Of a DNA stretch of 35,610 nt, positions 1-35,610 are shown one piece after another; the stretch's first letter is position 1; each line of letters begins with the position of its first letter. Position numbers and translations under genes: made by a program. Origin of the DNA: Desulfobacterales bacterium (GTDB taxonomy: Bacteria > Desulfobacterota > Desulfobacteria > Desulfobacterales > JAHDSC01); NCBI GenBank assembly GCA_016931455.1, contig JAFGES010000088.1:1-35610 (forward strand), written 5' to 3'. Under the pieces are notes generated by a model. That model did no database searches. It saw nothing but the letters and a program-made list of their open reading frames with translations, and was not told the origin of the DNA.

Positions 1-50
1 CCTCAAGAAGGAGGTATATCTCGTTTGACCGGCAAAGCCTATTAGGATCA

Positions 51-67
51 CACCAGCGGAGCTGGTG
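51..67. repeat. Short palindrome at left edge (REP-like hairpin)
   Basis: A perfect 7-bp inverted repeat (CACCAGC / GCTGGTG) encloses the 3-nt loop GGA and is followed by GTTTAA. The architecture matches the palindrome at 35533-35551 near the other end of the window: ACC(A/G)GC, a 3-base loop, then GC(T/C)GGT, with compensating changes that keep the stem paired. I infer an extragenic palindromic (REP-like) or insertion-sequence-end repeat. No transposase is visible here. It could also act as a weak transcription terminator for whatever lies upstream of the window. Confidence 0.5.
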
Positions 68-228
68 GTTTAATGTAATTAATTAAAGGGATCACCACTC
101 TGGAAGAGCTAAATCGTCTCACCATGAACTATTGGGCCGCTACGTAAAAAAATTGGGGCAGTGTTGGAGCCATATCTATAAACGAGCCATTTTCCCCTCT
201 TTCTATTTTTTCTAGTTTAACAAATCTA

Positions 229-258
229 TTGAAATTATTCAATCTAAGATGTTATAAG
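229..258 (+). promoter_or_regulatory. Candidate sigma-70 promoter for cheD-HDOD/selA operon
   Basis: A -35-like TTGAAA at 229-234 and a -10-like TATAAG at 253-258 are separated by 18 bases. They lie about 60 bases upstream of the first gene of the run, in AT-rich non-coding DNA. This is a match to consensus only. Confidence 0.4.
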
Positions 259-318
259 AAATAAATTTAATAGTATCTACTTACCTTTAAATTGCTCCTC
301 AGCAAATTGACTTAAACA

Positions 319-1683
319 ATGTCCAATTTATTTCGGTATCATATAGCCGCCGGCAGTTACAGCGTCGGTAAAACAAGAGCCGTGCTGATGCAGGCCTTTT
401 TAGGTACTTGCGTGGGCGTCACCATATACGATTCCGATGCCGGTGTCGGTGGTTTAATTCATTTATTGTTACCGGAACCGATTTTTTATGAAAGTGTCAG
501 TGATCCGAAAAAATATGCATCGACCGGAATGCCGCTTTTTATTCAGGCCCTCATGGAAGCAGGCGCTTCTTTGAAAAAATTGAAAGCCTGCGTTGCAGGT
601 GGTGCCTTACTCGGCCCTTTAAATCAACAAGACCTGGATCTTGATATTGGAGGACGCACAACAGAAGTTGTCATGAATTTCCTTGAAAATTCCCGTATTC
701 GATGCCAAAAATCCGAAACAGGTGGGTTTTTTACCTGCCGTCTCAGCCTAGATATGCAAAATTGGCAAAGCCGTATCGAACCTTCGGGATATGAAAAATC
801 TTTTTTAAATTTTGACAGCCATCCACCATCAACTCAACATATAAAACGCACTATGAATGAATTACAGCCGATTCCTCAGGTAGCATTAAAAATATTACGG
901 ATCATGGAGGAAGACCTTTTTGACATCGACAAAGTCGCTCAAGAGGTTCAAAAGGACCAGGTTATCAGTGCGAAAACGTTGAAACTATGTAACTCAATTT
1001 TTTTTAAAAGGTTGGAAAAAATCGATTCAATTAAAAACGCCCTCATCTTATTAGGTCAAAATCTTTTAATGAAAATGATTCTGTCGGCTTCCGTGAAAAG
1101 TTTTTTCAACACGGATACAATGGGATATTCTCTTTGCCGGGGCGGCCTCTATCATCATGCTGTCGGCACAGCGATTGTCGCTGAAAAACTGGCACACTTC
1201 ACCGGACTGGTAAGACCTATCCTCGCTTATACAGCAGGACTTTTGCATGATATCGGAAAAGTAGTGCTGGATCAATTCATCACTTCAACCTATCCGTTAT
1301 TTTATCGCAGACTGCAAGATGGAGAAAAAAATAGTTTAGAAGTTGAAAAAAAAATTTTGGGAATCGATCACACGGAAATTGGAAGTCAATTGGCCCGAAA
1401 ATGGTCTTTTCCGGATTCATTGATTGAAACGATCAACCACCATCATAACCCGAAAAATGAAATCCAGCACTCCGAACTTACAGCAATCGTATATCTGGCT
1501 GATCTGATTATGTCCAGATTTCATACAAACCTGGAAATAGAGCGTATGGATACAACCATCCTGACTACACAATTGGAGAAAATCGGCCTTTCGACTTCCC
1601 AATTTCCGAATATTGTAGATTTGATACCAAGCTCTGTTTTTGAATCTTCGCTGGAGCCGGCCAATGGACGAGGCAATTTTTAA
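319..1683 (+). CDS. CheD-HDOD fusion protein
   Basis: The protein has 454 residues in two parts. Residues about 8-160 resemble CheD, the chemoreceptor glutamine deamidase. The catalytic-type Cys31 lies in GTCVGV and His48 in GGLIHLLLP, matching the Cys/His pair of the family. Residues about 175-400 are an HDOD domain (conserved IPQVALKIL start) and retain an HD-type metal-like motif, LLHDIGK (H310-D311), and NHHHNP near 373. CheD normally stands alone and modifies chemoreceptors with CheC/CheX partners; HDOD proteins are regulatory scaffolds in signalling. The fusion suggests receptor modification coupled to a signalling output, which is inference. No strong Shine-Dalgarno precedes this ATG. 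Its stop overlaps the selA start by one base (TAATG), so the two are probably translationally coupled. Confidence 0.85.
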   Translation: MSNLFRYHIAAGSYSVGKTRAVLMQAFLGTCVGVTIYDSDAGVGGLIHLLLPEPIFYESVSDPKKYASTGMPLFIQALMEAGASLKKLKACVAGGALLGPLNQQDLDLDIGGRTTEVVMNFLENSRIRCQKSETGGFFTCRLSLDMQNWQSRIEPSGYEKSFLNFDSHPPSTQHIKRTMNELQPIPQVALKILRIMEEDLFDIDKVAQEVQKDQVISAKTLKLCNSIFFKRLEKIDSIKNALILLGQNLLMKMILSASVKSFFNTDTMGYSLCRGGLYHHAVGTAIVAEKLAHFTGLVRPILAYTAGLLHDIGKVVLDQFITSTYPLFYRRLQDGEKNSLEVEKKILGIDHTEIGSQLARKWSFPDSLIETINHHHNPKNEIQHSELTAIVYLADLIMSRFHTNLEIERMDTTILTTQLEKIGLSTSQFPNIVDLIPSSVFESSLEPANGRGNF

Positions 1684-3104
1684 TGAAATTAAGTAATGCT
1701 CAGCAGGCTCTTTTGCGGATGCTTCCGGGCGTAGATCATATTCTCGAGATTGCAAAAACAGATCATTATCTTAAAAATATAACAAAATCCGTTCTAGTCC
1801 AATCCATTCGATCAGTTGTTGAAAATTTAAGAGAATCAATAATTTCCGATCACACAGAGATAACTAAAAATGATCTCTCTGAACAATTGATTCTTGAAAA
1901 GGTAAAAAACAAGGTCGAAACAGCCTTAACCCCAAATCTATTGCATACCATCAACGCTACCGGCGTTGTGCTGCATACAAATCTTGGACGCTCGTTGCTG
2001 GCATCATCTGCGATTGGAAATCTTGCAATCATTGCCGGCAAGTATTCAAATCTGGAATTTAATCTATCAACGGGAAAACGAGGTTCCAGATACGACATTG
2101 TTGAAAATGTTCTTTGTGAAATCAGCACGGCTGAAGCAGCCATGGTCGTCAACAATAATGCCGGAGCCGTTTTGCTCTGTCTAGACACCATTTCCAAAGG
2201 AAAATCGGTGCTTGTATCCAGAGGAGAACTCGTTGAAATCGGAGGATCATTTAGAATCCCCGATGTCATGCAAAAAAGCGGCTGTATTTTAAAAGAAGTC
2301 GGCACGACAAATCGTACGCACATTAAAGACTATGAAAATGCCATTGATGATGGTACCGGCCTTATCTTGAAAGTTCATACCAGTAACTATCGTATCGTCG
2401 GATTTACAGCCGAGGTTTCCTTAAAAGACCTAGTCGCATTGGGTAAAAAATATCACATTCCGGTTATGGAAGACCTGGGCAGTGGAAGCTTTATCGACTT
2501 TTCCAAATACGGCTTATCCAAAGAGCCTACGGTGATGGAATCCGTTGCAACCGGTGTGGATATGATCACCTTCAGCGGCGACAAACTTCTAGGTGGTCCC
2601 CAAGCAGGTATTATCGTCGGGAAAAAAAATATCATTGATTCAATCAAAAAAAATCCTCTCACCCGTGCACTTCGTATTGACAAACTGACACTGGCGGCGC
2701 TTGAAAGCACCTTACGCTTATATAGAGACGAAGAAACTGCTATCAAGGCCATCCCAACGCTGCGTCTGTTGACGATGCCGTTTGACTGCATTGCAGAAAA
2801 AGCACAAAAGCTGCATAAAATGTTAAAAAATATAGATGACCCTCGCTTGAATCTTCGGCTCATCAATCGATCTTCACGGGTCGGCGGAGGCGCATTCCCG
2901 CTTTTGGATCTACCCAGCAAATGTATCGGCACACAGGTGCAAGGGATCTCTGCAAACCGCATTGAATTGTATCTACGAGAAAATATACCGCCGATCATTG
3001 GAAGAATAGAAGAAAATCTTTTTATTATGGACCTAAGAACCATACTGGATGACGAGCTGAAAATGATTGTAACCGCATTTGATAATCTTTTGAAAAAGGC
3101 TTGA
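1683..3104 (+). CDS. selA: L-seryl-tRNA(Sec) selenium transferase
   Basis: SelA is a PLP enzyme that converts Ser-tRNA(Sec) to Sec-tRNA(Sec) using selenophosphate. The 473 residues fit the family (about 460-470). The N-terminal helical domain is followed by the hallmark INATGVVLHTNLGRS segment and the PLP lysine K301 in FSGDKLLGGPQAG. The C-terminal region, including RVGGGAFP, is intact. The ATG overlaps the stop of the upstream CheD-HDOD gene by one base. The usual partner selB (specialised elongation factor) is not next door; the following gene is a TPR protein. Its presence implies that the organism makes selenoproteins, but none was recognised in this window. Confidence 0.95.
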   Translation: MKLSNAQQALLRMLPGVDHILEIAKTDHYLKNITKSVLVQSIRSVVENLRESIISDHTEITKNDLSEQLILEKVKNKVETALTPNLLHTINATGVVLHTNLGRSLLASSAIGNLAIIAGKYSNLEFNLSTGKRGSRYDIVENVLCEISTAEAAMVVNNNAGAVLLCLDTISKGKSVLVSRGELVEIGGSFRIPDVMQKSGCILKEVGTTNRTHIKDYENAIDDGTGLILKVHTSNYRIVGFTAEVSLKDLVALGKKYHIPVMEDLGSGSFIDFSKYGLSKEPTVMESVATGVDMITFSGDKLLGGPQAGIIVGKKNIIDSIKKNPLTRALRIDKLTLAALESTLRLYRDEETAIKAIPTLRLLTMPFDCIAEKAQKLHKMLKNIDDPRLNLRLINRSSRVGGGAFPLLDLPSKCIGTQVQGISANRIELYLRENIPPIIGRIEENLFIMDLRTILDDELKMIVTAFDNLLKKA

Positions 3105-4444
3105 TCGTGAATCAAAAACAGCAAAAATCAAATCAGCACTGCAGTTTCACACCCGAATTTTTATTCCACAAAACAAATTTAAAGGATCGGTATTATCCCA
3201 AGGAATCCTCGGTCGTACCGAATGAATGCAAAAATGAATTTCCGCATGTCATGACTGGAAATTCATTTATCGAAACTGCTATGGTGCAGTTGAATGATTG
3301 TTTAAAATTTGGAGTCTTAGTGCTCCAAGTTGATAATTTCAAACAAAAAAATGAGCAATTCATCGAAAACATTGCCACCGCCGTAAAAGTTGATGTCGTT
3401 AAACTCATCGATATGATTTGCAAAAACGAAAATGGAATCCGGGGACAACTTGACGGTCATACATTTGGATGTTTTTTCCCTGGAAAAAACCAATCCGCAT
3501 GTTTGCAAATTGGAAAAAATATTCAGGCAAAACTTGCAACCGTTCGAAAGGAAACACTTACGATCGGAATTGCCGCTTTTCCAACCCTTGATTATCAAAA
3601 AAATCAAATTTTTGAAAACGCTTACAAGGCTCTGAATCATGCGGCATTTTTCGGACCCGGCAGTATAGTTGCCTTTGACGCCGTCAGCTTAAATATCAGC
3701 GGAGACCAATTCTATGAGAACGGAAATATCAAGGGGGCCATTGAAGAATTTAAAGCCGGGCTTCAAATAGATCCATTGAATGTAAATATCCACAACAGTC
3801 TGGGAGTTTGTTACGGAGTGTTGGGAATTTTTGAAAAAGCACTGATTGAATTTGAAACTGCTTTTCAACTTGATCCTAATGAAATTATGGTCATTTATAA
3901 CTTAGGCCTTGTCAATATGTTGATGAAAAATAAAGACAAGGCTCTTAAGTATTTCCTCGAAGCAGAAAGCAAAGATGGTGCTTGTTTTGAAGCGGCATTT
4001 CAAACCGGCGGGCTCTACCTGGAAATGAAAAAGCCTGAAAAGGCAAAAGAGTTTTTTGAACGCGCAGTCAAGTTAAAACCTTCCGCCGCCGCTTCCCGAT
4101 ATCTTGGGCAATGTTATGCCGCCATCGGCTTGACAGATGAAGCAGTATCTGCATATAAGAAGGCGATTAAACAAAATCCGAATGATGCCGACTCACTTTC
4201 CGCCCTTGGATATCTTTTTAGTATTCAAGGCGAAAATCTTGAGATTGCTGAATTATTTTGTCGGCAAAGTTTAGAATATGAGCCGGATAACGGACTTTTC
4301 CGATACCGGTTGGGTAGAATCTATCTTCAACAAAATCGGTTTGAGGAGGCTTTGGAAGAATTTAAAAAAGCAAAAAGATTAGGGTATGATTTCACAGAGT
4401 CCATCGAAAAGATTGAAGCTCTGTGCAACAGGCATACCCCCTAA
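3101..4444 (+). CDS. Degenerate GGDEF domain - TPR repeat protein
   Basis: The protein has about 447 residues. Residues about 60-200 look like a diguanylate-cyclase fold: the segment ending LTIGIAAFP and the following helix resemble GGDEF domains. The signature loop, however, reads LDGHTF in place of GGDEF, so cyclase activity is unlikely. Residues about 205-440 contain roughly six tetratricopeptide repeats (for example the GVCYGVLGIFEKALIEFE and LGRIYLQQNRFEEALEEFKK units), which mediate protein-protein contacts. The first possible start is TTG at 3101, overlapping the selA stop; GTG at 3107 is an equally plausible start. No signal peptide or membrane segment is seen. It probably acts as a cytoplasmic adaptor; the role is unknown. 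Confidence 0.75.
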   Translation: MIVNQKQQKSNQHCSFTPEFLFHKTNLKDRYYPKESSVVPNECKNEFPHVMTGNSFIETAMVQLNDCLKFGVLVLQVDNFKQKNEQFIENIATAVKVDVVKLIDMICKNENGIRGQLDGHTFGCFFPGKNQSACLQIGKNIQAKLATVRKETLTIGIAAFPTLDYQKNQIFENAYKALNHAAFFGPGSIVAFDAVSLNISGDQFYENGNIKGAIEEFKAGLQIDPLNVNIHNSLGVCYGVLGIFEKALIEFETAFQLDPNEIMVIYNLGLVNMLMKNKDKALKYFLEAESKDGACFEAAFQTGGLYLEMKKPEKAKEFFERAVKLKPSAAASRYLGQCYAAIGLTDEAVSAYKKAIKQNPNDADSLSALGYLFSIQGENLEIAELFCRQSLEYEPDNGLFRYRLGRIYLQQNRFEEALEEFKKAKRLGYDFTESIEKIEALCNRHTP

Positions 4445-4560
4445 AAATAAAAAACAAGCTGAACGTTGATTTTAACGGTAGGGATGTTTAATTTTACTTG
4501 TAATTTATGCGAAAGAATATGGTATATAAAAGGTGTTTAATCACTTAAGGAAAACTTAAG

Positions 4561-4785
4561 ATGCCTATCTATGAATATCATTGTAGTCAATGCGACCGGA
4601 ACTTTGAATATCTGGTCATTGGAAAATCAAAGCCGGAGTGCCCGGCATGCCATAGTAAAGAAATCAGCCGTATGATTTCTGCATGTGGTTTTATCAGTAA
4701 AGAGTCCGGTGGTGAAACCGTCAGATCTTCCGGTTCATCTTGCGCGGGATGTTCAACTACCAGTTGTAAAGGTTGTGGGCACTAA
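4561..4785 (+). CDS. FmdB-family zinc-ribbon regulatory protein
   Basis: A 74-residue protein starts MPIYEYHCSQC, the hallmark of the FmdB/CxxC_CxxC_SSSS family. It has two CxxC knuckles (CSQC near 8-11 and CPAC near 32-35) forming a zinc ribbon. The Ser/Gly/Cys-rich tail (SSCAGC, SCKGCGH) is also typical. A Shine-Dalgarno (AAGG at 4547-4550) lies 10 bases upstream. The family is named after a proposed regulator of formamidase expression, but the biochemical role is poorly known. The stop overlaps the hemC start by one base, so it is cotranslated with tetrapyrrole genes. Confidence 0.85.
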   Translation: MPIYEYHCSQCDRNFEYLVIGKSKPECPACHSKEISRMISACGFISKESGGETVRSSGSSCAGCSTTSCKGCGH

Positions 4786-5726
4786 TGGCATCGACAATTA
4801 AAATCGGAACCAGAGGAAGCCAACTCGCTCTTTGGCAATCAAATTGGGTAAAATCAACTCTTGAACTCAAATATCCTTCCTTGTCGATTGAACTGGTCAA
4901 AATAAAAACCAAAGGGGATAAAATATTAGATGTCCCCCTTGCCAAAGTCGGTGGTAAAGGGCTTTTTGTCAAGGAAATAGAAGAAGCTATCTTAGATGGC
5001 CGAATCGATCTTGCGGTCCATAGCATGAAAGATATGCCTGCTGAAATACCGGACGGTTTATGTATCGGCGCAATTCCTGAACGGGAAAATCCGAGAGATG
5101 TTTTAATCTCAAAAGAGGGCCGCTTGCTTTGCGAGCTTCAACCCGGTGCCCACATCGGTACCAGTAGTCTGCGCCGGGCGGCACAAATCCTTCATGTACG
5201 CCCCGATCTGGTTATTTCGCCGTTAAGAGGGAACCTTGATACTCGTATCAAAAAACTTGAAAAAAAAAATTTAGATGCGGTGATTTTAGCGGCTGCAGGT
5301 GTAAAACGTCTTAACCTTGAAAGTAAAATAACAGAATACATAGATGATAACGTCATTTTGCCGGCAGTCGGCCAAGGAGCGCTTTGCATTGAAATCCGGA
5401 AGAATGATCCTGAAATTGGGTCAATTGTAAGTTTTTTAGATCATCCGGCAACTCGTTCCATAGTGATGGGTGAACGTGCCTTTTTAAATCGCTTGGAAGG
5501 GGGATGCCAAGTTCCCATCGCCGCTCACGGAAAAATAGAAAAAGATATTTTTACCCTTTGCGGACTCGTAGCGGGTTTAGATGGAAAAACAATTATAAAG
5601 GATTCCATTTCCGGATCAAAAGACTTATCCAAAAAAATTGGAATACAACTTGCGGATCGTCTGCTTTCCATGGGGGCGAAAGAAATATTAGAAAACCTTA
5701 AAGATACCATCCATGAAAACAATTAA
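4785..5726 (+). CDS. hemC: Porphobilinogen deaminase (hydroxymethylbilane synthase)
   Basis: HemC polymerises four porphobilinogens into hydroxymethylbilane in the cytoplasm. The family hallmarks KIGTRGSQLALWQ, HSMKDMP and GTSSLRRAAQ are present. The dipyrromethane-cofactor cysteine is C241 in EGGCQVPIAAHG, almost the same position as in E. coli (242). I chose the ATG at 4785, which overlaps the FmdB-like stop (TAATG) and gives 313 residues, the usual length; a TTG at 4773 would add only four residues. The end overlaps the next gene by 14 bases, indicating tight coupling to cobA-hemD, the enzyme for the following steps. Confidence 0.95.
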   Translation: MASTIKIGTRGSQLALWQSNWVKSTLELKYPSLSIELVKIKTKGDKILDVPLAKVGGKGLFVKEIEEAILDGRIDLAVHSMKDMPAEIPDGLCIGAIPERENPRDVLISKEGRLLCELQPGAHIGTSSLRRAAQILHVRPDLVISPLRGNLDTRIKKLEKKNLDAVILAAAGVKRLNLESKITEYIDDNVILPAVGQGALCIEIRKNDPEIGSIVSFLDHPATRSIVMGERAFLNRLEGGCQVPIAAHGKIEKDIFTLCGLVAGLDGKTIIKDSISGSKDLSKKIGIQLADRLLSMGAKEILENLKDTIHENN

Positions 5727-7245
5727 AGGTAAAGTTTATTTAGTCGGAGCAGGACCGGGTGATCCGGGACTCATTACGGTGAAGGGCTTGGAATGTATTC
5801 AGCAGGCGGATGTGTTGATCTATGATTATCTTGCATCTCCGGCACTTTTGAAATACGCCTCCAATCATGCCGAACAGATTTATGTCGGTAAAAAAGGAGG
5901 AAATCATACCCTATCGCAAGATGGAATCAATGCACTGATCGTAGAAAAAGCAAAAAAAGGCGTAACAGTGACCCGGCTTAAGGGAGGAGATCCATTTATT
6001 TTCGGCCGTGGTGGTGAAGAGGCGGAAGTGCTCATTGAGGCCGGCATTCCTTTTGAAATCGTTCCGGGTGTCACATCTGCCATAGCAGCACCGGCATATG
6101 CGGGTATTCCCCTTACCCACAGGCAATACACCTCCACTGTTGCGTTTGTAACCGGGCATGAAGATCCAACCAAAACAGATACCGGCATTGATTGGTCGGC
6201 GCTGGTAAAGGGTATCGGAACCATTGTATTTTTGATGGGTGTTAAAAATCTAGCTTATATCGTTGAGCAACTTACAAACAATGGTATGCCGCCGGAAATG
6301 CCTATAGCCCTGGTCCGATGGGGTACAACATCTCGCCAGATCACAGTGGAAGGAACGCTAAGCAATATCGTCGAGAGAGTAAAATCAGCAGGCCTTAAAG
6401 CTCCCGCTATTATTATTGTCGGTAATGTGGTCAAGATCAGGGAAAAAATGAAATGGTTTGAAAACCGCCCCTTGATGGGAAAAAGAATTGTCGTCACTCG
6501 AGCCCGGGAACAAGCGAGCGAACTGGTCAGACTTCTCGTCGATTTAGGGGCTGAGTGTCTTGAAATTCCGACGATTAAAATAATTCCTCCGGATGATTGG
6601 GAACCTTTAGATCGAGCCATTGAAAATCTATCCGCTTATGATTGGATCGTTTTTACCAGCGTAAACGGCGTAAATTTCTTTTTTAAGCGACTTTTTGATA
6701 AAGACAAGGACGTTCGGGCGTTGGGAAATGTACGCACCGCTGTTATCGGTCCTGCTACAGCTAAAAGGCTTCTTGATTACGGTTTGAAAAGCGATATTAT
6801 TCCGGAAAGTTATCGGGCCGAATCCGTCGTAGAGGCATTTAAGAATGAAATCATCGCAGGGAAGCGGATCTTGCTGCCGCGTGCAAAAGAAGCCAGGCCC
6901 ATTCTTCCGATCGAGCTAACCCAAATGGGCGCTACCGTAGATGAAGTAACGGCTTATCTGACCGCAAAAGTTCATGATGATCCCGACACGTTACTGCATC
7001 GGTTGGAAGAAGGAACCATTGATTTGATTACCTTTACAAGTTCTTCCACCGTAAAAAATTTCAAAGCGCTTTTACCTCCTGAAAAATTTGAATCCCTGTT
7101 GAAAAATGTCAGCATTGCAAGTATCGGCCCTATAACTTCCGACACGGCAAGAAAACTAGGTTTTAATATTGATCTCACGGCTGAATCTTTCACCATTCCC
7201 GAATTATGCAAGGCCATCGTAAAATATTATCAAAAGAAGAGTTAG
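5713..7245 (+). CDS. cobA-hemD: Uroporphyrinogen-III C-methyltransferase / uroporphyrinogen-III synthase fusion
   Basis: The bifunctional protein has 510 residues. Residues about 5-245 are SUMT/CobA: the VYLVGAGPGDPGL N-terminus, GGDPFIFGRGGEE and the PGVTSAIAAPAYAGIPLTHR block are diagnostic. It methylates uroporphyrinogen III to precorrin-2, leading to sirohaem and cobalamin. Residues about 255-505 are HemD, which closes hydroxymethylbilane to uroporphyrinogen III (GKRIVVTRAREQASEL start, VFTSVNGVNFFF, ITFTSSSTVKNF). The fusion is common in anaerobes. It channels the HemC product to precorrin-2. The start overlaps hemC by 14 bases. The last codons and the stop lie inside a long inverted repeat. 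Confidence 0.95.
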   Translation: MKTIKGKVYLVGAGPGDPGLITVKGLECIQQADVLIYDYLASPALLKYASNHAEQIYVGKKGGNHTLSQDGINALIVEKAKKGVTVTRLKGGDPFIFGRGGEEAEVLIEAGIPFEIVPGVTSAIAAPAYAGIPLTHRQYTSTVAFVTGHEDPTKTDTGIDWSALVKGIGTIVFLMGVKNLAYIVEQLTNNGMPPEMPIALVRWGTTSRQITVEGTLSNIVERVKSAGLKAPAIIIVGNVVKIREKMKWFENRPLMGKRIVVTRAREQASELVRLLVDLGAECLEIPTIKIIPPDDWEPLDRAIENLSAYDWIVFTSVNGVNFFFKRLFDKDKDVRALGNVRTAVIGPATAKRLLDYGLKSDIIPESYRAESVVEAFKNEIIAGKRILLPRAKEARPILPIELTQMGATVDEVTAYLTAKVHDDPDTLLHRLEEGTIDLITFTSSSTVKNFKALLPPEKFESLLKNVSIASIGPITSDTARKLGFNIDLTAESFTIPELCKAIVKYYQKKS

Positions 7246-7277
7246 AGAGAAAATTTCTCTCTAACTCTTCTTTTGAT
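7229..7277. terminator. 49-bp near-perfect palindrome at the hemD stop (candidate bidirectional terminator)
   Basis: Two 24-base arms, 7229-7252 and 7254-7277, are exact reverse complements around a single central base (A at 7253). The TAG stop of cobA-hemD (7243-7245) is inside the left arm. Transcribed RNA would fold into a very long hairpin that ends in only four U residues before a G, so termination may be inefficient. It separates the tetrapyrrole genes from moaA. It could instead be a protein-binding operator or an inserted palindromic element. Confidence 0.55.
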
Positions 7278-7389
7278 TGGTTCAAGAATCTGATATTTCT
7301 TGAAAAAATTGGCGTTATTCGACAATTCAGTGTATTCTTTAATCTATTTTGCAGCTCACCGCAAAAAAAATATTTTAGATTTTTCAAAT

Positions 7390-8376
7390 TTGAAATTAAT
7401 TGATTCATATCACCGTCGTATTAACTATCTGCGTATCTCCATCACCGATCGCTGCAACCTGAGCTGTATCTATTGTGTCCCACGTCATCGTCTCCCAAAA
7501 CTTAATCACAATGAAATTCTTCGTTATGAAGAAATCCTGCGGCTGGTAAGAATCAGTGTGCGCCTTGGAATTTCAAAAGTTAGGATAACAGGTGGGGAGC
7601 CCCTTGTCCGAAAAGGAGTTTACTATTTTTTAAATGAATTAAGTAAGATAAAGGGGCTTGAAGATATATCACTGACAACCAATGGAGTCTTGCTCATCAA
7701 AGATAACCTCGAAAAAATCAAAGCAGCCGGTATCAACCGAATAAATATTAGTATCGATACGTTAGATAAAAAAAAATACAAGGCAATCACCGGACATGAG
7801 GATTTTCATCGAGTTTGGAGTGCAATCGAACTTGCCCATGAAATGGGATTTGATCCCATAAAGTTAAATATCGTGGCACTGAAAGGATTGAATGACGATG
7901 AATTAATAAATATTGCGAGGTTATCTTTTACCTACCCTTTTCAGATGCGATTTATCGAATACATGCCGATCGGAAGCTCTTGCCTGACCTTTGAACAACA
8001 TTTACCGGTTTCAGAAATAATGAAACGGATCAGCTCATTAGGAAAATTGATTCCGGTTGAAAATAATGCCAACGACGGTCCGGCCAACCGTTATCGGTTT
8101 GAAGGTGCAAAAGGCGAAATCGGATTTATCAGCGCCATCAGCCATCCTTTCTGCCATAAGTGTAACCGGTTGCGATTAACCGCTAGTGGCGGGCTCAGGC
8201 CTTGTCTTTTATCAGACTATCAGGAAGATCTTAAAGTACCGCTACGAAGAGGATGCCTGGACAATGAATTGGTAGATATATTCTTTAAGGCGATAAGGCA
8301 CAAACCTATTGTACGGAAGATTGCAAAAGATCATTCTATCGGCGTTTCGGACCAAATGCATACGATTGGAGGATAA
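7390..8376 (+). CDS. moaA: GTP 3',8-cyclase (molybdenum cofactor biosynthesis protein A)
   Basis: MoaA is a radical-SAM enzyme that, with MoaC, turns GTP into cyclic pyranopterin monophosphate. The N-terminal cluster motif is CNLSCIYC (C22, C26, C29 from this start). The C-terminal second [4Fe-4S] site is C255, C258, C272 (CHKCNRL, then RPCL), spaced as in E. coli. The protein ends in the conserved Gly-Gly tail. I chose the TTG at 7390, which gives MKLIDSYHRR and 328 residues, the E. coli length. A TTG at 7300 would add 30 residues without family support. Neither start has a convincing ribosome site, so the start is uncertain. It is convergent with dctM. Confidence 0.92.
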   Translation: MKLIDSYHRRINYLRISITDRCNLSCIYCVPRHRLPKLNHNEILRYEEILRLVRISVRLGISKVRITGGEPLVRKGVYYFLNELSKIKGLEDISLTTNGVLLIKDNLEKIKAAGINRINISIDTLDKKKYKAITGHEDFHRVWSAIELAHEMGFDPIKLNIVALKGLNDDELINIARLSFTYPFQMRFIEYMPIGSSCLTFEQHLPVSEIMKRISSLGKLIPVENNANDGPANRYRFEGAKGEIGFISAISHPFCHKCNRLRLTASGGLRPCLLSDYQEDLKVPLRRGCLDNELVDIFFKAIRHKPIVRKIAKDHSIGVSDQMHTIGG

Positions 8377-8408
8377 AATTCATACAAAATTAATATCGTT
8401 GTTTTTGA

Positions 8409-9713
8409 CTATTTCATAAAACTAGGTAGGAAGGTTATGATTCTCGGAAAAATCATCAGCATTAAAATGCAAATTATATAAGCCGGTAAAAAATAAGCAA
8501 CTCCTTTAAAAACATCCTCCAGAGGTACATCCTTGGCGATGGCTCCTACTACATAAGTGGTTGCCCCTACCGGGGGGGTAACCGCTCCTAGCGTCGTTAC
8601 AACTGTGATGGTGACCCCAAACCAAATGGGATCATATCCCAGTTGCATGGCTACGGGGAAAAAAATTGGAATGGTAATTAAAAGCAACGCCAAAGCATCC
8701 ATAATCGCACCACCCACAATATAAATCCCAAAAATAATGGACATGATGACCAAATTCGATACGGGAAGTCCAACCACCCACGAGGCAATATCAAAGGGAA
8801 TCCGTGTGACTGCCAGGAATCGACCAAATATAACCGCACCCGCAACAATGGTTATCACCATACATGATACCTGCAAAGTGTCTCTTATCGAGGCAACAAA
8901 TCCCTTCCAGGTCAGCCGGCCTTGCGCTAAACTGATGGCTACGGCGAGAAAAGATCCGGCGGCACCGGCTTCGGCCGGTGTAAAAAATCCAAAATAAAGT
9001 CCCAGCATGACTATCAAAAAAAGAGTCCCCATTTCAAAAGCACCGGAAAGAGATTTCAGCTTATCTTTCAAACCGGTTTTAGGCCCTACAGGGCCCCAAT
9101 GAGGCTTGAATCGGCATAACACATATATGCTGATCATTAAAAGTACGGATAGAACTACACCGGCACCGATGCCACCGTAAAAAAGCCTTGCAATAGATTG
9201 TTCGGTTGAAAGGCCGATTACAATTAGAACCACACTAGGTGGAATGACAACACCCAGCGTAGATCCGCAGGCCACAGCACCGGTGCTGAGCATCGCATCA
9301 TATTTGTACTTTTTCATCTGAGGTAGAGCAACTGTTGTCATGGTCGCAGCAGTAGCTGCATTCGAACCGCAAATCGCTGAAAAAGCTGAGCAAGCCAAAA
9401 CAGTAGCCATTGCAATTCCACCACGGATATGACCGATCCATTGGTAAGCCGCATTATACAATTTTTCATTCACACCCGAATAAAATGCAATTTGTCCCAT
9501 AAAAATAAAAAGAGGAATAACGGTCAGGCCATATTGAGAGAAGGTAGACCATAAAACCGAACTGATCATGTTGAGCCCGGCTTTGAATGAAACTACGGAG
9601 CAAAATCCGATAAATCCGACAACTCCCATGGCAAATCCAACCGGCATACCCAGAAAAAAAAGTACGAGCAAAAGAGCAATGATCCCTATGATTCCAATGG
9701 CGGCTAGACTCAT
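8409..9713 (-). CDS. dctM: TRAP transporter large permease subunit
   Basis: DctM is the 12-segment cation-coupled permease of tripartite ATP-independent periplasmic transporters. At 434 residues it has the usual length. It is hydrophobic throughout, with family blocks such as FLGMPVGFAMG, SAICGSNAATAATM and TPPVGATTYVVG. I chose the ATG at 9713, preceded by the strong ribosome site AAGGAGAGG; it overlaps the dctQ stop by one base (TGATG). An upstream in-frame start would add 24 hydrophilic residues not seen in the family. It is the last gene of the ior-paaK-dct operon. The genes in front suggest an aryl acid or 2-oxo acid substrate. Confidence 0.93.
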   Translation of the reverse strand: MSLAAIGIIGIIALLLVLFFLGMPVGFAMGVVGFIGFCSVVSFKAGLNMISSVLWSTFSQYGLTVIPLFIFMGQIAFYSGVNEKLYNAAYQWIGHIRGGIAMATVLACSAFSAICGSNAATAATMTTVALPQMKKYKYDAMLSTGAVACGSTLGVVIPPSVVLIVIGLSTEQSIARLFYGGIGAGVVLSVLLMISIYVLCRFKPHWGPVGPKTGLKDKLKSLSGAFEMGTLFLIVMLGLYFGFFTPAEAGAAGSFLAVAISLAQGRLTWKGFVASIRDTLQVSCMVITIVAGAVIFGRFLAVTRIPFDIASWVVGLPVSNLVIMSIIFGIYIVGGAIMDALALLLITIPIFFPVAMQLGYDPIWFGVTITVVTTLGAVTPPVGATTYVVGAIAKDVPLEDVFKGVAYFLPAYIICILMLMIFPRIITFLPSFMK

Positions 9714-10201
9714 CACAACCTCTCCTTGTTTGAAAATAGGGACCTTAACAATTCCGTAAAAAAAACAAAAGCAACTACGGCGCAACCTAAAGCCACAGCA
9801 TAAATGAAAGGATAATAAATAATTCTCAGAGTTTCTGTAACTTCTCCGGTCTTTCTAAGCGTTTCGGCCAATTTTACGATCTGCCAAGCGGCAAGTAAAA
9901 AGAAAGACAAGCAAATCGTACTGTTTATGACTGTTAGAAATCTTCTTGTTTTATAGGAAAATTTATTTATTAAGACATTTACGGCAATATGTCCTCGATT
10001 CATTTGGGTCTGACCTAGAGCTAATGCAGCTACCATAGCCCCCAAAAACCCCATTAATTCAAAAGTTCCCCTGACCGGTGTCCAAACCCAACGCGAAAAT
10101 ATATTGGAACAAGTCAAAATAATCATACCGACTAATAAGATACCACCTAAAGAAATTAGTACCCTGTTTAGATAGAGACTTATTTTTTCTAGAGTTTCCA
10201 A
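9713..10201 (-). CDS. dctQ: TRAP transporter small permease subunit
   Basis: DctQ is the four-helix membrane subunit that partners DctM. The protein has 162 residues with four hydrophobic segments (about 14-36, 48-66, 86-108, 128-150). The family feature SRWVWTPVRGTFELMGFLGA is present. The start is a TTG, supported by the strong ribosome site AAGGAGGAA about 8 bases upstream. The stop overlaps the dctM ATG by one base. Confidence 0.9.
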   Translation of the reverse strand: METLEKISLYLNRVLISLGGILLVGMIILTCSNIFSRWVWTPVRGTFELMGFLGAMVAALALGQTQMNRGHIAVNVLINKFSYKTRRFLTVINSTICLSFFLLAAWQIVKLAETLRKTGEVTETLRIIYYPFIYAVALGCAVVAFVFFTELLRSLFSNKERL

Positions 10202-10274
10202 AAAATTTCCTCCTTAATCTCGCTTTCCTTAGGCCATCTCACTTCCACACTAAATAATTCTCTGCTGTTCCGCC

Positions 10275-10293
10275 GTGGTTTCTCAGGCACCAC
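10275..10293 (-). promoter_or_regulatory. Small stem-loop after dctP
   Basis: A 5-bp inverted repeat (10275-10279 with 10289-10293) lies directly behind the dctP stop and is not followed by a U-run. In TRAP operons a stem here can protect the abundant binding-protein message; that role is inferred. Confidence 0.25.
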
Positions 10294-10295
10294 AT

Positions 10296-11318
10296 TTATT
10301 TAAAATATTTTTTAACAAGAGCCATGATATCCTGCACAATCGCCTCTGCGGGTAAATCTTTTTTCTGGGCATCTTGAATCCATTTATCCGTAATGGGCTT
10401 GAGCATATTATCCCACCGCATTTTTTGTTCCGCCGTAAGATATATAAATTCAACATTATATTCTTTTTTGGACCAATCCATAGATTCTTTTACATGATTA
10501 TCCATGTAGTTTCCCGTCCATTCGGCCTGCTCGGTGCTCATACCATCAAACACTTTCTGAACATCTTCCGGCAAAGAATTCCAACTTTCCAAATTCATCA
10601 CCACCGCAAATGGGTAAATAACCGTGTTCGTCATGGTTACAAATCTGCAAAGTTCGGCAAATTTGTAATCTTTCATGACTTCAATCGAAGAAAATAAGCC
10701 CTGTACCACACCTTTCTGCAAGGCCTCCGGTGTTGCCGACATCGGCATTCCTACTTGATTGGCGCCCCATGCTTTGAGGATCTGCGCGGCACCCCCCGAC
10801 GCTCTGAGATCTAGCCCTTTAATATCATCAATATTTCTTACAGGCTTGGAAGACATTATATTTGATGGCGCCGTCGTGAACATGGTTAAAACTTTGACCT
10901 TAGCAAAGGCTTCCGGTTTATATTTATTATAAAGATCCCATAACACCCTACTGCCGACTCCGGCATCGGGTATTCCCAGCGGCAGGCTGGTAGCATTGGT
11001 GACCACGAATCTGCCGGGTTGATAGGCCATGCATAAACAACCGATATCAGCCTGGCCGGCTATGACACCGTCGAACATATTTTTAGCATCAAGCAGCGTA
11101 CCACCCGGAAACGTATTAATAACAACCTTTCCATTCGTACGTTTTTCGACTTCATTCTTCCAACGCTCCATCTGCACACAGGGAAAAGTTGGAGCAGCCG
11201 GAAAATTGGCATAATTGAGCTGGATTGGTCCTGCCGTGACCGGTGTCGGCACCCCGACCCATATAAAAACGATAAATGCAATACACCCTATAAGAAGCTG
11301 CCTTAATTTTTTTTTCAT
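10296..11318 (-). CDS. dctP: TRAP transporter substrate-binding protein
   Basis: This is a periplasmic solute receptor of the DctP family. It has 340 residues with a Sec signal peptide: KKKLRQ, a hydrophobic core to about residue 25, and an Ala-type cleavage site near 29 (VTA). The family arginine that binds the substrate carboxylate lies in GLDLRASGG. The ATG follows the strong ribosome site GGAGGT. The gene lies 62 bases behind paaK in the same orientation. With iorAB and an aryl-CoA ligase upstream, the ligand is plausibly an arylacetate (indole-, phenyl- or hydroxyphenylacetate) or an arylpyruvate; no residue seen here proves this. Confidence 0.92.
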   Translation of the reverse strand: MKKKLRQLLIGCIAFIVFIWVGVPTPVTAGPIQLNYANFPAAPTFPCVQMERWKNEVEKRTNGKVVINTFPGGTLLDAKNMFDGVIAGQADIGCLCMAYQPGRFVVTNATSLPLGIPDAGVGSRVLWDLYNKYKPEAFAKVKVLTMFTTAPSNIMSSKPVRNIDDIKGLDLRASGGAAQILKAWGANQVGMPMSATPEALQKGVVQGLFSSIEVMKDYKFAELCRFVTMTNTVIYPFAVVMNLESWNSLPEDVQKVFDGMSTEQAEWTGNYMDNHVKESMDWSKKEYNVEFIYLTAEQKMRWDNMLKPITDKWIQDAQKKDLPAEAIVQDIMALVKKYFK

Positions 11319-11380
11319 TTTGCAAACCTCCTTTGTTAAAAATTATCGTTGTTCTTTTATTTGATTCACTCTCCAAATAC

Positions 11381-12673
11381 TTATACATTACCGTTTCTAT
11401 GATCAAAAACCCGCTGAATTTTTCGCTGAGTACGCGGTAAAAAACCATGCTCGACAATTTCAACCTGACTCCGTACCAGTATCTTGCGTCGAATCTCGGT
11501 GGATATCAGCTCAGACAAACTCGCATCATCATCCTTTCGACCGGCCATTTCCCTTTCCACCCGGACAAGCATCATGTCACGACCATTTTCTTTATGCTTG
11601 AGATGGATTTGATATTCGCTTCCGATCCCCTTTATTTGACTCAGCACATGATCGATCTGGCTTGGATAAATATTTACCGCCCTATAAATAAACATATCAT
11701 CCGTACGTCCTAAGATTCTGTCGTGTAAGGGATACGGAACCCCGCAAGGACAATTGTGATCCAAAATACGTGTTAAATCGTGAGTTCGATAACGAATCAA
11801 CGGACTTGCTTCTTTATGCAAGGTGGTGACCACCAGTTCCCCTTCTTTGCCGTGTGAAACCGGTTTTAATGTTACCGGATCGATTATTTCGAAAATAAAG
11901 TAATCAGACCAATAATGAATTCCATTATGCTGCAAGCAATCAATTCCGGTACCCGGCCCATATAGCTCGGTTAATCCATAAATATCGAAGATATGTTCCA
12001 CCCCCATCAGTTCCTTTATCCGTGTGCGCATTGCATCACTGCAGCGTTCGGCACCCAGAATAATTTTTTTTATCTTTATTTTGGAAACTAAATTACGTTT
12101 ATCGATTTCTTCCGCCATCAGCAGTGCCATCGATGCAGTTGAACAAAATACAGTGGCTTCCATATCAACCATCATTTCACAATGCATTTCCGCATTAGCA
12201 GGACCTATCGGTATAGCCATAGCTCCTAACCTCTCGCAGCCGGCTTGAAAACCGACACCAGCAGTCCACAAACCATATCCCACTGCGATCTGCACACGAT
12301 CTTCAGGGGTTACACCTGCAAGCTCATAGCAGCGGGCAAACATTTCCGCCCATAAGTCGACATCTTTCTTGGTATAACATATTACCTTTCGCTTACCTGT
12401 GGTACCCGAAGACGCATGAATTCGTGTAATCCGGTCAAATGGTACCGCACGCAGAGGAAAGGGATATTCATTCTGTAAATCAACTTTATCTGTAAAAGGA
12501 AGCGCGTGGATGTCATTTAAATTCTGAATATCTTGTGGCTGGATACCTGCCTCATTTAATTTTTTCCGATAGAAGGGAGAATTTTTGTGGGCATGTGCAA
12601 TTGTCCATTTAAGCCCATCGAGTTGAATTTTTTGCAATTTATCGTCAGTCAAATCATAAGCAATAAAACTCAT
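11381..12673 (-). CDS. paaK: Phenylacetate-CoA ligase family protein (arylacetate-CoA ligase)
   Basis: This is an AMP-forming acyl-CoA ligase that makes aryl-acetyl-CoA from arylacetate, ATP and CoA. The 430 residues match PaaK. The ATP-binding loop reads ASSGTTGKRKVICYT; the usual Pro after Gly-Lys is replaced by Arg. The motifs DIYGLTELYGPG and YRTHDLTRIL and the C-terminal hinge (DRILGRTDDMFIYRAVNIYPSQID) are present. The ATG has the ribosome site AAGGAG six bases upstream. It sits 24 bases after iorB. Genomes often place this ligase with IOR, where it may recycle aryl acids. Specificity (phenyl-, indole- or hydroxyphenylacetate) cannot be read from the sequence. Confidence 0.9.
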   Translation of the reverse strand: MSFIAYDLTDDKLQKIQLDGLKWTIAHAHKNSPFYRKKLNEAGIQPQDIQNLNDIHALPFTDKVDLQNEYPFPLRAVPFDRITRIHASSGTTGKRKVICYTKKDVDLWAEMFARCYELAGVTPEDRVQIAVGYGLWTAGVGFQAGCERLGAMAIPIGPANAEMHCEMMVDMEATVFCSTASMALLMAEEIDKRNLVSKIKIKKIILGAERCSDAMRTRIKELMGVEHIFDIYGLTELYGPGTGIDCLQHNGIHYWSDYFIFEIIDPVTLKPVSHGKEGELVVTTLHKEASPLIRYRTHDLTRILDHNCPCGVPYPLHDRILGRTDDMFIYRAVNIYPSQIDHVLSQIKGIGSEYQIHLKHKENGRDMMLVRVEREMAGRKDDDASLSELISTEIRRKILVRSQVEIVEHGFLPRTQRKIQRVFDHRNGNV

Positions 12674-12697
12674 TACATACTCCTTTGGATGTCACTT

Positions 12698-13279
12698 TCA
12701 AAAAAAATTATATCCTGCTTCAATCGCTTTTAAAGAGGCATCCAGCTTTTCTTTTGCTGAAGTCGTCATGTTTTCTTTTGGTCGACGATTTTGCAAAACA
12801 GTCTTTATGTCCTCTACTGAACAAAACATACCTCTTTTTGCCTCCGAAATTTTTGGGATTACGCCTAAAGCAAAACCTAATAGAATAAGATTAACCGCCT
12901 TTGGATTGCCGATTTTCCGAGCAAGATGATCCGCATTTACAGAAAATAAAGGGCCGTCATATTTGGGTTTCAAATCATAATCACTGTTGACTACAATCCA
13001 TGCCCCTTTTCTTAAAAAATAACCGTGCTGATCAAAGTTTTCAGCTTTCAATGCCAGCAGGCCATCAGCACTCAGGGGGCGTATCAATGGACTGTAAAAA
13101 TTACCAATCTTGAGATGTGATACAACCGTTCCGCCCCTTTGGGCCATTCCGTGTGTTTCTGAAGTAAAAACCGACATCCCTTTGAGAATAGCCGCTTCCG
13201 CCAGAAGGCGTGTGATAAAGAGTATCCCCTGACCGCCGACACCGCTAATAACAATCTGATGTGTCATGGCTTGACTCAT
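12698..13279 (-). CDS. iorB: Indolepyruvate:ferredoxin oxidoreductase beta subunit
   Basis: IorB is the gamma-type domain subunit of IOR, which interconverts arylpyruvate + CoA and aryl-acetyl-CoA + CO2 with ferredoxin. It has 193 residues. The hallmarks are VISGVGGQGILFITRLLAEAA and TSETHGMAQRGGTVVSHLKIG. The ATG overlaps the iorA stop by four bases (ATGA), with the strong ribosome site AAGGAGG inside the iorA end. A second ATG four codons in is possible. Confidence 0.94.
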   Translation of the reverse strand: MSQAMTHQIVISGVGGQGILFITRLLAEAAILKGMSVFTSETHGMAQRGGTVVSHLKIGNFYSPLIRPLSADGLLALKAENFDQHGYFLRKGAWIVVNSDYDLKPKYDGPLFSVNADHLARKIGNPKAVNLILLGFALGVIPKISEAKRGMFCSVEDIKTVLQNRRPKENMTTSAKEKLDASLKAIEAGYNFF

Positions 13280-15114
13280 AAATCCTCCTTACTCTCGATG
13301 CTCTTATTCCTCGATTTTATGGAATGCTTTGGGCATACCTGAATGCAAACACCACACTGATTGCAAAGCAAGGCATCGATATGAATGCGTTTTTGATTTT
13401 CGTCTAGAAGAAGTGCCGGGCAACCAAAATGATCAATACAATAACCGCATCCGTCACAACCATTTGTTACTTCAACCGGTATTGGCCGTTTAAGTTTATT
13501 TTTTTGCAATTCATCAATTAGGCAAGGATGTCTTGCTATTAAAACCGAAGGACCATTATTCTTGCTGTAAGCTAAAGCTTGCTTCAACAATAATGTCAGT
13601 TTATTCATTTCGTAGGGATCCACCTCATGACAAAATTTTACTCCACATCCTCGAACAAGCATCTCTATATCAACGGTCTCAAGCGGCTCCCCCTTTACCC
13701 CGATTCCGGTCGCAGGTGTGGGCTGATTCCCCGTCATAGCCGTTGTTCGATTGTCAAGAATCACGACAACAATTGGGACTTTTTGGACAACTGCATCAAT
13801 TAACGCCGGAATGCCGGCATGAAAAAATGTGGAATCACCAATTGTCGCCACAATATCGGGCGGTTTAGGTTCATCTTTATAAGCCTGATAAAACCCTTCA
13901 GCCTGGCTGATAGCCGCCCCCATACAAAGAACGGTATCAACAGCCCCGAGGTTTAATCCAAGTGTGTAACATCCAATATCGCTTGTAAGTATGCCTTTTG
14001 GTACCACTTTCTTAATAGCGAAAAAACTGGCTCTGTGTGGACATCCGGCACAAAGCGTAGGGCGACGGTCGGAAGCCGATGGGTGAAGAACCGGTTGTGA
14101 TTTGATGCCGACAAATCCACAAACTATCTCCTGTATAATTTCCGGCAGCAGCTCACCCGCTTCAGGTACCGTTTGGGTAAGTTTACCTTTTACACGGTGC
14201 CGATCAGCTATCTGCATCTCAATTACACCGGTGGTTTCTTCAATGACTAAAACTTCATCATAGGTTTCTATAAGATGGGAGATAAATTGTTTGTGTAAAG
14301 GATAGGGTTGCAAAACCTGATAGATGGGAATAGCTTCCCACAAGTTCAAATCCTTTATGACTTCTTTTGTATGCGACGCTGCTATGCCGGATACGACAAT
14401 CGCTCTGCGTGAATTTGTTTTCGAATTAAGCCGAACCGGTGCGGTTGCCGGGTAAGCAGAAATAGCCGAAAGCTTTTTCCCCAGCTCTTTGTGCAAATGG
14501 TAACGAAATTTCGGGGTAGCCGCCCAGCGGGTGGGATTCTTTTTAAAATCGGCTTGCCTTTTAAAGTCATGAATGTCCTCTAATTGAATATCTTGACGAG
14601 CATGGCAAACCCTTGTAGTCGGACGCAGCATTACCGGTATTTCAAATTTTTCTGAAAGATCATAAGCCAAAGTCACCATATCCTTCGCCTGCCGAGGAGA
14701 ATCCGGGTCAAGAACAGGGATCATTGCCATCATTGCCATCAATCGACTGTCCTGTTCCGTTTGTGAAGAATGGGGTCCGGGATCATCCGCGCTAATCACT
14801 ATAAATCCACCCTTTGAACCCATATATGCAGCACTCATAAGAGGATCGGAGGCTACATTTAACCCCACCTGCTTCATACTGACTGCGGTTCGCAAACCGG
14901 CTATACTACCTGCATAAGCAATCTCAAAAGCGACTTTTTCATTAACAGCCCATTGAATATGCATTGACTTTTCACGACTCTGTTGAAAGTAAGCAAGCGA
15001 GGAAAGAATTTCAGAAGCAGGCGTACCGGGATATGACGTTGCAATGGCACAACTATTTTCCTGCAACCCTCGTGCTATGGCTTCATTACCCATCAATAAT
15101 TTTCGTTTATCCAC
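13276..15114 (-). CDS. iorA: Indolepyruvate:ferredoxin oxidoreductase alpha subunit
   Basis: IorA is the large, TPP-binding subunit, with 612 residues. The N-terminal pyrimidine-binding domain begins LLMGNEAIARG and has SYPGTPASEI. The TPP domain has CAGCPHRASFFAIKK and the Mg-TPP loop GDSTFFHAGIPALIDAV. The C-terminal ferredoxin-like domain (CDGCGYCIDHFGCPAL and CNQCGVCIQVCP) holds two [4Fe-4S] clusters. The start is GTG with GGGGAGA seven bases upstream. It is the first structural gene behind the Trp-rich leader, about 57 bases downstream of the attenuator terminator. The reaction is reversible; the leader suggests the reductive-carboxylation direction (inferred). Confidence 0.95.
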   Translation of the reverse strand: MDKRKLLMGNEAIARGLQENSCAIATSYPGTPASEILSSLAYFQQSREKSMHIQWAVNEKVAFEIAYAGSIAGLRTAVSMKQVGLNVASDPLMSAAYMGSKGGFIVISADDPGPHSSQTEQDSRLMAMMAMIPVLDPDSPRQAKDMVTLAYDLSEKFEIPVMLRPTTRVCHARQDIQLEDIHDFKRQADFKKNPTRWAATPKFRYHLHKELGKKLSAISAYPATAPVRLNSKTNSRRAIVVSGIAASHTKEVIKDLNLWEAIPIYQVLQPYPLHKQFISHLIETYDEVLVIEETTGVIEMQIADRHRVKGKLTQTVPEAGELLPEIIQEIVCGFVGIKSQPVLHPSASDRRPTLCAGCPHRASFFAIKKVVPKGILTSDIGCYTLGLNLGAVDTVLCMGAAISQAEGFYQAYKDEPKPPDIVATIGDSTFFHAGIPALIDAVVQKVPIVVVILDNRTTAMTGNQPTPATGIGVKGEPLETVDIEMLVRGCGVKFCHEVDPYEMNKLTLLLKQALAYSKNNGPSVLIARHPCLIDELQKNKLKRPIPVEVTNGCDGCGYCIDHFGCPALLLDENQKRIHIDALLCNQCGVCIQVCPKHSIKSRNKSIESKEDL

Positions 15115-15170
15115 TTTATCTCTCCCCTTTCCGAGGATTATCCATTCTAAAACTTCAGTGAACTTATATA

Positions 15171-15209
15171 AAAAAAGCCACGGCTTCCGGAAGAAGACCT
15201 GGCTTTTTT
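15171..15209 (-). terminator. Intrinsic terminator of the ior leader
   Basis: On the minus strand, AAAAAAGCCA (15209-15200) pairs over 10 bp with TGGCTTTTTT (15180-15171). Two further GC pairs follow inside past a bulged G at 15181, and the apical region contains the self-complementary CTTCCGGAAG. The 3' arm is a U-tract, as in a Rho-independent terminator. It lies between the leader peptide and iorA, so it must be read through for the operon to be expressed. It is the off-state structure of the proposed attenuator. Confidence 0.8.
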
Positions 15210-15323
15210 AGGACTTAATGAGCCATGAGCAACTTCCACGCCTTTCGCTGAAACTTCTCACGACTCTGAATTTTCTATTTTTTTATTCAGCAGGGGTGAG
15301 CAAGCTTCATGGCTTGTACCACC
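15200..15323 (-). promoter_or_regulatory. Tryptophan attenuator: mutually exclusive leader hairpins
   Basis: Four overlapping pairings can be drawn on the minus-strand RNA. Hairpin A (15295-15323: CACC/GGTG plus GCTTG/CAAGC) overlaps the last Trp codons and the leader stop. Hairpin B pairs 15296-15300 with 15257-15261, plus a 6-bp inner stem 15285-15290/15266-15271; it competes with A. Hairpin C pairs 15257-15266 with 15220-15229 (10 bp, two G-U) and competes with B. Pairing D joins 15221-15225 to 15200-15204, which is the 5' arm of the terminator; it competes with both C and the terminator. A ribosome stalled on Trp codons frees the B segment. B then blocks C, C's 3' arm pairs as D, and termination is prevented. 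A ribosome at the stop codon covers the B segment, so C and the terminator form. The pairings are read by eye. Confidence 0.75.
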
Positions 15324-15345
15324 ACCACCAAAATATATGTTTCAT
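15307..15345 (-). CDS. Trp-rich attenuator leader peptide
   Basis: A 12-codon ORF encodes MKHIFWWWWYKP, stop TGA. Four consecutive Trp codons are flanked by Phe and Tyr, so six of twelve residues are aromatic. The ribosome site GAGG (plus-strand CCTC at 15351-15354) lies about 5 bases before the ATG. It is followed by competing hairpins and a terminator ahead of iorA. The size and the MK-IF opening resemble trpL of enteric bacteria. This is what a ribosome-stalling sensor of charged tRNA-Trp looks like. It has no product role of its own. Confidence 0.85.
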   Translation of the reverse strand: MKHIFWWWWYKP

Positions 15346-15587
15346 TATGACCTCAAACGCTATCTATTTTTTTTCAATATTTGAATCTATCTTGTATTTA
15401 ATCTATCTAAAGCTCCCTGAAACTTTCATTTTAAAGTCTTAGCAAATATAAAAGCTTTGTTATTATGTTTTTAGTTACCCGAGGTGAAAAATTTTGTCAA
15501 GTCCCTAATGACTAATTAATTTTTTATTCCGTATTTATTTTCTTCCTTTTCTAAAGCAACTCAATATGTTCTCTGTCTCTTCTATAC
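15346..15587. other. AT-rich spacer upstream of the ior leader
   Basis: No gene is supported here. On the minus strand there is a perfect -35 hexamer TTGACA (plus-strand TGTCAA at 15495-15500). The sequence 17 bases downstream (TAACTA) is a poor -10, so this is only a candidate promoter for the leader and operon. The spacer also holds the untranslated end of the HD-GYP gene, with no clear terminator. Confidence 0.3.
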
Positions 15588-17081
15588 TCACTCCGAAAAG
15601 CGGCTCTCCAATAGATATTTGACAACTTTTTTATCTAATTTTCCTTGCTCAGCCTCCTGAGAAAGAATTTTGAAAGCATTTTTCTGGTTCATACCTTTCC
15701 GGTAGGGACGATCCGTGATGAGGGCATCATAAATATCAGCTACAGACATTATCCGAGCTACCATAGAAATTTCATTCGCCGTCAAACCATCCGGATAGCC
15801 ACTGCCATCCAGCTTTTCATGATGATGTCGAATAATATCCAGCGCAATGCCTAAATTTTTTTGTAAAGGTAAACAAATCTTGTAACCGATATACGGGTGG
15901 GCTTGCATAATCTCCCATTCTTGACGGTTAAGCGGTCCAGGTTTATTTAGTATCTCTCCCGGCACGCCAATTTTACCGATATCATGCAAAGCACCTCCAA
16001 ATTTCAGAGCTTCGATCTCTTTCGGCGACAGCCCCATCTTCCAACCCAGCATTATTGCCAAATTTTTCACCCGCTCAATATGACCTTTTGTGTAAGAATC
16101 TTTGGCTTCAACAGCCTGCGCCAGAGAAAAAATAACATTTTCAAAACTGGTTAGACTATTGTTGAGTTTTTTTAAATTGATCAATGAATTCGTTCTGGCG
16201 ATTAATTCCATTTTATTGGGTGGCTTCGTAATAAAATCGTCTGCACCCGCTTTTATTCCCTCAACCTTTGCATCAGTATCGTTTAAAGCAGTTACTAGAA
16301 TTACCGGAATCATGCGGGTGGTCTCTTTTTGTTTTATCCTCCGACAAACTTCGAAACCATCCATACCCGGCATCATAATATCCAGCAACACTAAATCCAC
16401 ATCGACTTTTGAAACCAGTGCAAGGGCATCTTCGCCGTTAGTTGCCTTGATGACTTCAAATTCGAGAGGAATAAGGAAAGCTTCCAGTAATTTTAAATTA
16501 AGAGGTTCATCATCAACAATCAGAACTTTTGATCTTGATGAATCAGCATACTTTATTTCGTTTTCAAAGAAATAAACACTGTTTTTGCCTTTAAGTTTGG
16601 CCATGCATAAAGCATCCTGCGCCCTCTGAATTAGTTTTTCTTTATTTTCACCGTGAATCGGATAAGCGGCAAGGCCGATACTAACCGTCAAATTCGATCG
16701 ATCGGATTCCTCAACCGAACACCTAATACGTTCGGCTGCGCGAAGTGAGGTGGATAGCTCGGATTCTGTTAAAATAACGGCAAAAACATCACCGGAATAT
16801 CTTGCAGCCAAATCCACGTTGCGGATATTAGCATTGATCACGTTTGCAATTTCTTTTAGCGTGAGATCCCCTTTTAAAGGGCCATATCGCCTATTATAGT
16901 AACAAAATGAATCGATATCGATCATGAATAGGGTAAAATTACCCCCATAACGTTTGGCCCTGCTGATTTCGCGCTCAAGGGCAATTTGGAAAAAACCATT
17001 GTTAAATAGGCCGGTAAGAGTATCGGTGAAAGGTACGCCGACCTCCTTTTCGTAATTTAACTCTGCTTGTATATCAGCCAT
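15588..17081 (-). CDS. GGDEF-like / REC / HD-GYP response regulator
   Basis: The protein has about 497 residues in an unusual order. Residues about 15-170 are GGDEF-like, but the signature reads SGDVF, lacking the final Glu, so cyclase activity is doubtful. Residues about 185-305 are a receiver domain (VLIVDDEP, phospho-acceptor Asp in LVLLDIMMPGMDG, Lys in ITKPP). Residues about 320-495 are an HD-GYP phosphodiesterase with intact GALHDIGKIGVP and HHHEKLDGSGYPDGL, so c-di-GMP hydrolysis is likely. I chose the ATG at 17081 behind AAAGGGTGA; a TTG at 17108 would add nine residues. It is the last gene of the signalling cluster, downstream of a histidine kinase that may phosphorylate it. Confidence 0.87.
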   Translation of the reverse strand: MADIQAELNYEKEVGVPFTDTLTGLFNNGFFQIALEREISRAKRYGGNFTLFMIDIDSFCYYNRRYGPLKGDLTLKEIANVINANIRNVDLAARYSGDVFAVILTESELSTSLRAAERIRCSVEESDRSNLTVSIGLAAYPIHGENKEKLIQRAQDALCMAKLKGKNSVYFFENEIKYADSSRSKVLIVDDEPLNLKLLEAFLIPLEFEVIKATNGEDALALVSKVDVDLVLLDIMMPGMDGFEVCRRIKQKETTRMIPVILVTALNDTDAKVEGIKAGADDFITKPPNKMELIARTNSLINLKKLNNSLTSFENVIFSLAQAVEAKDSYTKGHIERVKNLAIMLGWKMGLSPKEIEALKFGGALHDIGKIGVPGEILNKPGPLNRQEWEIMQAHPYIGYKICLPLQKNLGIALDIIRHHHEKLDGSGYPDGLTANEISMVARIMSVADIYDALITDRPYRKGMNQKNAFKILSQEAEQGKLDKKVVKYLLESRFSE

Positions 17082-17177
17082 GACAGATGATTCACCCTTT
17101 CTTTTCAAAACACATCTTTATTCTTAATCAACGGGCCTATGCAGGTATTGCCAAAATCAAACAGTCGCTTACTTCAG

Positions 17178-18818
17178 TTAAACAGGAATTATAAAGTTAA
17201 ATTTGCTTCCCTTGTTTTCTCCTTCGCTAGTCGCCCAAATCTTACCTCCATGCAATTCGACCAATCTTTTTGTAAGCGAAAGACCCAAACCTGTGCCTTG
17301 ATACATTCGACTCGAAGAACCATTCGCCTGTTCAAAAGGATCAAAAATTCTCCGCTGATCCTCCGGTTTAATTCCGATACCTGTATCCTCTACTGATATT
17401 TCTAAAAAACCGTTATGAACGATTGTGGGCGGTTTATTTGACAGAGACAAATCAATTTTTTTCCCATCCGATATAATACATTGGTTATCATCGAAAAAGG
17501 CATGGCGAGCGGTAAGAATGATCGAACCATGATCGGGTGTAAATTTAACCGCATTGGCAAGAAGATTGTATAGGATTTGCTTCAACTTACGTTCATCCGC
17601 ATTTATCGTTGTGGGAATATTATCGCAATGGCATTTTGTTTGGATGGAATGTTTCATGGCCTTTTCTTTTATCATGACCAGGCTATTTTTTAAAAGCGCC
17701 TCTAATTTAACCACCGTGGTATTAATTTCCAATTTACCTGCTTCTACTTTTGAAAGATCTAGAATGTCATTTATCAATGAAAGCAAATGCCGGCTGCTTT
17801 GTAGTACATCACCCAAATATTCTTCCTGTGTTTTATTCAATTCTCCAAAATGTTTATCTGCTACCAATTCGGTAAAACCGATGATGTGATTTAAAGGCGT
17901 ACGCAGTTCATGGCTCATATTCGCTAAAAACATTGACTTCGAACGATTCGCAAATTCGGCGACTTCTTTGGCCTTTTTTAGATCCATTACTGCGCGTCCA
18001 AGATCTTTGTTGGCCTTCAATATTTCAGAAGTCCTTAAATTAACTTCATTTTCTAACTGCTCACGATTATTTTCCAGTTTCTGGTCGCGTAATTGAATTT
18101 GAGTCAGCATGGCATTAAAGCCATCAATAAGGATTCCCAACTCATCATTCGTTTGCTTTTCAGCCCGGATTGAATAGTTTTTCTCATCTGAAACAATTTT
18201 CATCGTCTGAGTTAGATATAATATGGGTTCGAAAATTATACCTCTGAACTTGGACGAAAGTATGTATGCCACACATATGGAAGCCAGCATGACTGTCGCA
18301 CTAACCGAAACATACAAACATAGACGGGAATATAGCTCATTTAAATTTGATCGCAAATAAACAACGCCGATGGATTCACCATCGAAAACAATATCTTTAA
18401 ACAGATTCAAATACCCCTTCTCATAGTAATAACCATTTCTAACCCCATCGGATGCTTTTATATTCTTGTTATCTAAAGGTGAAGGCATTAATATTTCACT
18501 ATTCTCTCTTCCAATGTGATATTTCGCAAACAATTGGCCTGCTCGGGTATAAATTTGTGCCGCGATCACGTTTGGGTCCGCTTTCAATGCTTCAAGCGTT
18601 TCTTCTGCGGCTTTCTGGTCGTTGAAGGTCAGTGCCGCGGTACTGTTGGACCCGATAACTTCCGCTAAAGTCGTTAGATTCTCCACCATGGTTTGTCGAA
18701 ATGTAAGTAGATCATTAATAACAAAAGATGCACAAGCGAGAAACAGTACAATAATGCTTGTCAACATAATGATAATTGTAAGCTTTTGCTTAATAGAAAT
18801 ATTTTGAAATAACTGCAT
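17178..18818 (-). CDS. Membrane histidine kinase with CHASE8-like sensor and HAMP
   Basis: The protein has 546 residues. The N-terminal membrane segment is about 12-33. The periplasmic domain (about 35-165) carries TLAEVIGSNSTAALTFNDQKAAEETLEAL-type features typical of CHASE8, the sensor found on YfiN/TpbB diguanylate cyclases. A second membrane segment is about 168-190. HAMP follows (about 191-245), then a coiled coil (about 245-290), HisKA with the phospho-acceptor His in SHELRTPLNHIIGF, and an HATPase_c domain with DTGIGI and GTGLGLSL. It probably autophosphorylates and passes phosphate to the REC proteins encoded either side. The YfiR-like gene directly upstream, only 20 bases away, is the likely periplasmic partner of the sensor. 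Confidence 0.9.
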   Translation of the reverse strand: MQLFQNISIKQKLTIIIMLTSIIVLFLACASFVINDLLTFRQTMVENLTTLAEVIGSNSTAALTFNDQKAAEETLEALKADPNVIAAQIYTRAGQLFAKYHIGRENSEILMPSPLDNKNIKASDGVRNGYYYEKGYLNLFKDIVFDGESIGVVYLRSNLNELYSRLCLYVSVSATVMLASICVAYILSSKFRGIIFEPILYLTQTMKIVSDEKNYSIRAEKQTNDELGILIDGFNAMLTQIQLRDQKLENNREQLENEVNLRTSEILKANKDLGRAVMDLKKAKEVAEFANRSKSMFLANMSHELRTPLNHIIGFTELVADKHFGELNKTQEEYLGDVLQSSRHLLSLINDILDLSKVEAGKLEINTTVVKLEALLKNSLVMIKEKAMKHSIQTKCHCDNIPTTINADERKLKQILYNLLANAVKFTPDHGSIILTARHAFFDDNQCIISDGKKIDLSLSNKPPTIVHNGFLEISVEDTGIGIKPEDQRRIFDPFEQANGSSSRMYQGTGLGLSLTKRLVELHGGKIWATSEGENKGSKFNFIIPV

Positions 18819-18838
18819 CCGTTCTTCTTTCTTTAAAC

Positions 18839-19390
18839 TTAGCTTTTAACGATCTTTGCCATTTTTAATAGATGAGAGCTAATTTTCAAGCCGGCGTGAC
18901 GGGCTGAATCGATATTAATTTCAAAACGAATCTTATTATTAATAACAATGAATTCGATGATACCTCCAAGGCTGGTAAATTCAGCTATATCACTGACGGT
19001 TAAAACCGGCCGATCTTTGATATCCGTTAAGATCTGCTTCGCCTCTTTTTCCATAGATCTGCTGATGAAAAGGATATGGCATTTCGAATGATCCTTAGCG
19101 TGCTTCGATGTTTCAACAAGCAGTTTCCGGCCATCGACCGTCTTATTTTCGATAGACTGAATGACATCGTCATCAAACGGATTTTTACCAAGAATACAAA
19201 GATAAATGGGTGCGTGCTCATCTTCAAAAACTTCGATAGGCCAATCTACAAACTTGGCAAAATTATACAAAAAAGCCGCCTTAACCAAATACTCGCGATA
19301 CAAAACCGAATCCGCATATGCATGGGTTTCAAATAGAAGCATAAGACCTATCGATACTTTAATAAAAAGTTTATAGCCTTTAACAAGCAT
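18839..19390 (-). CDS. YfiR-family periplasmic protein
   Basis: The protein has 183 residues with a signal peptide (cleavage near 26, AYA-DS), then the DUF4154/YfiR fold: LVKAAFLYNFAKFVDWP, CILGKNPF, KCHILFISRS and a C-terminal strand-rich part with INIDSARHAGLKISSHLLKMAK. YfiR in Pseudomonas and E. coli is a periplasmic inhibitor of the CHASE8-HAMP-GGDEF protein YfiN. Here the next gene carries a comparable sensor fused to a histidine kinase, suggesting that YfiR controls phosphorylation rather than a cyclase directly. It has a modest ribosome site (AAAAGG, about 9 bases). Confidence 0.87.
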   Translation of the reverse strand: MLVKGYKLFIKVSIGLMLLFETHAYADSVLYREYLVKAAFLYNFAKFVDWPIEVFEDEHAPIYLCILGKNPFDDDVIQSIENKTVDGRKLLVETSKHAKDHSKCHILFISRSMEKEAKQILTDIKDRPVLTVSDIAEFTSLGGIIEFIVINNKIRFEINIDSARHAGLKISSHLLKMAKIVKS

Positions 19391-19511
19391 TTAGCGGGCC
19401 TTTTAATAATCAGAGAATATATAAAAAATATTACTCTTTAATTTTTCGAGCAAGCGCTCGCTTTTATACCTAAAATTGAACAAACAGCCTTTCACGTTCA
19501 TTATCAAATAT

Positions 19512-21293
19512 TTATTGATAAACATAAACCCTATCTTTTCCATCTTTTTTGGCTCTAGAAAGCATGATAGTGGCTTGCTGAATTAATTCTTCAATATCGG
19601 AAGCATTTTCAGGACAAACGGATATTCCCATACTGATCGTAATTTTGCCGGCCAATGGGGATGTTTCTTGCAAAAAAAGGTGAGATCCAACCAACTTTCG
19701 AATTGTTTCAGCAAGATTAAATGCTCGTTCCCTATCTGTATAAGGCAAAACCAATGCGAATTGCTCACTTTCATAACGAGCCGCTAAATCGATCTCTCTA
19801 ATGTTCATTTTTAAAATCTGCGCTAACTCACGTAACAAAAAATCACCTGCCAAGTGCCCGGCGCTATCGTTGTATTGCTTAAAGTCATCAATATCAGCCA
19901 TAATAACAGCAACAGAATATTTTTGGCTAATTGATCTTTTTAGCTCAAGAGTCAAAAACCGCTTAAAATATAAATAATTGTACAGTCCGGTTAAACTGTC
20001 GCTATTGACTGAATTAAAAGCATTCTCATAATGCAAATAAAGCTTCTCTATATATTTTCTTTTCTTTAATAAAATATTTGCCCTTGCTTTTAGCTGTCGA
20101 CGGTCAACCGGTTTGATTAAAAAATCATCCGCGCCGAGTTCAATTCCCTTGATTCTGCTATCCATATCTTCCAAACCGGTAATAAAAATAACCGGAACGT
20201 TTCTGATCTCACCTATTTTTTTTAGACGTCTGTAAAGATCAAAACCGTCCATATCCGGCAAAACAATATCAAGTAGAATCAGATCGAGTTCTTTCTCTTT
20301 GGCCAAAGTTATCGCCTCTTCTCCGTTTTTAGCACGAATGAGCTGGTAGGGCTGCTCTTTCAAATAGATTTGAATGAGTTTTGCATCCGTCTCATTATCT
20401 TCCACCAAAAGTACTCGGAACATATCTTTTTCATTATTAGTAGACATATCCGATCCGGATTTGATCATAATTTGCTCCTCGGATTGTACTCGTATCGTTA
20501 ATTGCTCTTGATATTGCTTCATTCGAAGTATGGAATTGATTCTCGCCAAAAGCTCTGTTGCATTCACCGGTTTGCTCAAAAACTCATCGGCACCCGCTTC
20601 TGCTCCTTTTAATTTATCCTCTTCACTGTCCAGAGCCGTAACTAAAATGATGGGGATATTTTTCGTGGCAGAATCACTTCTCAGTTTCTTGGTCACTTCA
20701 TAACCATCCATGTTCGGCATCATAATATCAAGTAAAATTAAGTCCGGACATTCGTTAGCCACCTTTTCCAAAGCTACCGACCCATTTTCGGCCCTGATGA
20801 TTTCATAATCGCTTTCGGGGAGCATGGCTGCCAATAATTTGATATTCAACGGCTCATCATCGACAATCAAAATTTTGTTTTTATAAGTAGACGTTTTGTA
20901 ACTACCTTTATCTTTTCGCTCATCTTTTATTAGAAATTTATTTACGGATTTTATAAAAGAACGAGTATCAATCGGTTTGGATATATAACCATCACAACCT
21001 GCTTCTAAAGCTTTTTTATCATCACCTTCCATAGCATATGCAGTAAGAGCAACAATGGGTATATCCTTGAAGATGGGATTCGCCTTTATTTCCCTAGTGG
21101 CACACAAACCGTCCATTCCCGGAAGTTGAATATCCATTAGGATGAGGTCCGGCTTGTTCCGGCCGATTAACTCAATACCACTTTCAGCGTCCATGGCCTC
21201 AAGGACTTTGTATTTACTTAAATGGAGCAAACTTCTGACTAGCTTCATATTCACTTCATTGTCTTCGATTACCAAAATGTTTCTACCTATCAT
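19512..21293 (-). CDS. Triple-receiver response regulator with degenerate GGDEF domain
   Basis: The protein has 593 residues. Three receiver domains are seen at about 4-122, 137-258 and 288-408. Each keeps its phospho-acceptor Asp (MDIQLPGMDG, LDIMMPNMDG, LDIVLPDMDG) and the later Lys. Residues about 430-593 are a GGDEF fold (DSLTGLYNY, MADIDDFKQYND, ITISMGISVCP), but the signature loop is ESEQF, so it is probably catalytically dead. The ATG has the ribosome site GGGGAG. It heads the four-gene signalling cluster and may act as a phosphate sink or scaffold for the adjacent kinase. Confidence 0.87.
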   Translation of the reverse strand: MIGRNILVIEDNEVNMKLVRSLLHLSKYKVLEAMDAESGIELIGRNKPDLILMDIQLPGMDGLCATREIKANPIFKDIPIVALTAYAMEGDDKKALEAGCDGYISKPIDTRSFIKSVNKFLIKDERKDKGSYKTSTYKNKILIVDDEPLNIKLLAAMLPESDYEIIRAENGSVALEKVANECPDLILLDIMMPNMDGYEVTKKLRSDSATKNIPIILVTALDSEEDKLKGAEAGADEFLSKPVNATELLARINSILRMKQYQEQLTIRVQSEEQIMIKSGSDMSTNNEKDMFRVLLVEDNETDAKLIQIYLKEQPYQLIRAKNGEEAITLAKEKELDLILLDIVLPDMDGFDLYRRLKKIGEIRNVPVIFITGLEDMDSRIKGIELGADDFLIKPVDRRQLKARANILLKKRKYIEKLYLHYENAFNSVNSDSLTGLYNYLYFKRFLTLELKRSISQKYSVAVIMADIDDFKQYNDSAGHLAGDFLLRELAQILKMNIREIDLAARYESEQFALVLPYTDRERAFNLAETIRKLVGSHLFLQETSPLAGKITISMGISVCPENASDIEELIQQATIMLSRAKKDGKDRVYVYQ

Positions 21294-21588
21294 TTCGAAG
21301 TCTCCCCTTTTTTGGATTCGACTCTTTTTCGGCTGCTATGTTTAAAACTATTTGTAGATTCAATTTCAAAAAATTTTTTCAATATCTTTTCAAAGGATAT
21401 TTATTTCTAAAATGTTGGATGAATATTGATAATGATAATAATCGGATTAAATTTTGATAACTTAAACAGGAAATATTTTAGCTGATTATTTAGTTCGGAT
21501 TCTATATTCAAGTCATCTCGAAAGTGATCGCAACAATAGGATATTCTTCGATTCCATAAAGACTGCAATATACTTCGGAGGAGAAAGT
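21294..21588. other. AT-rich intergenic region between divergent signals
   Basis: No protein-coding gene is supported. The right part precedes a small plus-strand ORF with a strong ribosome site; the left part is the upstream region of the triple-REC gene. I saw no clear terminator, repeat or convincing promoter. Confidence 0.4.
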
Positions 21589-21726
21589 ATGAATCATTCA
21601 AAATTTTGGAGGGGAGAAAAGGCTATATATAATCAAAAGGGATTGGATGGTAATTCAGAAGAAGATATCGTAGCAACTCAACTACTTTATTGCAACTTTT
21701 CTTCCAAGGTTTCCCAGCGCTGGTAG
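21589..21726 (+). CDS. Candidate small protein (45 residues), unknown
   Basis: The ORF starts ATG with a near-ideal ribosome site (GGAGGAG, 5 bases before the start) and encodes 45 residues beginning MNHSKFWRGEKAIYN and ending SKVSQRW. It is hydrophilic with no membrane segment. The last 40 bases overlap the 3' end of uup on the other strand. I recognise no family. The ribosome site is the only evidence, so it could be chance. Confidence 0.3.
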   Translation: MNHSKFWRGEKAIYNQKGLDGNSEEDIVATQLLYCNFSSKVSQRW

Positions 21727-23489
21727 GCATCTTTCAATTCATTCTCCAATGCCGCCAACTGAACCTTAGTGTTTGCAATCCGACCACTATTGCTTTGGTA
21801 AAACGCCGGATCAGCCATCATTTGATAGAGTTGCCGTTGCTGTGTTTCAAGATTTTCGATCCGTTGCGGCAAGGTTTCAAGCTCTCGTTGTTCATTATAA
21901 CTCAGCTTGTCGGACCGCTTTGGCTTTAATTTTGTTTTCTCTATTTTGCCGACATTATTTTCCGCATTATTCAGTGTGACAGGTTCAGCCTGACTCAACC
22001 AGTCATCATAATTGCCTACATATTCAGAAATCTTTCCTTTGCCTTCAAAAACCAAAGTACTCGTAACCACATTATTAATAAACATTCTATCATGACTCAC
22101 TAAAAGCAAGGTACCCTGATAGTTCAGCAAAACCTCTTCCAAAAGTTCCACCGTCTCGACATCCAAATCGTTGGTCGGCTCATCCAGGATTAAAAAATTT
22201 GACGGCATAGCAAATAGCTTTGCCAGCATCAGACGGTTGCGCTCCCCTCCGGAAAGATATCGAACCGGACTGCGGGATTTTTCAGGTGTAAATAGAAAAT
22301 CTTGAAGATAACTCACAATATGCCGCTGCTTGCCGTTTATGTCGATGATATGACTGCTGTCGGCGACATTTTCCTGAAGTGTCTTTTGTTCATCCAACTG
22401 GTAGCGAAGCTGATCAAAATAAGCCGTTTTCAACTGAGTGCCATGGCGTACAGTCCCTTGATCAGGGTATAGCTCGCCCAAAAGTATTTGAAGCAAGGTA
22501 CTTTTACCCGACCCATTATATCCAATAATACCGACCTTGTCGCCACGCATAATCGTAGTGGAAAAGTTATTGATGTAAAGATCGTCTTGATAGGCGTAAG
22601 TGATTCCTTGGGCATCAATGACAAGTTTTCCGGAAATTTCGGAATGTTGCAATTGCATCCGTACCCTGCCGGTACATTCACGCCGCGCGAACCGTTGGGC
22701 ACGCATCTGCTGCAATGCCTTGATTCGACCTTTGTTTCGGGTGCGCCGCGCTTTTATACCCTGCCGAATCCAGAATTCCTCACGGGACAACTTTTTATCG
22801 AAAATTATTTGCCGGGAAGTCTCTGATTCAATTTCCAATTCCTTACGTTTCAGAAAGGTCTGATAATCACAGCACCAACTGGCAAGGTTTCCACGATCTA
22901 ATTCGACAATGCGCGTTGAAAGTCTTTGTAGAAAAAAACGGTCATGGGTAACAAAAATTAAAGTTTGGGCATGACGGAGAAGGAATTCTTCCAACCAATG
23001 CATTGCCTCAATATCCAAATGATTGGTCGGTTCATCTAAAAGTAAAATATCCGGGTTACCTGCCAGACATCCGGCAATCATAACCCGCCGTTTTAGACCT
23101 GCGGATAAACTTGCGAAGTCTGCATCAGGGTCTAATTTCATACGCGAAATCATCTGATCGATTTGGGGCAAAACTTTCCATTCTTCTTCAGTATCGCATG
23201 ATTCTCTCTGCTTACCGACTTCTTTTGCGATAACATCAAAAATCTTGCCGTTTAATCTTTGAGGCACTTCCTGTTGGAGGAAAGCAATTTTTACTCCCCT
23301 CCGATATTGTATATCCCCTTCATCCGGAAGTAGCTCACGGCTGATCAGCCGCATCAGCGTAGACTTCCCGGAACCGTTTCGCCCAAGTAAACCTACTCGC
23401 TCCCCCTGTTCGATCAGGAGGTTTATTTGATCTAATACACAGGGGCCTCCAAAGCCTATACTTACCCCCCGTATGCTTAATAACGCCAT
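21687..23489 (-). CDS. uup: ABC-F ATPase, Uup type
   Basis: This is a soluble ABC-F protein with two ATPase cassettes and no membrane domain, expected to act on the ribosome. It has 600 residues. Cassette 1 has Walker A GRNGSGKST (about 37-45), signature LSAGLKRRV and LLLDEPTNHLD. Cassette 2 has GYNGSGKST, LSGGERNRL and LILDEPTNDLD. The linker EEFWIRQGIKARRTRNKGR is characteristic of Uup, and the C-terminus (about 525-600) is a coiled-coil tail as in Uup. Its start overlaps the end of the radical SAM gene by 13 bases, implying coexpression. Confidence 0.9.
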   Translation of the reverse strand: MALLSIRGVSIGFGGPCVLDQINLLIEQGERVGLLGRNGSGKSTLMRLISRELLPDEGDIQYRRGVKIAFLQQEVPQRLNGKIFDVIAKEVGKQRESCDTEEEWKVLPQIDQMISRMKLDPDADFASLSAGLKRRVMIAGCLAGNPDILLLDEPTNHLDIEAMHWLEEFLLRHAQTLIFVTHDRFFLQRLSTRIVELDRGNLASWCCDYQTFLKRKELEIESETSRQIIFDKKLSREEFWIRQGIKARRTRNKGRIKALQQMRAQRFARRECTGRVRMQLQHSEISGKLVIDAQGITYAYQDDLYINNFSTTIMRGDKVGIIGYNGSGKSTLLQILLGELYPDQGTVRHGTQLKTAYFDQLRYQLDEQKTLQENVADSSHIIDINGKQRHIVSYLQDFLFTPEKSRSPVRYLSGGERNRLMLAKLFAMPSNFLILDEPTNDLDVETVELLEEVLLNYQGTLLLVSHDRMFINNVVTSTLVFEGKGKISEYVGNYDDWLSQAEPVTLNNAENNVGKIEKTKLKPKRSDKLSYNEQRELETLPQRIENLETQQRQLYQMMADPAFYQSNSGRIANTKVQLAALENELKDAYQRWETLEEKLQ

Positions 23490-25126
23490 GAATGCCCTCT
23501 GATTCCCGTCCCTCTGATCTGAATGACTCTTAATCCTTGAATAAATTTTCGTGTCAATTCTTCTGCAATCCTATGTTCAAATATTTCTCCATTGGGCAAC
23601 ATGCCTCTGATCTTACCGTCGTGAAAAAAGCATTGGAGCAGTTTGATGCCTATATCGATTCTGTTCGTGATATTTTTAGGTGAAATCTCACAAAAAGGTA
23701 AGGGAGCGGGAATTTCTAAACCCTGGTCCAGAAGAGATTTAATAAAATTCAGTATTCTTCCAAGTCGCATCAACGTGACGGCCTCAGTTCGGCTGGTCGT
23801 ATGAGACACAGGCAAAGCACTGGATCGCATCAGCGATAGATGTTTAGGAAGTATACCTAAGTCCTTGGACAATTCAAAATACCGGCTGCCCGGGGCTGGA
23901 TAGAAAATGGAAACTCCGGCAAGCACTCTTTTTTGGGCAAGATAAAGAAGATCCAAAACACTGTCTTCCGCCGTTTGGTCCGGTGCACCCGCAATCACAT
24001 AGCCGATAGATTGAAGACCGTAACGTTCGGCAAGAATAAGCGCATGTTCAAAATCGCTAATAACATCCGGTCGGTGAAATTTATTAAGCTGTTTTTTGGA
24101 TACCGAACCCAGAGAAAGATTAAGGACTTTGAAACCGACAGCTTTCATTTCCTGAACGACTTCTTCATTCAGTGTTGGCGGGAAAAGGCCGTTCATTGCT
24201 CTGAATTCAAGTTGTTCCGATTTAAATCGTTTTTTTATTTCCCGCAATAAACTCAGAAACCATTGGGTATCCAATGAGATATTCTCGTCTTCAAAATCAA
24301 TAAAACCAACCTTATAATGCGAGACGGCCGCTTCGATTTCCTGAATAATTGATTCCGTGCTTCTTTGCCGGTAGGTGAAAGAAGAAGAAGCTCCCAGGCA
24401 ACAGTAGCTGCATTTCAAGGGGCAGCCCCGACTCGACAGAATAACCATACTGCCTTTTTTCTTCCTTTGATAGAAAGAATGTTTAATTAGATGCATAGCC
24501 GGTAAAGGATAGTGGTTCAAGTTTTCCATTATTGCAGGTTTGTTTATATGGATCTTTTGTTTTTTTTTACGAAACACTATTCCGGGTACCGATTCCAGTG
24601 CTTCTCCCTGCATGATTTTCTCGGCAAGTATAGGCATGGAAACTTCACCTTCACCACGCAAAACATAATCTACCGCTTCGCATTCCATTACGTTTTCCGG
24701 CATATTCGTAGGGTGATGACCCCCTAGTACGACTTTGCAGTTCGGGTGATATTTTTTAACGATTTGTGCGCTTTTTAAGGCCTCATGACTATAAGCTGTA
24801 AAAAGAGAAGAAATTCCAATCAGAAAGGCTTTAGACTTTACCGCGACCTTACCCATATGCTCAAAACTGTATCCAAAATGTCTAAAATGGTGAAAAAGCC
24901 CGAAAGGAGATTGATCAGGTTTTCCATAATACGCTTCAAGGTAAGCCATTTCCGGTGGTAGAGCAATATTGCGGAATTTTGAAGTCGCCAGTCCATCAAA
25001 AATATCAGTTGAAAATCCCGCCTTTATCAGGGCCGAGGCAATACATATCAGCCCGTATGGCATTGTCCTTTTAGTAGTAAGGTAAAAGTCTCTGATCGGA
25101 GGTTGTATAAGAAGAATATCGGACAT
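23477..25126 (-). CDS. B12-binding-type radical SAM protein
   Basis: The protein has 549 residues. Residues about 1-180 form a Rossmann-like B12-binding-type domain (ILLIQPP start; VVLGGHHPTNMPE; DYVLRGEGE), but there is no classic DxHxxG cobalamin-ligand motif. Residues about 225-440 are a radical SAM core with CPLKCSYC, followed by a short C-terminal region. These proteins are often methyltransferases or enzymes of lipid or peptide modification; the substrate is not evident. No maturation or scaffold gene sits beside it, only uup downstream (overlap 13 bases). The ribosome site at the ATG is weak. Confidence 0.82.
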   Translation of the reverse strand: MSDILLIQPPIRDFYLTTKRTMPYGLICIASALIKAGFSTDIFDGLATSKFRNIALPPEMAYLEAYYGKPDQSPFGLFHHFRHFGYSFEHMGKVAVKSKAFLIGISSLFTAYSHEALKSAQIVKKYHPNCKVVLGGHHPTNMPENVMECEAVDYVLRGEGEVSMPILAEKIMQGEALESVPGIVFRKKKQKIHINKPAIMENLNHYPLPAMHLIKHSFYQRKKKGSMVILSSRGCPLKCSYCCLGASSSFTYRQRSTESIIQEIEAAVSHYKVGFIDFEDENISLDTQWFLSLLREIKKRFKSEQLEFRAMNGLFPPTLNEEVVQEMKAVGFKVLNLSLGSVSKKQLNKFHRPDVISDFEHALILAERYGLQSIGYVIAGAPDQTAEDSVLDLLYLAQKRVLAGVSIFYPAPGSRYFELSKDLGILPKHLSLMRSSALPVSHTTSRTEAVTLMRLGRILNFIKSLLDQGLEIPAPLPFCEISPKNITNRIDIGIKLLQCFFHDGKIRGMLPNGEIFEHRIAEELTRKFIQGLRVIQIRGTGIRGHSWRY

Positions 25127-25182
25127 GTAAAAAGCATTTCGCTTTGTTTACGACCATTTCTCAGAATGCAGTCTGAAAACCG

Positions 25183-25204
25183 AAAAATAATGATCTCCCA
25201 TCAT
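25183..25204 (-). terminator. Weak candidate terminator after pdxT
   Basis: On the minus strand a 5-bp stem ATGAT/ATCAT with loop GGGAG is followed by TATTTTT. It lies between the pdxT stop and the radical SAM gene. The stem is short, so support is modest. Confidence 0.3.
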
Positions 25205-25220
25205 CTCCCGGCAAGACGAT

Positions 25221-25796
25221 CTAAACGTTGATTAATTTCAAAAAATACTGGTGAAAACGTGTATCTCTGGTCAGCTCGGGATGAAATGCAGTTGCCAGCC
25301 ATTTTCCTTGCTGAGCTGCAACGGCAGTTCCATCGGCCAGTTCGGCAATCACTACAGCATCATTTTTTACTGAAATCAAACGGGGAGCCCTAATAAAAAC
25401 AGCTGGGAAAGGTTGGGTTTCCCCGTTCTTTAACACCGGCACATGCAGATAGGCTTCAAAACTATCTGCCTGGCGGCCGAATGCATTCCGCTGGACTTTA
25501 ATATCCATTAGACTCAGCAACGGCTGGTCCGTACCAACATCCTTAGCCAGCAAAATCATACCGGCACAGGTACCCCAAACCGGCTTTTGGATAGCAAACT
25601 TTCGTAGAGGTTCCAGCAGATGAAAGGCAATCAGCAACTTGCCGATTGTCGTACTCTCACCGCCGGGAATAATCAATCCTTCCAGTTCCCGCAGATCCTC
25701 CGGAAGTCTTACGGCAACAGGATCTACTCCCAATTCGGATAGCATTTGTGCATGCTCGATAAAATCCCCTTGTAAGGATAATACACCGATCTTCAT
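25221..25796 (-). CDS. pdxT: Pyridoxal 5'-phosphate synthase glutaminase subunit
   Basis: PdxT hydrolyses glutamine and delivers ammonia to PdxS. It has 191 residues. The catalytic triad parts are visible: Cys77 in GTCAGM and the His/Glu pair in FHPELT near 170-173. The oxyanion loop GGESTTIGKL is present. It follows pdxS by about 31 bases in the same direction, the standard deoxyxylulose-5-phosphate-independent PLP pair. PLP serves SelA, SpeA and NspC encoded in this window. Confidence 0.95.
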   Translation of the reverse strand: MKIGVLSLQGDFIEHAQMLSELGVDPVAVRLPEDLRELEGLIIPGGESTTIGKLLIAFHLLEPLRKFAIQKPVWGTCAGMILLAKDVGTDQPLLSLMDIKVQRNAFGRQADSFEAYLHVPVLKNGETQPFPAVFIRAPRLISVKNDAVVIAELADGTAVAAQQGKWLATAFHPELTRDTRFHQYFLKLINV

Positions 25797-25827
25797 TTTT
25801 AATCTATCTTTTCAATATTATTGCATA

Positions 25828-26748
25828 TTACCATCCACGAGTCGCCAACTGCTCATTCTCAGCCAAGCTGCCGACACTGATACCTACCATCGGCTCACCC
25901 AAATTTTCACTCACTTTAGCAAGAATTTCCGGGTTTTGATAATGAGTTGTTGCTTCAACGATCGCTTTAGCTCTTGGTGCCGGATCACTGCTTTTAAAAA
26001 TACCTGAACCCACAAAAATTCCATCAACACCAAGTTGCATCATCAATGCTGCATCGGCCGGAGTGGCAATACCACCGGCTGCAAAATTAACAACCGGTAA
26101 TCGACCCAATTCTTTGGTTTCCTTCACTAAATGATAAGGTGCACCCATTTCCTTTGCATAGGTCATCAGTTCCTCGTTCGGCATTTGCTGCAAACGACGA
26201 ATTTCTCCCAAAACGGTTCGAGCATGACGCACGGCTTCCACCACGTCACCGGTACCGGCTTCCCCTTTGGTTCGGATCATCGCCGCACCTTCACCGATAC
26301 GCCGCAAAGCCTCACCCAAATTGCGGCATCCGCAGACAAAAGGAACTTGGAAATCATGTTTGTTGACATGATACATCTCATCGGCCGGAGTTAAGACCTC
26401 ACTCTCATCGATATAATCGACTCCTATCGATTGCAGTATTTGTGCCTCTACAAAGTGGCCGATTCTACATTTGGCCATTACGGGTATTGTAACAGCCTCA
26501 ATGATTCGTCGAATCATACCCGGATCAGACATTCTGGCAACACCGCCGGCAACACGGATATCAGCTGGAACCCGTTCCAAAGCCATGACGGCAACAGCAC
26601 CGGCCTCTTCAGCAATAATAGCCTGTTCCGGCGTCACGACATCCATAATGACACCGCCTTTAAGCATTTGGGCCAGACCACGTTTTACGGTATTACTGCC
26701 GGTTTGGCCTTGTTTTTTTTCTACCCGAGCCTTTTGTTTTATATTCAT
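25828..26748 (-). CDS. pdxS: Pyridoxal 5'-phosphate synthase synthase subunit
   Basis: PdxS builds PLP from ribose 5-phosphate, glyceraldehyde 3-phosphate and ammonia. It has 306 residues. The family blocks [43 protein letters not shown] and [23 protein letters not shown] are all intact. I chose the ATG at 26748, with GGAGG 8 bases upstream; a TTG five codons earlier coincides with that ribosome site and is unlikely. It is first in the pdxST pair. Confidence 0.95.
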
Positions 26749-26981
26749 GGCAAAAACCTCCAAATAAAATTACGAATATAGTTTAAATACACTGATTTCA
26801 CTCCGTACCATATTTATAGAAGTTAAAACAAATTATATATTTTATTCTGTTTAACAATCGTCAAAATAAGTGGAATTTTATTATCAGGGCAGGAATAATA
26901 AAGGTAGAGGGGGTTGTATGTCAACTATAAATGCTACACATGATATTGAGGTGTTTTTCCGAATATTGTTATTCAACTCAA

Positions 26982-29030
26982 CTATCGTTCTTTGGCGGCC
27001 TGAATCGCATCAACGACATTCGCGGCTTTGAGTCGATCAATATGATGGTAAGATGCGCCCAATGATTCAGCCACACGAGTCATACTGTCCGATCTCTCCG
27101 AACGGGGCTTGGTATCAATAACAACAGATAGAATTTTGTCTTGCCGGATATGTTGCGCAAGGGTACAAACTTCTTCGAGAACCTTTCGAGCACTTAAAAT
27201 CCGAGTGCTTTCAAGAGGCACATTCGCCTCTCCGTCTGAAATAACCACTAAAAGCGGCTTAATTTCAGGATCTTTTGTCCGTTCTACCTTGACCAATTGC
27301 CAGGCTTTCAGCAAACCATCCGCAAAGGGAGTTGCCCCACCGGTAGGCAACATCCGCAGGCGATCTTTTGCCAAAGTTAAACTCGTGGTGGGTTGCAACA
27401 AAACATCCGCATATTCATCTCGAAACGCTACAAGACCGACGCGATCTCTGTTTTGATAGGCCCCTTTTAAAAGTGCAAGCACCGCTCCTTTTGAAGCCGT
27501 CATTCGCGCAAAAGTTCCTGCCCCCATTGAGTCGGATGCATCCACGACAAATATGATCAAAGAATGACAAAGACGTTTACGGACTTTCTTGCGCAAGTCA
27601 TCAGGTATGACCGAAAATGATCGTGGACTTTCCGGATCATTTCGAGCCTGACGCAATATGGCGGCCCGCAAGGTTGCATCCACAGCAACATCAAAAGATC
27701 GCTCGCCTTTGCGAACAGGGGCGGCCTGAACATAGCGCCCTGAACGTGCAACCGTCTTCATCCTTGCCCGTCGGCCACCTGCCGCCCCTTGCAGCTTCAG
27801 TTCCTCCATATTAATGTCGGCGACACAAACGAATTCGTCCGCATCAAATATCTTTTTTTTTTTTTCTTTCTCCTTAAAAAAAGAAAAAAACAGCGATACA
27901 TTACTGGCAGCAGTGGGACCGGGCGTTTCCATATCGATGAAATCCACACTATTATCATTGCCGATATCATCACCGTCTTCTTCACCCCCCGGTGCCGCAG
28001 CTTCATCGATCACTCGTTTTAAGGCAGCATCGAGTTTTTCACGTAAAAGATCAGGTGTCGCCATCGGTTCACTGATACGGTGCGGCAGAACAAAACGAGC
28101 AACTTCGGCAATATGGCGAGACTGAACCTCGTTTCTTTCCATTAACGCCGCTAAAGCACGAGCGGCTTTGAGAATAGTAATATCAGCCCGATGACCGTGC
28201 ACTTTAACTTCGGTTGCCAGACGAACCGCCAAATCCAACATCTCTTCAGGTATAATAACTTTTGAAAGTATTTTTCGAGCATAAATAATCTGCCCGGCGA
28301 GCAATTTTTCAAATTCCGCCCATGTCTTGAGAAATTTTTCCGGATCTTGCTCAAAATCAATGCGTCGGCGGATTATTTCCATCCGATCTTTAAGATTATC
28401 CAGTCCTGTGACCATTACACTAAGACCAAAGCGATCCAGAAACTGCGGGCGTAGATCACCCTCCTCAGGGTTCATGGTGCCGATTAACATAAACCGAGCC
28501 GGATGAGTATAGGATATACCCTCACGCTCAACTACATTTACACCGGATGCAGCTGAATCTAAAAGCATATCGACTAAATGATCATCAAGCAGGTTGACTT
28601 CATCAACATAAAGAATACCCCGGTTGGCATCCGCCAACAGGCCCGGCTCAAACCGGCGTTTTCCCGTATGCAAAGCATGCTCAATATGCAGTGTGCCGAC
28701 CAAACGATCTTCCGTGGCATTAAGGGGCAATTCCACCAACGGCATCGGACGTTTAATTTTCGGCAAGGATTCACCTGTAGAATATCGTTCTAAACAGGCA
28801 TCATCCATTGTATTCGGTTCATCAGGCGCACAGTGAAAAGGACAGCCTTCAACAACCTCGATTTCCGGAAGAATCTGAGCCAGTGCCCGTGCAGCAGTAG
28901 ATTTTCCAGTACCCTTGTGGCCGGTTATCAGTACGCCGCCGATCGAAGGATCCACAGCATTGAGAATTAAAGCAGTCTTCATCGGTTCTTGACCGATGAT
29001 CGCCGTAAAAGGATAAATATATCGTTTCAT
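26982..29030 (-). CDS. chlD: Magnesium/cobalt chelatase medium subunit (ChlD/BchD-like), AAA+ plus VWA
   Basis: The protein has 682 residues. The AAA+ module (about 1-340) has Walker A GHKGTGKST (37-45), Walker B-like GILYVDEVNLLDD and LIGTMNPEEGDLRPQFLDRF. An acidic and Lys-rich linker runs about 350-440. The VWA/integrin-like domain has the MIDAS motif DASDSMG (D497) and SDGEANVPL. Such subunits drive metal insertion with CobN or ChlH; in a non-phototrophic anaerobe cobalt insertion for B12 is likely. I chose the ATG at 29030 because ChlI/D proteins begin near YPFTAIIGQE; a longer reading frame adds 52 residues without support. The linker holds an A13 run and SD-like sequence that could cause frameshifting. 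No separate small subunit or cobN is in the window. Confidence 0.9.
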   Translation of the reverse strand: MKRYIYPFTAIIGQEPMKTALILNAVDPSIGGVLITGHKGTGKSTAARALAQILPEIEVVEGCPFHCAPDEPNTMDDACLERYSTGESLPKIKRPMPLVELPLNATEDRLVGTLHIEHALHTGKRRFEPGLLADANRGILYVDEVNLLDDHLVDMLLDSAASGVNVVEREGISYTHPARFMLIGTMNPEEGDLRPQFLDRFGLSVMVTGLDNLKDRMEIIRRRIDFEQDPEKFLKTWAEFEKLLAGQIIYARKILSKVIIPEEMLDLAVRLATEVKVHGHRADITILKAARALAALMERNEVQSRHIAEVARFVLPHRISEPMATPDLLREKLDAALKRVIDEAAAPGGEEDGDDIGNDNSVDFIDMETPGPTAASNVSLFFSFFKEKEKKKKIFDADEFVCVADINMEELKLQGAAGGRRARMKTVARSGRYVQAAPVRKGERSFDVAVDATLRAAILRQARNDPESPRSFSVIPDDLRKKVRKRLCHSLIIFVVDASDSMGAGTFARMTASKGAVLALLKGAYQNRDRVGLVAFRDEYADVLLQPTTSLTLAKDRLRMLPTGGATPFADGLLKAWQLVKVERTKDPEIKPLLVVISDGEANVPLESTRILSARKVLEEVCTLAQHIRQDKILSVVIDTKPRSERSDSMTRVAESLGASYHHIDRLKAANVVDAIQAAKER
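27844..27875 (-). promoter_or_regulatory. Candidate programmed -1 frameshift site in chlD
   Basis: In the coding strand, an SD-like AAGGAG (27875-27870) is followed after AAA-G by a run of 13 A (27865-27853) and then G. In the normal frame it encodes KEKEKKKK. Slipping to -1 would add only Asp-Ile and stop at TGA (27846-27844), giving an AAA+-only product of about 395 residues. SD-stimulated A-rich slippage is the mechanism of dnaX. Frameshifting that produces small and medium chelatase subunits from chlD has been described in cobalamin producers. Confidence 0.6.
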
Positions 29031-29198
29031 ATTAAAATTAAAAATCCTCCTTTCATCTTGAAATAATAACAGATTGGCTTTATATAACTGCCGGAATTTT
29101 GATGCAAGCACAAATATACCGGAAAAGGTCATACACTTCCGGTGCTTAATGTATTTGCGCAGGTTAAAAAATTTTCTATTCCACAAGGAAATTATCTA

Positions 29199-29228
29199 TT
29201 GAATCAAGAGCCTCATAGGCGATATAAT
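29199..29228 (+). promoter_or_regulatory. Sigma-70 promoter for the polyamine operon
   Basis: A TTGAAT -35 (29199-29204) and a perfect TATAAT -10 (29223-29228) are separated by 18 bases. They lie about 60 bases before the speA ATG in AT-rich DNA. The divergent chlD gene lies on the other side. Confidence 0.55.
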
Positions 29229-29290
29229 ATATTTAAAAAATTAGTTAAAAATATCATTTTTAAAAAGATTTAGCTTAATATAAGGATAGA

Positions 29291-31213
29291 ATGGTGATCA
29301 AAAAAGATGCATTCGAAAGATGGACAATCCAAGATTCTGAAGACTTGTATAATATCAAGGATTGGGGTGCAGGATATTTCGACATTTCAGAAAAAGGTGA
29401 AGTGGTTATCACCCCGATGAGTGAACATAAAGAAATAGCAATCAGTATCTTGGATATTATTTCCGGCATAAAAGATAGAGGACTTGACATGCCCGTCCTT
29501 CTTCGCATCGAAAATATTCTCGATTCCCAGATCACACAGATCCATGAGAGTTTTCGATCTGCAATCAGAAATTCCGGTTATCAAGGTATCTTCAGCGGCG
29601 TCTATCCCATAAAAGTCAACCAGCAACAACAGGTTGTCGAAGAGGTTACCCTGTTCGGCTCACGTTACCACCATGGCCTGGAAGCCGGTAGCAAAGCAGA
29701 GCTGATCGCCGCCCTCTCATTGTTGAAAGATCAGGAAGCTTGTCTTATCTGCAATGGTTACAAAGATGAAGAATTTGTCGATTTGGGTCTTTATGCTTGC
29801 AAAATGGGTTTTAAATGCTTTTTTGTAATGGAAATACCCAGTGAATTAGATCTGATTCTGGAACGTTCTCAACGGTTAGACATCCGTCCCCTCATCGGTG
29901 TTCGAATTAAACTTTCAACGCGTGCAGGAGGCCATTGGACGGAATCCGGAGGTGACCGCAGTATTTTCGGCTTGAACACGACCCAACTCGTCGATATGGT
30001 CGACCATCTCAAAGAAAAAAATATGTTGGATTGCTTACAGCTATTGCATTATCATTTGGGCTCACAGATTCCAAACATACGAGACATTCGTTCGGCTGTT
30101 TTGGAAGCCTGCCGTATTTATGCCGGTCTTGCGAATGAGGGCGCACCCATGGGATACATCGATCTCGGCGGCGGTCTCGCAGTAGATTACGACGGTTCCC
30201 ATACGAATTTTATGAACAGTCGTAATTATTCATTGGATGAATATTGCGCCGATATTATCGAAACCATTATGTCCACTCTTGATGATCAAAATATTTCTCA
30301 CCCAACCATCATCACGGAGTCCGGACGTGCTACGGTGGCGTATTATTCCGTGCTTCTGTTTAATATTTTGGATGTGAGCCGATTTGAAGCTCTCCCACTG
30401 CCTGAAAAGTTTCCTGAAGATACACCGGAAATGATTTTAAATCTTCTGGATGTCCTAAATTCACTGACCATTAAAAACGTACAAGAATGCTATAACGACG
30501 CCATATATTATCGCGATGAAATTCGTCAGCTATTTAAACATGGAGATGTAACGCTGCGGCATCGTTCTCTGGCTGAAACTATTTTCTGGCATATCGTTAA
30601 TAATATTGCTCGTGATATTAAAAACCTTAAATACGTTCCGAGTGACCTAAAAGATATCGATATCGCATTGTCGGATATATATTACGGAAACTTCAGTGTA
30701 TTTCAGTCTTTACCGGATGCATGGGCAATTGACCATCTCTTCCCGATCATGCCCGTGCATCGACTCAATGAAATGCCCAACCGCAAAGCAATTCTGGCCG
30801 ATATCACTTGTGACTGTGACGGTAAAATTGATAAATTCATTAATCCCCATGGAGTTCAATTTGCTTTGTCTCTCCATGAACTTAAAGCGGAAGAAGAATA
30901 TTATATGGGTGTTTTTCTAGCCGGAGCCTACCAGGAAACTCTGGGCGATCTGCATAATCTCTTTGGTGACACCAATGTCGTTACAATACGCGCCTATGAA
31001 AACGGGGATTACGATTTTGTGCGTGAAATTGAAGGGGACTCGGTTGCCGATGTACTGACCTATGTGGAATATGAGCCCAAATCGATGATTGTCGAATTTC
31101 GAAAAATGGCCGAGCAGGCCATCCGTAAGGGCAAAATATCACCCCAAGAGCGTTGCAAAATCATGCAGGCATATGAATCGGGGCTTCGAGGATATACTTA
31201 TTTTGAACGATGA
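29291..31213 (+). CDS. speA: Biosynthetic arginine decarboxylase
   Basis: SpeA is a PLP (fold III) enzyme that converts arginine to agmatine. Its 640 residues compare with 658 in E. coli. The N-terminal alanine-racemase-like barrel carries the PLP lysine K108 in YPIKVNQ; other blocks are GSKAEL, HYHLGSQI, YIDLGGGLAVDYDGS and ESGRATVAYYS. The ATG has a modest ribosome site (AAGGAT). It is first of four plus-strand polyamine genes; speB for the next step is the fourth. Confidence 0.95.
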   Translation: MVIKKDAFERWTIQDSEDLYNIKDWGAGYFDISEKGEVVITPMSEHKEIAISILDIISGIKDRGLDMPVLLRIENILDSQITQIHESFRSAIRNSGYQGIFSGVYPIKVNQQQQVVEEVTLFGSRYHHGLEAGSKAELIAALSLLKDQEACLICNGYKDEEFVDLGLYACKMGFKCFFVMEIPSELDLILERSQRLDIRPLIGVRIKLSTRAGGHWTESGGDRSIFGLNTTQLVDMVDHLKEKNMLDCLQLLHYHLGSQIPNIRDIRSAVLEACRIYAGLANEGAPMGYIDLGGGLAVDYDGSHTNFMNSRNYSLDEYCADIIETIMSTLDDQNISHPTIITESGRATVAYYSVLLFNILDVSRFEALPLPEKFPEDTPEMILNLLDVLNSLTIKNVQECYNDAIYYRDEIRQLFKHGDVTLRHRSLAETIFWHIVNNIARDIKNLKYVPSDLKDIDIALSDIYYGNFSVFQSLPDAWAIDHLFPIMPVHRLNEMPNRKAILADITCDCDGKIDKFINPHGVQFALSLHELKAEEEYYMGVFLAGAYQETLGDLHNLFGDTNVVTIRAYENGDYDFVREIEGDSVADVLTYVEYEPKSMIVEFRKMAEQAIRKGKISPQERCKIMQAYESGLRGYTYFER

Positions 31214-31255
31214 ATAAATTTGATGAACTCGTAAAAAGTTAAAAAGGGGGTTCAT

Positions 31256-32440
31256 ATGTCAAGAGTGCTGATTATCGGCGCCGGTGGTGTGGGTCAGGTT
31301 GTCACCCATAAATGCGCCCAAGTACCAAATATTTTCACCGATATTTGTTTAGCCAGCCGCAGAATTTCAAAATGCAATCAAATCGCATCTCAGCTTAAAA
31401 GGCCCATTGAAACGGCGGAAATCGATGCGGATAATGTTGCAGAACTCGTCAAATTGATTCAAAAATTCAAACCCGATGTCGTCATCAATGTGGCGCTTCC
31501 TTATCAGGATCTTCATATTATGGATGCCTGCCTTGAAACCGGTGTCGATTACCTGGATACAGCTAATTATGAACCGCCCGATGAAGCTCGGTTTTGTTAT
31601 CAATGGCAATGGGACTACCACCGGCGTTTCAAAGAGCGGGGCATTATGGCGCTGCTCGGCAGCGGCTTCGATCCCGGAGTCACGAATGTATTTTGCGCAT
31701 GGGCTCAAAAAAATCATTTCGATCAAATCCATGAAATCGATATTATTGACTGTAACGCGGGCGAACATGGCCAGCCCTTTGCAACCAACTTTAACCCTGA
31801 AATCAACATTCGGGAAGTCACCGCTAAAGGTCGGTATTTTGAAAATGGCCATTGGATGGAAACAGAGCCCCTATCGGTCTCAAAAGAATTCGATTTCCCG
31901 GAAGGAATCGGTGCTCGCAAAATTTATTTGCTATACCATGAGGAACTTGAATCACTTGTAAAACATATCAAAGGCCTGAAACGAATTCGTTTCTGGATGA
32001 CTTTCTCCGATAACTACTTGAAGCACCTCGAAGTACTTCAAAATGTTGGAATGACTCGGATTGAGCCGATTATTTATAATGGCCACAAGATCGTTCCGCT
32101 TCAATTCCTGAAAGCCCTTCTGCCTGATCCGGCATCTCTGGGGCCTTTGACAAAAGGTCGAACCTGCATTGGATGTCTTATCAAAGGCCTAAAAGACAAC
32201 AAAGAAAAAACCTATTATATTTACAATATCTGCGATCATCAGAAATGCTATGCCGAAGTGCGGTCGCAGGCTGTTTCTTACACCACCGGCGTACCCGCCA
32301 TGATTGGCGCTATGCTTATGGTAACAAAAACCTGGCATGGTAAAGGGGTTTTCAACATGGAAGAATTTGACCCGCAACCATTTATGGAAAAACTTAAGAT
32401 TCACGGATTGCCATGGACCGAGGTTATTCTGAAAACTTAG
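31256..32440 (+). CDS. Carboxynorspermidine/carboxyspermidine synthase (saccharopine dehydrogenase family)
   Basis: The protein has 394 residues. The N-terminal Rossmann fold (VLIIGAGGVGQVV) binds NAD(P)H, and the rest matches the LYS1/saccharopine dehydrogenase-like family (DTANYEPPDEARF, GSGFDPGVTNVF). In this context it should be carboxynorspermidine dehydrogenase. That enzyme condenses aspartate semialdehyde with putrescine or diaminopropane and reduces the imine to carboxyspermidine or carboxynorspermidine. The call rests on the neighbouring decarboxylase. It has a clear ribosome site (AAGGGGG), and the end overlaps nspC by 28 bases. Confidence 0.9.
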   Translation: MSRVLIIGAGGVGQVVTHKCAQVPNIFTDICLASRRISKCNQIASQLKRPIETAEIDADNVAELVKLIQKFKPDVVINVALPYQDLHIMDACLETGVDYLDTANYEPPDEARFCYQWQWDYHRRFKERGIMALLGSGFDPGVTNVFCAWAQKNHFDQIHEIDIIDCNAGEHGQPFATNFNPEINIREVTAKGRYFENGHWMETEPLSVSKEFDFPEGIGARKIYLLYHEELESLVKHIKGLKRIRFWMTFSDNYLKHLEVLQNVGMTRIEPIIYNGHKIVPLQFLKALLPDPASLGPLTKGRTCIGCLIKGLKDNKEKTYYIYNICDHQKCYAEVRSQAVSYTTGVPAMIGAMLMVTKTWHGKGVFNMEEFDPQPFMEKLKIHGLPWTEVILKT

Positions 32441-33570
32441 ATCTGAATCGTGTTCCGACGCCTTGTTTTGTGATTGATGAAGGCAAACTGAAATACAATT
32501 TGAAAATACTGGATGATGTTCAGAAACGATCCGGCTGTAAAATTCTATTAGCTCTCAAAGCATTTGCGATGTTCAGCGTATTTCCTCTGTTGCGAAAAAC
32601 CCTAAAAGGGATTTGCGCCAGCTCGCCTCATGAAGCTAGATTAGGTTATGAGGAATTTCGCCGTGAAGTCCACTCTTTTGCAGCGGCATATAGTGAAACC
32701 GACATCAAAGAACTTATACCCTTATCAGACCATATTGTCTTTAATTCTTTTGCCCAATGGAACCGATTCAGATCGTTGATAGAAAAAAGCGGGCGTAAAA
32801 TAAACTGCGGCATTCGGGTTAACCCGGAGCATTCCGAAGGTCAAGTATCGATCTATGATCCCTGTGCACCCGGTTCGAGATTGGGTGTACGGTTGAAAGA
32901 TTTTGATGAAAATGCACTACCCGGTATTTCCGGTCTGCACTTTCACACGCTGTGTGAACAAAATTCCGATGCGCTCGACCGCACCCTAAAGGTATTTGAA
33001 GAAAAATTCGGACAATTTTTATATCAAATGCAATGGGTAAATTTCGGCGGAGGGCATCATATTACCCGCAGCGATTATGATGTAGATTTGCTATGTAATC
33101 TTATTATTCAATTTCGCAAAAAATATGATCTTACGGTTTATCTGGAACCTGGTGAAGCCGTAGCATTAAACGCGGGTATTCTGGTCGCTTCCGTTCTGGA
33201 CATTGTTGATAACCATATCCATATTGCCATTCTGGATACGTCTGCAACCGCCCATATGCCGGACGTGCTTGAAATGCCTTACCGGCCGGAGGTTGTCAAC
33301 GCCGGCATGCCTGGGCAACGCGCGTACACGTATCGCTTGGGGGGCCTTTCCTGCTTAGCCGGTGACATAATCGGAGATTATTCGTTTGATGAGCCTTTGA
33401 AGATCGGTACAAAAATTGTCTTTCTGGATATGGCCCATTATACGATGGTTAAAACAACGACTTTTAATGGGGTTAAATTGCCCTCCATCGCTCTTTACAA
33501 GCCGGAAAATGATAAATTGGAAATTATTCGCTCTTTTACCTATGAAGATTATAAAACCCGATTGTCATAA
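32413..33570 (+). CDS. nspC: Carboxynorspermidine/carboxyspermidine decarboxylase
   Basis: This is a PLP fold-III decarboxylase making spermidine from carboxyspermidine (or norspermidine from carboxynorspermidine). It has 385 residues. The PLP lysine is K49 in LALKAFAMFS; other features are SSPHEARLG, GLHFHTLCEQ, WVNFGGGHHITR and EPGEAVALNAG. The start overlaps the synthase gene by 28 bases, indicating coupling. Together they bypass S-adenosylmethionine decarboxylase and spermidine synthase. Confidence 0.94.
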   Translation: MDRGYSENLDLNRVPTPCFVIDEGKLKYNLKILDDVQKRSGCKILLALKAFAMFSVFPLLRKTLKGICASSPHEARLGYEEFRREVHSFAAAYSETDIKELIPLSDHIVFNSFAQWNRFRSLIEKSGRKINCGIRVNPEHSEGQVSIYDPCAPGSRLGVRLKDFDENALPGISGLHFHTLCEQNSDALDRTLKVFEEKFGQFLYQMQWVNFGGGHHITRSDYDVDLLCNLIIQFRKKYDLTVYLEPGEAVALNAGILVASVLDIVDNHIHIAILDTSATAHMPDVLEMPYRPEVVNAGMPGQRAYTYRLGGLSCLAGDIIGDYSFDEPLKIGTKIVFLDMAHYTMVKTTTFNGVKLPSIALYKPENDKLEIIRSFTYEDYKTRLS

Positions 33571-33586
33571 ACCGTAAACTAAAAAG

Positions 33587-34462
33587 ATGTTTATGAAAGA
33601 AAAATATCCGGATTTTTTAAACTCCGAGATTATCCCTCCGCCGCCTGAAGAGGCATATTTTCATGTGATTTCCGCTCCCTATGAAAAGAGCGTTTCATAC
33701 GGCACAGGAACCGCAGAAGGGCCCAGCGCGATTTTACAAGCTTCTTTGCAGCTTGAAGTCTTCGATGGCTACAGCATTCCTGCCGAGCAAGGCATTTATA
33801 CGCATCCTCCCCTCGATTGCGAAGGCCCGCCTGAAATTATACTTCAAAAAATTTCAAATTGTTTTTCGCAAGTTTTAAAGCTCGGGAAAATTCCGATTAT
33901 GCTGGGCGGTGAACATACGGTAACGCTTGGAGCACTTCAGGCATTAAAACAACACTACGGTGATTTCGGTGTTGTTCAGCTTGATGCTCACGCCGATTTG
34001 CGCAACACTTATGAAGGCAATTCTTTCAGTCATGCCTGCGTTATGCACCGTGCACTCGACCTTGGATTATCCATTTATCAAATCGGTGTCAGAAGCCTTT
34101 CCTATGAAGAACATTGTCTGCGATGCAGGCAAAAAATCGGACATCTTGACGCAAACTCAATTGCAGCCCATGGGGTTCCGGATGAAATTCTTCCTCAGGA
34201 TTTCCCTGAAAATATTTATCTTACCATTGACGTGGATAGTTTGGACCCTTCGATCATTCCCGCCACGGGCACGCCGGAGCCCGGCGGTCTCAGCTGGTAC
34301 CAGACCCTGCAGGTGCTTGAATCCGTGCTTCACCATCGAAATATTTTAGGATTTGATGTGGTCGAGCTATCACCGATTCCGGGTATGCATGCCCCGAACT
34401 TTGCCGTTGCAAGACTTATTTACAATTTAATGGGAATTATTGCTCGAAATAAATTTGTTTGA
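33587..34462 (+). CDS. speB: Agmatinase (ureohydrolase family)
   Basis: SpeB hydrolyses agmatine to putrescine and urea using two Mn ions. It has 291 residues. The metal ligands are visible in GGEHT (H110), DAHAD (D133, H135, D137), SHA (near 148) and DVDSLDP. Arginase and other ureohydrolases share these, but speA upstream makes agmatinase the best call. The ribosome site is weak; the gene starts 16 bases after nspC, consistent with coupling. It is last in the operon. Confidence 0.92.
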   Translation: MFMKEKYPDFLNSEIIPPPPEEAYFHVISAPYEKSVSYGTGTAEGPSAILQASLQLEVFDGYSIPAEQGIYTHPPLDCEGPPEIILQKISNCFSQVLKLGKIPIMLGGEHTVTLGALQALKQHYGDFGVVQLDAHADLRNTYEGNSFSHACVMHRALDLGLSIYQIGVRSLSYEEHCLRCRQKIGHLDANSIAAHGVPDEILPQDFPENIYLTIDVDSLDPSIIPATGTPEPGGLSWYQTLQVLESVLHHRNILGFDVVELSPIPGMHAPNFAVARLIYNLMGIIARNKFV

Positions 34463-34565
34463 ACCTGATTATATGCGCAAGGAGCATTATTGAGCCCAGT
34501 TTTTTTTCATGTATTATGAGTTTGTAAATTTCCGATACTAAAAATCCAGCGGACTTTTCGCTTCC
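34463..34565. other. Spacer between speB and the integrase fragment
   Basis: No gene is supported. A T8 run follows a weak 4-bp stem (near 34470-34520) and could terminate speB transcription. Minus-strand readings downstream of the integrase fragment contain stops and no recognisable catalytic segment. Confidence 0.3.
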
Positions 34566-34838
34566 TTAAGCATCACAATCGGATGTAGTAATTTCATAAT
34601 AAAGAGACACTGTAAAATATGCCTGCTTACGCAACGATTCAGGCTGTTTTTTGTTCTTGAGTTTATCGTTGAAAGCTGGGAAACTTCGTATGTCTTTTGG
34701 ATTGTATTCATATTTGTTGCAAAAATCCAGGTAGTAACGTAACCATTTTTTATAATGAGGCTGGTGGTTGTTATTAATACCCTTTCGATTAAGCAATAAA
34801 TCGTAAGACCGCATCAGGGCGGGAGGTATACTCAGCAT
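34566..34838 (-). pseudogene. Truncated tyrosine recombinase (integrase), N-terminal domain only
   Basis: A 90-residue ORF has the helical SAM-like core-binding features of XerD/integron-type integrases (HYKKWLRYYLDFCNKYEYN, then LRKQAYFTVSLYYEI). Full-length relatives have about 300 or more residues with a catalytic domain carrying R-H-R-Y; none of it is present, and the frame closes at TAA. It has a ribosome site (GAGG) before the ATG. It is probably a decayed or deleted mobile-element gene; a stand-alone small protein cannot be ruled out. Confidence 0.6.
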
Positions 34839-34993
34839 AAAATGATATCCTCTTCCTTATATTTATCTCATCGGAATGATATATGGATAGGAAATATTAG
34901 CATATCCAAATTTTTATTGTTAAACCAAAAATCGAGTAGTAGGTTATAAAGAAACCATACAATAACTAGTTAACTTGCAAGGAGGAAATTAAT
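34839..34993. other. AT-rich spacer before the zinc-ribbon gene
   Basis: No gene is supported. A TTGTTA (near 34918) and downstream AT-rich bases could be a weak promoter. A strong AAGGAGG ribosome site ends the spacer and belongs to the next gene. Confidence 0.3.
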
Positions 34994-35551
34994 TTGACTG
35001 ATCAAGCGACTGAGAATGTCAAAGAAAAGGTTGAATATCAAACAATTTCCGAATTCTTAGAAAGTACCCCACCAAATCAATTAATTAATATTTCGAACCT
35101 ATGTAAACCGACAAGAAACCAATATGGCCCATATGGTGAAATGCGGACACCCGAAATTCAATTACACTGTGATAATGATCAATGTAATGGGACACGATTT
35201 TTCAGATGTGTATCTGGTGGTGGCGAACATCTTAAAGACGGCAATTTTAAATTCTTTTATGTAACTTATAGATGTTCTAATTGTCAGCAAGTCGAGAAAA
35301 CATTTTCTTTGGCTGCCCAAATGGAAAACATAACGAAATCCCAAGGAAGCTGTTATAAATTTGGTGAATTACCTACATATGGTCCACCAATCCCTTCCAA
35401 GCTGATCAAGCTAATTGGTCCGGATCGTGAAGAATTTTTGAAGGGTAGAAGATGTGAAAACCAAGGCTTGGGAGTTGGAGCTTTTATCTACTATCGCAGG
35501 GTTGTAGAAAATCAAAAAGAAAGAGTAAGTATCTACCGGCAGAGCCGGTAG
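34994..35551 (+). CDS. Zinc-ribbon-like protein of unknown function, 3' end disrupted
   Basis: The frame has 185 residues, starting at TTG with AAGGAGG about 8-9 bases upstream. It has four Cys in two pairs, HCDNDQCNG and YRCSNCQQ (about residues 55-97), plus FRC, suggesting a zinc ribbon. The later block LIGPDREEFLKGRRCENQGLGVGAFIYYRRVVEN resembles proteins I associate with longer defence- or mobile-element-linked families; I cannot name the function. The last residues (IYRQSR) and the TAG stop are encoded by the palindrome at 35533-35551, so the gene is probably truncated by that repeat. Confidence 0.55.
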   Translation: MTDQATENVKEKVEYQTISEFLESTPPNQLINISNLCKPTRNQYGPYGEMRTPEIQLHCDNDQCNGTRFFRCVSGGGEHLKDGNFKFFYVTYRCSNCQQVEKTFSLAAQMENITKSQGSCYKFGELPTYGPPIPSKLIKLIGPDREEFLKGRRCENQGLGVGAFIYYRRVVENQKERVSIYRQSR

Positions 35552-35577
35552 CTTTGTGAGGGCCCCTGGAAGGGGCC
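35533..35577. repeat. Tandem palindromes ending the zinc-ribbon gene (REP/IS-end-like)
   Basis: The first hairpin pairs CTACCGGC (35533-35540) with GCCGGTAG (35544-35551) around loop AGA. The second pairs GGCCCC (35561-35566) with GGGGCC (35572-35577), followed by TTTG. Two hairpins 10 bases apart recall REP/BIME elements or the end of an IS200-like element. The second could also act as a terminator. The first is a compensatory variant of the palindrome at 51-67. Confidence 0.55.
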
Positions 35578-35610
35578 TTTGTTTATTCGAACTCTGGTAA
35601 ATTTAATTGA

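Follow-up and report, generated by a model that had tools for sequence, protein, structure and literature searches.

The window (the whole 35,610-nucleotide stretch analysed here, from the genome, of 3.38 Mb in 133 contigs, of a sulfate-reducer-type bacterium of the Desulfobacterales) carries on its minus strand an operon with the gene order iorA-iorB-paaK-dctP-dctQ-dctM. Its first gene, iorA (13276–15114, with a GTG start at 15114), encodes the alpha subunit of indolepyruvate:ferredoxin oxidoreductase (IOR; TIGR03336, 656.6 bits vs. a cut-off of 650.9), and is followed by iorB (12698–13279) for the beta subunit (2-oxoacid oxidoreductase gamma-type; NF004916, 210.9 bits vs. a cut-off of 227) and by a paaK-like gene for an aryl-CoA ligase (11381–12673; NF041878/TIGR02155 families), the latter two being clear assignments though below the equivalog cut-offs. 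The remaining genes specify a TRAP importer, i.e., the solute-binding protein DctP (10296–11318; NF037995, 103.3 bits vs. a cut-off of 50), a DctQ-like small permease (9713–10201; without an NCBIfam match, and assigned from its operon position and from syntenic homologues beside dctP and dctM), and the large permease DctM (8409–9785; TIGR00786, 298.1 bits vs. a cut-off of 268.45). A second iorA of the same genome, on another contig, is 37% identical to the iorA of the window and has no Trp leader of the kind described below.

Upstream of the operon lies a cluster (15588–21293) with genes for a TOL_0243-family YfiR-like protein (18839–19390), a sensor kinase (17178–18818) and two PleD-like response regulator/GGDEF proteins (15588–17108 and 19512–21293), which is probably a c-di-GMP signalling unit. 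No convincing promoter was found for the operon (three sigma-70-like sites vs. 1.3 expected).

The leader frame and its conservation

Ahead of iorA, the minus strand holds a 12-codon open reading frame (15345–15307; ATG AAA CAT ATA TTT TGG TGG TGG TGG TAC AAG CCA TGA) that encodes the peptide MKHIFWWWWYKP and ends in a TGA stop. It is preceded by a putative ribosome-binding site (5′-GAGG-3′, 15354–15351), 5 nt upstream of the ATG, and contains four consecutive Trp codons (15330–15319), hereafter referred to as segment 0. An earlier note on this DNA had described this leader, its ribosome site and its Trp run, and direct reading of the sequence bore the description out. The region thus offers what a ribosome-mediated attenuator has: a short predicted frame, a ribosome site upstream of it and repeated codons for a single amino acid. 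It is the only short frame in the whole window with four Trp codons in a row; no such run arose in 100 first-order Markov simulations of the window (0.0 expected), and even three Trp codons in a row were expected only 0.12 times.

The counterparts of this leader in related genomes are widespread. Around 30 of 76 related iorA loci, from many genera of the order, carry a Trp leader upstream of iorA, and the conserved Trp-codon run that the earlier note proposed looking for is therefore present. At about 24 of the 76 distinct loci the frame has at least three Trp per six codons and lies within ~310 nt upstream of iorA, a further handful have frames with two Trp, and no recognisable Trp leader precedes over half of the iorA homologues examined across the order. 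In the 1.2 kb beyond the proximal ~310 nt, Trp-rich frames are rare (about seven over all 76 loci). The nearest named relative with iorA (a Desulfobacterales MAG, 71% identity) has the leader MKIKLWCWWGQKS at the same place. The distance between the last Trp and the stop codon is nearly constant across these genera (nearly always two to four residues), and Trp is the sole constant residue of the homologous leader set.

This last point bears on which amino acid would be sensed. In the window, the Trp run is flanked by Phe on its N-terminal and by Tyr on its C-terminal side, as had been pointed out earlier, and IOR and PaaK-type ligases generally take several aryl substrates, so that a genuine attenuator responding to Phe and Tyr besides Trp could be envisaged. 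The flanking residues, however, vary freely among the homologues (L, F, Y, N, C or S before the run and R, Q, H or P after it), and the same genome has a separate Phe/Tyr-rich leader in front of its shikimate genes. While the presence of Phe and Tyr in the window stands, sensing of several aromatics is unlikely and was dropped because the flanks are not conserved.

Some loci depart from the common pattern. One element (L010), situated ~250 nt upstream of iorA, has kept its hairpins and lost the Trp leader, with a long inverted repeat (ATTATGGGTAAGAAAGG...) in its stead, and looks like a decayed or re-purposed attenuator. At several other loci (L027, L032, L036, L037 and others), the match of the iorA homologue extends past one in-frame stop codon and possibly runs beyond the natural gene end.

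Alternative pairings of the leader RNA

Downstream of segment 0, the leader RNA contains five further segments on the minus strand that can pair in a chain. Segment 1 (UGAAGCUUGCUCACC, 15309–15295) starts at the stop codon of the leader, in the window as in the aligned leaders, and can pair with segment 2 (GAGUCGUGAGAAGUUUCA, 15266–15249), which alternatively pairs with segment 3 (UGGAAGUUGCUCAUGGCUC, 15238–15220). Segment 3 has a second partner in segment 4 (15209–15189), with which it forms a putative antiterminator (3:4), and segment 4 is itself the 5′ arm of an intrinsic terminator (4:5) whose 3′ side is made up by segment 5 and the adjoining U-tract (15188–15170). The core of helix 1:2 joins 5′-CUCAC-3′ (15300–15296) to 5′-GUGAG-3′ (15261–15257), helix 2:3 joins GAGUCGUGAG (15266–15257) to CUCAUGGCUC (15229–15220), and helix 3:4 joins 5′-UGGCU-3′ (15225–15221) to 5′-AGCCA-3′ (15204–15200). 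The terminator 4:5 is a bulged stem (15209–15171) with seven U residues at 15176–15170, upstream of iorA. The hairpins are thus mutually exclusive, and one of them is an intrinsic terminator ahead of the first structural gene. A generic terminator scan missed it because its stem is bulged; its support comes from folding and from covariation.

These pairings and the U-tract terminator before iorA had been named before and proved correct letter by letter, but the earlier description was incomplete. Helix 1:2 in its full extent counts 13 bp (15309–15296 with 15261–15249), helix 3:4 has a second block (5′-GGAAG-3′ at 15237–15233 with 5′-CUUCC-3′ at 15193–15189), and the Trp codons themselves can pair with segment 1 (helix 0:1). 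For the untranslated RNA of the window, folding pairs most Trp-codon bases with segment 1 at a probability above 0.9. The leader region as a whole folds at –60 kcal/mol, compared with –41.6 ± 4.0 kcal/mol for dinucleotide shuffles (z = –4.7; 0 of 200 shuffles as low).

Conservation of the helices was examined in an alignment of 17 leaders and in one of 41 covariance-model matches, and covariation of all four stems, which the earlier note had put forward as a check, was found in the former and again in the latter. Counting helix 0:1, the alignments reveal five helices that exclude one another. Across the 41 sequences, standard pairs occupy 95.7% of cells in helix 1:2 (5 pairs changed on both sides), 97.5% in 2:3 (6 pairs), 84.8% in 3:4 (6 pairs) and 91.0% in 4:5 (9 pairs). 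Since the covariance model (R1), which was built from this leader, encoded helices 2:3 and 4:5 only, fitting gave no advantage to 1:2 and 3:4 in these counts. Sliding the partners by 1–3 columns reduced pairing to 21–63%. In 500 column shuffles, the pairing percentage, the number of doubly changed cells and the covariation score stayed below the observed values for every helix, while 54 (1:2) and 67 (3:4) of the shuffles equalled or exceeded the real count of doubly changed pairs; owing to the relatedness of the sequences, these figures are not to be read as probabilities. Where 5′-GUGAG-3′ in segment 2 has changed to 5′-GUGGG-3′ or 5′-UUGGG-3′, segments 1 and 3, both of which it has to match, have mostly changed with it. 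Compensatory changes therefore keep all four alternative pairings (1:2, 2:3, 3:4 and 4:5). Helix 0:1, between the Trp codons and 5′-CACC-3′ of segment 1, has 96% of its cells paired but is invariant, so that covariation is silent on it.

The same alignments weigh on two other accounts of the hairpins. The same-strand gene upstream ends at 15588, and the U-tract hairpin might be no more than its terminator, next to a Trp-rich frame that arose by chance. A plain terminator, though, needs no mutually exclusive helices, and the covariation of 1:2 and 3:4 contradicts it, as do Trp runs conserved at a fixed place in many genera and clustered close to iorA; we give this account hardly any credence. 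Direct recognition of tRNA-Trp or of an aryl acid, by a T-box or some other ligand-binding riboswitch in which the Trp-rich frame plays no part, is also highly improbable. Such a riboswitch could well show conserved structure and alternative terminators ahead of transport and salvage genes, but the conserved core of the leader is made up solely of complementary arms, and the Trp frame keeps a fixed distance from segment 1. Moreover, the leader yielded no Rfam match at the gathering threshold or at E ≤ 1, although Rfam does hold T-box models, and the T-box reading was dropped. By the same search the element belongs neither to the Rfam Trp_leader family nor to another Rfam family, and would work like a Trp leader outside them.

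Hairpin 2:3 has a U-tract of its own behind it in 31 of the 41 relatives, but none in the window. Judging from this arrangement, hairpin 2:3 may itself terminate transcription in those 31 relatives, which would then have two tandem terminators under one relay, with the window having kept the second only. Conversely, two relatives (L039 and L042) seem to retain only the first.

Ribosome position and the proposed switch

The effect of a ribosome on the leader was modelled by masked folding, in which the RNA ended with segment 4 and the masked footprint extended 12 nt past the A site. With the first Trp codon in the A site, segment 1 lies outside this mask; with the stop codon there, segment 1 is covered. 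With the ribosome stalled at the first Trp codon of the window, helix 1:2 formed with a probability of 0.94 and 3:4 with 0.69, and 2:3 was lost (0.00); with the ribosome at the stop codon, 2:3 reached 0.99 and 3:4 fell to 0.00. In the ribosome-free RNA, the predicted helices are 2:3 and 4:5. On stalling, 1:2 forms in most of the 17 sequences, whereas a few switch weakly and one (L054) does not switch. The relay proposed in the earlier note, in which stalling at Trp codons frees segment 1 and completion of the peptide reverses this, was thereby reproduced in silico. When the 3′ arm of the terminator is included, equilibrium folding favours 4:5 in most cases and states, and the switch therefore has to be kinetic. 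A kinetic rather than an equilibrium decision is normal for attenuators.

Taken together, we put the probability at roughly 90% that this element is a ribosome-mediated transcription attenuator that senses the supply of charged tRNA-Trp and controls an aryl-acid salvage operon composed of a TRAP importer, an aryl-CoA ligase and IOR. Such a switch very probably turns the genes on under tryptophan shortage. When charged tRNA-Trp is scarce, the ribosome would stall on the Trp run and cover segment 0, leaving segment 1 free to form 1:2; segment 3 would then be released to pair with segment 4, blocking 4:5 and allowing the operon to be transcribed. When Trp is ample enough for the peptide to be completed, the ribosome at the stop codon would cover segment 1, so that 2:3 could form, segment 4 would remain free and 4:5 would terminate transcription. 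On an untranslated leader, helix 0:1 would hold segment 1, with 2:3 and 4:5 forming and the operon staying off. In the relatives with putative tandem terminators, 1:2 plus 3:4 would disarm both 2:3 and 4:5.

Regulon, metabolic direction and related systems

Model R1 was searched against 291 genomes of the order, and the genes behind the matches were then read. The element precedes iorAB, mostly with paaK and often with dctPQM, but also paaK without iorA (nine loci, L120 among them), dctPQM alone (one locus, with genes 66, 51 and 74% identical to the TRAP genes of the window), trpB2 (L114 and four further loci) and a combined trpB2-iorAB-paaK-dctPQM cluster (L135/L146). At L120 and L136, paaK behind the attenuator is followed by genes for LivG/F-like ATPases and a Liv-type binding protein with no TRAP genes, and these are probably an alternative aryl-acid importer. 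The leader of L114 has in-frame TGA codons at the position of the Trp run (MIKKKRRNG*WQGW*), which may reflect decay, an assembly error or something else. Weak R1 matches (E ~1e-8 to 1e-4, checked on a sample) were set aside as being mostly other aromatic attenuators (before trpE, trpD or shikimate genes) rather than copies of the element.

Further aromatic leaders occur in the genome of the window itself. Its trpB2 (contig C32, gene at 36469, within 34000–39000) is preceded by the leader MILHCWWWQMTK with hairpins and a U-tract, which is absent from the R1 match list. Its trp operon (contig C8, 43500–54500, minus strand) has the leader MKKTKQTILKTCDRNKWWWQAYSQRFADAIAVF and two tandem terminator hairpins before trpE and is thus equipped with an attenuator of its own; Trp-run leaders precede trpE in relatives as well. 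On contig C15 (3000–8400, minus strand), a Phe/Tyr-rich leader with tandem terminators precedes an archaeal-type shikimate cluster (2-amino-3,7-dideoxy-heptulosonate (ADH) synthase, dehydroquinate (DHQ) synthase II and prephenate dehydratase), and similar leaders precede shikimate clusters at four other loci (L122, L123, L128 and L129). The trpE, trpB2 and shikimate leaders of this genome and order likewise combine an aromatic codon run with terminator hairpins, often in tandem. Nevertheless, the trpE and shikimate leaders differ in sequence and match R1 weakly or not at all, and clear homologues of the element are limited to trpB2 leaders in some relatives.

Another group of the phylum (L154, L157, L160 and L166) has a different and simpler Trp attenuator before iorA, with the leader MGRKQWTFWGWWWWNNQGGEVCP and its relatives, containing WGWWWW and ending in GGEVCP. 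Here a single hairpin serves as terminator and competes with the tail of the leader frame. The ior genes are therefore under Trp attenuation in at least two forms.

The company that the element keeps also helps to decide in which direction the enzymes run. IOR and PaaK are usually filed under the degradation of aromatic amino acids or phenylacetate, and TRAP transporters import organic acids, so a catabolic leader of the tnaC type, in which excess Trp stalls the ribosome and turns on IOR for the degradation of Trp or aryl-pyruvates, had to be considered. TnaC relies on a single critical Trp with a set spacing, whereas the present leader has a Trp run shortly before its stop codon and lacks that spacing. 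Furthermore, the same RNA lies upstream of trpB2, trpE in this genome and its relatives is preceded by Trp-run leaders, and the anatomy of the element yields antitermination on stalling at the Trp codons themselves in masked folding. Induction by excess Trp is thus very unlikely and was dropped in favour of attenuation responding to Trp shortage.

Genes that are switched on under Trp shortage should supply Trp, which implies that the operon makes tryptophan from scavenged precursors rather than degrading it. Together with the presence of trpB2 in the same regulon, such induction would place IOR and PaaK in the biosynthetic (aryl-acid salvage) direction, and the gene set of IOR, ligase and TRAP importer is compatible with Trp supply from aryl acids. 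Based on this regulatory logic and gene company, IOR and the ligase most likely run reductively, from an arylacetate (e.g., indoleacetate) via its aryl-CoA to a 2-oxoacid and on to the amino acid, the final step presumably being a transamination; the substrate may be indoleacetate, phenylacetate or others. Since the genome has a trp operon of its own, salvage would add to de novo synthesis. The regulatory logic thereby gives a direction to enzymes whose direction sequence cannot tell, and suggests indoleacetate, other arylacetates or indole as candidate substrates for the TRAP- and Liv-type importers behind the switch.

A broader reading, which we regard as evenly poised, is that one order of Desulfobacterota has a Trp-starvation regulon, with one attenuator class placed before importer, ligase, IOR and trpB2 in varied combinations, in which a single decision on ribosome position disarms two tandem terminators. 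If true, operons pairing IOR and PaaK with a TRAP or Liv importer would exist for building Trp from scavenged indole compounds, the new class of structured RNA would be a means to find such regulons, and one relay with two terminators would provide a simple natural system for how attenuators reach low basal read-through.

Ribosome-mediated attenuation is textbook knowledge. As far as can be told, the combination of sensed amino acid and operon, the regulon, the tandem-terminator relay and the RNA family are new. The earlier note knew of no described Trp attenuator before ior genes, and a literature search (on Trp attenuators before ior, on Desulfovibrio/Desulfobacterota and on tandem terminators) found none either, which is weak evidence of absence as subscription journals were thinly covered. 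To our knowledge, a double lock in which one decision governs two tandem terminators has no precedent among ribosome-mediated attenuators.

In layout, the element corresponds to a ribosome-mediated attenuator of the his type, but one that would sense Trp. Like the his attenuator of Salmonella and E. coli, it has consecutive control codons overlain by a pause-type hairpin, and a chain of mutually exclusive hairpins (PMC1183508), and the proposed order of events is the same. It differs in having Trp instead of His codons, in preceding a salvage operon and in that segment 1 starts at the stop codon. In the his attenuator, an extra hairpin between the pause hairpin and the terminator is believed to limit basal read-through (PMC1183508), whereas the extra hairpin here (2:3) has its own U-tract in most relatives and resembles a first terminator.

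For the metabolic side, a parallel is offered by Methanococcus maripaludis, in which aryl acids are precursors of the aromatic amino acids and the indolepyruvate oxidoreductase subunits MMP0713 and MMP0714 are discussed (Porat et al., cited in PMC4162585). That pathway likewise joins aryl acids to indolepyruvate oxidoreductase, but it belongs to an archaeon and, in the parts of PMC4162585 bearing on it, comes without mention of a Trp attenuator, whereas the enzymes of the window are tied to a TRAP importer and to putative Trp attenuation.

Finally, the element shares with E. coli trpL the Trp codons in a short leader peptide and a stalled ribosome that leads to antitermination. In trpL, with its four arms, the stalled ribosome masks arm 1 and the antiterminator is 2:3, whereas the six chained arms described here would leave segment 1 free on stalling and reach the antiterminator 3:4 via 1:2. 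Moreover, while trpL controls de novo synthesis, the present element would control aryl-acid and indole salvage.
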